Assembly: GCF_030649675.1 (NCBI RefSeq)
Contig: NZ_JAUTDR010000027.1
Coordinates: forward strand, 1-55,376
Reading direction: 5' to 3'
DNA from: Haliea sp. E1-2-M8
GTDB taxonomy: Bacteria > Pseudomonadota > Gammaproteobacteria > Pseudomonadales > Halieaceae
DNA length: 55,376 nt
The position numbers were made by a program, and so were the translations under genes. The notes under the pieces are model-generated. The model did not search any database. It was not told the DNA's origin and was given only the letters and a program-made list of their open reading frames with translations. Shown here piece after piece: positions 1-55,376 of the stretch (the stretch's first letter is position 1; every line of letters begins with the position of its first letter).

Positions 1-53
1 AACTCCTCGTCATGGGGTGGATATGAAGCAGTATAAACTATGTTTCGATATTT

Positions 54-1100
54 ATGTGTTTAAATACTAGCATCTCCCAGCGCCGGCACCGCGCCCGCAA
101 ACTGCTGGTGGTGCTGGCGTTCCTGTTGCCCCTGGCAATGCTGACGGGGCTGGCCAACGGCGCGATCAGCCTGGCACCGGCGCAGGCACTACAGGCCCTG
201 CTGGCAGGTGCGGAGGGCGGCCAGGCGGCAATAATCGTGCAGCAGATTCGCCTGCCTCGGGTGCTGCTGGCCGCGGTCATGGGCGCGACTCTGGCGATGA
301 GCGGGGCGGCGATGCAGGGTCTGTTTCGCAACCCGCTGGCGGATCCATCGCTGATCGGTGTCACCGCCGGGGCGTCACTCGGTGCCTCGCTGCTGATCGT
401 GCTGGGAGGCGGACTGCTGCAGGGCTTTGTCGGCCTGACCCTGGTGTCCGTCGGCGCGTTCATCGGCGGCGTACTCGCGGTGCTGCTGGTGTATCGCCTG
501 GCCAATTCAGAGAACGGCACCTCGGTGGCGACGATGTTGCTGGCCGGGATTGCTATCACCGCACTGGCTGGAGCCGTTGGCAGCCTGCTGGAGTTCTTTA
601 CCGACAACGAGCGCCTGCGTCAGATCAGCCTGTGGAAAATGGGCGGCCTGGACGGTGCCAGCCTGCCGCGACTGGCACTGGCGAGCCTGGTCAGCGGCGC
701 TGTGCTGCTGGCCCTGCCCCGCTACGCACCGGCGCTGAACACTCTGCTGCTGGGGGAATCGGAAGCGCGCCACCTGGGCATTGATGTGAACCGCACCAAG
801 CTGGCCCTGATCGGCTGGGTTGCGGTCGGCGTCGGCACCTCGGTGGCTCTGGTCGGCACCATCGCCTTTGTCGGCCTGGTGGTACCTCACGTGGTGCGCC
901 TGTGGATAGGCCCCGACCACCGCTACTTGCTACCCGCTTCAGCCCTTGCCGGCGCCACCCTGCTGGTAGTCGCTGACACCCTGTCGCGGGTGGTGCTGGC
1001 ACCCACGGAACTGCCGGTGGGCATTATCACCGCGCTGATCGGCGTGCCCTTCTTCATTTCCCTGCTGCGCCAACGACACCAGTACGGGATGCAGACATGA
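54..1100 (+). CDS. btuC: FecCD-type ABC permease (cobalamin/heme importer, BtuC/HmuU-like)
   Basis: This 348-residue protein is a very hydrophobic permease of the FecCD/BtuC family, which forms the inner-membrane channel for iron-siderophore, heme or vitamin B12 uptake. The family hallmark RNPLADPSLIGVTAGA is present near residues 90-105, followed by alternating membrane segments to the C-terminus, consistent with about ten helices. Length is typical of the family. It overlaps the downstream ATPase gene by four bases (ATGA), so the two are translationally coupled. The permease looks most like heme-type HmuU, while the binding protein two genes downstream looks like BtuF; I favour a corrinoid substrate because binding proteins set specificity, but heme cannot be excluded. 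Only 53 bases precede the start, so a promoter or cobalamin riboswitch upstream would lie outside the window. Confidence 0.85.
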   Translation: MCLNTSISQRRHRARKLLVVLAFLLPLAMLTGLANGAISLAPAQALQALLAGAEGGQAAIIVQQIRLPRVLLAAVMGATLAMSGAAMQGLFRNPLADPSLIGVTAGASLGASLLIVLGGGLLQGFVGLTLVSVGAFIGGVLAVLLVYRLANSENGTSVATMLLAGIAITALAGAVGSLLEFFTDNERLRQISLWKMGGLDGASLPRLALASLVSGAVLLALPRYAPALNTLLLGESEARHLGIDVNRTKLALIGWVAVGVGTSVALVGTIAFVGLVVPHVVRLWIGPDHRYLLPASALAGATLLVVADTLSRVVLAPTELPVGIITALIGVPFFISLLRQRHQYGMQT

Positions 1101-1876
1101 GCGTGCTGGCGCTGGACAGCGTCAGTGCCGCACCCTGGGGCGAAACGGTACTGACTGACATCCGCCTGCAATTGTCCGCGGGCGAGGTAGTGGTCCTGAT
1201 CGGACCCAACGGCGCCGGCAAATCCAGCCTGCTGCGCCTGCTCGCCGGGGATTTCCCCGCCAGCACCGGCACCCTCGAATTCGGGGGCCGGCCTCTGGCC
1301 GCCTGGCAGCGGGGTGAACTGGCGCAGCATCTCGCGTTCCTGCCTCAACTGTCGCTGCTGAACTTTCCCTACACGGTGGAAGAAGTGGTGCTGCTGGGGC
1401 GCACCCCACACGCAACCGGCGCCCGGGCCGACCGGGAGATCGCGCGCGCTGCCCTGATAGCGACCGACACCCTGGGGCTGCGGGATCGCCTCTACACCCA
1501 ACTCTCCGGTGGCGAGCGCCAGCGCGTGCAACTGGCGCGGGTGTTCGCCCAGATCTGGGACAGCGGCGACATGGCCGGGAAACTGCTGCTGCTGGACGAA
1601 CCGACTGCGGCCCTGGACCTGTCCCACCAGCAGCAACTGGCGTCCGCGATTGCCGCGATTGCGAGCCGGGGTTGCGCGGTGCTGCTGGTGGTACACGATG
1701 TGAACCTGGCGGCCACCGTGGGCCGCCGGCTGGTGGTGCTGGACCGGGGCCGGCAGGTCGCCACCGGGTCACCCGCGGAAGTGCTCACCCCCGCCCTGTT
1801 CCGCGATTTGTTCCACGCCGAAGTACTGGTGCAACAACACCCCAACGGGCGTCAGCCTCTGGTCATAGGCCTGTGA
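1097..1876 (+). CDS. btuD: ABC transporter ATP-binding protein (BtuD/HmuV-like)
   Basis: This 259-residue cytoplasmic ATPase powers the importer formed with the preceding permease. The Walker A motif GPNGAGKSS (about residues 36-44), the ABC signature LSGGERQRVQLA (about 137-148) and Walker B LLLLDEPTAALD (about 161-172) are all intact, and a switch histidine follows in VVHDVNLAA. Sequence style is that of the HmuV subgroup. It overlaps the permease by four bases at its start and the substrate-binding protein by four bases at its end (GTGA), giving a compact three-gene unit. Nothing is missing, so the subunit should be active. Assignment to heme or cobalamin rests on the neighbouring binding protein. 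Confidence 0.88.
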   Translation: MSVLALDSVSAAPWGETVLTDIRLQLSAGEVVVLIGPNGAGKSSLLRLLAGDFPASTGTLEFGGRPLAAWQRGELAQHLAFLPQLSLLNFPYTVEEVVLLGRTPHATGARADREIARAALIATDTLGLRDRLYTQLSGGERQRVQLARVFAQIWDSGDMAGKLLLLDEPTAALDLSHQQQLASAIAAIASRGCAVLLVVHDVNLAATVGRRLVVLDRGRQVATGSPAEVLTPALFRDLFHAEVLVQQHPNGRQPLVIGL

Positions 1877-2760
1877 CGCCGCGCCCGCTCATCCGGCTCT
1901 GCCTGCTGCTAGCACTTTCCAGCGCTGCCCGGGCCGAGCCTGTCAGCGTGGTGGACTTCAGCGGCCGAACGGTTACCCTGCCGGCGCCGGCCCAGCGCAT
2001 TGTCGCGCTCGCACCGCACATCGTCGAGAACCTGTACAGCGCTGGTGCCGGGGACCGGCTGGTCGGGGTAGTCAGCTACAGCAACTTTCCGCAAGCGGCC
2101 CGCAGTTTACCGCAGGTCGGCTCATTCAACGCCTTCAGCCTGGAGCAGATTGTCGCCGCCCGGCCGGATCTGATCCTGATGTGGGGCTCGGGCAACGGCG
2201 CCGGAGCCCTGGAAAAGCTGGAGCGGCTGGGTATTCCGATATATGTGAGCGAGCTGCGTGAGCTGGCCGACATTCCCGCCAGCATCCGTTTGCTGGGCGA
2301 GCTGGCCGGCACCGAAGCCAGCAGCGAGGCCGAGGCGGTGCGGCTGGAACAGGGATTTGTCGAGCTGGCGCAGCGCTATCGCAACGCCGAACGGGTTTCG
2401 GTGTTTTACCAGATCTGGCACCAACCGCTGCAGACGATCAACGGCGAGCACCTCATCAGCCAGATCATCGCCCTGTGCGGCGGTGACAACGTCTTTGCCG
2501 ATGTCGCCACCCTGGCGCCGCGGATCAACCTGGAATCAGTGCTGGTACGCAACCCCGACGTGATAGTCGCCGGCGGCATGGGTAGCGCGCATCCCGAGTG
2601 GCTGGATGACTGGCACCGCTACCCTGGCCTGCGGGCACTGGACGGAGGCCTGCTGGTGGTCGACCCGGACCTGATCCAGCGGCCCACGGCGCGGGTACTG
2701 GAGGGGGCCCGGGATCTCTGCTCCCAGCTACAGCGCGTGCGCGAGCGCGAGCGCGATTAG
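1873..2760 (+). CDS. btuF: Periplasmic cobalamin-type substrate-binding protein (BtuF-like)
   Basis: A 295-residue secreted binding protein for the BtuCD-type importer. I choose the GTG at 1873, which overlaps the ATPase stop codon as GTGA, because it places a signal peptide (LIRLCLLLALSSAARAEP) directly at the N-terminus; longer in-frame starts lie inside the ATPase gene. The mature protein has the two-lobed class III binding-protein pattern: RIVALAPHIVENLYSAGAGDR, then PQVGSFNAFSLEQIVAARPD, then the linker helix and the second lobe with LESVLVRNPDVIVAGG. The motif order resembles BtuF more than HmuT. The gene ends convergently with the Yip1-like gene, the stop codons overlapping by four bases. 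Confidence 0.8.
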   Translation: MTPRPLIRLCLLLALSSAARAEPVSVVDFSGRTVTLPAPAQRIVALAPHIVENLYSAGAGDRLVGVVSYSNFPQAARSLPQVGSFNAFSLEQIVAARPDLILMWGSGNGAGALEKLERLGIPIYVSELRELADIPASIRLLGELAGTEASSEAEAVRLEQGFVELAQRYRNAERVSVFYQIWHQPLQTINGEHLISQIIALCGGDNVFADVATLAPRINLESVLVRNPDVIVAGGMGSAHPEWLDDWHRYPGLRALDGGLLVVDPDLIQRPTARVLEGARDLCSQLQRVRERERD

Positions 2761-3449
2761 TCGCCCTGGTTGGCGGGCGCTTTGTTCGCGCCCTCCTCCA
2801 GACCCTTGAAGAACTCACCCATCTTGCGACCCGCCTCCTCCGGGGACATGTCCTCGACACCCTGGAACTGGCTGCCCATGCGCTCCATGCGGTCCTCCAT
2901 CTCCCGCGCGGCGCGCTCGCTGGCTATGTTCGACAGGATCAACAGCGCAGCCAGAATGCCAAAGACGATCTGGGCGGTCTTGCGCTCGCGGCCATGCACC
3001 GACACGCTCGCCTCGATCATCAAAAAGGCACCCCAGGCTATCATCACGATGCTGCCGATATAGGGCACAATCGCCAGCAGCGCGGAAATGGGATAGATGG
3101 CCGCGGCGGAGGCCTGACAGCGAAACGCGGTTTCATAGCTCTCGGTTGAACCCATCAGCTTCCAGATCACATAGAGGATGGCGGCACCGATAAACGCGCC
3201 CAGCACGGCAAAGATCGGCATCACGATGATCGCGCCCAGACCCGCCGCCAGCATCCCGGCGGCCGAACCAAAAAATGAAAGGACCGCGGTGATGAGCCCC
3301 ATCACTGCGCCCATGACCGCCACAAAGATCACCGGGTTGCCGTAGCCGCCGGTCTTGGGCATGGTCTGGAAGTAGCCCACAGGATTGGTGATCACTGCCT
3401 TCGCCTGGGCAATGACCTGATTGATATCGAAAGTCGTTTGCTCGCTCAT
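2757..3449 (-). CDS. Yip1-domain membrane protein
   Basis: A 230-residue membrane protein of the Yip1/YIP1 superfamily, recognised from the N-terminal 'ITNPVGYFQTMPKTGG' region followed by about five hydrophobic helices with small-residue-rich segments. Bacterial members have no established biochemical role. The chosen start, MSEQTTFD, follows a purine-rich AGGGGA ribosome-binding site; in-frame upstream starts lack one. The C-terminal about 45 residues are hydrophilic and rich in charged residues (an EDRMERMG segment), probably a cytoplasmic tail. It is convergent with the BtuF-like gene and divergent from the metallopeptidase gene, so it appears to be monocistronic. Confidence 0.7.
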   Translation of the reverse strand: MSEQTTFDINQVIAQAKAVITNPVGYFQTMPKTGGYGNPVIFVAVMGAVMGLITAVLSFFGSAAGMLAAGLGAIIVMPIFAVLGAFIGAAILYVIWKLMGSTESYETAFRCQASAAAIYPISALLAIVPYIGSIVMIAWGAFLMIEASVSVHGRERKTAQIVFGILAALLILSNIASERAAREMEDRMERMGSQFQGVEDMSPEEAGRKMGEFFKGLEEGANKAPANQGD

Positions 3450-3596
3450 GGTTCCCATCCCCTGCTGTTTGTTGTAGTGCGCGGCACTGAGGCCACTCTC
3501 CAGATAGTACGAGCTAGCGGGCATGATTGCCACCGGTATAGGTTTGCCCCCAAGGCACTGGTATCCTTGGCATCAACCCCATCATTCAGGTTAACC

Positions 3597-4862
3597 ATGG
3601 CCACCCGTCTGTATAGCCCATTGCTGCTTGCGCTGTTGCTGGTGGTGACCGCTGCCTCCGCGCGCGCCGCTGACTACGAACTGCTCTACCACGCCGCGGT
3701 CAGCCCCGACAGCGAGGTCGCCAGGGTGGAAATCCGCCTGCGCGGTGAACGCCTGCCCCGGAAACTGATGCTGCATCTGAACCCGGACCGGCACCTGGCC
3801 CTGCACAGCGACGCCGGCCTGACTCTGGCGGGCGACACCGCCACCTGGGAACCGCAGGGCCCGGACGCCAGCCTGCACTACGAGTTCGTGATCAGCGAGA
3901 AAAAATCCAGCGGCCGCTACGACTCCCTGCTGACCGATGACTGGGCGATCCTGCGCAGTGACAAGCTCATCCCTCCGATCACCGCCACCGTGGCCAAGGG
4001 GCTCACTGCCAGCGCCGAGCTCCAGTTCGAGCTGCCGGAGAACTGGTCCTCTGCCGCGCCCTACGCCAACACCAGCAAAAGCAGCAATCACTACCAGATT
4101 GTCGACCCCGGGCGGCGCCTGCCGCGACCGAAAGGCTGGCTTATTCTCGGCAATATCAGCAGCCGGCAGGATAGTATCGACGGGGTGGATGTGCGGGTTG
4201 CCGCACCGGCAGGCCAGGGCGAGCGCCTGCAGGACACTCTGGCGTTCCTGGCCTGGACAATTCCTGACGTCAAGGCCGTGTTCCCCGGTTTCCCGGAGCA
4301 TCTGCTGGTAGTCACTGCCGGCAAGCCCATGTGGCGGGGCGGCCTCTCGGGTACCCGCTCGCTGTTCATGCACAGCGACCGCCCGCTGATCAGCGGCAAT
4401 CGCACCAGCAGCATGATCCACGAACTGATACACGTGGCGGCCGGTATCAATGGCGGCAAGGACGCGGACTGGATTGTCGAGGGGCTCGCCGAATATTACG
4501 CCGCCAACATTCTGTGGCGTTCGGGCGCGGTCAGTGACCTGCGCTACCAGCAGGTCCTGGACTGGAAGGAAACCTGGGGACGCAAGGCCGACACTCTGTT
4601 CGTAAAGCGCTCCTCCGGGCCGGTGACCGCCCGGGCGGCGGTGTTCATGCACCGGCTGCACCTCGCCCTGCAGGAAGCCTCCGATGGCGCCGTGGGCCTG
4701 GACGAGGTCGCACGCGAACTGGCCCGGGACAGGGGTCGGGTGTCCCTCTTCCAATTGAAGCAGATCGTGCAGAAACTGGCAGGTGACAGCGTTGATGTGG
4801 ACGCCATCATCGCCGGCCTGGAGCGAGGGGGGTCACGAGGGGGGTCAGGTCACGCATTCTAG
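3597..4862 (+). CDS. Secreted M61-like metallopeptidase with altered C-terminus
   Basis: A 421-residue exported protein with a signal peptide (LLLALLLVVTAASARA) and a gluzincin zinc site: HELIH at residues 275-279 and the downstream glutamate in WIVEGLAEYY. The N-terminal beta-rich region and the position of HExxH resemble M61 glycyl-aminopeptidase-like proteins, but the protein is shorter than classical M61 enzymes and shows no recognisable C-terminal PDZ domain. The last residues (GGSRGGSGHAF) and the stop codon are encoded by the left arm of a REP-type palindrome at 4840-4898, so the native C-terminus has probably been replaced. The start at 3597 puts the signal peptide at the N-terminus. 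Substrate unknown; periplasmic or cell-surface location is inferred. Confidence 0.72.
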   Translation: MATRLYSPLLLALLLVVTAASARAADYELLYHAAVSPDSEVARVEIRLRGERLPRKLMLHLNPDRHLALHSDAGLTLAGDTATWEPQGPDASLHYEFVISEKKSSGRYDSLLTDDWAILRSDKLIPPITATVAKGLTASAELQFELPENWSSAAPYANTSKSSNHYQIVDPGRRLPRPKGWLILGNISSRQDSIDGVDVRVAAPAGQGERLQDTLAFLAWTIPDVKAVFPGFPEHLLVVTAGKPMWRGGLSGTRSLFMHSDRPLISGNRTSSMIHELIHVAAGINGGKDADWIVEGLAEYYAANILWRSGAVSDLRYQQVLDWKETWGRKADTLFVKRSSGPVTARAAVFMHRLHLALQEASDGAVGLDEVARELARDRGRVSLFQLKQIVQKLAGDSVDVDAIIAGLERGGSRGGSGHAF

Positions 4863-4898
4863 CAAACAGGGTTTGCTACAATGGGTGACCTGACCCCC
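4840..4898. repeat. REP-like palindrome (GGGGTCAGGTCAC type)
   Basis: Two 28-base arms (4840-4867 and 4871-4898) are inverted copies differing at only two positions, around a three-base loop. Each arm starts GGGGGTCAGGTCAC and ends TAGCAAAC. Palindromes beginning GGGTCAGGTC are known as targets of REP-associated tyrosine transposases (RAYTs); assignment to that class is from memory of the motif. The left arm supplies the stop codon of the metallopeptidase gene. The right arm contains an in-frame ATG (4881) upstream of the better start of the next gene. Confidence 0.75.
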
Positions 4899-4928
4899 TA
4901 TATCGCTATATCGTCGGTGCCGCGGTGT

Positions 4929-6053
4929 ATGCTTCGAGTGCTCCCTCTACTGCTGGCATGGCTGGTCCTTGTCGGGCCACCGGTCGCGGCATCTGCGAAG
5001 TCTGACGCTACCAGCCCCACCCAGGCGCCGGTACTGGAAGTTTTTGTCCGCACCGGCTGCCCTCACTGCGCCAATGCCAAAGCCTACCTGCCGGAGTTTG
5101 CCGCGCGACATCCATGGCTCGAAATCCGCTATCGCGCGGTGGACGAGGACCCGCAGGCCCGCGATGATCTCTATCGCCACGCGCGGGCGAGTGGCAGCTG
5201 GCCGCCCGGTGTCCCCACCTTCGTTTTCGACGGGCGCGTTCTCGTCGGTTTCGCCGATGCCGAGAGTTCTGCCCCGCAGTTGGCTGCGCTGGTGGCGGGG
5301 GATGCACCCGCGCCGACGGTCCAGAGTGAGCTCTTCGGCCCCCTCAGTGTGGCCGGCCTCGGTCTGCCGCTGTTCACCCTCGCGATAGGCCTGCTGGACG
5401 GCTTCAACCCCTGTGCGATGTGGGTTCTGCTGTTTCTCCTGTCCATGCTCGTGCGCCTGCAGTCCCGCCGGCGCATGGCTCTGGTGGCCGGCACCTTCGT
5501 GCTTGCCAGCGGTGTGGTGTACTACCTGTTCATGGCGGCCTGGCTGAATCTGTTCCTGCTGATTGGTTTGACCGCCTGGCTGCGCTACGGACTGGCCGGG
5601 CTCGCTCTGCTGATCGCCAGCGTCAACATCAAGGACGCTGTCAGACCCGGTGTGGGCCCGTCCCTGTCGATTCCGGCGGCTGCCAAGCCCGGCCTGTACC
5701 GACGCATGCGCAGCGTGCTCAACAGCGATACCCTGCTGCTCTCTCTCCCCGCCGTCGCCCTGCTGGCCGTGGTCGTCAACTTTATCGAACTCCTCTGCAC
5801 CGCCGGGTTTCCGGCACTCTACACCGCAATCCTGACTCAGCAGGAGCTACCTTCAGGCGCCTACTATGGGTATATCGGCCTCTACATACTTGGCTACATT
5901 GCCGACGACGCCCTCATGGTCACTCTGGCAGTCATTGCCCTCGGCAACCGCAAGCTGTCCGACCGTGGCGGCAGGCAGCTGAAATTGCTGAGCGGGCTGG
6001 TGATGCTGGGATTGGGCATGGTGATGCTGCTCCGGCCCGGCTGGCTGTTCTAG
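4929..6053 (+). CDS. Thioredoxin/glutaredoxin-like domain fused to CcdA/DsbD-like membrane domain
   Basis: A 374-residue fusion. A signal or anchor segment (MLRVLPLLLAWLVLV) precedes a thioredoxin-fold domain with the redox motif CPHC at C44/C47 and the cis-proline region PPGVPTFVF. From about residue 140 a polytopic domain of the CcdA/DsbD class follows, with the paired membrane cysteines in GFNPCAMW (C162) and IELLCTAGF (C289). By family analogy it moves reducing equivalents across the inner membrane and presents them to a periplasmic CPHC domain; direction and partner are inferred. The ATG at 4929 is preferred over one at 4881, because the earlier one lies inside a REP palindrome and would put a non-signal extension in front of the leader. 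The ribosome-binding site is weak. Confidence 0.78.
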   Translation: MLRVLPLLLAWLVLVGPPVAASAKSDATSPTQAPVLEVFVRTGCPHCANAKAYLPEFAARHPWLEIRYRAVDEDPQARDDLYRHARASGSWPPGVPTFVFDGRVLVGFADAESSAPQLAALVAGDAPAPTVQSELFGPLSVAGLGLPLFTLAIGLLDGFNPCAMWVLLFLLSMLVRLQSRRRMALVAGTFVLASGVVYYLFMAAWLNLFLLIGLTAWLRYGLAGLALLIASVNIKDAVRPGVGPSLSIPAAAKPGLYRRMRSVLNSDTLLLSLPAVALLAVVVNFIELLCTAGFPALYTAILTQQELPSGAYYGYIGLYILGYIADDALMVTLAVIALGNRKLSDRGGRQLKLLSGLVMLGLGMVMLLRPGWLF

Positions 6054-6177
6054 GACAGCGTTGGCCAGCAAGCCTAAGCTTGCATTTTCCCGCAGTCGAC
6101 CCGCGGCATGGCGCTGTTCTCCGCACCCGCTCTTGGGTATTATTATTGCCTGTTCCGTCCGCTCATCGGGAGCTGAC

Positions 6178-8022
6178 ATGCCACGCTTCATTAGTCGTTA
6201 TCGCATCGCCGCGCCCTTGTGCTGGGCACTGACGGCGCTGCTCCCGCTGCCGGTACTGGCTGCGCCCATTGCACTGCCCGTCAGCCTCGACTACGCGGTC
6301 GTCAGCGACGCCCTGTCGCGCCAGGTTTTCCAGGGTCCGGAAGGTCGGGCAGAGCTATTCCGCGACAACCTGGACTGCAACCACTTGACCCTGAGCGATC
6401 CACAGGTGTCAGGCGCCGCTGACGGTCTGCTGCGGTTGACCACCCGGGTACGCGCCCGCGTGGGCACCCCGGTGGCGGGGCGCTGTCTGATGCCAGTTGC
6501 ATGGAACGGCAGCATTGAGACGTTCAAGGAGGCCCTGGTGGCGCCGGGCAGTGGCCAGGTCACGTTCCGGGTTACCGACTCGAATATTCTCAGCGGCGAC
6601 GATGGGCAGCGGAAGATGTCCGGGGTAGCCTGGAACTGGGTCAAGAACCAGGTCCACCCGCGCCTCGGCGCCGTCAGCATCGATTTCGGACCCACCGTTA
6701 GCGACTTGCGCGCCCTGCTACGGGATGCGCTGCCAGCCGGGCAAACGGAACCGGGGCTCAACGCCGATTCATTGAATCTGCAATCCGCTTACGCCGGGCC
6801 GGACGCTTTGACCGTGACCTTTTCCGTGGAGGCACCCACACCCCCGCCGGATTGGGTCCCCGCGCCAGAGGCGGCGCTGACGCCGGACGAGCTGGCCGCC
6901 TGGGACGCGGCCTGGCAATCCTGGGATGCCTTCGCCACCTGGCTGATCAAGGATCTGGCAACGCCCGCAGAACCCGAGCTGCGTGCGACTCTGGCGGAAA
7001 TCCTGCTGGAGACGAGACACCAACTGCGGGATGCCCTTGCCGCCGAGTCCCGGGCTGAGGATCCTGTGCGCGGCCTGTTTCTCTCCACCTGGGCACGTCT
7101 GGCGCCGCTGCTGAAAAGCAACGCCCTGAACCTGCCCGCAGCCCGCAGTCTGGAACTCGCGACCTTCATCGGCGCCGCCGATGCCCTGCAGGCACTGGAC
7201 GCCGCGGCCCCGCACCTGGGCCTGTCCCTGGATAAAAACACTCTGCGGCGCATGGCGCGCATGCTGGTACCGACAGTCACCGAGGAACAACTGGCCTACG
7301 ACTCCCGGGTAGATCCGCAGTTGCGGCAACTGCTGGGGCTGGAACCGGAGCTGGAACTGCAACCCCCGGAGGGTACCGGCGAGGCCGGCCCTTTTGCCTG
7401 GCTGATAGCGCCCGCCGAGGCGGCGGCTGTGAGCCCGTCGCTGGTGAAACTGCTGACCGGCTGGATTCCAGAGCAGAATGACCTGGATCGCTACCTGCGG
7501 GCCATGGAGCAGTTGCTCGACGAAAGCATTGCCGCGGAGCGCAAGCGTGGCAAGGTGGCTGACGACTACTTCGCACTCTACGGGAACCTGGTGCGGGCCA
7601 CCGCCTGGCAGGAGTCCTGCTGGCGCCAGTATGTTGAGAACAAGGGCGAGATCTCGCCAATCCAGTCCTCTGCCGGTTCGGTAGGCCTGATGCAGATCAA
7701 CCAGCACGTCTGGCGCAAAATTTATGACCTGGACGCATTGCAAAACAACGTCGGCTACAACGCCCGCGCCGGCAACGAGATCCTCGCTCACTATCTGGTC
7801 GACTATGCGCTCAAGCGCAAGGAACACGAGGCGCGGGGCGACATCGAGGACCTGGCCCGAGCCACTTACGCAGTCTACAACGGCGGCCCGAGCCACCTGA
7901 CCCGTTACCGCCGGGACGATACCAATGCCTACCTGCGTGGCATTGATGCCGCCTTCTGGGACAAGTACCAGGCAATCCGCGAGCAGGGCGCAGACGCGGT
8001 CAAACAGTGCTACGGCGGCTAG
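6178..8022 (+). CDS. Secreted lytic transglycosylase (SLT domain)
   Basis: A 614-residue exported protein with a signal peptide (LCWALTALLPLPVLAAP) and a C-terminal SLT goose-lysozyme-like domain from about residue 470. The catalytic glutamate is E479 in the TAWQESCW motif; GLMQINQHVW and AVYNGGPSHL are the other family landmarks. This fold cleaves peptidoglycan glycan strands to 1,6-anhydro products. The N-terminal 450 residues form a large region of unknown function containing a tryptophan-rich stretch and a long helical part, so the protein is not a standard Slt70 or MltE. The start at 6178 was chosen because the leader follows directly. It stands alone, 124 bases after the thioredoxin-fusion gene. 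Confidence 0.8.
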   Translation: MPRFISRYRIAAPLCWALTALLPLPVLAAPIALPVSLDYAVVSDALSRQVFQGPEGRAELFRDNLDCNHLTLSDPQVSGAADGLLRLTTRVRARVGTPVAGRCLMPVAWNGSIETFKEALVAPGSGQVTFRVTDSNILSGDDGQRKMSGVAWNWVKNQVHPRLGAVSIDFGPTVSDLRALLRDALPAGQTEPGLNADSLNLQSAYAGPDALTVTFSVEAPTPPPDWVPAPEAALTPDELAAWDAAWQSWDAFATWLIKDLATPAEPELRATLAEILLETRHQLRDALAAESRAEDPVRGLFLSTWARLAPLLKSNALNLPAARSLELATFIGAADALQALDAAAPHLGLSLDKNTLRRMARMLVPTVTEEQLAYDSRVDPQLRQLLGLEPELELQPPEGTGEAGPFAWLIAPAEAAAVSPSLVKLLTGWIPEQNDLDRYLRAMEQLLDESIAAERKRGKVADDYFALYGNLVRATAWQESCWRQYVENKGEISPIQSSAGSVGLMQINQHVWRKIYDLDALQNNVGYNARAGNEILAHYLVDYALKRKEHEARGDIEDLARATYAVYNGGPSHLTRYRRDDTNAYLRGIDAAFWDKYQAIREQGADAVKQCYGG

Positions 8023-8168
8023 TTATGTGACCCGGCACTGGGCCTGAAGCGCTGGAGGTGATCCGCGTCAATGCCACTTTTTAACAGAATCCGGTGCCGG
8101 CGGAAGTGCTCACCTCAGTGCCAGAGATGTTAGATTGGCGGGACAATAATTGCCCAAGGTTGTACGCC

Positions 8169-10496
8169 ATGATCAAGCTCCGTTTCCGCCCCACCGTTGT
8201 TGCCGCAGCTGTCGCAGCGGCCATCGCTGGCAGCACGCTGGCCCAGGCTCAGGTACTCGAAGAAGTTATCGTCACCGCCCAGAAACGCGAGCAGAGCCTG
8301 CAGGACGTGCCCATTGCGGTCACGGCGTTCACCAATGAAATGCTGCAGAAAACCGGCGTGCGCGACATGTTCGAGCTGGCCAACAATGATCCGGCCCTGA
8401 TCGTCAGCAAGACCCAGACCTCCACCACGTCCAACTTCAGTATCCGCGGCGTGTTTACCAGCGGCCAGAACTTCGGCCTGGAATCATCCGTTGGCCTGTA
8501 CGTGGACGGTGTCTACCGCGCGCGCCAGAGTTCCATGATCAACAACCTCGTGGACCTGGGCTCGGTGGAGGTGCTGCGCGGCCCCCAGGGCACCCTGTTC
8601 GGACGCAACACACCCTCCGGTGCAGTGTCGATGAACAGCGTCAAGCCCGATCATGAAGGCACGGGTTATCTGGAAGCCCAGGCCGGTGACCTCGGCCTGC
8701 TGGCCCTGCAGGGCGCCAGGTCCTTCTCTGCCATTGACAACGAACTGGCCTTCCGCGTGACCGGTTTTTACCAGGAGCGCGACGGCTATGTGGATGTCAT
8801 AGGCCTGGGGGAGGACCTGATTGACGACCGCGACCGCTGGGGTGTTCGCCTGCAGGCAATGTATACGCCCAGCGACCTGCTCTCGGTGCTGGTTATCGCC
8901 GACCGCTCCGAAGTCGACGAGATTTGCTGCGCCGCCGGCAACTACAAGAACAATCTGGTGGCACAGGGTCTGGCGCCAGGCGCGCCGGTCAAGACCGGAT
9001 CAGACCAGCGGGTGCTGAACCTCGGTGGTACCGTGATCGACCAGGACGACTTTTTCCGCGGCGCAGTGGCGGCCAGCTTCCTGCCGGTATCACGGAATGA
9101 GGACCAGGGCATTTCCGTGCAAGTGGACTGGCGGGCCGAGAATTTCCTGGTCACCAGCATCACCGCTTTCCGCACTTTCGAGTCCTACGACAATGCAGAC
9201 GTCGACTTCTATGACATCGACGCCCTGATCCGCAGCAACGACGCCGAGCAGGAGCAGTTCTCGCAGGAACTTCGCCTCAGCGACGAGACGGAGAACTTCA
9301 CCTGGGTTGTCGGAGCCTACTATTTCGAGCAGGATCTGGACGCGGTCGTCGACACCATGGTCGGCGCCGACACCGGCGGCCTGGTAGGTGTGCCCGCGGT
9401 AGCCTTTCCCGCCGGCACCGGTTCCCGCAATGTCGCCAGCCAGGATCACAGTACCTGGGCCCTGTTCGGCCAGTTCGATTACAACTTGAGCGACGATCTC
9501 GTCCTTACCGCCGGCGGCCGCTGGACCAAGGAGGACAAGGATATGGTGAACGTGTTCACCGAGGACGCCTCCGCAGTCCTCGACTTCGCCTCTCCGGGTT
9601 GGGGTTTCTGGCTGTTCCCGCCGCTGGCGCCGCGCGCGGATGTCAACGAGACCATTGATGACGACCAGTTCACCGGCACGGTCAAACTGAGCTGGTTCGC
9701 CAGTGATGACCTCATGTTGTACGCGTCCTATGGTACCGGCTACAAGGCGGGCGGCGTCAACACGGACCGCATCGCGGCGATTCTGCCAGTGGCGTTTGAC
9801 GCCGAGACCTCTGAATCTTTCGAAGTCGGCATGAAGGCGGAATTCCCGGAACAGGCCCTGCGGGTGAATATGGCCCTGCACCGCACGGACACCGAAGACC
9901 TGCAGACCATCTCCTTCCAGGGCACGGGGTTCGCCCTGCAAAATGCCGGCGTGGCCAAAACCCAGGGCGGCGAAATTGACATCATCTGGCAGCCGCTGGA
10001 CGGCCTTGGCCTCACCCTCGCCTACGCCTACAACGACGGTGAGTACGAGGACTTCGCTGCCGGGGACTGCTGGATCAGCACCCCCTGGCACACCAACCTG
10101 CCGGACCCCAGGGCCAACGGTGACGGCTCCTGCGACCGCAGCGGCGGCCTGCTGTCCGGCAATCCGGAGAACGTGGTAGTCGCCTCGGGCAGGCAGGAAT
10201 TCCCGCTGGGTGATGGCCTCACCGGCTATGTCTTTGGCGAATACATCTTTACCGATGAGCGCATGACCGACGTCAACAATGACCCGGCCAAGCTCGCCGA
10301 CTCCTATGAACTGCTCAACCTGCGGGCCGGGTTGATCCTCGAGCAGTGGGACGCAGAGATCACCGTCTGGGGCCGCAACGTCCTGGACGAGGACTACACC
10401 AACACCATCTCCGACGGCGTGGCGCAGGACGGGCGCCTGATCGCCTACTTCAATGAACCGGCAACCTGGGGCGTCACCCTGCGCAAGAATTTCTGA
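8169..10496 (+). CDS. TonB-dependent outer-membrane receptor
   Basis: A 775-residue receptor with a signal peptide (AAVAAAIAGSTLAQAQ), an N-terminal TonB box (EEVIVTAQ), a plug domain with FSIRGVFTSG and VEVLRGPQGTLFGRN, and a C-terminal beta-barrel ending in the terminal phenylalanine of TLRKNF. It belongs to the large group of proteobacterial receptors for iron complexes and other nutrients; the substrate cannot be read from sequence. The ATG at 8169 is preferred to upstream in-frame starts because it begins directly at the leader. The 146-base gap before it holds no recognisable gene. The gene is followed directly by a cluster of REP repeats and could use the BtuCDF system only by speculation. 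Confidence 0.88.
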   Translation: MIKLRFRPTVVAAAVAAAIAGSTLAQAQVLEEVIVTAQKREQSLQDVPIAVTAFTNEMLQKTGVRDMFELANNDPALIVSKTQTSTTSNFSIRGVFTSGQNFGLESSVGLYVDGVYRARQSSMINNLVDLGSVEVLRGPQGTLFGRNTPSGAVSMNSVKPDHEGTGYLEAQAGDLGLLALQGARSFSAIDNELAFRVTGFYQERDGYVDVIGLGEDLIDDRDRWGVRLQAMYTPSDLLSVLVIADRSEVDEICCAAGNYKNNLVAQGLAPGAPVKTGSDQRVLNLGGTVIDQDDFFRGAVAASFLPVSRNEDQGISVQVDWRAENFLVTSITAFRTFESYDNADVDFYDIDALIRSNDAEQEQFSQELRLSDETENFTWVVGAYYFEQDLDAVVDTMVGADTGGLVGVPAVAFPAGTGSRNVASQDHSTWALFGQFDYNLSDDLVLTAGGRWTKEDKDMVNVFTEDASAVLDFASPGWGFWLFPPLAPRADVNETIDDDQFTGTVKLSWFASDDLMLYASYGTGYKAGGVNTDRIAAILPVAFDAETSESFEVGMKAEFPEQALRVNMALHRTDTEDLQTISFQGTGFALQNAGVAKTQGGEIDIIWQPLDGLGLTLAYAYNDGEYEDFAAGDCWISTPWHTNLPDPRANGDGSCDRSGGLLSGNPENVVVASGRQEFPLGDGLTGYVFGEYIFTDERMTDVNNDPAKLADSYELLNLRAGLILEQWDAEITVWGRNVLDEDYTNTISDGVAQDGRLIAYFNEPATWGVTLRKNF

Positions 10497-10497
10497 G

Positions 10498-10602
10498 CGC
10501 CCGCGGAGCGGGCTCCCACAGGGTGGCTGTGCGGGAATGTAGGAATGTGGGAGCGCACTCTGTGCGCGATTTCCCTATCGCCCGCGGAGCGGGCTCCTAC
10601 AG
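10498..10602. repeat. Cluster of three REP-type repeats
   Basis: Immediately after the TonB receptor stop codon lie two direct near-identical copies of GCCCGCGGAGCGGGCTCC (about 10498-10520 and 10579-10602), separated by a third imperfect palindrome, TGTGGGAGCGCAC/GTGCGCGATT (10546-10572). Each can form a short GC-rich hairpin and the middle one is oriented oppositely, the arrangement of a BIME. The motif style resembles Pseudomonas REP sequences. The convergent PhzF gene ends at 10621, so the cluster sits between two gene ends, the usual site for such repeats, and may also stop transcription from both sides. Confidence 0.75.
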
Positions 10603-10620
10603 CGAATAGCGCGGGGCTGG

Positions 10621-11403
10621 CTATAGACCATGAATATCCGCCACCATGAACAGTACCGCGCGGCCCGCCATCAGCACGCGGTCGCCGCGCAGTTCTACCT
10701 CCAGATCGCCGCCACGCCTGGAAACCTGGCGTGCGCTCATCCGGTTCTTGCCCAGGCGCTGTGCCCAGTAGGGCGCCAACTTGCAATGCGCGGAACCGGT
10801 CACGGGATCTTCCGGCACACCCACCCTGGGTGCAAAAAACCGGCTGACAAAGTCGTGCTTGTCCCCGGGTGCGGTAACGATAACACCACGGTAGTCCAGT
10901 CTGGCGAGCAGGGCCTGATCCGGCTCCAATGCCAGCACCTCGGCCTCGCTGGCGAATACCGCCACCAGATCGTCCGCTGCCAGCACCTCTGCCGGTTGCC
11001 GCCCCAGGGCCTCGACCAGGCCCGCAGGCAACGTGCAGGGCTGCGCGACAATCGCGGGGAAATCCAGCACGTATAGCTCACCCTCCCGACGCACACTCAA
11101 CTCGCCGCTGCGGGTGCCGAAGCTGACAGAGTCGGCGCAGTAGCCCAGTTCGGTATAGAGCACATGCGCCGCCGCCAGGGTAGCGTGACCGCAGAGGTCC
11201 ACCTCGGTTGCTGGGGTAAACCAGCGCAGCTCAAAACCATCCCCTGCGGGCACCAGGTACGCGGTCTCCGACAGGTTGTTCTCTGTCGCTATGGCCTGTA
11301 ACAACGCGTCGTCGAGCCAGGATTCCAGCGGGCACACCGCGGCCGGATTGCCCTCGAAAACACGGCTGGCAAAAGCGTCCACCTGATACTGCTGCAATTT
11401 CAT
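10621..11403 (-). CDS. PhzF-family isomerase/epimerase-like protein
   Basis: A 260-residue PhzF-family protein. Diagnostic features are the start [26 protein letters not shown], the catalytic-glutamate region NNLSETAYL, the [19 protein letters not shown] signature, and the C-terminal EDPVTGSAH repeat of the fold. PhzF proteins catalyse isomerisation, as in phenazine synthesis, but most members are of unknown function and no phenazine genes are nearby. It overlaps the stop of sstT by four bases (ATGA) and is therefore co-transcribed downstream of an amino-acid symporter, which suggests a role with a small amino-acid-derived metabolite. Confidence 0.85.
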
Positions 11404-12617
11404 GCGGTGGCCTCCTGTCTTTCTTTTTCTGGCAGGTGCACCTGGTCCACGGCGTAGGTGTAGATTACATCGGTGCTGGAGTTGAGCGCCGTTTCCGCCG
11501 AGTCCTGAATGACGCTGATCACAAAGCCTACCGCGACGACCTGCATCGCTACGTCCAGCGGAATGCCGAACAGGGAACACGCCAGCGGCACCAGCAGCAG
11601 GCTGCCGGAGGGCACCCCGCTGGCGCCGCAGGCGGCCAGCGCAGCGATGACACAGAGCAGCAGCGCCGTGGCGAAGGACACTTCAATGCCCAGGGTATTG
11701 GCGGCTGCCAGGCTGAGCACCGTGATGGTAATGGCGGCGCCGGCCATATTGACGGTGGCACCGATCGGAATCGTCACCGCATAGAGTTCTTCGCTGATGC
11801 CGATTTTTTTCGCCAGGTTGAGGTTGACCGGAATATTGGCCGCGGAGCTGCGGGTGAAAAACGCGGTGACGCCGGATTCCTCCAGGCACTTGAAGACGAT
11901 GGGGTAGGGGTTGCGCTGGGTTAACAGGAACACCAACAGCGGGTTTACCAGCAGCGCCATCACCAGCATGCAGGCAACCAACAGCCCGGCAAGGCTGGCG
12001 TAACCCGCCAGCGCCGACAGCCCGGTGGTCGCCACGGTGGCGCAGACCAGTCCGAAAATACCGAGCGGTGCCAGACGGATCACGTAGCCGACAATATCAC
12101 CGACACCTGTGGCCAAGGTCTGCAGATGCTCCTTGAACGTGGCGTTGGCCTTGCGAAAGCTCAGGCCCAGCAGAATGGCCCAGGTCAGGCAGCCGAGGAA
12201 GTTGCCCGTGAGCAGGGCATTTACCGGGTTATCAATGAGTTTGAACAGGACATCGGCCAGCACCGCGGTCACCGCCAGCGGTGGGCTACCCGTGGCGCCC
12301 TCGCTCAGCGCAATCGTCTGCGGGAACAGCTGGCTCATCACCACAGCAACTACCGCGGCGCTGACCGTGCCCAGCAGGTACAGGGCCAGGGTCAACAGAG
12401 ACTTGCGGCCGTCGCTGCCGCTCTCATGTTTGTTGGCGATGGCGGACATCACCAGCAGCATCACCAGCAGCGGCGCCACCGCCTTCAGCATGCCGACAAA
12501 CAGGTCCCCCAACAGACCCAGCGGCGCCGCCTGCGCCGGTGCCAGCCACCCCAGCAGGGCACCCAGTCCGACGCCAATAAGTATCTGGGGCACCAGGCCC
12601 AGTTTCAGTATAGACAT
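11400..12617 (-). CDS. sstT: Serine/threonine:Na+ symporter SstT
   Basis: A 405-residue polytopic transporter of the dicarboxylate/amino acid:cation symporter (SLC1-like) family. The N-terminus ([17 protein letters not shown]), the serine-rich re-entrant segment [14 protein letters not shown], the NMAGAAITI motif and the late segment [18 protein letters not shown] are those of SstT, which imports serine and threonine with sodium; E. coli SstT has a similar length. It is first of a two-gene unit with the PhzF-like gene (ATGA overlap) and diverges from the YdcZ-like pair across about 130 bases. Confidence 0.92.
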
Positions 12618-12746
12618 GATTTTTCACTCGCTGAGCTGTCGTGTGTACCGGATAACATGCCCGATGATACACTCTCGTATCTCGCGGACACACCACCGTC
12701 GATGTTTGCCAAGCTGAGCGCACTGCGGCCAATCAGGTAGCCCATA

Positions 12747-13211
12747 GTGATCACTTTCAGCACACTCTTCCTGCTAACCTGTTGCCTGGCGGTCGGCGCC
12801 TGCGGTGCCTCGCAGGCCGGGATAAACTCGCAGCTGCGCCTGGCCCTGCACTCACCCATTCAGGCCGCGTTCATCTCCTTCCTCACCGGCACGCTGCTGC
12901 TGGGAGTGATTGCACTTCTGCTCGGCGCGCCCTGTTTTACACCGGACGCCCTGGCAGCCCTGCCCTGGTGGGCATGGCTGGGAGGCCTGCTGGGCGCTTT
13001 CAACGTGGCCATGTCGGTTTATCTGGCACCCAAATTGGGTGCGTTGACGCTGGCCATCAGCATCATCTGCGGCCAGGTGCTGGCGTCCATGGTGCTGGAC
13101 CACAACGGCTTGCTGGGCTACCCGAGGATTGAACTGTCCGCGTCCCGGCTGCTGGGGGCAGCGCTCATTGTGGCAGGGGTACTTCTTGTCGCCAGGAAGC
13201 AGCCCGCTTGA
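12747..13211 (+). CDS. YdcZ-type (DUF606) small DMT-family transporter, copy 1
   Basis: A 154-residue protein with about five hydrophobic helices, of the YdcZ/DUF606 branch of the drug/metabolite transporter superfamily. Landmarks are GASQAGINSQLR, the FISFLTGT turn, PWWAWLGGLLGAFNV and LGALTLAISIICGQV. It starts with GTG. The stop overlaps the ATG of a second copy (TGATG). About half the standard ten-helix DMT length implies function as a dimer; the adjacent paralogue makes a heterodimer likely. Substrate unknown. Confidence 0.8.
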   Translation: MITFSTLFLLTCCLAVGACGASQAGINSQLRLALHSPIQAAFISFLTGTLLLGVIALLLGAPCFTPDALAALPWWAWLGGLLGAFNVAMSVYLAPKLGALTLAISIICGQVLASMVLDHNGLLGYPRIELSASRLLGAALIVAGVLLVARKQPA

Positions 13212-13666
13212 TGAGAAGCCCAGGCAAGTATCTTCTGCTGGCGGGCAGCGTTGCGGTCGGCTGCTCCCTCGCCTCCCAGGCCGGCATCAATGCCGAGTTG
13301 CGCACGGCCCTGGGATCGCCAGTGCAGGCGGCATTCATTTCATTTCTGCTCGGCACACTTACCCTGGGGTGGATCGTACTCACCCAGGGCCGAGCCTGGT
13401 TCAGGCCGGGCGCTATTGCCGCCACCCCCTGGTGGGCGTGGCTGGGCGGCATTTTCGGAGCATTCATTGTCACCATGTCGCTTTTCCTGGCTCCCAGGTT
13501 GGGGGCGTTGACGCTGGCGCTTGCCATTATTTCAGGCAAGGTGGTTACGTCCCTGGTGCTGGACCAAAAGGGGTGGCTGGGATATCCAAAAGTTCCCTTG
13601 TCGAAGTCCAGAGCTGCCGGCACCCTGCTGATGTTGATCGGGGTGCTACTGGTGGCGGCAAATTGA
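13211..13666 (+). CDS. YdcZ-type (DUF606) small DMT-family transporter, copy 2
   Basis: A 151-residue paralogue of the preceding gene, sharing the same landmarks in the same order (ASQAGINAELR, FISFLLGT, PWWAWLGGIFGAF, LGALTLALAIISGKV, WLGYPKVPLS). The ATG at 13211 shares one base with the upstream stop, so translation is coupled. The pair most probably arose by tandem duplication and encodes two halves of one transporter, as in other paired small multidrug or guanidinium-type DMT systems; that pairing is inferred. It ends 20 bases before the convergent iorB-like gene. Confidence 0.8.
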   Translation: MRSPGKYLLLAGSVAVGCSLASQAGINAELRTALGSPVQAAFISFLLGTLTLGWIVLTQGRAWFRPGAIAATPWWAWLGGIFGAFIVTMSLFLAPRLGALTLALAIISGKVVTSLVLDQKGWLGYPKVPLSKSRAAGTLLMLIGVLLVAAN

Positions 13667-13685
13667 TCCCCGCATTGCCTGCCGC

Positions 13686-15932
13686 TCAGACATCGAAATG
13701 CTTACTCAGCGGAAGCTCCCGAATGCGCTTGCCAGTCGCGGCAAATACCGCATTGGCGATGGCGGGTGCGGTGGGCGGCGTGGGCGGTTCGCCGACCCCG
13801 GTCGGTGCGGTCTCGCTGCTGACGATGTGGCTGCGAATGACGGCGGGGACCTGGTCCATGCGCGCGATGGGATAGTCGTGGAAGTTGGACTGCTGCGCTT
13901 CGCCGCCGGCAAAGGTAATTTCACCGTTCAGCGCCAGGCTCAGGCCGAAGATCATTCCCCCCTCCATTTGCGCGTGGACCCGATCCGGGTTGATCACACG
14001 TCCGGCGTCGATCACGCCATGCAGCTCCAGTACCCGCAAGCGGCCGTCCCTGACGTCCACCTTGCTGGCGACCGCAACATTGCTGAGAAAACTGTTGGCC
14101 ACCGAGAGTCCCCAGCCCTGCCCTTGCGGTAACTTTTCACCCCAGGGGATCGATGCCACCAGTTCACGGATCACACCCTTGGTGCGCGCGGTGGCAAAAG
14201 GATATTCAGTGATCGAGCGTCCATAGTTGCTGTACTCGAAACCCTCGTCCTTGAAGTCCAGCAACCTGTCCTCGCCGATCAGTTCCAGCCAGAACTCGGC
14301 AGGATCGCGGCCGGCGGCGTGGGCCAGCTCATCCACAAAACTGCCCACGCCAAACGCGTAGGGAATGTTGTAGACCGAACGCAGCCAGCCGATGCGCACA
14401 TGGGCGGGAGCCTCGTGGCTTTCCACGCGCAGGTTGGGCACAGCAAAGGGAACACTGGCAAAGCTTTGGGACAGCCAATTGGCGCCATTGATACGCACAC
14501 TGCGGTCAAAGGTGGACTCAATTGGCGGCGCGGCCTGCCGTCCCAGCCAGGCAGTGACATTGCCGTCTTCATCCAGCGCCCCCTTGAAGTGCTGGGCGCT
14601 GCAGGCATGGAAATAATCGTGACGGATATCGTCCTCGCGGCTCCAGACCACCTGTACCGGCTTGCCAACGTGGGCGGCCAGCCTGGCCGCCTCTACCGAA
14701 AAGTCGGGCTTGGCTTTGCGCCCGAAGCCGCCGCCCAGCAAAGTCACGTGAACGGTAACGGCGGAGACATCCAGCTCCAGTGTTTTCGCAACAGCCTGTT
14801 GCGTGGCCTGAGGCGTCTGGGTGCAGGCCCAGATTTCACAGCGCTCATCGGTTACCCGCGCAGTCGCCACTGGCGGCTCCATGGAGGCGTGGGCAAGGTA
14901 GGGAGTCCGGTAAGTCGCCTCAACCACCGAAGCTGCGCTCGCCAATGCGGCATCCACATCGCCGCGCTGGCGCGCCACCTCACCCGCGCCACCTTCGACC
15001 CGTGCTACCAGCTCATCCAGATAGGCCTCGGCGTTGTGGCTGCTGTGGTCGCTCTCGCGCCAGCGCACCTTGAGGGCCGCACGCCCCTTGAGCGCACTGT
15101 GGTTGTTGGTCGCCAGTACCGCAACGCCTTCGATGGGGTTGAAGCCCGGCGCGCCATCCACGGCCTTCAGCTCGACCACATCCAGCACGCCCTTCACCTC
15201 CAACGCCGCCGCGGAGTCATAGGACACAATGCGACCCTGCAACCAGGGCGTCCTTTCGATGCTGGCGTAGAGCATCTCCGGCACGTGCACGTCGATCCCG
15301 TAGGTGGCTTTGCCGGTGGTCATATCCCGCAGATCGACGATCGGCACATCCTTGCCGATGTAGCGGAAATTCGCGGTGTCCTTGAGGCGCAGGCTCTCCA
15401 GCGCCGGCAGCGGCAGCTCCGCGGCCTTTGCCGCCAGCGCGCCGAAGCCGAGACTCCTGCCGCTGCTGTGGTGAACCGCGTGATTGCGCGCAGTGCATTC
15501 TTCCACCGGCACCTGCCAGGTGGCGGCGGCGGCCTGTTCCAGCAGGGTGCGGGCTGCGGCACCCATCTGGCGCATGATGTGGTAGAAGTCGCGTACCGAA
15601 CGGGAACCGTCGGTGTTCTGGCTGCCGTAGCGTGAATCCGCATGGGCCTGAATGACCTTCACCTGCTGCCAGTCCGCCTCCATTTCATCAGCAACCACCT
15701 GCGGCAGGCCGGTGCGAATGCCGGTGCCCATCTCGGAGCGATGGGCGATTATCTCCACAGTGCCGTCAGTGGCCACACTGACAAACACGTTGAGTTGTGA
15801 ACCCTGGGCCTCATCGAGAATGCCGGCCAGAGCCAGATTGCGGGGTGCAACGGCGCCCAGCACCAGGCCGCTGGCCGTGAGACCGGTCAACTGCAGGAAG
15901 CGGCGGCGGGAAACTACGCTGAACGTGCTCAT
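13686..15932 (-). CDS. iorB: Isoquinoline 1-oxidoreductase-type molybdopterin-binding subunit
   Basis: A 748-residue large subunit of a xanthine-dehydrogenase-family molybdenum hydroxylase. It has a twin-arginine leader ([11 protein letters not shown]) that would export the folded cofactor-containing complex, and molybdopterin-dehydrogenase landmarks including [28 protein letters not shown], the [13 protein letters not shown] segment and a C-terminal [13 protein letters not shown] containing the expected active-site glutamate of the family. It overlaps the start of the [2Fe-2S] subunit gene end by four bases. Such two-subunit, FAD-less enzymes oxidise N-heterocycles or aldehydes and pass electrons to a cytochrome; the actual substrate is unknown. 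The start at 15932 places the Tat motif at the N-terminus. Confidence 0.85.
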
Positions 15933-16417
15933 GCCGCGCCCTCCCCGGTTCCGCCTGTCGCGCTGGCGGCAGCATCGGTAAATGTACTCTTGATTGCGCT
16001 GCGAATCCGGGGATAGGTGCCGCAGCGACACAGGTTACCCGCCATCGCGCTGCTGATTTCCTCGTCCGATGGATTGGAGTTGCTCGCCAGCAGGGCGCTG
16101 GCGCTCATCAACTGGCCGGACTGGCAGTAACCACACTGGGGCACGTTGAATTCACGCCAGGCCTGTTGCAGGGGATGGGAGCCATCCGCGGACAGGCCTT
16201 CTATCGTTGTCACCTTGCCGCTCGCCACATCCGCTACCGTGAGCTGGCAGCTGCGCCGCGGTTGACCATCCAGATGCACGGTACAGGCGCCGCAGAGCCC
16301 TTTGCCGCAGCCGTACTTGGTGCCCCGAAGACCCAGCAGATCCCGCAGCGCCCACAGCAGTGGCATATCCGGCTCCGCGTCAAGTTCCCTCAGCTTGCCG
16401 TTGATTGTCAGCTTCAT
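15929..16417 (-). CDS. iorA: Isoquinoline 1-oxidoreductase-type [2Fe-2S] subunit
   Basis: A 162-residue small subunit with the two iron-sulfur clusters of the family: the plant-ferredoxin-like motif [13 protein letters not shown] with its fourth cysteine in RRSCQL, and the C-terminal four-cysteine cluster CGYCQSGQ plus NLCRCGTY. It delivers electrons away from the molybdenum centre of the neighbouring subunit. A GAGGGGA ribosome-binding site precedes the ATG and the gene overlaps the large subunit by four bases (ATGA), giving a small-then-large order. No FAD subunit or XdhC-like maturation gene is present in the window. Confidence 0.88.
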
Positions 16418-16475
16418 GCTTGCATCCCCTCAATTTCATACCTGTAACTCTATAGACTCCAGCGTAGACAGCAAG

Positions 16476-19205
16476 TCAACTGGCACGGCCTGCACTGGCG
16501 CGGCCTGCACTGGCGCGGCCAGCGGTGGCGTGGACAGCAGCCCTGCGCCGCCGCAGATACCACTTGTGCGCCTCCTCGACCAACAGCAACACCAGGGCAA
16601 TCCCCAGCAGCACCAGCCATTGCCCCAGCGTTACCGGGCTCAGAGCGAGCACGTCGCTGATGCCCGGCAGGTACATGGCGGCAATGTGCACGCCCTGGGC
16701 AAAGGGCACAGCCAGGATCAGGAAGGGGTTACTCAGCAGGCGCATCCTGAACAATGACTGCGTTTCCGAGCGACTGCTGAGTGCATGGATGTTGCCGAAC
16801 AGCACCATCAGCATCAGGGTGGCGTTGCGGGCGTCGGCGACGTCGCTACCACCGTGCATCAGCCAGGCAAACGTCGCAAAAGCGAGGACACCCATCGTGG
16901 TGCCACTCACCAGCACATGCTGGATAATGTGTTTCTCGAATACCGGCTCCCGCGGGCTGCGCGGTGGCTGTTCCAGTTCATGCCCCTCTGCCGGCTCAAA
17001 AGCCAGGGCGACATCCTGCAGGCCATTGGCCACCAGGTTGAGCCACAGCAACTGTACCGCAATCAGCGGCATGGGCAGGCCGGCAAAGACGGTCAGGAAA
17101 AACAGCAGCAGGGCCGAAAACCCGGTGGCGGTCAACAGGGCAATAACCTTGCGGATATTGTTGTAGACGATACGCCCCTGCTCGATGCCGGCAACGATGG
17201 AGGCAAAATTGTCGTCGGCGATGATCAGGTCCGCAGTTTCCCGGGCAACGTCGGTGCCGCGTTTACCCATGGCCACGCCGGCATTGGCCCGACGCATGGC
17301 GGGTGCGTCGTTGACACCATCTCCGGTCACTGCCACGAAATGGCCATTGCGCATCAGGCTGTCGACGATCTGCTCCTTCTGCGTGGGCTCTATCCGCGCA
17401 AACACCCTTGCGGGCAGGATCAGCGCATCCAGTTCGGCCTCTCCCTGAGCCGTGGCCTGTTTGATCATGCTGCCGGTCACTACCCCATCGCTGCCGCCCT
17501 CCAGTTCCAGTTCCCGCGCGATCGCCCCGGCGGTCGCGGGATGATCGCCGGTCACCATGGCCACTTCGATCCCGCCCCTGCGGCAGCGGCGAATGGCTTC
17601 CCGCGCCTCGGGACGCACCGGATCAATCATCGCCACCAGGCCCAGGAAGGTCATTTCCCCCAGCTGATCAAGCGCGTCACGCTCCTCCGCCCGGCGCCGC
17701 GCCAGAGCTATCAGGCGGTACCCTTTCCCCGCAAGCTGCTCAATCTGGCCCTCAATCCGGGCCCTGTCCACCGGCACATCCCCGTCGCGGGTGCGCATAC
17801 GGGTGCAGAGGCCAAGGAGTTTTTCCGGGCTACCCTTGACGTGCAGGACCAGCGGATGCTCGTCGCCTACGTTGAGGCTGCCGCTAAGAGCGCGTTCGGA
17901 CTCATAGGGAATCAACTCCAGCTGGGCACGCTCGGAGCGAATCTCGCTCAGCGAAAAACCCAACTTCTTAGCCAGGATCAGAAAGGCGACGTCGACAATA
18001 TCGCCATTGGACACCCACTCGCCGCCGGAATAATCGAGGTGGCTCTCGTTGGCCAACAGGCCGGTAATGCACAGATCTCGCAGCAGCTCTGGATCATCGC
18101 CCAACACCGCGCCACCCGGGGCAACGCCCTCCCCGGTAACCTCAAAAGTGGCTCCATCCGGCAGCACGGCCTGGCGCACGGTCAGCTCGTTCACCGTCAG
18201 GGTGCCGGTCTTGTCGGAGCAGATGAAGGTGCAGGAGCCGAGGGCCTCGACCGCCACCAGCTTGCGAATGATCACTTTGTTGGCCGCCATGCGGCGCATG
18301 CCGATGGCCAGCGCCACGGTCAGCGCCGCCGGCAAGCCCTCGGGAATCGCCGACACCGCCAGGCCAATGGCCATCAGGATAATGCCCTCGGCGCCATAGC
18401 CGCCCCGCAACAGCATCAGCGTCACCAGCAACAGGATAGCGATGCCGATCGCCCCGGCCATCTGATAAGTGAACAGCCGGATGCGGATCAGCAGCGGCGG
18501 ATCGGCGGACTCACGACCCAGGACATGGTCCGCAATATGACCGAGCTCCGTCTCCAGCCCGGTTGCGGTAACCACGCCCTGGGCGCGACCGTGGGTGACG
18601 GTACTGCCGGCAAAACACTGGTTGAAACGTTCCGCCAGCGATGCATCGTCGGCCACCTGCGCGTGGGCATTCTTCGTGGTTGCCAGGGATTCTCCGGTCA
18701 ACATGGACTCGTCCACGCTCAGGCTGTCACTGCTGTCAAGGAGGACATCCGCGGGCACCTTGTCACCGGAAGACAGCAAAACCAGATCCCCCGGCACCAG
18801 TTCCTCGACATCAATCCGTCCCGCAACGCCGTCGCGGATAACGTGGGCGACACCGCGCACCATATTGCGCAACGCCGCCGCCGAGCGCTGGGCGGAAAAC
18901 TCCTGCACGGTGCCGATCACCGCATTCAACAGCAGCACGGCCATGATAAATACCGCATTGGCCATCTGGCTGAGCGCCCAGGAGACGAGGGCCGCCACCA
19001 GCAGAATATAGATGAAAGGGCTGCGGAACTGACGCAGAAAAATGACATGCAAGCCGGGCAGCGGGGGCTCCGGCAACTGGTTGCGGCCGCAGGCCTGCAG
19101 ACGCTCCCGCGCTTCCTCCGAGCTCAGCCCGCGGCCGCCGGCCTGCGGCCGCATCTTTCCTGGCTGCTCTGGCGGCGCACCTTGCCCGCTGTCGTCCGTT
19201 GCCAA
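16476..19205 (-). CDS. Cation-transporting P-type ATPase (PacL/PMA-like)
   Basis: A 909-residue P-type ATPase with the full set of catalytic motifs: TGES (170-173), the membrane motif IPEGLP (287-292), the phosphorylation site DKTGTLT (331-337), KGSP and the hinge TGDGVNDAP. Helices are predicted around 62-100, 247-300 and from about residue 690 to 890. The M6 region reads LNLVANGLQDVALAFEP, so the usual calcium-pump residues are not fully conserved and the ion is uncertain. The start is probably TTG at 19205 with a GGGGGA ribosome-binding site; an internal ATG 17 codons later is an alternative. The C-terminus ends in three AGRAS repeats encoded by a 15-base tandem repeat. Confidence 0.85.
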   Translation of the reverse strand: MATDDSGQGAPPEQPGKMRPQAGGRGLSSEEARERLQACGRNQLPEPPLPGLHVIFLRQFRSPFIYILLVAALVSWALSQMANAVFIMAVLLLNAVIGTVQEFSAQRSAAALRNMVRGVAHVIRDGVAGRIDVEELVPGDLVLLSSGDKVPADVLLDSSDSLSVDESMLTGESLATTKNAHAQVADDASLAERFNQCFAGSTVTHGRAQGVVTATGLETELGHIADHVLGRESADPPLLIRIRLFTYQMAGAIGIAILLLVTLMLLRGGYGAEGIILMAIGLAVSAIPEGLPAALTVALAIGMRRMAANKVIIRKLVAVEALGSCTFICSDKTGTLTVNELTVRQAVLPDGATFEVTGEGVAPGGAVLGDDPELLRDLCITGLLANESHLDYSGGEWVSNGDIVDVAFLILAKKLGFSLSEIRSERAQLELIPYESERALSGSLNVGDEHPLVLHVKGSPEKLLGLCTRMRTRDGDVPVDRARIEGQIEQLAGKGYRLIALARRRAEERDALDQLGEMTFLGLVAMIDPVRPEAREAIRRCRRGGIEVAMVTGDHPATAGAIARELELEGGSDGVVTGSMIKQATAQGEAELDALILPARVFARIEPTQKEQIVDSLMRNGHFVAVTGDGVNDAPAMRRANAGVAMGKRGTDVARETADLIIADDNFASIVAGIEQGRIVYNNIRKVIALLTATGFSALLLFFLTVFAGLPMPLIAVQLLWLNLVANGLQDVALAFEPAEGHELEQPPRSPREPVFEKHIIQHVLVSGTTMGVLAFATFAWLMHGGSDVADARNATLMLMVLFGNIHALSSRSETQSLFRMRLLSNPFLILAVPFAQGVHIAAMYLPGISDVLALSPVTLGQWLVLLGIALVLLLVEEAHKWYLRRRRAAVHATAGRASAGRASAGRAS
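16479..16523. repeat. Three 15-bp tandem repeats in ATPase 3' end
   Basis: Three consecutive 15-base units of ACTGGCGCGGCCTGC type (16479-16493, 16494-16508, 16509-16523) differ at only a few bases and encode AGRAS-AGRAS-AGRAS immediately before the ATPase stop codon. Multiples of three keep the frame open, so copy number could vary without inactivating the protein. Confidence 0.85.
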
Positions 19206-19279
19206 CCCGATGTCCCCCGGAAGCTGGTGGCTAGAAAACCCGTTTGTAGTTTACACGTTCGCACCGTGGGTGGCAGGGC

Positions 19280-19336
19280 CGCGGCCTGGGCGGCCTCACC
19301 CGCGCGGCCCGTCCCACCTACGCGGCCTGGGCGGCC
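19280..19336. repeat. GC-rich direct repeats between divergent genes
   Basis: The 226-base region between the ATPase start (19205) and metY start (19432) holds two exact 16-base copies of CGCGGCCTGGGCGGCC (19280-19295 and 19321-19336) within a generally repetitive GGCC-rich stretch. It must carry the promoters of both divergent genes, but I see no convincing -35/-10 pair. The repeats are probably slippage products rather than operators. Confidence 0.6.
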
Positions 19337-19431
19337 CCGCCCGACCCGACCCTGGCGGCCCCACCTTGCCATCCCCGCGGGGTCTGGTACGCTCCCGCGC
19401 TGAACGACTACAACCAGAATGGACCAACACC

Positions 19432-20709
19432 ATGAAACCAGCAACTCTTGCCCTGCACGCCGGCTACGATGGCGATCCGGCGACCAACGCCGCGACGACG
19501 CCGATCTACCAGACCACCTCCTATACCTTCAATGACACCCAGCATGGCGCTGACCTGTTCGACCTCAAGGTGCCGGGGAATATCTACAGCCGCATCATGA
19601 ACCCGACCAATGCGGTGCTGGAAGCGCGGCTGACCGCACTGGAAGGCGGGATCGGCGCCCTGGCCGTAGCCTCGGGCATGGCGGCGATCCGCTATGCCAT
19701 CGAGGCCATCGCCGAGGTGGGCACCAACATCGTCAGCACCTCGCAATTGTATGGCGGCACTTATAACCTCTTCGCCCATACTTTCCCGCGTCAGGGCATC
19801 GAGACCCGCTTCGCCAGGGCGGACGACTTCGAGCGCGTCGCGTCACTGATAGACGAGAACACCCGTGCCCTGTTCTGTGAATCCATTGGCAACCCGGCCG
19901 GTAACGTCGTGGATATCGAGCGCTGGGCAGAAATTGCCCATGCCGCCGGTGTACCCCTGATTGTCGACAACACCGTCGCCACCCCGCTGCTGTGCCGGGC
20001 GTTTGACCACGGCGCCGATATCGTAGTGCACTCTCTGACCAAATACATAGGTGGTCACGGCACCACCATCGGCGGCGCCATAGTTGACTCCGGCAAGTTT
20101 GACTGGGCCGCCCAGCCTGAGCGCTTTGCCATCATGAACACACCGGACCCCTCCTACCACGGCGTGGTCTATACCGAAGCCATGGGTCCCGCTGCCTTTA
20201 TCGGCCGTTGCCGGGTGGTACCCCTGCGCAACACCGGTGCTGCACTGTCGCCGCACAGCGCCTTCCTGCTGATGCAAGGCCTGGAAACCCTGGACCTGCG
20301 CATGGAGCGCCACTGCAGCAACGCGGAAAAAGTTGCGCAGTACCTGCAGCAACACCCGCAGGTGCGCTGGGTAAACTACGCCGGCCTCGAGGACAGCCCC
20401 TTCCGGGAGGCCTGCAAGAAGATTTGCGGTGGCAAGGCCTCGGGCATTCTCAGCTTTGGTATTGACGGTGGTCATGCGGCAGGCGGGCGCTTTATCGATG
20501 CGCTGCAACTGATATTGCGCCTGGTCAATATCGGCGACGCCAAGTCCCTGGCCTGCCATCCAGCCAGCACCACCCATCGCCAGCTGAACCCCGAGGAACT
20601 CGCCGCGGCGGGTGTCAGTGAAGACATGGTGCGCATCTCGGTGGGCATCGAGCACATCGACGACATCATCGCCGATATTGAACAGGCGCTGGCTGCCAGC
20701 AAGAACTGA
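19432..20709 (+). CDS. metY: O-acetylhomoserine sulfhydrylase (MetY-type PLP enzyme)
   Basis: A 425-residue Cys/Met-metabolism PLP enzyme. It contains HAGYDGDPATNAATTPIYQT, the SRIMNPTNAVLE segment, LYGGTYNLF and the PLP-binding lysine K204 in SLTKYIGGHGT. The long insertion between that lysine and the C-terminal domain, and the ending DAKSLACHPASTTHRQL, fit O-acetylhomoserine (thiol)-lyase better than cystathionine gamma-synthase. It makes homocysteine from O-acetylhomoserine and sulfide, a direct sulfhydrylation route to methionine. It stands alone and is followed by a strong hairpin at 20717-20737. Confidence 0.88.
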   Translation: MKPATLALHAGYDGDPATNAATTPIYQTTSYTFNDTQHGADLFDLKVPGNIYSRIMNPTNAVLEARLTALEGGIGALAVASGMAAIRYAIEAIAEVGTNIVSTSQLYGGTYNLFAHTFPRQGIETRFARADDFERVASLIDENTRALFCESIGNPAGNVVDIERWAEIAHAAGVPLIVDNTVATPLLCRAFDHGADIVVHSLTKYIGGHGTTIGGAIVDSGKFDWAAQPERFAIMNTPDPSYHGVVYTEAMGPAAFIGRCRVVPLRNTGAALSPHSAFLLMQGLETLDLRMERHCSNAEKVAQYLQQHPQVRWVNYAGLEDSPFREACKKICGGKASGILSFGIDGGHAAGGRFIDALQLILRLVNIGDAKSLACHPASTTHRQLNPEELAAAGVSEDMVRISVGIEHIDDIIADIEQALAASKN

Positions 20710-20716
20710 TCGCCAG

Positions 20717-20737
20717 GGCCTGCGCCTTGCGCAGGCC
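20717..20737 (+). terminator. Hairpin terminator after metY
   Basis: A perfect nine-base-pair stem, GGCCTGCGC and GCGCAGGCC, closes a CTT loop eight bases after the metY stop codon and is followed by a short pyrimidine run (TCTTCC). This is a likely intrinsic terminator with a weak U-tract. Confidence 0.7.
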
Positions 20738-20854
20738 TCTTCCACTGCAACAAAAGCTTCCCGAAACTGTAAGACCACTGCAATCAAAGCAGCGCATTGT
20801 GGACCAAACCAACGGTAACTGCGTCATGCGCAGTTGCCATGGCGCGGGAAGCTC

Positions 20855-22576
20855 ATGCCCAACAGTATCGAAACCTATCTCCTGCTTGTACCAGCGGCAC
20901 TGGTTTTCAGCTACCTGCTCTGGAGCAGGCTGCGTCTGTCGCTGGCCAAACATCCCTCCCTGCGCGGCCACGCCAAATGGTCGCGCCGGATAGCCCGCCT
21001 GGTACCCTATTACAGTTTTGGACCGGAGCACTACTTCAGCAGTGATGGCGCGCCACACGATGTTGCTGACCAGCGACGGACGGGATTCGCCAGGCTATTG
21101 CGACATCTGCACACCCGCTGCCCCAAAAGCCTCGAGTTCGGTGCAACGCTGGACACCGGTATTTCCGATGTAGACTTCACCAGCGCCTACCGCGTGCCCT
21201 TCCCCTACCGGGATGGTCTGGCCAAAGCCCTGCGCCAGGGCTCCATTGTCGACGGCAGCGACGGGGTTCGCCTGCGCGATATCGACGGCAACTGGCGCTA
21301 CGACCTGTCGGGATCCTACGGCGTAAACGTTTTCGGCTACGATTTCTACAAGGAATGCCTTGCAGAGGCCATGCGTATTGCCGGGCCGCTGGGACCGGTA
21401 CTCGGCCCCTACCACCCGGTAATCAAGGACAACGTGAAACGGCTGCAGACCATTTCCGGCCTGGATGAAGTATCCTTCCACATGTCCGGCACCGAGGCGG
21501 TGATGCAGGCGGTGCGTCTTGCCCGCTATCACACCGGACGTTCACACCTGGTCCGCCTGTGTGGCGCCTACCACGGCTGGTGGGACGGCGTGCAACCGGG
21601 TGTGGGCAACCAGCGCAAGACCGGCGACGTCTACACATTGCGCGACCTCAGCGCGCGCACTCTCAGCGTGCTGGAAACCCGCCGGGACATCGCCTGCGTC
21701 CTGATCAACCCGCTGCAGGCCCTGCATCCCAACGCGGATGCAGCCGGTGATGCCACCCTGGTTAGCAGCAGCCGCAGCGCACATTTTGACCGCACCAGCT
21801 ACACCCGCTGGCTGGAGCAAGTGCGCGAGGTGTGCACGCGGCGTGGGATCGTGCTGATCTTCGATGAAGTCTTCACCGGCTTCCGACTTGCCCACCGCGG
21901 CGCGCAGGAATACTTCGGCATCCAGGCCGACATGGTGACCTACGGCAAGACCCTGGGTGGTGGCCTGCCCGTGGGTGTACTGTGCGGCAGCCAGCAGCTG
22001 ATGAAACGTTTCAAGCAAGAGCAGCCGGCGAATATTGCCTTTGCCCGCGGCACCTTCAACTCTCATCCCTATGTCATGGCCGCCATGAACGTTTTCCTGC
22101 AGCGTCTGGATGAGTCGTATTACCAGTCCCTTTACCGGGACGCGGATGCACTGTGGAACGAGAGAGCAAAGCAGCTGAATGACCAGCTCGCCGCCGCCCA
22201 GCTCCCTGTTCGGTTAGTCAACATGCATAGCATCTGGACTGTGCTCTATACAATCCCCTCCCGTTACAACTGGATGTTTCAGTTCTACCTGCGCGATCAG
22301 GGCCTGGAGCTTTCCTGGGTCGGCAGTGGCCGCCTGATCATGAGTCTCAACTATTCAGACGACGACTTTGCGGCGGTCATGCAACGATTTCTTGACGCGG
22401 CCCGGCAAATGGCCATGGACGGCTGGTGGTGGCAGACAGAGCAACTCACCCATCACACAATCCAGCGCCAGTTGGCAATGGAAATGCTGCGCGCCAGATT
22501 CGGTCTGCAGCCAGCGGCCGGTCGCTCATCCGCAGCGACCGACAGTATCGACGCCATCACCGGGAGAACGCCATGA
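20855..22576 (+). CDS. Membrane-anchored class III PLP aminotransferase
   Basis: A 573-residue protein of the class III aminotransferase/glutamate-1-semialdehyde aminomutase fold, with an N-terminal hydrophobic helix (YLLLVPAALVFSYLLW) that should anchor it in the inner membrane. The PLP pocket is present: LCGAYHGWWDG, IFDEVFTGFR and lysine K365 in MVTYGKTLGGGLPVG. It is longer than a typical GSA aminomutase because of the anchor and an about 100-residue N-terminal extension. The start at 20855 follows a GGGAAG ribosome-binding site. It overlaps the next gene by four bases (ATGA) and heads a four-gene operon with a PHP-glycosyltransferase fusion, a PS decarboxylase and an Mpo1-like protein, suggesting an amino-group transfer on a lipid-linked or membrane substrate. 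This role is inferred. Confidence 0.82.
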   Translation: MPNSIETYLLLVPAALVFSYLLWSRLRLSLAKHPSLRGHAKWSRRIARLVPYYSFGPEHYFSSDGAPHDVADQRRTGFARLLRHLHTRCPKSLEFGATLDTGISDVDFTSAYRVPFPYRDGLAKALRQGSIVDGSDGVRLRDIDGNWRYDLSGSYGVNVFGYDFYKECLAEAMRIAGPLGPVLGPYHPVIKDNVKRLQTISGLDEVSFHMSGTEAVMQAVRLARYHTGRSHLVRLCGAYHGWWDGVQPGVGNQRKTGDVYTLRDLSARTLSVLETRRDIACVLINPLQALHPNADAAGDATLVSSSRSAHFDRTSYTRWLEQVREVCTRRGIVLIFDEVFTGFRLAHRGAQEYFGIQADMVTYGKTLGGGLPVGVLCGSQQLMKRFKQEQPANIAFARGTFNSHPYVMAAMNVFLQRLDESYYQSLYRDADALWNERAKQLNDQLAAAQLPVRLVNMHSIWTVLYTIPSRYNWMFQFYLRDQGLELSWVGSGRLIMSLNYSDDDFAAVMQRFLDAARQMAMDGWWWQTEQLTHHTIQRQLAMEMLRARFGLQPAAGRSSAATDSIDAITGRTP

Positions 22577-25284
22577 CTGTCACCCATTTTGATCGCGCCC
22601 GCCAGGCTGATTTCCGGCCATCACTCGCAAGCGGATTCAACAGCTTTCTGGAGCAGGAGGAGACACGTTTTGCTGAGGAAAATCGGCTCCGCATCGACCT
22701 GCACTGCCACGACCTCAACAGCGACCAACCGGATGAGCTCTGGGGACGGATACTGCGATTGCCCGAGACCTGGCTGGAGAGCAAAAAGCTGGTGCAATGC
22801 CTGCGCCAGCACGGCAGTGATGTTGTTACCGTAACCAATCACAACAATGCGCGATCCTGCTGGCAGCTACTGGAAAAGGGAGAGGATGTGCTGGTGGGTG
22901 CCGAATTCACCTGTCACTTTCCCGATCGTGACCTGTTTGTGCATGTACTGACCTATGGCTTCAGCCCAGCACAGGAAGAAATTCTCAATCGCCACCGACG
23001 CGATATCTATCAGTTTCTGCGCTACGCTGCGGAGCATGATCTGCCGGTGATTCTGCCGCACCCACTGTTTTTGTATGCCCACACCGGAAAGGTCGATCCC
23101 GCCGTGTTCGAACTGCTGGCGCTCCTGTTCCAGCGGGTCGAGGTCCTGAACGGGCAGCGCGACCTCTGGCAGTCGACGCTGACACTCAACTGGGCCCGTG
23201 GCATCACCCCGGAGAAAATGCAGGCGTGGGGCCGCAAGCACCGGCTGAACCCCGACGATTTCGGTGTGGATCCGCAACGCCCAAAGGTGCTGACCGGTGG
23301 ATCGGATGACCACATGGGAATTTTTGCCGGACAGTGTGGCTCCTTTCTGGAAGTACCTGACCTGCAATACCGCCTGCTCCGGGAGAAGCCGTCTGCGCTG
23401 GCGCTGGAAGCCATTCGCAAAGGGCGCATTGCGCCATATGGCCACGTCGGCGAAAACCAGAAACTCAATATCGCGCTGCTGGATTACTTTTCCCAGGTAG
23501 CCACACGCATTCAGGATCCCGGCTTGCTGCGGATTCTTCTACACCGCGGTGAAACCCGCGACAAGCTTGCCTGTCTGGCAATCAGCAATACTATGCTGGA
23601 ACTGCAGAAAAAGAAGCACGCCCGCAAGTTTTTCGAGTTTGTTCACGACGCCCTCCAGGGCAAGAAGCCCAACCGCATGCTGAAGTGGAAGGTCGCCAAA
23701 AAATACCGCTTCTGCCTCACCCATCTGCAGCGGATCGCCGCCAGCAAGCAGGGAACGCCTGAACAGTTCGTGGCGACAGTAAACCAGTCTATCGGCGAAC
23801 TTTTTACCGATCTGAATCGTCTGCTGATAGCGAAAGTTGAGAAGTCCGGGCTGGTGACGTCCGACAACAAGGCCCTGCGTTTTTCCACCGAAGAGCTGAC
23901 CCGCAATTTCGAGATTCCAGCTCAACTGAGCGCTCTGGTATTCGGTGGCGACAATCCACATCGCCATACCAGCGGGCGCAAGGTCACGGAACTGCTGGAC
24001 AGCATTTCATTTCCGCTGATGATCTCGGCGGTTCTGGCGGGCGCTACCGTGGCCAGTACGCGTTTGCTCTACCAGAATCGACAGTTTCTCAACAATTTTG
24101 CCCAGCACCTTGGCAGCAACAGCCATAATTGTCGGGCCCTGCACCTCACCGATACCCTGTTTGACAGGAATGGCGTGTCCAGCTCCCTGACCGGCAAGCT
24201 ACGGCAGATTCAGCAGAGAGACCTGCCGATCGACCTGCTGGTCTGCGACCCCGAGCGGGCGCCGGAGCCTCACCTGCTGGTGTTCAAGCCGCTGGCGAGT
24301 TACACCCTGCCCGACACCGGTGGCCAGCAGCTAAGAATTCCCGACCTGCTGCAGATTGGCCGTGCGTTCTACGAAGGTGGCTATGATCGCGTCGTCTGCT
24401 CTACCGAAGGCCCCATGGTCCTGGTCGCGTTGTTTCTCAAGTACATGTTCAATGTACGCTGCTACTTTTTCATGCACACCGACTGGCTTGAGTACATCAA
24501 GGCGACGACTGACGCCACGCCTCACGAGCGCGATCGCATACGGCGCCTGCTGCGACTGCTCTACCAGCAGTTCGACGGCGTTTTTGTGCTGAACACAGAG
24601 CACAAACGCTGGCTGACAGGTCATGAGATGGAACTGGAGCCGACACGGGTATTTCTCACTGCGCATCAGGCGCCCGAGGCCGCTACGGACATCCTGCCGG
24701 TGGAGAAGCGAAAGTTGTTCCCCGACGCCACCGCAGAAACTCCGGTACTGTTTATTGCCTGCCGTCTCAGCCAGGAAAAGGGCCTGGGGGATCTGCCGCA
24801 GATTCTCGCCAGGGCGCGGCAGGCACTGCCGGATCTGCGACTGGTAATAGCGGGCTCCGGCCCGGAGGAAGAAGCACTGCGACAGCAGTTGCCGGACGCC
24901 GTGTTTCTGGGCTGGACCGATCAAACTCGACTCGCCCAACTGTACCAGGGTCTGGACCTGTTCGTGTTCCCTTCGCGTTTTGACACTTTCGGCAACGTGC
25001 TGCTGGAGGCGTTTGCCCACGGTATGCCCGCGGTGGCCTATGCCACCAAGGGCCCTGCAGACATTATCCAGCCGGGGGTTAGCGGATACCTGGCTGCGGA
25101 CGAGATCGAGTTTGCCGCCCGTATCGTGGCTCACTTCCAGCAACCGGACCGGCACGCGGCAATGCGTACCGGCGCCAGGGCTCGTGCCGCGGAATACGAA
25201 GGTGGTGCAATCATGGATGAGTACCTGCGCAATCTTGACCTGCCGTTGCGCGCGGGCTCCATCAAGCAGCGTTCGGTGGCCTGA
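22573..25284 (+). CDS. PHP phosphoesterase - GT4 glycosyltransferase fusion
   Basis: A 903-residue bifunctional protein. Residues about 35-290 form a PHP metal-dependent phosphoesterase domain with HCHD (44-47), VTNHNN, GAEFTC, VILPHP and GGSDDH, the conserved ligand set. A helical linker of about 200 residues follows. From about residue 522 a GT4 glycosyltransferase begins (LHLTDTLFDRNGVSSSL), continuing with a nucleotide-sugar lobe from about 726: FIACRLSQEKGLGDL, VIAGSGPEEEAL and VFPSRFDTFGNVLLEAF. The C-terminal lobe resembles PimB/MgtA-type glycolipid mannosyltransferases. PHP plus GT4 in one chain suggests removal of a phosphate and glycosylation of the same acceptor. The start overlaps the aminotransferase stop (ATGA). 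Substrate unknown. Confidence 0.82.
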   Translation: MTVTHFDRARQADFRPSLASGFNSFLEQEETRFAEENRLRIDLHCHDLNSDQPDELWGRILRLPETWLESKKLVQCLRQHGSDVVTVTNHNNARSCWQLLEKGEDVLVGAEFTCHFPDRDLFVHVLTYGFSPAQEEILNRHRRDIYQFLRYAAEHDLPVILPHPLFLYAHTGKVDPAVFELLALLFQRVEVLNGQRDLWQSTLTLNWARGITPEKMQAWGRKHRLNPDDFGVDPQRPKVLTGGSDDHMGIFAGQCGSFLEVPDLQYRLLREKPSALALEAIRKGRIAPYGHVGENQKLNIALLDYFSQVATRIQDPGLLRILLHRGETRDKLACLAISNTMLELQKKKHARKFFEFVHDALQGKKPNRMLKWKVAKKYRFCLTHLQRIAASKQGTPEQFVATVNQSIGELFTDLNRLLIAKVEKSGLVTSDNKALRFSTEELTRNFEIPAQLSALVFGGDNPHRHTSGRKVTELLDSISFPLMISAVLAGATVASTRLLYQNRQFLNNFAQHLGSNSHNCRALHLTDTLFDRNGVSSSLTGKLRQIQQRDLPIDLLVCDPERAPEPHLLVFKPLASYTLPDTGGQQLRIPDLLQIGRAFYEGGYDRVVCSTEGPMVLVALFLKYMFNVRCYFFMHTDWLEYIKATTDATPHERDRIRRLLRLLYQQFDGVFVLNTEHKRWLTGHEMELEPTRVFLTAHQAPEAATDILPVEKRKLFPDATAETPVLFIACRLSQEKGLGDLPQILARARQALPDLRLVIAGSGPEEEALRQQLPDAVFLGWTDQTRLAQLYQGLDLFVFPSRFDTFGNVLLEAFAHGMPAVAYATKGPADIIQPGVSGYLAADEIEFAARIVAHFQQPDRHAAMRTGARARAAEYEGGAIMDEYLRNLDLPLRAGSIKQRSVA

Positions 25285-25287
25285 GCA

Positions 25288-26211
25288 GTGAACCAGCTGA
25301 TCCGCCAACTGAGCCAGCAAGAGCAGCTCAACTTTCTCCTCACCAACCGCATCCCACGGCGGCTGGCGACACAGTTCATGGGCTGGTTCAGCCGTATCGA
25401 AAGCCCGCTGCTGACACGCGTGGCAATAGCCCTGTGGCGCCTGTTTGCGGATGACCTCAACCTCGAAGAGGCGAAGACGCGGCGCTTCACCAGTCTGCAG
25501 GCCTGCTTCACTCGCGAGCTAAAACCCGGTGCGCGCACTGTGGATACGCACCCGGATATTGTCACCAGCCCCTGCGATGCCATTGTCGGCGCCCGCGGCA
25601 GGATCATGGGCACGACCCTGTTCCAGGCCAAGGGCTTTCCCTACGAACTGGCGGATCTCATCCCGGACCGTGAACTGCAGGAACAATATCGGGACGGGGT
25701 TTTCGTTACCCTGAGGCTCAAATCCAGCATGTATCACCGCTTCCATGCACCGGTGAACTGCACGCTGGAACAGGTCACCTACATTGCCGGGGATACCTGG
25801 AATGTGAACCCGATCGCATTGAAACGCGTTGCAAGGCTCTACTGCAAAAATGAGCGGGCGGTACTGCCGCTGCAGACAGAGCGCCCGGACAGCGCTGTCT
25901 GTCTGGTACCCGTAGCTGCCATTCTCGTCGCGAGCATCAAACTGCACTGCCTGGACACAGCACTGGACTTGCATTACCGCGGACCGCAGCGAATCAACTG
26001 TAAGGCAAGCGTGCGCAAGGGCGATGAACTGGGTTATTTCCAGCATGGCTCCACCATCATCCTGTTTGCCACCGGCAACCACCTGTTTTGCCCCGACACC
26101 GAGACCGGCAGCCGGGTCCAGATGGGGCAGGCCCTGCTGCAACGGGATACTGCCGGGGAACACTCCCAATCCACCCAAGACACTGCGTCACCACCGGAGA
26201 TATTGTCATGA
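25288..26211 (+). CDS. psd: Phosphatidylserine decarboxylase proenzyme
   Basis: A 307-residue phosphatidylserine decarboxylase family protein, with MYHRFHAPVNC, the DTWNVNPIAL segment and a self-cleavage site at HGST, where S255 would become the pyruvoyl group. Most bacterial enzymes have LGST, so the first residue differs. It converts phosphatidylserine, or a related archaetidyl or aminolipid, to the ethanolamine form. It starts with GTG three bases after the preceding stop codon and overlaps the next gene by four bases (ATGA). Its presence in this operon rather than beside a housekeeping gene suggests a specialised copy; whether the genome has another psd is not visible here. Confidence 0.85.
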   Translation: MNQLIRQLSQQEQLNFLLTNRIPRRLATQFMGWFSRIESPLLTRVAIALWRLFADDLNLEEAKTRRFTSLQACFTRELKPGARTVDTHPDIVTSPCDAIVGARGRIMGTTLFQAKGFPYELADLIPDRELQEQYRDGVFVTLRLKSSMYHRFHAPVNCTLEQVTYIAGDTWNVNPIALKRVARLYCKNERAVLPLQTERPDSAVCLVPVAAILVASIKLHCLDTALDLHYRGPQRINCKASVRKGDELGYFQHGSTIILFATGNHLFCPDTETGSRVQMGQALLQRDTAGEHSQSTQDTASPPEILS

Positions 26212-26825
26212 CCTTTGCTGAAGAACTCCACCAGCAGCGCTGGGACGACCACCGCTACTACCACCACAACCGGGTCAACCAGTCGCTGCATCTGCTCAGT
26301 GCCTGCTGTTTTATCGCCAGCTATCTGCTGCTTCTGGTCGACCCCGTGGTGGCGGTGATGATTGGCTGGCTGCTGGCCATGGTGTTGCGCCAGGTCGGCC
26401 ACTTCTTCTTCGAACCCAAGACCTGGGACGAGATCAACCAGGCCAGCCACGAGTACAAGGAGAGCGTCAAGGTGGGCTACAACCTGCAGCGCAAAGTGGT
26501 ACTACTGTCGATCTGGGTCGCCCTGCCCGCCCTGCTCTGGATCAGCCCGAGTCTTCTGGGCCTGCTCACAGACCACCAGGTGAGCAAGGGTTTCCTGCAT
26601 AACACCGCGATTCTCTGGTTCTTCACCGGGGTCGGCGCGGTAGTGTTTCGCACCGTGCATCTGTTTTTCCTGAAGGGGGTGCAATCGGGCCTGGTGTGGG
26701 CCACCAAGATCATTACCGATCCCATTCACGACATCAGGATCTACCACCCGGCACCGCTGTATCTGCTCAAAGGCGAACTGTACGACGACATGAGCCAGTG
26801 GTATCGGGAACGTCCCGCTGAATAG
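26208..26825 (+). CDS. Mpo1-like (DUF962-type) membrane protein
   Basis: A 205-residue membrane protein with about four hydrophobic segments. The N-terminal YYHHNRVNQSLHLL and the later RQVGHFFFEP line up in order and spacing with the histidine motifs of yeast Mpo1 (HHNPKNVLIH and FVGHGVFEK), an iron-dependent dioxygenase for alpha-oxidation of 2-hydroxy fatty acids. I made this comparison by eye. The gene ends a four-gene operon and overlaps psd by four bases (ATGA), supporting a lipid-related role. The C-terminal half adds a cytoplasmic-looking segment, DPIHDIRIYHPAPLY, not part of yeast Mpo1. Confidence 0.62.
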   Translation: MTFAEELHQQRWDDHRYYHHNRVNQSLHLLSACCFIASYLLLLVDPVVAVMIGWLLAMVLRQVGHFFFEPKTWDEINQASHEYKESVKVGYNLQRKVVLLSIWVALPALLWISPSLLGLLTDHQVSKGFLHNTAILWFFTGVGAVVFRTVHLFFLKGVQSGLVWATKIITDPIHDIRIYHPAPLYLLKGELYDDMSQWYRERPAE

Positions 26826-26848
26826 TCGCCTCCATCATCCGGGGAGAC

Positions 26849-27724
26849 TCAGCGTTTGCGATAGGGGATATCGCAGTAAGTGATGTCGCGGCGGGGCGAC
26901 GCGCCGCGGCCCTGCAGGTACAGGGCCAGTGAGTTCATTGACAGGTCGATATTGCCGGTAGGGCCGAGGAAGGCGTGCTCAATCGCCAACCGGCCCTGCT
27001 CATCCCGCAGATCGAGAGGGAACCAGGGAATCAGCATGGAGTTACCCTCACGAAATTGCACCTTGCCGGAAGCTGTATCACCGATCATCGGTGACACAAT
27101 GCGCCACTCCTGCTCCTCCTCGAAAGCCGGGTGCTTGAGCACAGCGGCAATACGCAGCAGGTCACCCTCGATTGTCTGAAAGCGACGCACCCACTGCCGG
27201 TTCTGGCTTGCGGTCTCATCGGTTTCATCACTCTCTTCGGCCAGTGCTTCCACCGCATCGATGATTTCATTGATCATCTTTTCCTGCTGCGAGGGCGCGT
27301 AAACGCAGTGCCCCACTTCAAAATGCTGGCGCCGGGCGCAATCGAGGATGTGTTCCGGTGCGAAGCCGAGGCTCACGCCCTTGCCGTGAACGCTGTAGCC
27401 GCGCCACTGGCTGAGCAGATTGCCATTGCCGCGGAAAGAGGCGCAGAACAGCATGGGGCCGCTCACCACACGGTAGGTGAGCCAGTCGAGGAAAGTGGTG
27501 AGCAAGGCCGGGTTGTCCACCCCGGCGACGATGCGCTGGGTTACCTGCTCGCCCAGAAGATCCAGGGTATGGCGCAGCTCGGTTGAGTCGTTCATGTAGC
27601 GGATGTCGCTACAGCGCAGCTCGGCACTGTCGACGATACCCAGCAGGCCACTCAGGGTCGTGTAGTGATACAAGGTCTCCCGGGGCGGCATTGCGAACAG
27701 GCGCTGTGAGATGAGATCGAACAT
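26849..27724 (-). CDS. DUF2971 domain protein
   Basis: A 291-residue cytoplasmic protein of the DUF2971 family, recognised from YHYTTLSGLLGIVDSAELR, RYMNDSTELRH, FCASFRGNGNLLSQWRGYS and the later EEEQEWRIVSP motif. The family has no established function; some members occur in defence islands or beside toxins, but there is no such context here. The start is placed at the ATG at 27724 because the upstream frame runs into a biotin-carboxylase gene that ends at 27768; no strong ribosome-binding site is visible. It is the last gene of the FadE-Atu unit, 43 bases after the carboxylase. Confidence 0.75.
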   Translation of the reverse strand: MFDLISQRLFAMPPRETLYHYTTLSGLLGIVDSAELRCSDIRYMNDSTELRHTLDLLGEQVTQRIVAGVDNPALLTTFLDWLTYRVVSGPMLFCASFRGNGNLLSQWRGYSVHGKGVSLGFAPEHILDCARRQHFEVGHCVYAPSQQEKMINEIIDAVEALAEESDETDETASQNRQWVRRFQTIEGDLLRIAAVLKHPAFEEEQEWRIVSPMIGDTASGKVQFREGNSMLIPWFPLDLRDEQGRLAIEHAFLGPTGNIDLSMNSLALYLQGRGASPRRDITYCDIPYRKR

Positions 27725-27767
27725 GGGGTTATTGTTGCCGCTGAAGATGACGAGTACAAGGTTCAGC

Positions 27768-29759
27768 TCAGGATTCGCTGATCTCCAGAACCGTCGCCCC
27801 CGCTGCTGCCTGTACCCCCGCCTGCACATGCACCGCGCTGACCTCGCCGCTGACCTGGGCCAGCAGGCGGTGCTCCATTTTCATGGCCTCGATCACCAGC
27901 AGTTCCTGCCCCTTGACGACGCGGTCGCCGGGAGCAACCAGCACCTGGAGCACATTGCCATGCATCGGCGCCTTGACAATGCCGCTGCCGACCGCCGCCT
28001 CGTCGCCGCGGGTAAAGGCGAGCTGGTTCACAAGTTCACAGGCGGCGCCACCGAGTTGCAGGCTTACCACGCCGCGGCCGGTCAAGGTGTAACAAAGGCG
28101 GTGGGTCACGCCGTCGATCAACACCTTTGCAGTGCCCCTGCAGTCGTCATTCAGCCAGCGCAACGGGTGTTCGCTCGCCGCTACAGTGCAGACATAGTCA
28201 GCGGTACCGACCTGCTGCACGTAGACGTCAACATCCTCTTCCTCTGCAATCTGGTAGCGGTAATGCACGCTGATGTGGCGCAGGCCGGACCAACCGCGCA
28301 GCGATATCTCGGGAAAAACGCGCGCTCTCTCCGATGCGGCCACCCCATCGCGATACTGCAACACCGCGGCGCAGCAGAGCTGCGCCAACTCGGGGGCCGG
28401 CGCCTGCACCCCCTGCGCAAACTCTTCAGCAATAAAGGCAGTAGTGGCGGCGCCAGCCTGGAACCGGGGGTTGGCAACGACATCCAGCAGGAACTGCCGG
28501 TTACTGGCGGGACCGAACAGCACCGTAGTCTGCAGGGCGCGGTGCAGGCGCCGGCAGGCGGCGGCGCGATCCTCCCCCCAGGCGATGATCTTGGCCAGCA
28601 TGGGGTCATAGAACGGCGACACTTCCTGCCCCGCGGCGAGGCCGTGATCCACGCGGATGCCGTCTCCCACCGGAGGCTGCCAGCGTTGAATTGTGCCCGC
28701 TGCGGGCAGGAAGTCATTGACCGTATCTTCCGCGTACAGGCGCGCCTCGATGGCATGGCCGGTCAGGGTGACGTCCGCCTGCGCAACAGGCAGCGGGTAG
28801 CCCTGGGCAATCTGCAATTGCAGGGCGACCAGATCCAGCCCGGTGACCATCTCGGTAACCGGATGCTCCACCTGCAGGCGGGTGTTCATCTCCAGAAAAT
28901 AGAATTCGCCTGCGCTGTCCAGCAGAAACTCCACGGTACCCGCGCCGCAATAGTCGATACTGCGCGCCGCATTGACCGCCGCGTCACCCATGGCACCGCG
29001 TAGTTCGGGGGTCAGTACCGGACAGGGCGATTCCTCCAGCACTTTCTGGTGCCGACGCTGGACCGAGCAGTCGCGCTCACCCAGATGAACATGGTTGCCC
29101 AGACTGTCGCTGAAAACCTGAATTTCGACGTGCCTGGGCCGCAGCAGCGCCCACTCCAGAATCAGCTCGCCAGAGCCAAAGGCATTTTCTGCTTCCGAGC
29201 GGGCGGCCGCGAGGGCCGCGGGCAGATTGGCCAGGTCTGCCACCAGGCGCATGCCGCGACCGCCACCTCCGGCAGCCGCTTTCACCATCAACGGCGCCCC
29301 AATCTCCTGGGCCGCGGCAAGCAGCGTTTCATCGGACTGGTCCTGACCCTGGTAACCGGGAATACAGGGCACACCGGCCGCCAGCATCAGGCGCTTGGCC
29401 GCGGCCTTGTTGCCCATGAGTTCAATAGCGCCGGCGGAAGGGCCGATAAAGACCATGCCGGTATCCTCACAGGCGCGGGCAAAGGCCGCGTTCTCGGAGA
29501 GGAAGCCATATCCGGGATGAATCGCCCCTGCCCTGGTGGCCATAGCAGCCTGCAGAATGCGTTCGGGGTCGAGGTAGGACTGCTTGGCCGGCGCCGGACC
29601 GATCAGCACCGCTGCATCCGCCAGCAACACATGGGGAGCGCCCGCGTCGGCGGCGGAGTACACGGCGATGGTACGGTAACCTTGGGCCTGTGCGGAGCGA
29701 ATAACCCGCACCGCAATCTCGCCCCGGTTGGCCACCAGAACGCTATCAAACTGTGCCAT
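27768..29759 (-). CDS. atuF: Biotin-containing acyl-CoA carboxylase alpha subunit (geranyl/methylcrotonyl type)
   Basis: A 663-residue subunit with an N-terminal biotin carboxylase domain (SVLVANRGEIAVRVIRSAQ, the ATP-grasp loop AAAGGGGRGMRL, FLEMNTRLQVEHPVTE) and a C-terminal biotinyl domain with the biotin-accepting lysine K627 in EAMKMEH. Length fits the alpha subunits of 3-methylcrotonyl-CoA (LiuD) and geranyl-CoA (AtuF) carboxylases. Presence of an AtuA gene in the same operon argues for the geranyl-CoA type. The ATG at 29759 lies five bases after the beta-subunit stop codon; an upstream start would overlap it. Confidence 0.85.
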   Translation of the reverse strand: MAQFDSVLVANRGEIAVRVIRSAQAQGYRTIAVYSAADAGAPHVLLADAAVLIGPAPAKQSYLDPERILQAAMATRAGAIHPGYGFLSENAAFARACEDTGMVFIGPSAGAIELMGNKAAAKRLMLAAGVPCIPGYQGQDQSDETLLAAAQEIGAPLMVKAAAGGGGRGMRLVADLANLPAALAAARSEAENAFGSGELILEWALLRPRHVEIQVFSDSLGNHVHLGERDCSVQRRHQKVLEESPCPVLTPELRGAMGDAAVNAARSIDYCGAGTVEFLLDSAGEFYFLEMNTRLQVEHPVTEMVTGLDLVALQLQIAQGYPLPVAQADVTLTGHAIEARLYAEDTVNDFLPAAGTIQRWQPPVGDGIRVDHGLAAGQEVSPFYDPMLAKIIAWGEDRAAACRRLHRALQTTVLFGPASNRQFLLDVVANPRFQAGAATTAFIAEEFAQGVQAPAPELAQLCCAAVLQYRDGVAASERARVFPEISLRGWSGLRHISVHYRYQIAEEEDVDVYVQQVGTADYVCTVAASEHPLRWLNDDCRGTAKVLIDGVTHRLCYTLTGRGVVSLQLGGAACELVNQLAFTRGDEAAVGSGIVKAPMHGNVLQVLVAPGDRVVKGQELLVIEAMKMEHRLLAQVSGEVSAVHVQAGVQAAAGATVLEISES

Positions 29760-29764
29760 TGCGC

Positions 29765-31465
29765 TTACTCCCCTGCCTCGCTGCAGCTGCGCACTTGTGC
29801 CCAATAGAGCACGCTGGAAGTATCCATCGCTACATCCTCCCCCACGCCGAAGGTATTGGGGAACACCCGGCGCTGGCGCGCCTCCCAGCAGGTCTGCAGG
29901 GCCATGCCCAGTACCTTGCGACTGTCGCGAGGATCAATCAGGCCATCGTCCAGCATGCGGCCCGAGGTATAGAAGGCACTGGACTGGCGATCGTAATGGG
30001 CAATCACCCTGGCCTCCTGGGCGGCGATTCGCGCCTCATCCACGGCCACGCCCTTGCGCGCGGCGCCGGCCCGAAACACCTCGGTCATGGTTCTGGCCGC
30101 CTGTTCGCCACCCATTACCCCGATCTGGGTATTGGGCCAGCTGAACAGGAAATCGGGGTCGTAACCCTGGCCGCACATGCCGTAATTGCCGGCGCCAAAA
30201 CTGGCGCCGATCATCAGGGTGATGCGCGGCACCCGCGCGTTGGTAACCGCCTGGATCATTTTGCTGCCATGCTTGATCATGCCGGCCTGTTCGTAGTCTG
30301 TGCCCACCATGTAGCCGGTGATGTTCTGCAGGAACAGCAGCGACGTGTCGGACTGGTCGCAGAGCTGGATGAACTGGGCCACCTTGGTGGCAGCGTTGGG
30401 ATCAATAGGACCGTTGTTGGCGATAATGCCAACCGGCATGCCGTAAACAGCCGCCTGCAGGCAGAGCGTTGCCGGGCCATAGTCGGGCTTGAACTGCAAA
30501 AATGCAGACCCATCCACCAGCCGCGCCACCACTTCGCGCGCGTCGTAGGGCTGGCGATAATCCACGGGCACGATACCGGGCAGATCCTCCGTACTGTACA
30601 GCGGTTCCGCAAAGTCCCGGGGAGGCGGCTGCGGGCAGTGCCGGTTCCAGCCCAGGCTGGCGATCACCTGGCGGCATAGTGCGAGACCGTGGGCATCATC
30701 CTCGGCCAAATATTCCACCAGGCCTGACACCGTGGCGTGCATGCCGGCACCACCCAGGGGCTCGTCCTCTGCCACTTCGCCGGTGGCCGCCTTCAGCAGC
30801 GCCGGACCCGCCAGGTAGGCCTTGCCGTTGCCCTTGACGCCAATCACGTAATCGCTAAGGCCGGGCATGTAGGCCCCGCCGGCGGCGGACGCGCCGTGCA
30901 GCACCGTCACCACCGGCAGACCCGCGGCGCTGAGCCGCGCCAGCCGGGCGAATACCCCGCCGCCCTCCATCCACATCTCCACCCGGTATTCCAGCAGGTT
31001 GGCGCCGGCGCTTTCCACCAGGTGCACGAAGGGCAGCTTCTGCTGCAGGGCGATGTCCATGACCCGGGTTGCCTTGCGAGTGGAGGTTGTGGTCATGGCG
31101 CCCGCATTGATACCGGAGTCGTCGACTGTGACCATGCAGCGGGTGCCATTGATGTAGCCGATGCCGCAGATATACGCGGCGCCGGGCACCGACTGCTCAG
31201 GATCGTCGTTGTCTACCAGGAAACCGGCCATATTGCCGATCTCCAGAAATGGGCTACCGGGATCCAGCAGGCGCGCCAGCCGCTCCCTGGGCAGTATTTG
31301 CCCGCGCTTGTCGAAGCGGGGTTGGGACGCGTTGGACCGCTCCGCAGTGCGCGCCAGTGCGGCGCGCATGCGCTCGATCAGTTCACTCTGCTGGCGCTGA
31401 TTGTTTTCGTAGCGTTCACTGCCAGGCACAATCTTGGATTCAAAAACGGGCACAGCATCAGTCAT
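29765..31465 (-). CDS. atuC: Acyl-CoA carboxylase beta subunit (geranyl-CoA carboxylase-like)
   Basis: A 566-residue carboxyltransferase with two crotonase-fold halves. Landmarks include RGQILPRERLARLLDPGSPF, AMTTTSTRKATRVMDIA, VLHGASAAGGAYMPG, FLQNITGYMVGTDYEQ and IGASFGAGNYGMCG. It transfers carboxyl from biotin to a branched alpha,beta-unsaturated acyl-CoA. Geranyl-CoA (AtuC) and 3-methylcrotonyl-CoA (LiuB) versions are homologous; I call it AtuC-like on operon context with AtuA. It is slightly longer than typical members because of its N-terminal about 30 residues. It lies between the split AtuA and the biotin subunit. Confidence 0.85.
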   Translation of the reverse strand: MTDAVPVFESKIVPGSERYENNQRQQSELIERMRAALARTAERSNASQPRFDKRGQILPRERLARLLDPGSPFLEIGNMAGFLVDNDDPEQSVPGAAYICGIGYINGTRCMVTVDDSGINAGAMTTTSTRKATRVMDIALQQKLPFVHLVESAGANLLEYRVEMWMEGGGVFARLARLSAAGLPVVTVLHGASAAGGAYMPGLSDYVIGVKGNGKAYLAGPALLKAATGEVAEDEPLGGAGMHATVSGLVEYLAEDDAHGLALCRQVIASLGWNRHCPQPPPRDFAEPLYSTEDLPGIVPVDYRQPYDAREVVARLVDGSAFLQFKPDYGPATLCLQAAVYGMPVGIIANNGPIDPNAATKVAQFIQLCDQSDTSLLFLQNITGYMVGTDYEQAGMIKHGSKMIQAVTNARVPRITLMIGASFGAGNYGMCGQGYDPDFLFSWPNTQIGVMGGEQAARTMTEVFRAGAARKGVAVDEARIAAQEARVIAHYDRQSSAFYTSGRMLDDGLIDPRDSRKVLGMALQTCWEARQRRVFPNTFGVGEDVAMDTSSVLYWAQVRSCSEAGE

Positions 31466-31507
31466 GAATAAAATGGTCCCTTGTGTGTTATGTGCGCACG
31501 GTGCGGT

Positions 31508-33070
31508 CTACAGCAGAACTGCCGGCACCGGCACCAACACAGTCAGCAGCAGCTGTGCATAGCCCTTGCCCTGCGGGTCCGTGCGCAGGCTGGCGACACC
31601 ACCACCAGCCAGCACATCGTGCAGCAGAAAATTCAGGGCGTGGCTGCCGGGCAGATAAAAACGCTCTACCGGCCGCCGCTGCCCGGGCCGCAGGAAATGG
31701 GCAAAAAAATCTGCTACCCGCGTCTCGGTCAGCGCCGCGGCAAGCCAGGGCAGATACTCTGGCCGACGCGCGATAATGCCGATATTGGCCTGGTTCCCCT
31801 TGTCGCCACTGCGTCCGAAGGCCAGCTGCTCCAGCGGCACCTCCACCAGCGCAGCATCATCCTGCGACGCAGCCGGTAACTGCGGCGGCACCAGAGGCTC
31901 GGGTGGGCGGACCTGCGCTTCAGTGAAAGTTGCCGACGCCCCGTCCACTGCCACCGTCAGCGCCAATTCGGCTTTCGGCAACAGGAAAGAGAACAGGCGC
32001 ACCACGGGCGAGGGCCTGGCCCGCGTGCCGGCAAAACTGCACAGCCCCGGCGGCGCTGCCAGGGCAATACCTGTCATTTCCTTGAGGAACAAAGCGACGC
32101 CGCGGGCACTGGGGTGCTTCACTGCAATCTTGATATCCACTTCCCGCGCATCGCTGACCGCGGCGGCCGCGCCAAAATGCGATTCTGTACCGCTGATCTC
32201 GACGCTGGTCTCGGAGAGATCCGGCAGCCCCTGCTCGCGCAGCAGCTCACGGGTGCGGGCGAACACGCCCTCGGCAAACAGCTCCGCCTTGCGCCGGGCA
32301 TCGCGCCTGACCATGGTCCAGATGTGGCCGGCGCGAAAGCCGTCGGCCCAGGTGACGCAGACCTTGTAGCTCTCCGGCGCGCCGTGCCCGCGCGCGCCCG
32401 TGACGCGCACCCGATCTACCGCTACCTGCTCCAGGGTCACCCCCGAAAAGTCGCAGCTGACATCCGGCAACAGATAAGCCTGGGGATCCCCGATCTCATA
32501 CAGCATCTGCTCCGCCACAGTGCCGACGGTCACCGCGCCACCGGTAGCGGCGGGCTTGCTCACCTCAAAGGTGCCGTCGGCGGCGATGCTTGCCAGCGGG
32601 TAGCCGGCACTGGCGAGCGTTTCTGCCAGCGTTTCCCAATCGGTGAAATTGCCACCGGTGGCCTGGGTGCCGCACTCCAGGATGTGTCCGGCCAGGCTGC
32701 CCTGGGCCAGGCAGTCGAAGTCATCCGGCTGCCACGCAAAGGCGTGGATACAGGCGCCGAGGGTGACAGCACTGTCGACGCAGCGGCCGGTGATAACGAT
32801 ATCGGCGCCGCGGTCGAGCGCCTCGGCGATGGGAAAGGCGCCGAGATAGGCATTGGCGCTCGCCACCCGGGCAGGCTCCGGAAAGGGTTCGCCGGAAAAC
32901 ATTTCCCGGATCGCGCGCTCACCGTTGCGTGCGGCAAATTCCTGCGTACACGGCGTCAGGTCATCCCCCAGCACCGTCGCCACCACCAGATCCAGGCCCT
33001 CGGCGGCAATCAGTTTGCGCAGCGCCTCCGCGCAGGCCTGGGGGTTGACCCCGCCGGCGTTGGCAATCAC
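31508..33070 (-). CDS. atuA: AtuA-like protein, C-terminal part in separate frame
   Basis: This 520-residue frame holds most of an acyclic-terpene-utilisation AtuA-family protein: IANAGGVNPQACAEAL at its start, ADIVITGRCVDSAVTLG, HILECGTQATGGNFTDW, and a C-terminal LAFGRSGDKGNQANIGI domain. AtuA is required for citronellol/geraniol catabolism; its reaction is not settled. Family members are single chains of about 600 residues, but here the N-terminal 82 residues are in another frame (33067-33315). The putative GTG start at 33068-33070 overlaps the upstream stop as GTGA, and a GGAG motif lies five bases before it. This is therefore either a frameshifted gene or a translationally coupled split pair. 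Confidence 0.72.
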   Translation of the reverse strand: MIANAGGVNPQACAEALRKLIAAEGLDLVVATVLGDDLTPCTQEFAARNGERAIREMFSGEPFPEPARVASANAYLGAFPIAEALDRGADIVITGRCVDSAVTLGACIHAFAWQPDDFDCLAQGSLAGHILECGTQATGGNFTDWETLAETLASAGYPLASIAADGTFEVSKPAATGGAVTVGTVAEQMLYEIGDPQAYLLPDVSCDFSGVTLEQVAVDRVRVTGARGHGAPESYKVCVTWADGFRAGHIWTMVRRDARRKAELFAEGVFARTRELLREQGLPDLSETSVEISGTESHFGAAAAVSDAREVDIKIAVKHPSARGVALFLKEMTGIALAAPPGLCSFAGTRARPSPVVRLFSFLLPKAELALTVAVDGASATFTEAQVRPPEPLVPPQLPAASQDDAALVEVPLEQLAFGRSGDKGNQANIGIIARRPEYLPWLAAALTETRVADFFAHFLRPGQRRPVERFYLPGSHALNFLLHDVLAGGGVASLRTDPQGKGYAQLLLTVLVPVPAVLL

Positions 33071-33315
33071 CCGCGCTCCGCGATCCGCTGCAAATGGGGC
33101 TCCATGGCGGCGCTGACAAAGTCGGTGGCGTAGCCCTGGTCGGGGTCCGCCACCCTGGCGCGGGCCAGGATGGACATGGTGACCTCAGCCAGATAGTCGT
33201 AGACGAGATAGTCCAGGCCCTCCACCGCCAGCAGCTGCGGTGTCGCCAGGGCGGCGTCGCCCCAGTAGCCCGAGGCGCCGCCGATCGTGATCGTCTGGGG
33301 ATGTTTGCCGGTCAC
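33067..33315 (-). CDS. atuA: AtuA-like protein, N-terminal part in separate frame
   Basis: An 82-residue frame carrying the AtuA N-terminus: ITIGGASGYWGDAALATPQ and VYDYLAEVTMSILARAR. It stops with TGA at HLQRIAERG, exactly where family proteins continue, as I recall them, with a short basic stretch into VIANAGGVNP; that continuation is present in the next frame. It begins with GTG, 20 bases after the fadE stop codon. Alone it could not form the whole fold. The most economical explanation is a small deletion or sequencing error; translational coupling of two separate chains is the alternative. Confidence 0.7.
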   Translation of the reverse strand: MTGKHPQTITIGGASGYWGDAALATPQLLAVEGLDYLVYDYLAEVTMSILARARVADPDQGYATDFVSAAMEPHLQRIAERG

Positions 33316-33334
33316 GCCCAGACCCGCACCTCGG

Positions 33335-35740
33335 TCACAGCAGGGTCTCGAAGTGGTCGGTCAGCACGCAGTCCAGGCGGCGGGCATCGTACTCACGCAG
33401 AGGCTCCACATCCTCGGCACGAATGATCTGCTTGTCCACGGCCGCCTGCAGCGCCTCGTCCAGGGTCTCGGCGCCGAGCTCATCCTTGCTCCAGGCCCGC
33501 TGCAGGGCCTGGAAGGGTTTATCCACTTGCAACAGCATCTGGTACGTGGTCTCCACCCGGCCAACCGCATCCTCCGGATCCTGACTAACGTAGACATGCT
33601 GTGCCAGCATTGCGCGCACAGCGTTGGGCTCCATGACGAGTGCTCCCAGTTCGCGGATCTGGTGGTCATCCGGTGCCCGGAAAACCCGCCCCAGGGGCAG
33701 GCACAGGGCCCGCATGAGCAGCCCCAGGGGGCGCGGCTGGAAATTGGCGCAGTAGGCAATCAGTGCTTCCTGGGCTGCGTGCAGCGAATGCTGCAGGGCG
33801 TAGGCTGCGTGGGCATCTCCCTCCTCGCTGCGGGGCTGGGTGGCGTGGAATTTCAAGATGCTGCTGGAGATGAACAGCTGGCTGTGGACATCCCCCAGGC
33901 GCGCCGACAGCAACTCGCGACGCTTGAGATCGCCGCCGAGGATGCCCAGGGCGACATCGGCACAGGTAGCCAACGCCGCGCTCAGGTGATTGATGCGCTG
34001 ATACCAGCGGCGGCTGAAGTCATCCGCACCCGAGGGTACCGGGCTGAAGTAGGCGCCGCTGATCCCCAACACTACCAGCCGTGCCAGGTTACTGCTGATA
34101 TGGCCGAGGTGCTGCATGAACAGCGGCTCGAACTCGCGCTCCCCCTGGTGGGTCTCCTCCGCCTCCAGGGTCTGCATCTCGTCGAACAGATAGGGGTGGC
34201 AGCGCATGGCGCCCTGGCCAAAGATCATCAGCGAACGAGTGAGGATATTGGCGCCCTCGACGGTGATTGCCACTGGCACCGCGTGATAAGCCGCGCCGAG
34301 AAAATTGCGCGGGCCGAGCTGGATGCCGCGGCCGCCGACCACGTCCATGCCGTGGTTCACCAGTGTCCGCATCATCTCGGTGGCGTGATACTTGGCCATG
34401 GCGGTCATCACCGAGGGCGTACCATCCTCGAGACCACGAGTGACCATCTGGCGCATGGCCTCCAGCGTGTAGGCGCCCGCGGCGATTTCGGCGGTCGCTT
34501 CCTGCACGCCCTCGAATTTGCCCACTTCCATGTTGAACTGGCGACGGATGCGCGCGTAGGCACCCACCATCAGGTAGCACATTTCGCCGCTGGCGGTGGA
34601 CAGCGCCGGCAGGGACACGCCGCGGCCGGCACCCAGGCATTCAATCAGCATGCGCCAACCCTTGCCCGCCATCTCCGGCCCGCCGATGATCCAGCTCACC
34701 GGGATAAACACGTCGTCGCCCATGATCGGCCCGTTCATGAACGGCGCGCCGGGGTTGTGGCGGCGCCCGATTTCCACCCCGGGGTGGTCGGCTGGCAGCA
34801 GGGCACAGGTGATACCGTATTCCACCTTCTCCGGGTCCCCCAGCAAACCCTCGGGATCGCGCAACTGGAATGCCAGCCCCACGACCGTGGCCACCGGGGC
34901 CAGGGTAATCCAGCGCTTGTGGAAATTGAGCCGCAGACCGACCACTTCCTCGCCTTCGAATTCGCCCTTGCACACCAGCCCGATATCCGGGATAGCCCCC
35001 GCATCCGAACCCACCTCGGGACCGGTCAGGCCGAAACAGGGCAGTTCCGAGCCGTCCGCCAGGCCCGGTAGCCAGTGCTGCTTCTGCTCCTCGGTGCCGT
35101 ACTTGACCAACAGTTCACCGGGGCCCAACGAGTTGGGCACCATTGCGGTGACTGCCGCAGTAATGGAGCGGCTGGCGAGCTTGCTCATGATGCGGCTCTG
35201 GGCGTAGGGGCTGAAATCCCGTCCGCCAAAGGACTCGGGGATAATCAGGCCGAAGAACCCCTTCTGGCGCAGGAAATCCCACACCTCCGGCGACAGATCC
35301 TGGCGCTGGTGTACATCCCATTCGTCGATCATGCTGCACAGTTCATTGGTCTCGTTGTCGATGAACGCCTGCTCCTTCTCTGACAGCTTCGGCGGCTGAA
35401 TGGCCGCGAAACGATGCCAGTCCGGCTTACCGCTGAACAGATCCTTTTCCCACCAGGTAGTGCCCGCTTCCAGCGCTTCGCGCTCGGTGCTGCTCATCGG
35501 TGGCATGGCCTCGCGCAGCATGGCGTAGACCGGCGCAACCAGGTAGCGGCGGCGCCACTCCTCCACGTTGAGCACGGCAATCACCCCCAGCACCAATAAA
35601 AGCACCAGCCACATTCCCCCGTGCAGCTCGGTCAGCAACAGCGTGCCTACCCCCACGATTACAGAGCCGGCCACCAACGATGGGCGGTACCAAAGCACAA
35701 CGATTACCAGGACCAGAAAGAGTAGAATGGAACCCAACAT
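33335..35740 (-). CDS. fadE: Acyl-CoA dehydrogenase FadE
   Basis: An 801-residue acyl-CoA dehydrogenase of the large FadE type (E. coli FadE is about 814 residues), which introduces the first double bond in beta-oxidation. Two hydrophobic N-terminal helices (LGSILLFLVLVIVVLWY and the next segment) would tether it to the membrane. The dehydrogenase core has CFGLTGPEVGSDAGA and KRWITLAPVATVVGLAFQL, and the C-terminal about 300 residues are the FadE-specific extension. A GAGGTAAA ribosome-binding site precedes the ATG. It heads the FadE-AtuA-AtuC-AtuF-DUF2971 unit, so it probably dehydrogenates the saturated branched acyl-CoA that is then carboxylated; that substrate is inferred. Confidence 0.88.
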   Translation of the reverse strand: MLGSILLFLVLVIVVLWYRPSLVAGSVIVGVGTLLLTELHGGMWLVLLLVLGVIAVLNVEEWRRRYLVAPVYAMLREAMPPMSSTEREALEAGTTWWEKDLFSGKPDWHRFAAIQPPKLSEKEQAFIDNETNELCSMIDEWDVHQRQDLSPEVWDFLRQKGFFGLIIPESFGGRDFSPYAQSRIMSKLASRSITAAVTAMVPNSLGPGELLVKYGTEEQKQHWLPGLADGSELPCFGLTGPEVGSDAGAIPDIGLVCKGEFEGEEVVGLRLNFHKRWITLAPVATVVGLAFQLRDPEGLLGDPEKVEYGITCALLPADHPGVEIGRRHNPGAPFMNGPIMGDDVFIPVSWIIGGPEMAGKGWRMLIECLGAGRGVSLPALSTASGEMCYLMVGAYARIRRQFNMEVGKFEGVQEATAEIAAGAYTLEAMRQMVTRGLEDGTPSVMTAMAKYHATEMMRTLVNHGMDVVGGRGIQLGPRNFLGAAYHAVPVAITVEGANILTRSLMIFGQGAMRCHPYLFDEMQTLEAEETHQGEREFEPLFMQHLGHISSNLARLVVLGISGAYFSPVPSGADDFSRRWYQRINHLSAALATCADVALGILGGDLKRRELLSARLGDVHSQLFISSSILKFHATQPRSEEGDAHAAYALQHSLHAAQEALIAYCANFQPRPLGLLMRALCLPLGRVFRAPDDHQIRELGALVMEPNAVRAMLAQHVYVSQDPEDAVGRVETTYQMLLQVDKPFQALQRAWSKDELGAETLDEALQAAVDKQIIRAEDVEPLREYDARRLDCVLTDHFETLL

Positions 35741-35815
35741 GACAGATTTACCTCGCTGTGGGCGCCGCCGCAGTGGCGCGCCCTTGTTTCAATCCGTAGC
35801 CACAACCTTAGTCCA

Positions 35816-35845
35816 TTACTGTGATCGCGCACAATGAGTTATACT
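35816..35845 (+). promoter_or_regulatory. Candidate sigma-70 promoter for sodB
   Basis: TTACTG (35816-35821) and TATACT (35840-35845) are separated by 18 bases, and transcription would begin about 115 bases upstream of the sodB ATG. The rest of the 227-base region between fadE and sodB shows no gene. No clear Fur box was seen. Confidence 0.45.
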
Positions 35846-35967
35846 GCAGGTCCTCGCTGGACCTCCTCTAATAACAGCGCAGGACGCCGCAACAATCGGC
35901 CCCTGTCGCAAAACATTAGTCTGGACGATACCCCACACAACCATCCTGAAATTGCTGGAGGCCTACA

Positions 35968-36549
35968 ATGACTTTTGAACTCCCCGCCCTTCCCTACCCC
36001 CGCGATGCTTTGGCGCCGCATATCTCCGAAGAAACCATCGACTATCACTACGGCAAGCACCACAACACCTACGTCGAGAAACTGAATGGCATGGTTCCCG
36101 GCACCGAATTCGAAGGCAAATCGCTGGAGGACATCATCAAGACCTCCTCCGGCGGCGTGTTCAACAATGCCGCCCAGGTCTGGAACCACAGTTTCTACTG
36201 GGAATGCCTGAGCCCCAACGGCGGCGGTGAAGCCACCGGTGCCGTAGCCGCTGCGATTGACAAGGCCTTCGGCTCTTTTGCCGACTTCAAAAAGGAATTC
36301 AGCGAATCCGCCGTCGGCAACTTTGGCTCCGGCTGGACCTGGCTGGTCAAGAAAGGCGACGGCAGCGTCGCCATCGTCAACACCAGCAATGCGGAGACTC
36401 CGCTGACCGACAGCGCGGTGACACCGCTGCTGACCGTGGACGTGTGGGAGCACGCCTACTACATCGACTACCGCAATGCCCGCCCCAAATACCTGGAGGC
36501 GTTCTGGGCGCTGGTGAACTGGGAGTTCGTGAACCAGAACTTCGCCTGA
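35968..36549 (+). CDS. sodB: Iron superoxide dismutase
   Basis: A 193-residue cytoplasmic Fe-superoxide dismutase, which converts superoxide to hydrogen peroxide and oxygen. Metal ligands are visible at H27, H74, D158 and H162, and the iron-type glutamine sits in NNAAQVWNHSFYW, close to H74. No signal peptide is present. A GGAGG ribosome-binding site lies a few bases before the ATG. The gene is monocistronic: it diverges from fadE and its stop codon is followed by a strong hairpin. Confidence 0.95.
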   Translation: MTFELPALPYPRDALAPHISEETIDYHYGKHHNTYVEKLNGMVPGTEFEGKSLEDIIKTSSGGVFNNAAQVWNHSFYWECLSPNGGGEATGAVAAAIDKAFGSFADFKKEFSESAVGNFGSGWTWLVKKGDGSVAIVNTSNAETPLTDSAVTPLLTVDVWEHAYYIDYRNARPKYLEAFWALVNWEFVNQNFA

Positions 36550-36558
36550 CCCCCGCGG

Positions 36559-36583
36559 CCGGCGCGGGTTACCGCCGCGCCGG
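36559..36583. terminator. Hairpin between sodB and lrp-like gene
   Basis: A perfect nine-base-pair stem, CCGGCGCGG and CCGCGCCGG, closes a seven-base loop (GTTACCG) just after the sodB stop codon and 10 bases before the end of the convergent Lrp-like gene. It can act in both directions; U-tracts are poor. Confidence 0.6.
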
Positions 36584-36592
36584 TCCTCCCGT

Positions 36593-37048
36593 TCAATCCT
36601 GCAGCGGCAACACCGTCGTTGCCTTGATCTCTTCCATCACAAAGCTGGCGGACACGTCGAACAGATCGGCGCCGATCAGTTGCTGGTAGAGCCGGTCGTA
36701 GTCCGGCATGTCGGCGACGACCGCCTTCAGCAGATAGTCCAACTGCCCGCCCAGACGATATACCTCGAGCACGCCCTCCACGCCCTGCACCACCTCGCGG
36801 AAACGCTGGGCCCAGGCCTCGTTGTGCTGGTTGGTGCGAAGGGTGATGAACACTGTTAGCCCAAGCCCGATCCTGGCGGCATCGAGCAGAGTGACCCGCT
36901 GGCGGATGATCCCGCCCTGTTCCAGCTTCTGCAGGCGGCGCCAGCAGGCGGATTTGGAGATGCTCACCCGCTCCGCGAGATCCGCCACCGAAAGTGCGGC
37001 ATCCACCTGCAGCAGGCGCAGAAGATGTTTGTCGGTTGAATCGAGCAT
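36593..37048 (-). CDS. Lrp/AsnC-family transcriptional regulator
   Basis: A 151-residue regulator with an N-terminal winged-helix domain (LDSTDKHLLRLLQVDAALSV, then the recognition helix region SISKSACWRRLQKLE) and a C-terminal RAM ligand-binding domain (VEGVLEVYRLGGQLDYLLK). The ATG at 37048 follows a perfect GGAGG site; an upstream in-frame start exists but is poorer. It diverges from the class V aminotransferase across a 170-base AT-rich region, the usual arrangement for control of the neighbour and itself by an amino-acid-responsive regulator. The ligand is unknown. Confidence 0.88.
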   Translation of the reverse strand: MLDSTDKHLLRLLQVDAALSVADLAERVSISKSACWRRLQKLEQGGIIRQRVTLLDAARIGLGLTVFITLRTNQHNEAWAQRFREVVQGVEGVLEVYRLGGQLDYLLKAVVADMPDYDRLYQQLIGADLFDVSASFVMEEIKATTVLPLQD

Positions 37049-37218
37049 GGATGCCTCCAGCGCCAGACAAAGGGACGACGTTCCGGTATTCAAGATTAAA
37101 ATGAAATATCAATCCGTTAATGTTCGCGATTAAAACACAAATAGGCACAATGTTTCATCTGCCTCGCGCTAGACTTCACTGCATGGTTCACCAGAAAATC
37201 AATTCAGGAGCACTGCCC

Positions 37219-39102
37219 ATGAGCCCATTGCTTGAGCGGATCCGCAAGGCCGTCATTGGCCAACGCCGGCCCATCGCCACGCCTTTCGGTGACAAGCCGC
37301 TGGTGTATGCGGATTACACCGCTTCCGGCCGCAGCCTGGACTTCGTCGAGGACTACATCCGCGCGCAGGTGCTGCCCTACTACGCCAACACGCATACAGA
37401 GACTTCCTTTACCGGCGCCCACACTTCGAACCTGCGGGAAGCGGCCCGTGCCCAGGTTCGCAGGGCGGTCAATGGCGGCAGCGAGGACAAGGTGATCTTT
37501 TGCGGCTCCGGGGCCACCGCTGCCATCAACAAGCTGATCGATGCGATGAACCTGCGCCTGCCGGCGGAGCTGGATGCCCGCTGCCAGCTGTCGGCGCATC
37601 TGCCTGCAGAGGAACGGCCGGTGGTCTTTATCGGCCCCTATGAACACCACTCCAACGAACTGCCCTGGCGGGAGAGCATCGCCGAGCTGGAGGTTATCCC
37701 CCTCGACGCGCAGGGCTGCATAGACCTCGAAGCGCTGGCATCCGCCCTGCAGCGGCACGCGCACCGCTCCCTGCTGATCGGCAGCTTCTCCGCCGCCTCC
37801 AATGTCACCGGGATCAAAAGCGATGTGGCGGCCGTAACCCGTCTGCTGCGGGCGCACGGCGCCCTCGCGTTCTGGGACTACGCCGCGGCGGGCCCCTATG
37901 TGGCCATCGACATGAACGGCGAATATCCGCTGGACGCCGTGTTCCTGTCCCCGCACAAATTTGTCGGTGGTCCGGGCACCCCCGGCATTCTGGTGGCGAA
38001 GAGCGCGCTGTTGGGCAATCGGGTGCCGGCCATGGTGGGAGGCGGCACGGTGATTTATGTGACGCCGGAAGACCACGTCTACAGCCGTGACATTGAGCGA
38101 CGCGAGGAAGGGGGTACGCCGGCCATCGTGGAATCCATTCGCGCCGGCCTGGTATTTTCCCTGCAACAGGCAGTGGGCACCGACACCATCCAGGCCCGCG
38201 AGTCGGCGCTGGCCGAGCGCGCCATGGAACGGCTGCGGGCCTGCCCCAATATCGAGGTGCTGGGCAGTCATGAAGCTCCGCGCCTGCCCATTTTCTCCCT
38301 GCGCTTCCGCCACGGGGAACGCGACCTGCACTACGGCTTCGTGGTGGCGCTGCTGAATGACCTGTTTGGCATTCAAGCCCGCGGTGGCTGTTCCTGCGCA
38401 GGGCCCTACGCCCACGCCCTGCTCGGTCTCGACATGGCCTACAGCAAGCAGCTGGAAGCCGCTATCAGTTCCGGCGCCAGCCTGCTGCGGCCGGGCTGGG
38501 TGCGGCTGAACTTCAATTACTTCATCGATGAGGAGGAGTTCGAATACCTGCTGCGGGCGCTGGAACTGGTGGCGGAACACGGTTGGCGATTGCTGTCCTG
38601 CTATCAGGTGGATACCGCGCACGGTGTCTGGCGTTTTCAGGGCCAGGCGACGGCGCGTCCGGATCCTCTCGCGGATCAGAGCTGGCTGCAGCGTCCGGCA
38701 GCGGTGGCGACAAGTCAGGCGCCGCTGTCACTGCTGGCACAGCTTGAACTGGCGGAGCAGGAATTAATGCGGCAGGATCGCACGGCAATGGCCGCCAACC
38801 TGAAGCTGTCACCCGCCCACGAACATCTGCGCTGGTTTGTGCTGCCGCAGGAGGTAGTCCCCGCCATCGAGATCGGTCTGTCGGGTAGCGGCGGCGAGAT
38901 GGGGCCGGGCACCGGCGTAATCGCCGACGTAGACGATAGTGTCGCCAGCAATGGCGATGGTGTCCGCCCAGGGCTGCTCCGGATTGAGGGTGTAGATGCG
39001 GGCGTTGTGCAGCAGTCGGTCAGCGGGCTGGGCCGACAGGACGGGCGCCAGCAGCAGGAAGACGCAGACCACCCCTGTGGGGACAATACCCGCACAGGGT
39101 AA
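37219..39102 (+). CDS. Class V aminotransferase (cysteine-desulfurase-like) with foreign C-terminal tail
   Basis: A 627-residue class V PLP enzyme. The N-terminal core has VYADYTASGRSLDFVEDYI, GSGATAAINKL, GPYEHHSNELPW, WDYAAAGPYV and the PLP lysine K247 in SPHKFVGG, plus a cysteine-containing GGCSCAGPYAH loop like that of desulfurases. The native sequence appears to end around residue 550 after the RWFVLPQEV motif; the remaining about 77 residues are the antisense reading of an amidohydrolase gene start, so the C-terminus is a chimera. An AGGAG site precedes the ATG at 37219. The divergent Lrp-like gene is the likely regulator. Substrate not known. Confidence 0.8.
   Translation: MSPLLERIRKAVIGQRRPIATPFGDKPLVYADYTASGRSLDFVEDYIRAQVLPYYANTHTETSFTGAHTSNLREAARAQVRRAVNGGSEDKVIFCGSGATAAINKLIDAMNLRLPAELDARCQLSAHLPAEERPVVFIGPYEHHSNELPWRESIAELEVIPLDAQGCIDLEALASALQRHAHRSLLIGSFSAASNVTGIKSDVAAVTRLLRAHGALAFWDYAAAGPYVAIDMNGEYPLDAVFLSPHKFVGGPGTPGILVAKSALLGNRVPAMVGGGTVIYVTPEDHVYSRDIERREEGGTPAIVESIRAGLVFSLQQAVGTDTIQARESALAERAMERLRACPNIEVLGSHEAPRLPIFSLRFRHGERDLHYGFVVALLNDLFGIQARGGCSCAGPYAHALLGLDMAYSKQLEAAISSGASLLRPGWVRLNFNYFIDEEEFEYLLRALELVAEHGWRLLSCYQVDTAHGVWRFQGQATARPDPLADQSWLQRPAAVATSQAPLSLLAQLELAEQELMRQDRTAMAANLKLSPAHEHLRWFVLPQEVVPAIEIGLSGSGGEMGPGTGVIADVDDSVASNGDGVRPGLLRIEGVDAGVVQQSVSGLGRQDGRQQQEDADHPCGDNTRTG
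38860..39072 (-). pseudogene. Amidohydrolase N-terminal remnant
   Basis: About 71 codons on the minus strand read as the start of a secreted amidohydrolase: a signal-peptide-like VCVFLLLAPVLSAQPAD, then LLHNARIYTLNPEQPWAD, IAIAGDTIVYVGDYAG and the DLDGG turn that normally precedes the metal-binding PGFIDxH motif. Homology stops there, where the sequence becomes the 3' end of the convergent aminotransferase gene. Everything including the metal-binding motif is missing. It starts 42 bases downstream of hyuB on the same strand, so the intact gene was probably the next member of that operon. Confidence 0.68.
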
Positions 39103-39113
39103 GCTGAAATCTG

Positions 39114-40985
39114 CTAGCGTGCGGCGGAGAAGGTCGGCGCCACCGGTGCCGGCAGGTTTGTTTCCTGCTCGCAGCGGGCGCGCAGCTCCTCAATGCTGCC
39201 GCCGCGGTTGAACAGGGGTATGTCGGCGCCGCGGGCGGCGACGCGCTGCGCGCGCAGGGCCTCCGTGGCCGCAGTATCGATACTGCCATCGACCGCAAAA
39301 ACGACGCCGTAGCGCTTCGCACCCTCCGCGGTCACCAACCGGCGCTGGACATCCCGACGCACCAGCTCCGGGTCACGCTTGTAGGGGTCACCCCAACCGC
39401 CACCACCCCAGGTGTTGAAGTACAGCAGATCACCCTTCTTGACCTTCACACCCTCTTTCTTGGCCGGGAGCCACTCCTCGCTGCCATCGACACGGACGAT
39501 GCGCTTGGTGGAGCGCATGCCGGTCTCGCCCCCCAGCACACCCCAGGGGTAGGTCAGCCAACGATCGTCGTGGATACCGACCTCTCCGTCGGCCAGGAAG
39601 CGGTAGGCCACGCTGAGACCGTTACCCCCCCGGTGCAGGCCGGCACCGCCGGAGTCGGGGATGGTGGCATACTGCTCAATGCGCAGCGGGAAATAGCTCT
39701 CGATAAATTCATTGGGCACGTTGGTGAAGCCCGGCCACAGGGAGTGCCCGTCCGGGCCGTCGCCCACGGGCCGCCCGGGAATACCACCGAAGCCGATCTG
39801 GAACAGCTGGAACCACTCGCCGTCGTCCTTGTAGCCGGAATAGAACAGATGCGGTGAGTCGGAGAAACCGGCGGCGTTGAGCATCTGCTCCGGCGCACCC
39901 ATGCCCAGCAGCGCCCCGAGCAGGTCGAAGATCCGCCCCAGGGCGTGGGTGCGGCCGGACAGGGCCGCGGGGAACTTCGGCTTCAGCAGGGTGCCGGCAG
40001 GAATGCGCACGTCCACCAGATCGTAGAAGCCGTCGTTGAACACGATCTGCGGGTCCACCACGTTGATGGTGAAGGAGCCGAAGAACATCTTGAACATGTC
40101 CTCGTTGAGAAAAAAGTTCACCGAGCTCTGGGCCTGCGGGTCGGTGCCCTCGAAATCGAATATCGCCGTCGAGCCTTCGCGCCACATGCGGCACTTGATC
40201 CGGTAGGGACCCATGCCCATGCCGTCGTCGCAGAGGTAGTCCTCGAATTCCCGCGGCTCTTCCGGGATAAACATTTCGATGATGTGCTTCATCGCGGCAT
40301 GGTTGCGCTGCAGCATCACATCCATGGTGGAAAACAGCACATCGTCACCAAAGCGCTGGGCCAGCTCCACGCAGCGGCGGGCCGCGGTATTGCAGGCCGC
40401 CACCAGGGCGTTGAGGTCAAAGCGGTTCCACTGCGGGGTGCGCACGTTGTGCAGGATCAACTCGAGGATATCCTCCTGCAGCACGCCCTTCTTGTACAGC
40501 TTGATCGGCGGAATGCGGATGCCTTCCTGGAAGATGGAGGTCGCCTCGATGGGTATGGAGCCCGGCACCATGCCGCCGTTGTCGGACATATGCCCGAACA
40601 TGGCGGACCAGGCGATATGGCGGCCGTCCTTGAACACTGGCACCAGCACCACCCAGTCCGGCAGGTGCGACACTGCGGCGTTGCACATGTACGGGTCGTT
40701 GGTGAGGATGATGTCCCCTTCCTCGATATCCGCGTCGTACGCCTGCAGGAACGGCCCGATAAAGGAACCGAACTGGCCCACCACCATTTTGCCTTCGCGG
40801 TTGGCAATCATCGGGAAGCAGTCACCCTGCTCGCGGATGCCCGGCGACATGGCGGTGCGGAACAGCACCGCATCCATCTCTTCGCGAGCGTTGCGCAGGG
40901 CGTTCTCAATAATGTCGACCGTGACGCCATCCACTTCCATAGTCTGCAGGGGCTGGTCGTTGCTCTGGATAATTCTCGCACTCAT
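39114..40985 (-). CDS. hyuB: Hydantoinase B/5-oxoprolinase-type subunit
   Basis: A 623-residue HyuB-family protein with DIIENALRNAREEMDAVLFR, GDIILTNDPYMCNAAVSHLPD, HMSDNGGMVPGSIPIEA and the glycine-rich TWGGGGWGDPY near the C-terminus. With HyuA it forms ATP-dependent amidohydrolases (N-methylhydantoinase, 5-oxoprolinase) or carboxylases (acetone, acetophenone). Substrate cannot be assigned from sequence alone. It follows hyuA by 12 bases and has a GAGGGGGA ribosome-binding site. Beside a CoA-transferase and an HMG-CoA-lyase-like enzyme, a ketone-carboxylase role is at least as plausible as hydantoin hydrolysis. Confidence 0.82.
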   Translation of the reverse strand: MSARIIQSNDQPLQTMEVDGVTVDIIENALRNAREEMDAVLFRTAMSPGIREQGDCFPMIANREGKMVVGQFGSFIGPFLQAYDADIEEGDIILTNDPYMCNAAVSHLPDWVVLVPVFKDGRHIAWSAMFGHMSDNGGMVPGSIPIEATSIFQEGIRIPPIKLYKKGVLQEDILELILHNVRTPQWNRFDLNALVAACNTAARRCVELAQRFGDDVLFSTMDVMLQRNHAAMKHIIEMFIPEEPREFEDYLCDDGMGMGPYRIKCRMWREGSTAIFDFEGTDPQAQSSVNFFLNEDMFKMFFGSFTINVVDPQIVFNDGFYDLVDVRIPAGTLLKPKFPAALSGRTHALGRIFDLLGALLGMGAPEQMLNAAGFSDSPHLFYSGYKDDGEWFQLFQIGFGGIPGRPVGDGPDGHSLWPGFTNVPNEFIESYFPLRIEQYATIPDSGGAGLHRGGNGLSVAYRFLADGEVGIHDDRWLTYPWGVLGGETGMRSTKRIVRVDGSEEWLPAKKEGVKVKKGDLLYFNTWGGGGWGDPYKRDPELVRRDVQRRLVTAEGAKRYGVVFAVDGSIDTAATEALRAQRVAARGADIPLFNRGGSIEELRARCEQETNLPAPVAPTFSAAR

Positions 40986-40997
40986 GTTCGTTCCCCC

Positions 40998-43058
40998 TCA
41001 GGCTAGCGGATTGATCAACAGGTTGCCCACTGCATCGACCCGGGCATCGTAACCGGGCAGGATCACGGTGGTGGAATCCATCTCGCTGACAATAGCAGGG
41101 CCTGGCACCACCAGGCCCTCATGCAATTTCCCGCGATCATAGATGCTGCAGTCGTGCCAGCCGCCGTCGTGGAAGAAACGGGTTTCGTGGATCCGGCACT
41201 GCTCCAGGGTGGTGCCGGCAGCGCGAGTCTGCAACTCGGCAATCGCCGCTGAGCGGGCCTTGGCAACGGCGCGAATCATCAGCACTTCGTGGCCGTCGCC
41301 GAGCTTGAAGGTAAACAACTGCTCGTGTTCGGCGTCGAAGGCGTCGGTCAGCAGGGCCACGCCCTTCTCCCGCAGTTCCGCCTCGGTAAAGTCTATCGTG
41401 ATCTGGAAGGCCTGGCCCATGTAGCGCAGGTCCGCCTGGAAAGTGACTTCGTGAGTTTCCGCGGCAATGCCGTCGGCGACCAGGGACTCCCCCGCCCGCG
41501 CCTGCAGTTCCTTCAGATCCGCCAGCAGCTTTTCGTTGGTGAGGTCGCCCGCCATCATCAAGTAGGTGCGGGCGGCCTCGTCTTGCACCTGGGTAGTGGC
41601 ATCACCGTAAGCGCAGAGCACCCCCGGGCCCGGCGGGATGATCACCGGCCAGGCGTTGGTGAGCATGCCCAGGGCATTGGCGTGTAGCGGGCCGGCACCG
41701 CCAAAACCCACCAGAGCGAAGTCGCGCGGATCGTAGCCCTGCTCCACCGACACCAGTCGCAGGGCCCCGAACATGGATTCGTTGACGATGCGCACGATCC
41801 CTTCCGCCGCCTCCATCAGCGGAATGCCCATGGCATCCGCCACCTTCTGCACCGCCGCCTCGGAGGCCTCGCGGTTGATCTGCATTTTTCCACCCAACTG
41901 CACGTCCGAGGGCAGGTAACCGAGAACCACGTTGGCATCGCAGACGGTCGGTTCCGTGCCGCCCTTCATGTAACAGGCCGGGCCCGGCACCGCGCCGGCA
42001 GATTCCGGCCCCACCCGAAGGGCCTTGGTCAGCTCCGGCACAAAGGCGATGGAGCCACCGCCGGCGCCGACCGTACGCACGTCCACCGAGGGCGCTCGTA
42101 CCCGCACATCGCCGACATAGGTTTCGCGACGCACCCGCGCTTTCGAATTCTGGATCAGGGCGACGTCGGTGGAGGTGCCACCCATGTCGAAGGTGAGGAT
42201 GTTGTCGAAGCCGGCGCGGCTGCAGAAGTAGATCGCGCCGGCAACGCCGCCGGCGGGGCCGGACATCAGCAGATTCACCGGTGATTCCTCGGCGGCCCGC
42301 GCCGAGGCCAGGCCGCCGTCCGAGCGCAGGATCGCGAGCTGGGTGTTGCCACCCATGCGCTCCTCCAGGGCGGCCTGCAGGTTGCGTACATAGGTGGCCA
42401 CTTCCGGGCGCACATAGGAGTTCACCACGGTGGTCTCGGTACGCTCGTACTCCTGCATTTCGGGCACTACCTCGCTGGAGATCGACACCGGCGTGCTGCC
42501 GAAAATCTCGCTGGCTATATCCCGGGCCCTGCGCTCGTGCTCGCCGTTGATGTAGGCGTTGATAAAACAGATGGTCAGGGCCTGGATGCCGCCGCGGGCG
42601 TGCAGGGCCTTGAGATCCTCGCGCAGCCGCTCCTCGTCCAGACCCGTGACAATACTGCCATCGGCGCCAATCCGCTCGTGGGCGCCAATGGTCAGCTCCA
42701 GCGGCGCCAGCAGCGGCGTCTTGATATAGCTGACCCAGCCGCCAAGGCCGCCGGGGCAGTAGGAGCGAGCCACCTGCAGGGTATCCTCGTAACCGGCGGT
42801 CGTCACCAGGCCGACCGTGGCACCGCGCCCGGTGAGTACCGCATTGGTGGCCACAGTGGTGCCGTGCATCACCCGGTGAATCGCGGTCGGGTCGATGCCG
42901 CTCTCCTCGCAGATACGGGCAATACCGTTCAGCACCCCAATGGAGGAATCCTCCGGCGTCGAGGGCACTTTGGCGGTATGGGTTGCGCCCGTGTCCTCGT
43001 TGATCAGCAGCAGGTCGGTGAAGGTGCCACCGACATCCACGCCCAGACGATAACTCAT
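40998..43058 (-). CDS. hyuA: Hydantoinase A/5-oxoprolinase-type subunit
   Basis: A 686-residue HyuA-family protein. The N-terminal actin-like ATPase fold shows LGVDVGGTFTDLLLINEDTG, the HGTTVATNAVLTGRGA loop and FDMGGTSTDVALI; the C-terminal hydantoinase_A domain includes GFGGAGPLHANALG and EMDSTTVILPGYDA. It energises the reaction of the HyuAB complex with ATP. An AGGAG site precedes the ATG. It is the third gene of the CoA-transferase, lyase, hyuA, hyuB unit; downstream was once an amidohydrolase. Confidence 0.85.
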   Translation of the reverse strand: MSYRLGVDVGGTFTDLLLINEDTGATHTAKVPSTPEDSSIGVLNGIARICEESGIDPTAIHRVMHGTTVATNAVLTGRGATVGLVTTAGYEDTLQVARSYCPGGLGGWVSYIKTPLLAPLELTIGAHERIGADGSIVTGLDEERLREDLKALHARGGIQALTICFINAYINGEHERRARDIASEIFGSTPVSISSEVVPEMQEYERTETTVVNSYVRPEVATYVRNLQAALEERMGGNTQLAILRSDGGLASARAAEESPVNLLMSGPAGGVAGAIYFCSRAGFDNILTFDMGGTSTDVALIQNSKARVRRETYVGDVRVRAPSVDVRTVGAGGGSIAFVPELTKALRVGPESAGAVPGPACYMKGGTEPTVCDANVVLGYLPSDVQLGGKMQINREASEAAVQKVADAMGIPLMEAAEGIVRIVNESMFGALRLVSVEQGYDPRDFALVGFGGAGPLHANALGMLTNAWPVIIPPGPGVLCAYGDATTQVQDEAARTYLMMAGDLTNEKLLADLKELQARAGESLVADGIAAETHEVTFQADLRYMGQAFQITIDFTEAELREKGVALLTDAFDAEHEQLFTFKLGDGHEVLMIRAVAKARSAAIAELQTRAAGTTLEQCRIHETRFFHDGGWHDCSIYDRGKLHEGLVVPGPAIVSEMDSTTVILPGYDARVDAVGNLLINPLA

Positions 43059-43075
43059 GGAGTTCTCCTAATAGG

Positions 43076-43987
43076 TTATTGGTGTTGTTTGGCTAGCCAG
43101 GGTTTGAGCCAGGCCTTGGCGCGCCCGCCGGGGGCAGTGCCGGTCAGGGTTTGCGCCAGGTCGGAAGCCGCCAGCAGTTGCTGGAGATCAATGCCGGTGG
43201 CGAAACCCAGCTGCTGCAGCAACATCACGACATCTTCGGTGGCGACGTTGCCGCCGGCGCCGGGGGCAAATGGACAGCCGCCGAGGCCGGCAATGGAAGC
43301 ATCGAAATAGCGGATTCCCGACTCAACCGCGGCGTAGACGTTGGCCAGCCCCAGGGCGCGAGTGTCATGGAAGTGGCAGCCCAGGCGTTGCGCACCGTGG
43401 CGATCCACCAGGGTGCGGGTGAGGTCGCGCACCTGTTGCGGATTGGCCGCGCCAATCGTATCCGCCAGGACAAAGCGATCCACCCCCAACTGCAGGAACC
43501 GGGCCCCCACATCCGCCACCAGCCCCGGATCGACCGGGCCGTCGAAGGGGCACTCGAAGGCCACGCCGATGGTGGCGATGACCGCAACGCCGTCCGCAGT
43601 GGCTTGCTCGATAATCCTCGCAGCCACCGCGTCCGCTTCCTCGCGGCTCATGTTGACGTTCTTCCGCGCCATGCCGTCGCTGCCGTAGAGCACCATTACC
43701 ACGGTCTTCACCCCCGCGTCACGGGCCAGCTCGTAGCCGCGCAGGTTGGGGATGAGAGCGCTGTAGTTGCCGCTGGCGAGACCCTGCAGGCCCGCTACCA
43801 CAGCGTCAGCGCCGGCCATCACCGGCACGGCTTTCGGCGACACGAAGCTGCCGACCTCGATATGATCCAGCCCCGAGGCGCGGATGGCCGTGATCAATTG
43901 CAGGCGCTGCTGCGGGTCCAGCGCTTGCGGCTGGTTCTGCAGACCATCACGCGGGCCCACATCGTTGACAATGACTATCTCGGCCAT
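43076..43987 (-). CDS. Hydroxymethylglutaryl-CoA lyase-like protein
   Basis: A 303-residue DRE-TIM enzyme of the HMG-CoA lyase family. The signature VGPRDGLQNQPQALD, the metal-ligand motif LGCHFHDTRALGLANV, and the cysteine loop ASIAGLGGCPFAPGAGGNVATED are intact. The family cleaves 3-hydroxy-3-methylglutaryl-CoA to acetyl-CoA and acetoacetate, or longer analogues in acyclic terpene degradation. Its ATG shares a base with the CoA-transferase stop codon (TGATG), so the two are coupled. It could serve the HyuAB pathway or supply the lyase step for the geranyl-CoA carboxylase cluster 8 kb away. Confidence 0.88.
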   Translation of the reverse strand: MAEIVIVNDVGPRDGLQNQPQALDPQQRLQLITAIRASGLDHIEVGSFVSPKAVPVMAGADAVVAGLQGLASGNYSALIPNLRGYELARDAGVKTVVMVLYGSDGMARKNVNMSREEADAVAARIIEQATADGVAVIATIGVAFECPFDGPVDPGLVADVGARFLQLGVDRFVLADTIGAANPQQVRDLTRTLVDRHGAQRLGCHFHDTRALGLANVYAAVESGIRYFDASIAGLGGCPFAPGAGGNVATEDVVMLLQQLGFATGIDLQQLLAASDLAQTLTGTAPGGRAKAWLKPWLAKQHQ

Positions 43988-45189
43988 CAGGCAATGACTC
44001 CCTGTGCGCGCATGCTCTCGATTTCGCTAGCAGCCATTCCCAGCAGCCCGGAGAGCACCTCACTGGTGTGCTGCCCCAATAACGGAGCCGCGGCGTAGGA
44101 CTCCTCGCCGGTGCGGGACAGCTTGACCGGATTGCCGGGACCGCGGGTGCTGCTGCCATCGGGGTGCCTGAGCTCCACCACCATCTTGCGGTGCAATACC
44201 TGCGGGTCAGACAGGGCTGCGCTGAAACTGTTTACCGGGGCACAGGGTATGCGCTTTGCCTCTAACTGCGCAATCCAATACTCGCAGCAGTTGGTTGCCA
44301 ATACCGAGTTCAGTCGGGCATTGATGAATTCGCGGTCAGCAAACCTGCCCGGCTGACCGTCATATTTCGGATCGCTGAACTCCGGGATGTCGACCACGGT
44401 TTTCAGGTTATGCCAGAAATTGTCGGTAATCACGGCGATAACGATAAAGCCATCGGAACAGGTGAATGTGTCGTAGGGCACGTGCACGAAGTGAGAATTA
44501 CCGATCGGGTAGGGATCTTCCCCCGATAGAAAATACATGGTGGCCATGTAATTGAGCATGGATACCTGGCAGTCCAGCATGGAAATATCGACGTGCTGGC
44601 CGCGACCGCTGCGCTCGCGTTCGTAGAGGGCCGCCAGCAGCCCAATCACCCCGAACATGCCACCGCCAAGATCGCCGATGGGAATGCCTGCCCGCACCGG
44701 GTGCTCGCGGTCGGGGCCGGTGATCGACATGCCACCTCCGGTGGCTTGGGCAACCTGGTCGAAAGCCGGGCGCTGGTAGTTTGGGCCGTCGGAGCCGAAA
44801 CCGGATACGGTGCAGGTGATGATGCGCGGATTGATCGCACTCAGGGTGTTATAGTCGATTTTCAGACGCTCGGGAACACCGGCGCCAAAGTTACTGAGGA
44901 CGACGTCGGACTGCGCCACCAATTCATAAAACAGCTGCAGGCCCGTCTCGCTCTTGAGATCGATTGCGACGCTTTTCTTGTTCCGGTTGAGGGTGATGAA
45001 GTAAGCGCCCATCCCGCCCAAGGAGTTTTTGGGATCATTGGCTAGTAGCTTGCGAGTACCCTCCCCTGCGAGCGGCTCCACCTTGATGGTCTCCGCACCG
45101 AGGTCGGCCAGGATCATGCCGGCGTAGGGACCGGAAAGCATGTGGGTGAGATCAAGAATACGAACACCCGCTAAAGCTTTGGACGACAT
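43987..45189 (-). CDS. CaiB/BaiF family class III CoA-transferase
   Basis: A 400-residue class III CoA-transferase, starting LAGVRILDLTHMLSGPYAG and carrying IKVEPLAGEGTR, the NRNKKSVAIDLKS segment, FGAGVPERLKI, QATGGGMSITG and GLLAALYERERSGRGQHVDI. These enzymes move CoA from a donor such as succinyl-CoA to an organic acid through an aspartyl-CoA intermediate. As first gene of the unit it probably activates the acid that the lyase cleaves. A GGAGA ribosome-binding site precedes the ATG. The 282-base upstream gap contains the unit's promoter region and is AT-rich. Confidence 0.88.
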   Translation of the reverse strand: MSSKALAGVRILDLTHMLSGPYAGMILADLGAETIKVEPLAGEGTRKLLANDPKNSLGGMGAYFITLNRNKKSVAIDLKSETGLQLFYELVAQSDVVLSNFGAGVPERLKIDYNTLSAINPRIITCTVSGFGSDGPNYQRPAFDQVAQATGGGMSITGPDREHPVRAGIPIGDLGGGMFGVIGLLAALYERERSGRGQHVDISMLDCQVSMLNYMATMYFLSGEDPYPIGNSHFVHVPYDTFTCSDGFIVIAVITDNFWHNLKTVVDIPEFSDPKYDGQPGRFADREFINARLNSVLATNCCEYWIAQLEAKRIPCAPVNSFSAALSDPQVLHRKMVVELRHPDGSSTRGPGNPVKLSRTGEESYAAAPLLGQHTSEVLSGLLGMAASEIESMRAQGVIA

Positions 45190-45457
45190 TAAATTCTCCG
45201 TTTAACGACAGCTTGCAATACGAGGCATAAATCGCGCCAATTCGGGCGTGCATCTAGAGAACCTCCGCAACCGTTTTGAGGTAGCTCGTGCTTGAAGTTG
45301 CTCAACATTTCATACTCAAGCGCATATATCCCGTCTGATCTTGATGATTTCATAAGGGAATACCAGCCCGACTGGCATGTGGGTAAACTCCAGAATCTGC
45401 ACACTCCGAAGCATTTCCGTCATTACGTGCACCCTTTGGACATCCCGCGAAAGTTGC

Positions 45458-45479
45458 GAGCATAATTTCACTTATGCTC
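45458..45479. promoter_or_regulatory. Eight-bp inverted repeat at end of four-helix gene
   Basis: GAGCATAA (45458-45465) and TTATGCTC (45472-45479) are perfect inverted copies around the six-base loop TTTCAC. The right arm contains the stop codon of the four-helix gene. On the plus strand TTCTTTTA follows. It could be a weak terminator or an operator for the CoA-transferase unit. No gene was found in 45190-45471; a 71-codon minus-strand frame there lacks family features. Confidence 0.45.
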
Positions 45480-45924
45480 TTCTTTTATAATGCGAATGAA
45501 GCAGAAATAACGATATTGACATGACTCCGACCGTCCAATGTGCGAGGGAGATCCAGTCGCGCAAAGCTGCATTCCCGATGTAGTAGAGTACATAGCCGGT
45601 AACCGCTAACCATATATATATACTAAAAACAATACCGCCTGTTACACGCCTTACTTTTCGTCTCCAGCCCGGCTTCACATGTATGTGCCAAAGGAATCCA
45701 AACACCCAAATGGATGGCAGGGCAAAGAAGGCGTGTACCAGCATGTAGATGCTTTGTTGTGGATGGGGAGTTTCGAATCCAAACTGATCTACAACTCGCA
45801 CAAAATAGTGAAAGAAAAGCCAAACTACGCCGGACAACCATAAACCGGTTGAAATGACGTATACCGACCATTTTTGGACATCTTTAAGTTGACCGCGCTT
45901 CGTGGGCGTAACGTTAAACTGCAT
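45472..45924 (-). CDS. Four-helix membrane protein, probable diheme b cytochrome
   Basis: A 150-residue protein with four predicted membrane helices at about 19-42, 58-80, 95-118 and 124-143. Histidines cluster at both ends of helix 2 (H64; H80/H82) and helix 4 (H129; H143/H145), with spacings of 16-18 and 14-16 residues, the geometry expected for two b-type hemes bound between two parallel helices. I do not recognise a family with certainty; DUF4405-like or cytochrome b561-like membrane electron carriers are the nearest in style. It lies at the end of the AT-rich cluster with a flavoprotein, LysR regulator and ApbE, so quinol-to-flavoprotein electron delivery is the likely role. That role is inferred. 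Confidence 0.55.
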   Translation of the reverse strand: MQFNVTPTKRGQLKDVQKWSVYVISTGLWLSGVVWLFFHYFVRVVDQFGFETPHPQQSIYMLVHAFFALPSIWVFGFLWHIHVKPGWRRKVRRVTGGIVFSIYIWLAVTGYVLYYIGNAALRDWISLAHWTVGVMSISLFLLHSHYKRRA

Positions 45925-46006
45925 GACCTGGCGTAAATCCTTTCGGGAAATGAATTTGGAGCGAGCTTAGCAGTCGAACATGAACCAACTGCGAATCCCA
46001 GGTAGT

Positions 46007-46981
46007 CTAGCGCTCGTCCAAATCGCGCTCATGCTTAGCTCCGATATCTACCCCTCCTGCAGGATAGTCTTTGTAGAATATCTGGCTAACCATTCGACAC
46101 TTCTCTTTCAGCAATAAAATCTGCGTAGATTCCACGCCATGCTCGAGAGCTACAAGCCCTGCGGAGGAGAAAACATTCGCCGTTGACGCAAAAACCCGCC
46201 TAAGCCGCCCCGCCTTTACCAGCGGCGCCGCAATGGAGTCCGTTAGAATGGCAACAAAATCGTTGCTCAAGAGCAGCTCAAGAACTAGTGTCTGTGAATC
46301 AGTCTTTATTTTATGCTGTGGAGACGTCAGACCACGATCCAAAAAATACTGATTAGTGAATGTTGAGTACATTGGATTTTCCATACCAATCCAGTCTGCT
46401 TTCATCAGCCAAGATCCTAAAGGCCGATCGTTTTTGGACAATTGATGTTCCGTCCGCATGTACACAGACAAAGAGGTTTTATCCTGCATCAATACTTCGG
46501 TAGTCAGCCCGGAAAGATCGGCGTCATCCGGGATCACACTAATCAGTAAATCAAGTTCCCCCATTCGCAGCCGAGGGACAAGATCGTAGTAAAATGCTTC
46601 GTATACATACGCCCTAAAATCAGAGCTATGGTGCACTGCATCTGCAAGCGCCATGGGAACAATGTTTCCAACAAAGTGGCTGCTGACACCCAACTTTACT
46701 TCGCTAGCATCGCCAATTCCCGCGAAGCTGCGCAGATCCGATTCTGCGACAACAGCTGCTCTCAACACCTGTTTGGCATGCTTTTGGAGCATGCATCCTA
46801 GTGGTGTAAGTGTAACGCCGGTTGGTGAGCGAACGATAACCTTCGCTCCCAGATCATCTTCGAGACTTTGTAAGCTCCTGGTCAATGCGGACTGACTCAT
46901 AAATAAAGCTTTGGAGGCTCTTCGAACCTGCCCGTGCTCCGCTACAGCAAGAAAGTGTTTGAGTCGTCGAAGCTCAATCAC
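46007..46981 (-). CDS. LysR-family transcriptional regulator
   Basis: A 324-residue LysR-type regulator. The N-terminal winged helix (LRRLKHFLAVAEHGQVRRAS, SQSALTRSLQSLEDDLGAKV) is followed by a periplasmic-binding-protein-like effector domain with DLLISVIPDD and SVYMRTEHQL segments. It begins with GTG and lacks a clear Shine-Dalgarno site. It sits between the flavoprotein gene (83 bases upstream) and the four-helix gene, all on the same strand, instead of diverging from its targets as is usual. Base composition is lower in GC than the catabolic genes at 39-45 kb, supporting acquisition with its neighbours. Confidence 0.88.
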   Translation of the reverse strand: MIELRRLKHFLAVAEHGQVRRASKALFMSQSALTRSLQSLEDDLGAKVIVRSPTGVTLTPLGCMLQKHAKQVLRAAVVAESDLRSFAGIGDASEVKLGVSSHFVGNIVPMALADAVHHSSDFRAYVYEAFYYDLVPRLRMGELDLLISVIPDDADLSGLTTEVLMQDKTSLSVYMRTEHQLSKNDRPLGSWLMKADWIGMENPMYSTFTNQYFLDRGLTSPQHKIKTDSQTLVLELLLSNDFVAILTDSIAAPLVKAGRLRRVFASTANVFSSAGLVALEHGVESTQILLLKEKCRMVSQIFYKDYPAGGVDIGAKHERDLDER

Positions 46982-47064
46982 GATGTTAGAAAAAGCAACA
47001 TTTTTTGCTAGGAGTTTCTTGCATACCCTCGATTTTCATAGGCACCATATTCACCAATAATTTG

Positions 47065-48582
47065 TCAGGCGAACTTTAATATTTTCTGACCCAACAGCCG
47101 TCCAAACGTTAGCGCGGGAGTGACCAGCATTCCACCGCAATAGGCCTTTCCGGACAGGTTTCCGGTGCCAAGCAGTTCGCCAGCGGCATAGAGGTTAGGG
47201 ATTCCCGATCCATCCTTGCGAATAACTTGAAGATCCTCGTTCACTGCAAGTCCCGCAAACGAGGTGAGCAACCATCCCTGCAATTGAATTGCGTAGAAAG
47301 GTGCTTTCTGCAAGGGCAGCGGCATGTGCTTTCTCCCATACCTGTCATTTCCGTGCTCCCGCCCAGCGTTGTATTCCTCGATTGTCTCGCTAAGCCCATC
47401 AATGTTAATGTTTGCCTTCCTGGCCAGTTCAGCAGGTGATTCCGCCTTGAAGAAAAACGCTTGGCCGGAGTCGAACGCCTTCATGGCGTCTTCTCGAGTC
47501 CAGCGCCCTATGAACGACTCCATCTTGTTGATCATCTCATCATCAAAGACCAACCAGCACCGCTCATTCGATTGCTCGCCCAAGGCAACCTCGTGGGCAT
47601 CATGGCTGGGTACATCTTCGGCCATAAAACGACGACCCTGGGCGTTAACATAGATACCCCAAGGCATTGTATGCGGTGGCAGCGGTCTATGCGTCCCTAT
47701 TAGGGGGCTTGGATAATCGTCACTGGCAAAAACGCCACCAAACAATGGCAAATGGTTTTCTGCACCCCTCAAGTACCCCCCTACGCTAAGCCCCAGGCCA
47801 ATGCCCGCTCCCTGACTATTGGGATATGAACAAACACAAGCTCGAGACGTGCCCTCGAGTTCCTCAAACAATCGATCGTTTGATGCATAGCCCCCAGCGG
47901 TCAGGACAACGTTGTCGCCATAATGATCCTGACTACCATCTGCGCTACTTGTTTTAACTCCAAGCACGTTGTCCTTGTCGTCCGTGATCAAATCAGTCGC
48001 TCGAGTTTCCAATAGTGTAGTAACTAGCCCCGACTCCAAATGCGGTGCGAGCTCCTGGTTAAGCACTTTAAGAATCGAACGACCGCCCTCTTTACCCCAT
48101 GCATAGCGGGCGACGCTATAGGGCTCGTGAGTTGTACCCTCCACAGGATGCTGTGGATGAACTTCAAAACCATTTTCCATCAGCCAGTCAAACGTTCTCC
48201 CGGCGTTATCGGTAGCCAATCTTGCCAGGGCTGGATTTGCTGTACTTTTACTTATGCGCATTATGTCTGCGTAATGAAGCTCGGGACTATCTTCGATCCC
48301 TTTCGCTTGCTGGAGCTTTGTTCCTGCAGCACTCATCTGTCCGGATGACAGGTACAAAGTCCCCCCGAGAGCGCTAGCGGCCTCTATTACCAATACTTTC
48401 GCACCACGTTCTGCTGCAAAAATTGCCGCGGGCATGCCGGCGTTGCCTCCGCCAACCACAATAAGATCCCAGCCTTCCGTGCGCTGACCTGGCCGGCGCG
48501 CGAGCGACTTACCTGTAGCTGCAAGCAATGCAGCACCGCTACTCGCTCGAAGCAAATCACGTTTGGTAATTGCTATCTTCAT
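47065..48582 (-). CDS. FAD-dependent oxidoreductase (fumarate-reductase/KstD-like), possibly exported
   Basis: A 505-residue FAD_binding_2 protein. The dinucleotide motif VVGGGNAGMPAA (about 42-53), the FAD-binding GGTLYLSSGQMSAAGT and the C-terminal LYAAGELLGTGNLSGKAYCG are intact, and GRRFMAEDVPSHD is in the active-site region. Overall it looks like 3-ketosteroid dehydrogenase/fumarate reductase-type enzymes that add or remove hydrogen across a C-C bond next to a carbonyl. The N-terminus KRDLLRASSGAALLAA resembles a Tat leader with KR in place of RR, so export is possible but unproven. The ATG at 48582 has an AAGGAG site nine bases upstream. Neighbours are a TonB receptor, a LysR regulator and ApbE. 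Confidence 0.8.
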   Translation of the reverse strand: MKIAITKRDLLRASSGAALLAATGKSLARRPGQRTEGWDLIVVGGGNAGMPAAIFAAERGAKVLVIEAASALGGTLYLSSGQMSAAGTKLQQAKGIEDSPELHYADIMRISKSTANPALARLATDNAGRTFDWLMENGFEVHPQHPVEGTTHEPYSVARYAWGKEGGRSILKVLNQELAPHLESGLVTTLLETRATDLITDDKDNVLGVKTSSADGSQDHYGDNVVLTAGGYASNDRLFEELEGTSRACVCSYPNSQGAGIGLGLSVGGYLRGAENHLPLFGGVFASDDYPSPLIGTHRPLPPHTMPWGIYVNAQGRRFMAEDVPSHDAHEVALGEQSNERCWLVFDDEMINKMESFIGRWTREDAMKAFDSGQAFFFKAESPAELARKANINIDGLSETIEEYNAGREHGNDRYGRKHMPLPLQKAPFYAIQLQGWLLTSFAGLAVNEDLQVIRKDGSGIPNLYAAGELLGTGNLSGKAYCGGMLVTPALTFGRLLGQKILKFA

Positions 48583-48763
48583 TATACCCATCTCCTTTAC
48601 GACTTGTGCGCATGGCCATGTGTCGCGAAGGCGTCGCCTTATAAACCGGGGAACTATACGAAAATTCCACACAATCAATTAAAAACAACACTTGCTCTGG
48701 CCGCAGTTCTTATTAATTGGGCCCCAAAAATCGACAGGGCCCTTGCGTAACCTCAGTCCAAAA

Positions 48764-51169
48764 TTAGAACTGGTAGTTTGCTTTAACACCAAAGACCCTT
48801 TGCTTCGGCAAAGCTATGCGCATTTCCGAGTCCACAGCGATACCGAAGAATGCATCACTTCCCATAGACGCACTTGACAACGTTCGATCATTCAAAAGGT
48901 TTTTTGCGAATACTTCGATTGTCAAATTGTCATTGAGGTCAAGACCGATCTTCCCGTTAATAATATGGGTGTCTCCAATTTCTGCAACGTTACCGTCAGT
49001 AACGTAGTAACTATCCCGATACCCGTAGTCTATGCGTCCAAATAGGGCTTTACCGCTTGCAAGCTCACGGTGGTAGTCGGCGGAGAGTGAATAGTTGACT
49101 TTTGGCGCGTGCTTGAGCGTATTCCCGCTGGCGTCTGTTGACCCATTGATACGTCGACAATCAGTACAAATGTAGTCATTAATTTCCGTATCGTTGTAGG
49201 CAAACATAGCGGACAGTGTCAGGTTGGGCGAAAACGCGTACTGCCCCTCGAACTCTATCCCCTGCAGATCCACCTGACCCAGGTTCTGTACCGCGCTAGT
49301 CAGATTTAGTGTCCCCTCCGGTGTCGTGAAAGGTAGGGTATTGGTCACCTTGCCATCACTCCAATCCATTTTATACAGAGTAATGATGGTTTGGGCCCTC
49401 CCGCCAAAGAAGCGCGACTTCAAGCCAAGTTCATAATTGTCAAGCTGCTCTTCGTCGTAGGCAATTTTCGCGCCCTCGAACTGCTTTAGTTGCTCCGCAT
49501 CGACGTTTAGCAAACCCGTGTTAAATCCGCCCGGTGTGTATGCTCGAGACCAGAGCACGTATACCATGGAATTTTCGCCAAAACTCCAATCAACTGACAG
49601 TCGCGGAGAAAACGTCTCCCACGTTTCCTTTAACTCGGGCACCGTTACCGGTCGTCCGTTTGCGTCAGAAAGTGGTTGCTGGATTATTGTATCCCTCTGG
49701 TAGCGACCTTCGACAGTGAGCGTGACATCGTTCGTAAGATTGTAGTAAATCCCCCCAAATAGAGCCGGAGTTTCAGCAGAAGAGTTCGTAACGGTCGAAA
49801 CGTTGAGGTCACCAAACATAGTCCAGCCCGCAACCGCACCGCCGCTACGCTCAAAATCGAGATAACTGATGCCGGCGGCCCACCTTAAATCCTTATCCTG
49901 GGGGGAAGTTACACGTAACTCGTGAAAATAATTCTCCTCAGCCCCCGCACTACCCAGAGCCCATATTACTGTTTCTGGAGCACCCGGAATCACACCGAAA
50001 AACGGATTGGGCAAGGGGCTCCCGTTCTGATCAACTCCCCTGAAGGTAAGATCGAGAATCGACATGTTTTTTTCATCGTAAGCCGCACCAATATAGGACA
50101 GCTCATACCCGTTATCAAAAGAGTAGTCCGCTCTCAACGTGCCCTGATACGCTTCACGCGAAAAGCCAAACGAGTCCCTCATTGTTGGATCGTTTAACTG
50201 GACAAAGCCGGGGCGGTTTTCGTTAATTGACTCACGCTCTTGGAGCCCCATGTGGTGATTACCTGAAATCGTATGTCGGGGTAGCTGGTTTGCCTTCGGA
50301 ACTTCTCCGCAGTACCAAAACCCTTTCCCGACACCCCCCAGATTACAATTCATCTCTGGGTACTTTATGGCGGCGTGTGCCCCAGGTCCATCATCATCCT
50401 CCGAGTAAGTGAGGTATGCCTTCACTGTCAAGCTGCCCGACGGGCGAAACAATACCTGCGCCGAAACTGCATTCGTACCTCGGTCGCCCATCGTGGAGCC
50501 AGTATTTGCAAAGCTTGTGTAGTGTCCCCCTTCATTGAATTGGCGGAGTGACAGCCTGCCAGACAACATGTCATCCCAGAGCGGGCCCTCGACCGACAGC
50601 ATCAAATCGCTGGAGTCATACTGCGAGGCCTCGGCGCTGATACGGCCCTCGAAACCTTCAGTCGAAGGATCTTTGCTCACATAGTTAATAGCACCGGAAA
50701 AAGTTGCGCGGCCGAAGTAAACACTCTGCGGACCGCGCAACACTTCTATACGCTCAATATCACCCAGAAGTGGTGACGCAGATGATGTCAACGGCGCACC
50801 ATCGATAAACACCTGACCTTGCGCGACTGACAACCCACGGAATACAACTGAACGACCAGCTCGTGAGTTACGGCCAGAACCGCCCCCTACGTGACTGGTC
50901 GCATACATACTTGGTGTGGCGAAAGCTAAATCATCCAACGTTTTGATAGACCGTGCCTCGATATCAGCTGCGCCCATTGCAGAAATAGTAACCGGCACCT
51001 CAAGCAAACCCTCATCACGCCGGCGTGCCGTTACTATAGTTTCTTCAAGGACGAAAGCTCCCGGCTCGCTGTTCTTGGACGTTTGCGCCACAAGATGGCC
51101 CGGCAAAAGAGCCAAAGCTAATAACGTTAAAGCAAACTTGGACTTGGATAGACTTTGCACTGTCTTCAT
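48764..51169 (-). CDS. TonB-dependent receptor of the flavoprotein cluster
   Basis: An 801-residue outer-membrane receptor with signal peptide (FALTLLALALLPGHLVAQ), TonB box (LEETIVTARR), plug motifs SVVFRGLSVAQGQVFIDG and IEVLRGPQSVYFGRATFSGA, and a beta-barrel ending in VKANYQF. It is only distantly similar to the receptor at 8169, sharing the general motifs but little else. Codon use is AT-richer than that receptor. A GGGGGA site precedes the ATG. The flavoprotein gene follows after 181 bases, so the pair may be one unit: import of a substrate that the flavoprotein oxidises or reduces. Substrate unknown. Confidence 0.88.
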   Translation of the reverse strand: MKTVQSLSKSKFALTLLALALLPGHLVAQTSKNSEPGAFVLEETIVTARRRDEGLLEVPVTISAMGAADIEARSIKTLDDLAFATPSMYATSHVGGGSGRNSRAGRSVVFRGLSVAQGQVFIDGAPLTSSASPLLGDIERIEVLRGPQSVYFGRATFSGAINYVSKDPSTEGFEGRISAEASQYDSSDLMLSVEGPLWDDMLSGRLSLRQFNEGGHYTSFANTGSTMGDRGTNAVSAQVLFRPSGSLTVKAYLTYSEDDDGPGAHAAIKYPEMNCNLGGVGKGFWYCGEVPKANQLPRHTISGNHHMGLQERESINENRPGFVQLNDPTMRDSFGFSREAYQGTLRADYSFDNGYELSYIGAAYDEKNMSILDLTFRGVDQNGSPLPNPFFGVIPGAPETVIWALGSAGAEENYFHELRVTSPQDKDLRWAAGISYLDFERSGGAVAGWTMFGDLNVSTVTNSSAETPALFGGIYYNLTNDVTLTVEGRYQRDTIIQQPLSDANGRPVTVPELKETWETFSPRLSVDWSFGENSMVYVLWSRAYTPGGFNTGLLNVDAEQLKQFEGAKIAYDEEQLDNYELGLKSRFFGGRAQTIITLYKMDWSDGKVTNTLPFTTPEGTLNLTSAVQNLGQVDLQGIEFEGQYAFSPNLTLSAMFAYNDTEINDYICTDCRRINGSTDASGNTLKHAPKVNYSLSADYHRELASGKALFGRIDYGYRDSYYVTDGNVAEIGDTHIINGKIGLDLNDNLTIEVFAKNLLNDRTLSSASMGSDAFFGIAVDSEMRIALPKQRVFGVKANYQF

Positions 51170-51309
51170 AAATTTCCCCCATGGTTTTACTTATTTGAAT
51201 ATTCACGTATCGCGATCGAACACATTTCGCTGTGTCGGCCTACCGGAGTGCATTTCGACCAAAAGCAGCTGATCCCAACCTCGACACTCACCCACGGCAC
51301 TAGTTGTAT

Positions 51310-51576
51310 ACAATTCACCGTGGGGCGTCAAGCTTATTTGGTTGCCTTTGTTGGTTGCAGATACATCTATCCGGAAAACTGGCCGTGCCTGGCGGTGTTT
51401 ATCGATCAATTTAGCCGGCAGGTGGTGGGTTGGAGCACTCATTTGCGGATAAGGGTCGGGCTGGTGACGGATGCGCTACGCATGGCACTGTGACAGCGGC
51501 GACCGCATACGATTTTGAGATTGCATACAGACCAGGCTCCCAGTAAGCTAGCAAAATATATCGGCGTTTGCTGAAA
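51310..51576 (+). pseudogene. IS3-family transposase orfB fragment
   Basis: Broken plus-strand frames encode pieces of an IS3-type integrase core: RYIYPENWPCLAVFIDQFSR, QVVGWS, LVTDALRMAL, an in-frame stop at 51491, then QRRPHTILRLHTDQ and, after a frameshift, ASKIYRRLLK. Both ends of the transposase are missing. It lies in the 527-base gap between the TonB receptor and apbE, separating the latter from the rest of its cluster. Confidence 0.65.
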
Positions 51577-51680
51577 ATTCTTGCCCTGACCCACGGCATG
51601 GCGACGACGCCTGCCAATGTAAGTGACCTTGCCGTCGCGGGCCATCTGCTGCACGGGAACTTCGGAAGCCTGCTGATCAG
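51577..51680 (+). pseudogene. Second transposase scrap (DDE type)
   Basis: Directly joined to the IS3 fragment, the frame continues LALTHGMATTPANVSDLAVAG then HLLHG. The TPANVSD motif is typical of the core of IS5/IS982-like DDE transposases, but only about 30 residues remain, so the family is uncertain. The junction of two unrelated scraps shows repeated insertion and deletion at this spot. Confidence 0.4.
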
Positions 51681-51696
51681 AGACATCCTCTTTAGT

Positions 51697-52590
51697 TTAC
51701 AGCCCCGGGCTCTCATCACGGGAACCGGCGATTTGTTTCCAGCCTGTTTCAGGGTCATAGAAAAGTGCCGTTGCATTGCACCGCGACAATAACGGCCGAG
51801 CGTCCTCCCCCAGCGCAAGAACTACTTTCGTCAAAGCATCTGCCATTAAACAACTCTCAGCAAGGACCGCCGTAAAACGTCTGGGGTCAATGCTTAACCG
51901 GCTCACCCCGTCAAAATGAGGCCCTGAATCAAACGCTTCATTCAAGACCGCAGCAGACCATCCGCAACTGCTGGCAACACTCCCACGGGCCAATTCCAAT
52001 ACCGGAACCATTGTCGGGTCATGCCCTGGGACGTTCAATACAATAGAGGTATCCTTTACACCGTTCAGCCTTACATCACCTCCAGCATTTATAGAACATT
52101 CTGTGACCTTGTTGCGCTCGCATTTTTCAAAGGCTGCATCGACGGCATACCCCTTCCCTATACCCCCGAGATCAACCCAAAGTGGTTTTCGAAAGTAGAT
52201 CTGATCTTCAGCTACAAACTCGATATCTTCCCAATTGGCGTCTGCGTGGGGTACACAAGCCGCAACTGGCGCGGGTAAGCAGCCAGAATTTACCAACATC
52301 GGTGCAACCGTGATATCAAAGCGTCCATCCGATGCTTGAGACATTTCACAAGATCTGCGTATGACTTCTATAGTTCTTGGATCTACTCGCAGGGGATACA
52401 GAGCCGCTGAACGATTGAGTCGTGAGACGTCACTGGATGATAGATGAAAACTCATAAGACGATGTATTGTGGCAATTTCTGTAAATGCTTCTTCCATGAT
52501 TAAATGTGCGATCGCCCTGGATTCAGTTCTGATTGAAATTTCAACCAGAGTCCCAAGATGCATTTCAATTCGTTTATATAAATCCGTCAT
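51697..52590 (-). CDS. apbE: ApbE-family FAD:protein FMN transferase
   Basis: A 297-residue ApbE-type flavin transferase, which attaches FMN to a threonine or serine of extracytoplasmic redox proteins. Characteristic segments are HLGTLVEISIRTESRA, the GRFDITVAPML motif (about 89-99), VDLGGIGKGYAVDAA (139-153) and SINAGGDVRLNG. I place the start at the ATG at 52590; a 45-codon upstream extension gives no recognisable leader. No signal peptide or lipobox is seen, unlike classical periplasmic ApbE lipoproteins. No obvious FMN-acceptor domain was found elsewhere in the window. IS fragments flank it on both sides, and it would otherwise be first in the TonB-flavoprotein unit. Confidence 0.82.
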   Translation of the reverse strand: MTDLYKRIEMHLGTLVEISIRTESRAIAHLIMEEAFTEIATIHRLMSFHLSSSDVSRLNRSAALYPLRVDPRTIEVIRRSCEMSQASDGRFDITVAPMLVNSGCLPAPVAACVPHADANWEDIEFVAEDQIYFRKPLWVDLGGIGKGYAVDAAFEKCERNKVTECSINAGGDVRLNGVKDTSIVLNVPGHDPTMVPVLELARGSVASSCGWSAAVLNEAFDSGPHFDGVSRLSIDPRRFTAVLAESCLMADALTKVVLALGEDARPLLSRCNATALFYDPETGWKQIAGSRDESPGL

Positions 52591-52986
52591 CTGTAATCGA
52601 AAGCTCCTGCCAAAGACAAATTGGTTTCCTGTATCCAATAAGATTGGGCTTGCGCGGCCAGAGAGAATCACCTTGTCAGACGAATGGAGGTATCCGGGCC
52701 GGTTATCAACGCCTATTTGGTTCACAAGTGGCGAGTGCGCGTCAGGAAAACGCCAGTACTACGTTCCTGCGACTACCAGGCCCTGTGGGGGCGATGCCAC
52801 CGTGTCGCCAACTCGCTCGAATCCTCCGGATAAGATACGCCTGGAAGTGGCGGCAGGCCAGAGCCAAATCATTGTGCGCAGGCTGGGGAGTCTGCTTCCC
52901 CTGGGGTGGTGATACGCGATCTGGCACGGATCATCACCGCCGTCTAGGTCAAGGTGACATCCTACCACTGGGGTATGGCCTGGGTT
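52591..52986. other. Non-coding or unassigned stretch upstream of apbE
   Basis: About 400 bases with only short overlapping frames and no recognisable family. Part of it (about 52740-52960) is GC-richer than apbE and flanked by IS debris, so it may be another worn transposon fragment. The apbE promoter should lie here, but I cannot point to it. Confidence 0.4.
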
Positions 52987-53295
52987 CTACCCCACTTCCA
53001 CGGACGGTTCTAAAACGGCTGAATACTCAAGATCACGCTTGGCCACTCTCCGTCGCTTCCGCGGATTATGAAAGCGCCCAATGTAATCGAACAAATCCGA
53101 TTTGGCGATATCCCTTGTCCGGTACTTGCTCCGGTTTACACGCTCACACTTGAGTACACCGAAGAAGCCTTCACAGGCGGCATTGTCGCCGCAGTGACCG
53201 ACGGCGCTCATGGAGCAAATCAAAGCGTTCAGCTTCAGGAAGCGCTGGTAATCGCCGCTGCGAAACTGCGTGGATTCAACCGGTCGTCGCAACAC
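52987..53295 (-). pseudogene. IS3-family transposase orfB C-terminal fragment
   Basis: A 102-codon minus-strand frame carries the C-terminal third of an IS3-type transposase: STQFRSGDYQRFLK, ICSMSAVGHCGDNAACEGFF, LKCERVNRSKYRTR and LFDYIGRFHNPRKRRR. The catalytic glutamate motif (DNAxxExFF) is recognisable, but the N-terminal two thirds are missing. It points opposite to the fragment at 51310 and starts in the family alignment about where that one ends, which would fit one copy split by inversion or two independent copies. Confidence 0.7.
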
Positions 53296-53336
53296 CTTTG
53301 ATCAAGGAGTTGTTTATAGGACGACCTGCACGGTGG

Positions 53337-54182
53337 ATGCAGAAGTTGACGGGACGAGGGACGATGCGCTCGCCAGGTGCGCCGTCACTTCGCTGTGAGA
53401 CCGAACGGCTGTTTTGGGAATAGATCGCAACCGGGCTTACAAGCGAAAAGACAGCAGAGAATGTTGGCGTATCGTCAGCGGTAGGCACACGCTGGTTTCG
53501 TCATCGCGGCGGAATGCCATTGTTTATGTCTAACCCTATTTCCGGAAGGTACTTGTCGTTCTCTGAGCGAGAAGAGATCGGGCTACTCCGGGCGCAAAGT
53601 GCTAGCGTGCGTGAGATTGCTCGCCGTCTTGGACGAAGTCCATCGACAATTTCACGGGAGCTAACCCGTAACGCAGCAACTCGTGGCGGCCGGCTCGAAT
53701 ATCGCGCTTCAGTAGCGCAGTGGAAGGCCGAACTGGTTGCCAAGAGACCCACGCCTGCGAAACTGGTGACAAACCCGCGACTGCGTCATTACGTACAAGC
53801 GCGTTTGGAGGGTAAGGTTCAGGACGCTGATGGCCGTGAGATTGATGGACCTCGACAGGCACCGTTCAAGGGTCGAAATAAACCTCATCGCGGTGACCGT
53901 AAATGGGTCAATGGCTGGTCGCCTAAACAGATTTCCCATCGGCTGCAGATTGACTTCCCGGATGACGAATCCATGCGCATCTCTCACGAAAGCATATATC
54001 AGTCTCTCTACATTCAGGGGCGCGGTGCTCTCAAGCGAGAACTGGTGAGCTGCCTGCGAACTGGGCGGGCATTGCGTGTACCGAGAGCCAGGGCGCAGGC
54101 CAAAGCATGGGCGCACGTCAGCGAAGACGTCATGATCTCCCGTCGTCCTGCTGAGGTAGAAGATCGTGCGCTGCCAGGTCAC
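53337..54182 (+). pseudogene. Truncated IS30-family transposase
   Basis: The frame from ATG 53337 reads as an IS30-family transposase with a C-terminal truncation. A TAG at 53421-53423 interrupts LFWE/IATGLTSEKTAENVGVS, where a glutamine would be expected; an internal ATG at 53514 reopens the same frame. The DNA-binding half (LSFSEREEIGLLRAQ, REIARRLGRSPSTISREL) and WVNGWSPKQISHRL region are intact. The frame is cut after EVEDRALPGH, just before the catalytic DDE domain, by the left end of an IS3-family element. It cannot encode an active transposase. Confidence 0.78.
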
Positions 54183-54244
54183 CCCTCTGTGTCAACATTG
54201 TTGCCCCACCCATAGGTACAATATGGAGGGCGAGGAGTTGACCA

Positions 54245-54715
54245 ATGGCAAGATATTCATCGGCCTTCAAGGCCAAAGCGGTGGCACGTTTGCTGCCGCC
54301 TGAGAGTGCACCGCTAGACGTTGTGTCCCGTGCAATCGGTGTGCGTGCAGATACGCTATCCCGATGGGGTGCTGAGGCGCTGAGTGATTCACATGATCGC
54401 CTGTGGACCGGTCCAGCGCGCCTGGAGGCCGTTATTCATACTGCCAGCCTGGATGAGGCGGGCCGCAGCACCTGGTGCCGTGAGAACGGCATATATCCCG
54501 CAGAGCTCGAGCAGTGGCGAGCGCAGGCCAGCGAATCGCTGTCGGATATCACAGGTGCACAGAGCACAGGCCGTGCGGATCGCAAGGCCCGGCAAGATAT
54601 CCGCAAGCTGCAGCGAGATCTCGATCGCAAGAACAAAGCGCTGGCCGAGACAGCGGCGCTGCTGGTGCTGTCAAAAAAGCTCGAAGCGATCTTCCACGAG
54701 AGCGGGGACGAATGA
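54245..54715 (+). CDS. IS3-family transposase OrfA
   Basis: A 156-residue DNA-binding protein with an N-terminal helix-turn-helix (FKAKAVARLLPPESAPLDVV, then SRAIGVRADTLSRWG) and a C-terminal coiled coil (DIRKLQRDLDRKNKALAETA) used for dimerisation. No frame damage is seen. Its stop overlaps the ATG of orfB (ATGA), so orfB may be made by reinitiation in addition to or instead of the ribosomal frameshift common in the family. Confidence 0.8.
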   Translation: MARYSSAFKAKAVARLLPPESAPLDVVSRAIGVRADTLSRWGAEALSDSHDRLWTGPARLEAVIHTASLDEAGRSTWCRENGIYPAELEQWRAQASESLSDITGAQSTGRADRKARQDIRKLQRDLDRKNKALAETAALLVLSKKLEAIFHESGDE

Positions 54716-55376
54716 CATCCCTGGAAGATCGCAAAGTAATTCTGAGCGCGGCTGAAGAGGCGCGCGAGCAAGGTGCTCGTCTGTCGGCCATCTGCGAGGT
54801 AATCGGTGTGGATCGGCGGACGTTGCAGCGTTGGTCTGGCCCGGAAGCACTGACGCGTGGTGATGCCAGACCGACAGCCCAGCGTCCTATACCGGCGTCG
54901 CGGCTGAGCGATGGCGAACGAGCCGCTATCCTCGAGATCGCGAATCAGCCGGAGTACGCGGACGTGCCGCCGACGCGTATCGTTCCCATGTTGGCCGATC
55001 GCGGCGAATATATCGCCAGCGAATCGAGTTTTTACCGTGTTCTGCGCGACGCCGACCAGCTTAAGCATCGCGGCCGCGCCAAGGAGCCGGCAAAGCTGCG
55101 GCCTCCTACAACGCATGTGGCAACGGCGCCGAACGAGCTCTGGTGCTGGGATATGACGTTCCTGCCAACACGTGTTATCGGCCAGTGGTTCTACCTGTAC
55201 CTGATCCTCGACGTGTTCAGCCGCAAGATCGTTGGCTGGGAAGTGCACGACACCGACGACGCCGACCATGCAGCACGCGTTGTGAAGCGCGCTGCGTTGA
55301 CCGAAGGCGTGGCCAGGCAGCGCAACAAACTGGTGCTGCATGGCGACAACGGCTCCACCCTGAAGGCGACAACGGT
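54712..55376 (+). CDS. IS3-family transposase OrfB (partial, open at window end)
   Basis: An open frame of 221 codons running off the right edge. It starts MTSLEDRKVILSAAEEAREQ with a second helix-turn-helix (ICEVIGVDRRTLQRW), continues with ADVPPTRIVPMLADRGEY, and enters the integrase core with the first catalytic aspartate in ELWCWDMTFL, followed by LYLILDVFSRKIVGWEV and the second in LHGDNGSTLKAT. The final glutamate would be downstream. It appears intact and so probably belongs to a recently active element. Confidence 0.82.
   Translation, partial: MTSLEDRKVILSAAEEAREQGARLSAICEVIGVDRRTLQRWSGPEALTRGDARPTAQRPIPASRLSDGERAAILEIANQPEYADVPPTRIVPMLADRGEYIASESSFYRVLRDADQLKHRGRAKEPAKLRPPTTHVATAPNELWCWDMTFLPTRVIGQWFYLYLILDVFSRKIVGWEVHDTDDADHAARVVKRAALTEGVARQRNKLVLHGDNGSTLKATT

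Follow-up and report, generated by a model that had tools for sequence, protein, structure and literature searches.

A cassette of four genes in Haliea sp. E1-2-M8 (Halieaceae) is probably a Pho-regulated, horizontally spread kit for the remodelling of membrane lipids under phosphate starvation. A fusion of a PHP-like domain with a GT4 glycosyltransferase (PHP-GT4) would do the work of PlcP and Agt, and an aminotransferase (AT), an Mpo1-like protein (MPO) and a PS-decarboxylase-family enzyme (PSD) would together give a phosphorus-free, amine-bearing lipid. The cassette lies in what is here termed the window, i.e. the whole stretch of DNA analysed, positions 1-55,376 (55,376 nt) of contig NZ_JAUTDR010000027.1 from assembly GCF_030649675.1 (Table 1). 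The original prediction, that the four coupled genes make or remodel an amino- or glycolipid, is borne out in part: there are two other psd genes in the genome, and the four genes are together across distant relatives; what it missed were the predicted Pho boxes, the phosphate-related neighbours and the exchange between PHP-GT4 and PlcP, and hence the likely context, phosphate starvation. Of the reactions that it assumed, action on phosphatidylserine by PSD and shortening of 2-hydroxy fatty acids by MPO are candidates only; the cassette PSD forms a separate group with an altered cleavage motif (HGST), and the best solved relative of AT is the aminotransferase domain of a lipopeptide synthase, which aminates an acyl chain. 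No description of the AT/PHP-GT4/PSD/MPO set was found in the literature (open-licence papers).

Table 1. Features of the cassette in the window, and genes found beside PHP-GT4 in other loci
Feature	Position in window, or locus	Strand	Description and basis
Pho-box-like site CTGTAAG-ACCA-CTGCAAT	20767..20784	+	88 bases 5' of AT start; score 9.5/12; 0/30 shuffles as high
AT	20855..22576	+	Class III PLP enzyme, GSAM/MycA-aminotransferase-like, N-terminal hydrophobic stretch; Pfam, structure match
PHP-GT4	22573..25284	+	PHP-like phosphoesterase domain, ~residues 1-300 (N-terminal); GT4 glycosyltransferase domain, ~520-890 (C-terminal)
PSD	25288..26211	+	Cassette-type pyruvoyl enzyme, GTG start, HGST cleavage motif; Pfam, alignment
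MPO	26208..26825	+	Multi-helix membrane protein, Mpo1/DUF962-type His motifs; profile, alignment
PhoX and 5'-nucleotidase-like gene beside PHP-GT4	L034		
PhoD beside PHP-GT4	L036		
Phosphonate-type binding protein beside PHP-GT4	11 loci		Nitrincola and Desulfotignum records among them
OlsF-like gene alone beside PHP-GT4	L059, L060, L068		

Organization and spread of the cassette

All four open reading frames of the arrangement AT, PHP-GT4, PSD, MPO that had been proposed for 20855-26825 are present on the + strand, and the tight junctions described at the same time are as stated: an ATGA overlap between AT and PHP-GT4, a 3-base gap between PHP-GT4 and PSD, and a further ATGA overlap between PSD and MPO. 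Tight ATGA coupling was rejected as a trait of the family, intergenic gaps ranging from overlap to more than 100 bases; among 41 cassettes, with the window included and starts set by homology, a 4-base overlap is found at AT/PHP-GT4 in four and at PSD/MPO in five. The flanking genes of the window, for a P-type ATPase, a Cys/Met-metabolism PLP enzyme, a DUF2971 protein and carboxylase subunits, were likewise rejected as members of the system, and flanking gene clusters are common only to subsets of relatives. The DUF2971 gene (26849-27829) is directly 3' of MPO and converges on the cassette, with no link to it seen.

Conservation was assessed in 70 loci, found by searching genome contigs once for the fusion with six exact peptide patterns, which does not amount to an unbiased census. 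The four genes are all present, and in the same order, in 40 of the 70 (per-gene identity 49-91%), a figure that includes L012, L022, L024 and L044, where a contig end cuts AT. Because of this the arrangement is far beyond chance, and on the matter of neighbourhood conservation, raised when the operon was first proposed, the genes prove not to be scattered and remain together across distant relatives. Records among the 40 are titled Halioglobus, Colwellia, Paraglaciecola, Psychromonas, Marinobacter, Mariprofundus and Ghiorsea. Three loci (L030, L048, L066) are compatible with the cassette but cut, and three others (L034, L036, L041) have a close PHP-GT4 without the cassette. In 23 loci PHP-GT4 is diverged, at ~39-48% identity (one fragment reaches 57%), and no cassette was seen; of these, L059, L060 and L068 end inside PHP-GT4 and L069 and L070 show the GT half only. 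L073 is a chance match. In six of the 23, all from Desulfotignum, a distant relative of PSD (25-28%) is encoded on the opposite strand. In a Mariprofundus MAG (L015, 3710-6358), the matched PHP-GT4 stretch contains one internal stop, reflecting either assembly error or decay.

Full-length PHP-GT4 is present in one of seven other genomes of the genus, in none of 17 further genomes of the family and in one of 13 further ones of the order, and at E<=1e-120 in 3 of 369 genomes forming an even sample of the class, all 3 of them with AT. Because its presence is patchy, the cassette has likely spread horizontally.

Link to phosphate

The cassette and its phosphate link are well supported by sequence. 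Upstream regions were scored with the consensus CTGTCAT-N4-CTGTCAT, as cited in a passage of PMC8528852. Of 38 cassette upstreams, 35 have their best match on the + strand, many of them 40-110 bases before AT. With 34 non-redundant cassette upstreams, the mean best score peaks only at spacer 4 on the + strand, at 8.71; other spacers give 7.7-8.3, the opposite strand gives 7.74, and none of 200 permuted motifs was as good. The same behaviour is displayed by 17 non-redundant upstreams of PHP-GT4 genes without the cassette (mean 8.97, with the peak again confined to spacer 4 and the + strand and no permuted motif of 200 reaching it), a set that contains a misfiled cut cassette locus, L044 (score 6.5), and L069, with the GT half only, whose start is a guess. 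A score of at least 9 is attained by 18 of 38 cassette upstreams versus 15 of 284 for other ORFs of the same loci, these controls beginning at mechanically chosen ORFs (P ~1e-10); the other 20 of the 38 score below 9, and single sites are often weak.

Where AT is found without PHP-GT4, most of the signal upstream of AT is due to one genus: its eight loci examined all score 10 to 11.5 of 12, with nearly one sequence, and the other 15 loci reach 7.5-9.5. Enrichment in these loci is clear before AT, is on both strands before Agt-like genes and is slight before MPO, with none upstream of PlcP (6 loci).

Phosphate-related or OlsF-like neighbours (Table 1) are present in 16 of 26 loci that hold PHP-GT4 with no cassette seen, and family searches backed only the binding protein, one permease and the OlsF-like protein of L058 among such neighbours. 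No phosphate-related neighbour was seen in 10 of the 26. In one Neptunomonas locus (L072, 12695-18245) the genes beside PHP-GT4 are for cobalamin synthesis, and no phosphate gene was seen. An island comprising an OlsF-like gene, a phosphonate-type binding protein and PHP-GT4 is found in L049, L051, L052, L058, L062 and L065, each with a Pho-box score of at least 9.5 of 12; five of these records are titled Nitrincola and L065 is titled Oceanospirillales.

Exchange of the fusion protein with PlcP

Lipid renovation by PlcP and Agt is known, from passages of PMC8528852, PMC4796936 and PMC9239053, in Pseudomonas aeruginosa (PA3219/PA3218), Phaeobacter, Pelagibacter and Methylosinus. Where PMC4796936 deals with the genome context of plcP, glycosyltransferases and btaBA are named, and AT, MPO and PSD are not among the genes named in that passage. 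Agt was expressed in E. coli K-12 in the same study. The cassette resembles the PlcP-Agt pair in its predicted Pho-box control, in the combination of a putative phosphoesterase with a GT4 glycosyltransferase and in a likely step from diacylglycerol (DAG) to glycolipid. The differences are that its phosphoesterase is PHP-like, not calcineurin-like, and fused to the GT4 enzyme, and that AT, MPO and PSD are added.

The case for replacement comes from AT-bearing genomes, which number 11 of 369 (class) and 25 of 398 (phylum), 34 of them distinct, and 36 with the addition of G006 and G035 from the search of relatives. Of these, 12 have PHP-GT4 and 24 have a PlcP match; no genome has both and none lacks both, and by genera the division is 6 versus 12. 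Fisher's test of the exclusion gives P 8e-10 when genomes are counted and 5e-5 when genera are, with related genomes treated as independent; two of the 12, G006 and G035, were picked for holding PHP-GT4, and four (G035, G223, G572, G517) are 81-90% complete. With one PlcP-like query, no PlcP-type calcineurin-like phosphoesterase was found at E<=1e-10 in the genome of the window or in the other 11 PHP-GT4 genomes, and PlcP is present in every tested AT-bearing genome without the fusion. In six of 23 stretches with AT and without PHP-GT4 (L144, L146, L147, L149, L150, L207), a PlcP-like gene is on the same stretch as AT. Because the 12 genomes with PHP-GT4 show no PlcP and all 24 without it do, PHP-GT4 most likely replaces the PlcP-Agt lipid-renovation pair, and the exchange of the one for the other is well supported by sequence.

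The N-terminal part of PHP-GT4 has no PHP match in Pfam and none in PDB. Its residues H44, H46, H90, E111, H163, D245 and H247 are invariant in an alignment of 41 sequences, as HxH, H, E, H, DxH, which we take to be the order of PHP metal ligands. Single-sequence profile matching with hhalign weakly pairs the first motifs with E. coli RNase AM (E 0.009 but probability 4.6%) and the last motif with E. coli YcdX (E 0.13, probability 0.5%), and gives no match with YcdU, an unrelated comparison. The domain is termed PHP-like from its motifs and these two weak matches, and may be a phospholipase-C-type substitute, mainly because of the exchange with PlcP. The GT4 domains are above Pfam cut-offs, with E735, K736 and E812 invariant. 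An AlphaFold model of the fusion has a mean pLDDT of 85.8, and the best 50 matches listed in a fold search with it are glycosyltransferases, which is uninformative on the PHP part.

Aminotransferase, Mpo1-like protein and decarboxylase

AT matches Aminotran_3 at 108 bits, above the Pfam cut-off, a GKT/GKS motif containing the PLP lysine is present in 39 of 41 members, and an N-terminal hydrophobic stretch is above threshold in 34 of 41. Its best solved relative is the aminotransferase domain of MycA (mycosubtilin synthase, PDB 6kfm; E 3e-51), which comes ahead of GSAM for two divergent members, those of the window and L144. AT differs from the MycA domain in its hydrophobic N terminus and in not belonging to a synthase. 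The MPO of the window, at 23.2 bits, is just under the Mpo1-like (PF06127) cut-off of 24; among 30 aligned members, 25 have an Mpo1-like match at E<=0.001 (best 2.9e-06), and H19, N24, H28, Q62, G64, H65 and E69 are invariant in all 30, the conserved His motifs presumably being the Mpo1 motif. No solved fold resembles the MPO model (pLDDT 87.9; best Foldseek E 4.0).

The two proteins travel together. AT (E<=1e-60) and MPO (E<=1e-5) match the identical 11 of 369 genomes of the class, and every one of the 23 stretches with AT and without PHP-GT4 also carries MPO, adjacent or fused to AT in 22 and ~9 kb from it in L147. They form one ORF in L149 (7507-9723) and L150 (8265-10493), of 738 and 742 residues, in a single genus. 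BtaA-type (DUF3419), PlcP-like, GT4 and methyltransferase genes surround the fused gene there, and the whole is a compact island of lipid genes for phosphate starvation. Betaine lipid synthesis by BtaA/BtaB, which also yields a phosphorus-free head group under phosphate starvation, adjoins AT-MPO in two genomes of one genus; matches to the BtaA family are strong in 2 of 13 genomes and weak and split in a third, with none in the genome of the window.

At the locus level, 13 of 20 non-gamma AT genomes were examined, six of the other seven holding PHP-GT4. A methyltransferase adjoins MPO in 12 of these 13 loci (213-241 residues; 396 in L201), and for the three tested PmtA is the best match, at 125-156 bits. 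In L205 a gene for an LplT-type lysophospholipid transporter (12194-13495) comes after an Agt-like gene, beside AT, MPO and PSD.

PSD matches PS_Dcarbxylase (PF02666) at 187 bits, above the cut-off. The catalytic D and H and the cleavage-site G and S are invariant in 61 of 61 cassette-type PSDs, and HGST is present in 60. In a tree of 71 rows these 61 cluster together to the exclusion of all others (support 0.88), a grouping favoured by their having been chosen at >=45% identity to the window PSD. The ten other rows represent nine proteins, the genome's own housekeeping PSD being entered twice, and show MGST (6), LGST (3) or FGGS (1). A cassette-type PSD is near AT in 17 of the 23 stretches without PHP-GT4; only 29-35% PSD relatives were found in the genomes of L144, L149 and L150, and no PSD is on the stretch in L192-L194. 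The presence of a second psd gene had been put forward as a check on the proposed operon, and the genome of the window holds two besides the cassette copy (three PS_Dcarbxylase genes). One of them adjoins a gene read as rsgA, which we take to be the usual site of the housekeeping copy. The third (L003 904-2217, contig C21) has, by eye, a signal-like N terminus and GGS for GST at the cleavage site, and is possibly secreted.

That class III PLP enzymes include ethanolamine-phosphate phospho-lyase raises the alternative of phosphorus salvage. PSD, with PmtA in some cases, would funnel PS to PE or PC, a PHP or PlcP enzyme would cleave these, AT would be a phospho-lyase freeing phosphate from phosphoethanolamine, and the sole new lipid would be the glycolipid. 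PSD and PmtA would then have their ordinary substrates in a Pho setting. However, the nearest matches of the two divergent AT members are the aminotransferase domain of MycA and GSAM, no protein named phospho-lyase is among the best 60 of 160 matches to the window AT, and a housekeeping-like psd is present in the genome. Salvage of a soluble compound also leaves unexplained both the hydrophobic N terminus of AT and, in two genomes, its fusion to an Mpo1-like membrane protein. Salvage is unlikely.

Proposed route and remaining alternatives

For the favoured reading, lipid remodelling under phosphate starvation, every catalytic step and product of the cassette is one that we infer. The PHP-like domain would free DAG from phospholipid, as the PlcP exchange suggests, and the GT4 domain would, from its family and context, glycosylate the DAG to glycosyl-DAG. 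The AT and MPO pair may then carry out an amination and an oxygen-dependent cleavage, on either the glycosyl-DAG or an acyl chain, and PSD would decarboxylate an amino acid head group to leave a phosphorus-free stand-in for PE. In genomes having one, a PmtA-like enzyme would methylate this to a stand-in for PC.

That PSD and PmtA paralogues adjoin enzymes for phosphorus-free lipids suggests a PS-PE-PC route duplicated onto a scaffold free of phosphorus. Paralogues of both its enzymes are in the clusters, though unlike those of the ordinary route the cassette PSDs are a separate group with HGST, and the three PmtA-like proteins are well short of the PmtA cut-off of 390. More specifically, and only tentatively, AT, MPO, PSD and the optional PmtA-like enzyme may be a complete route to a phosphorus-free mimic of PE or PC, in which the sugar of glycosyl-DAG would be aminated and oxidatively cleaved to an O-linked amino acid, PSD would convert this to an ethanolamine ether and the PmtA-like enzyme would trimethylate it. 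A start from pentopyranosyl-DAG would yield exactly the algal betaine lipid DGCC, the biosynthetic genes of which are not known to us; this is chemistry on paper and very unlikely to be what the cassette does.

A further possibility, as improbable as salvage, is that AT and MPO alter the acyl chains of ordinary or ornithine-type lipids by amination, oxidation or shortening, with no link to the head group, and that PSD merely adjusts PE. Such reactions would fit the amination of a beta-keto acyl chain, as performed by the MycA aminotransferase, and the use of 2-hydroxy fatty acids by Mpo1, and OlsF-like genes adjoin three cassettes (L007, L015, L035). The OlsF ornithine lipid synthase does resemble the proposed system in giving a phosphorus-free aminolipid, and an OlsF-like gene neighbours PHP-GT4 or the cassette in several loci, but its chemistry is that of an acyltransferase, and Pfam finds no domains other than acyltransferase ones in the OlsF-like protein. 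Against an effect confined to acyl chains, PSD and PmtA-like paralogues, which by family are head-group enzymes, cluster with AT and MPO. An ordinary housekeeping lipid operon of incidental order, for which it may be said that each gene is in or like a known superfamily, is scarcely credible, being contradicted by the order kept in 40 of 70 loci, by AT and MPO sharing their 11 genomes (of 369) and by the extra psd copies.

Significance

If remodelling by the cassette is the correct reading, there is a second, non-homologous way to replace phospholipids under phosphate starvation, contained in one fusion protein. Surveys based on PlcP would score such bacteria as unable to remodel, none of the 12 tested having PlcP. 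AT, MPO, PSD and the PmtA-like enzyme would further constitute an uncharacterised gene set, one that probably makes an undescribed phosphorus-free aminolipid.
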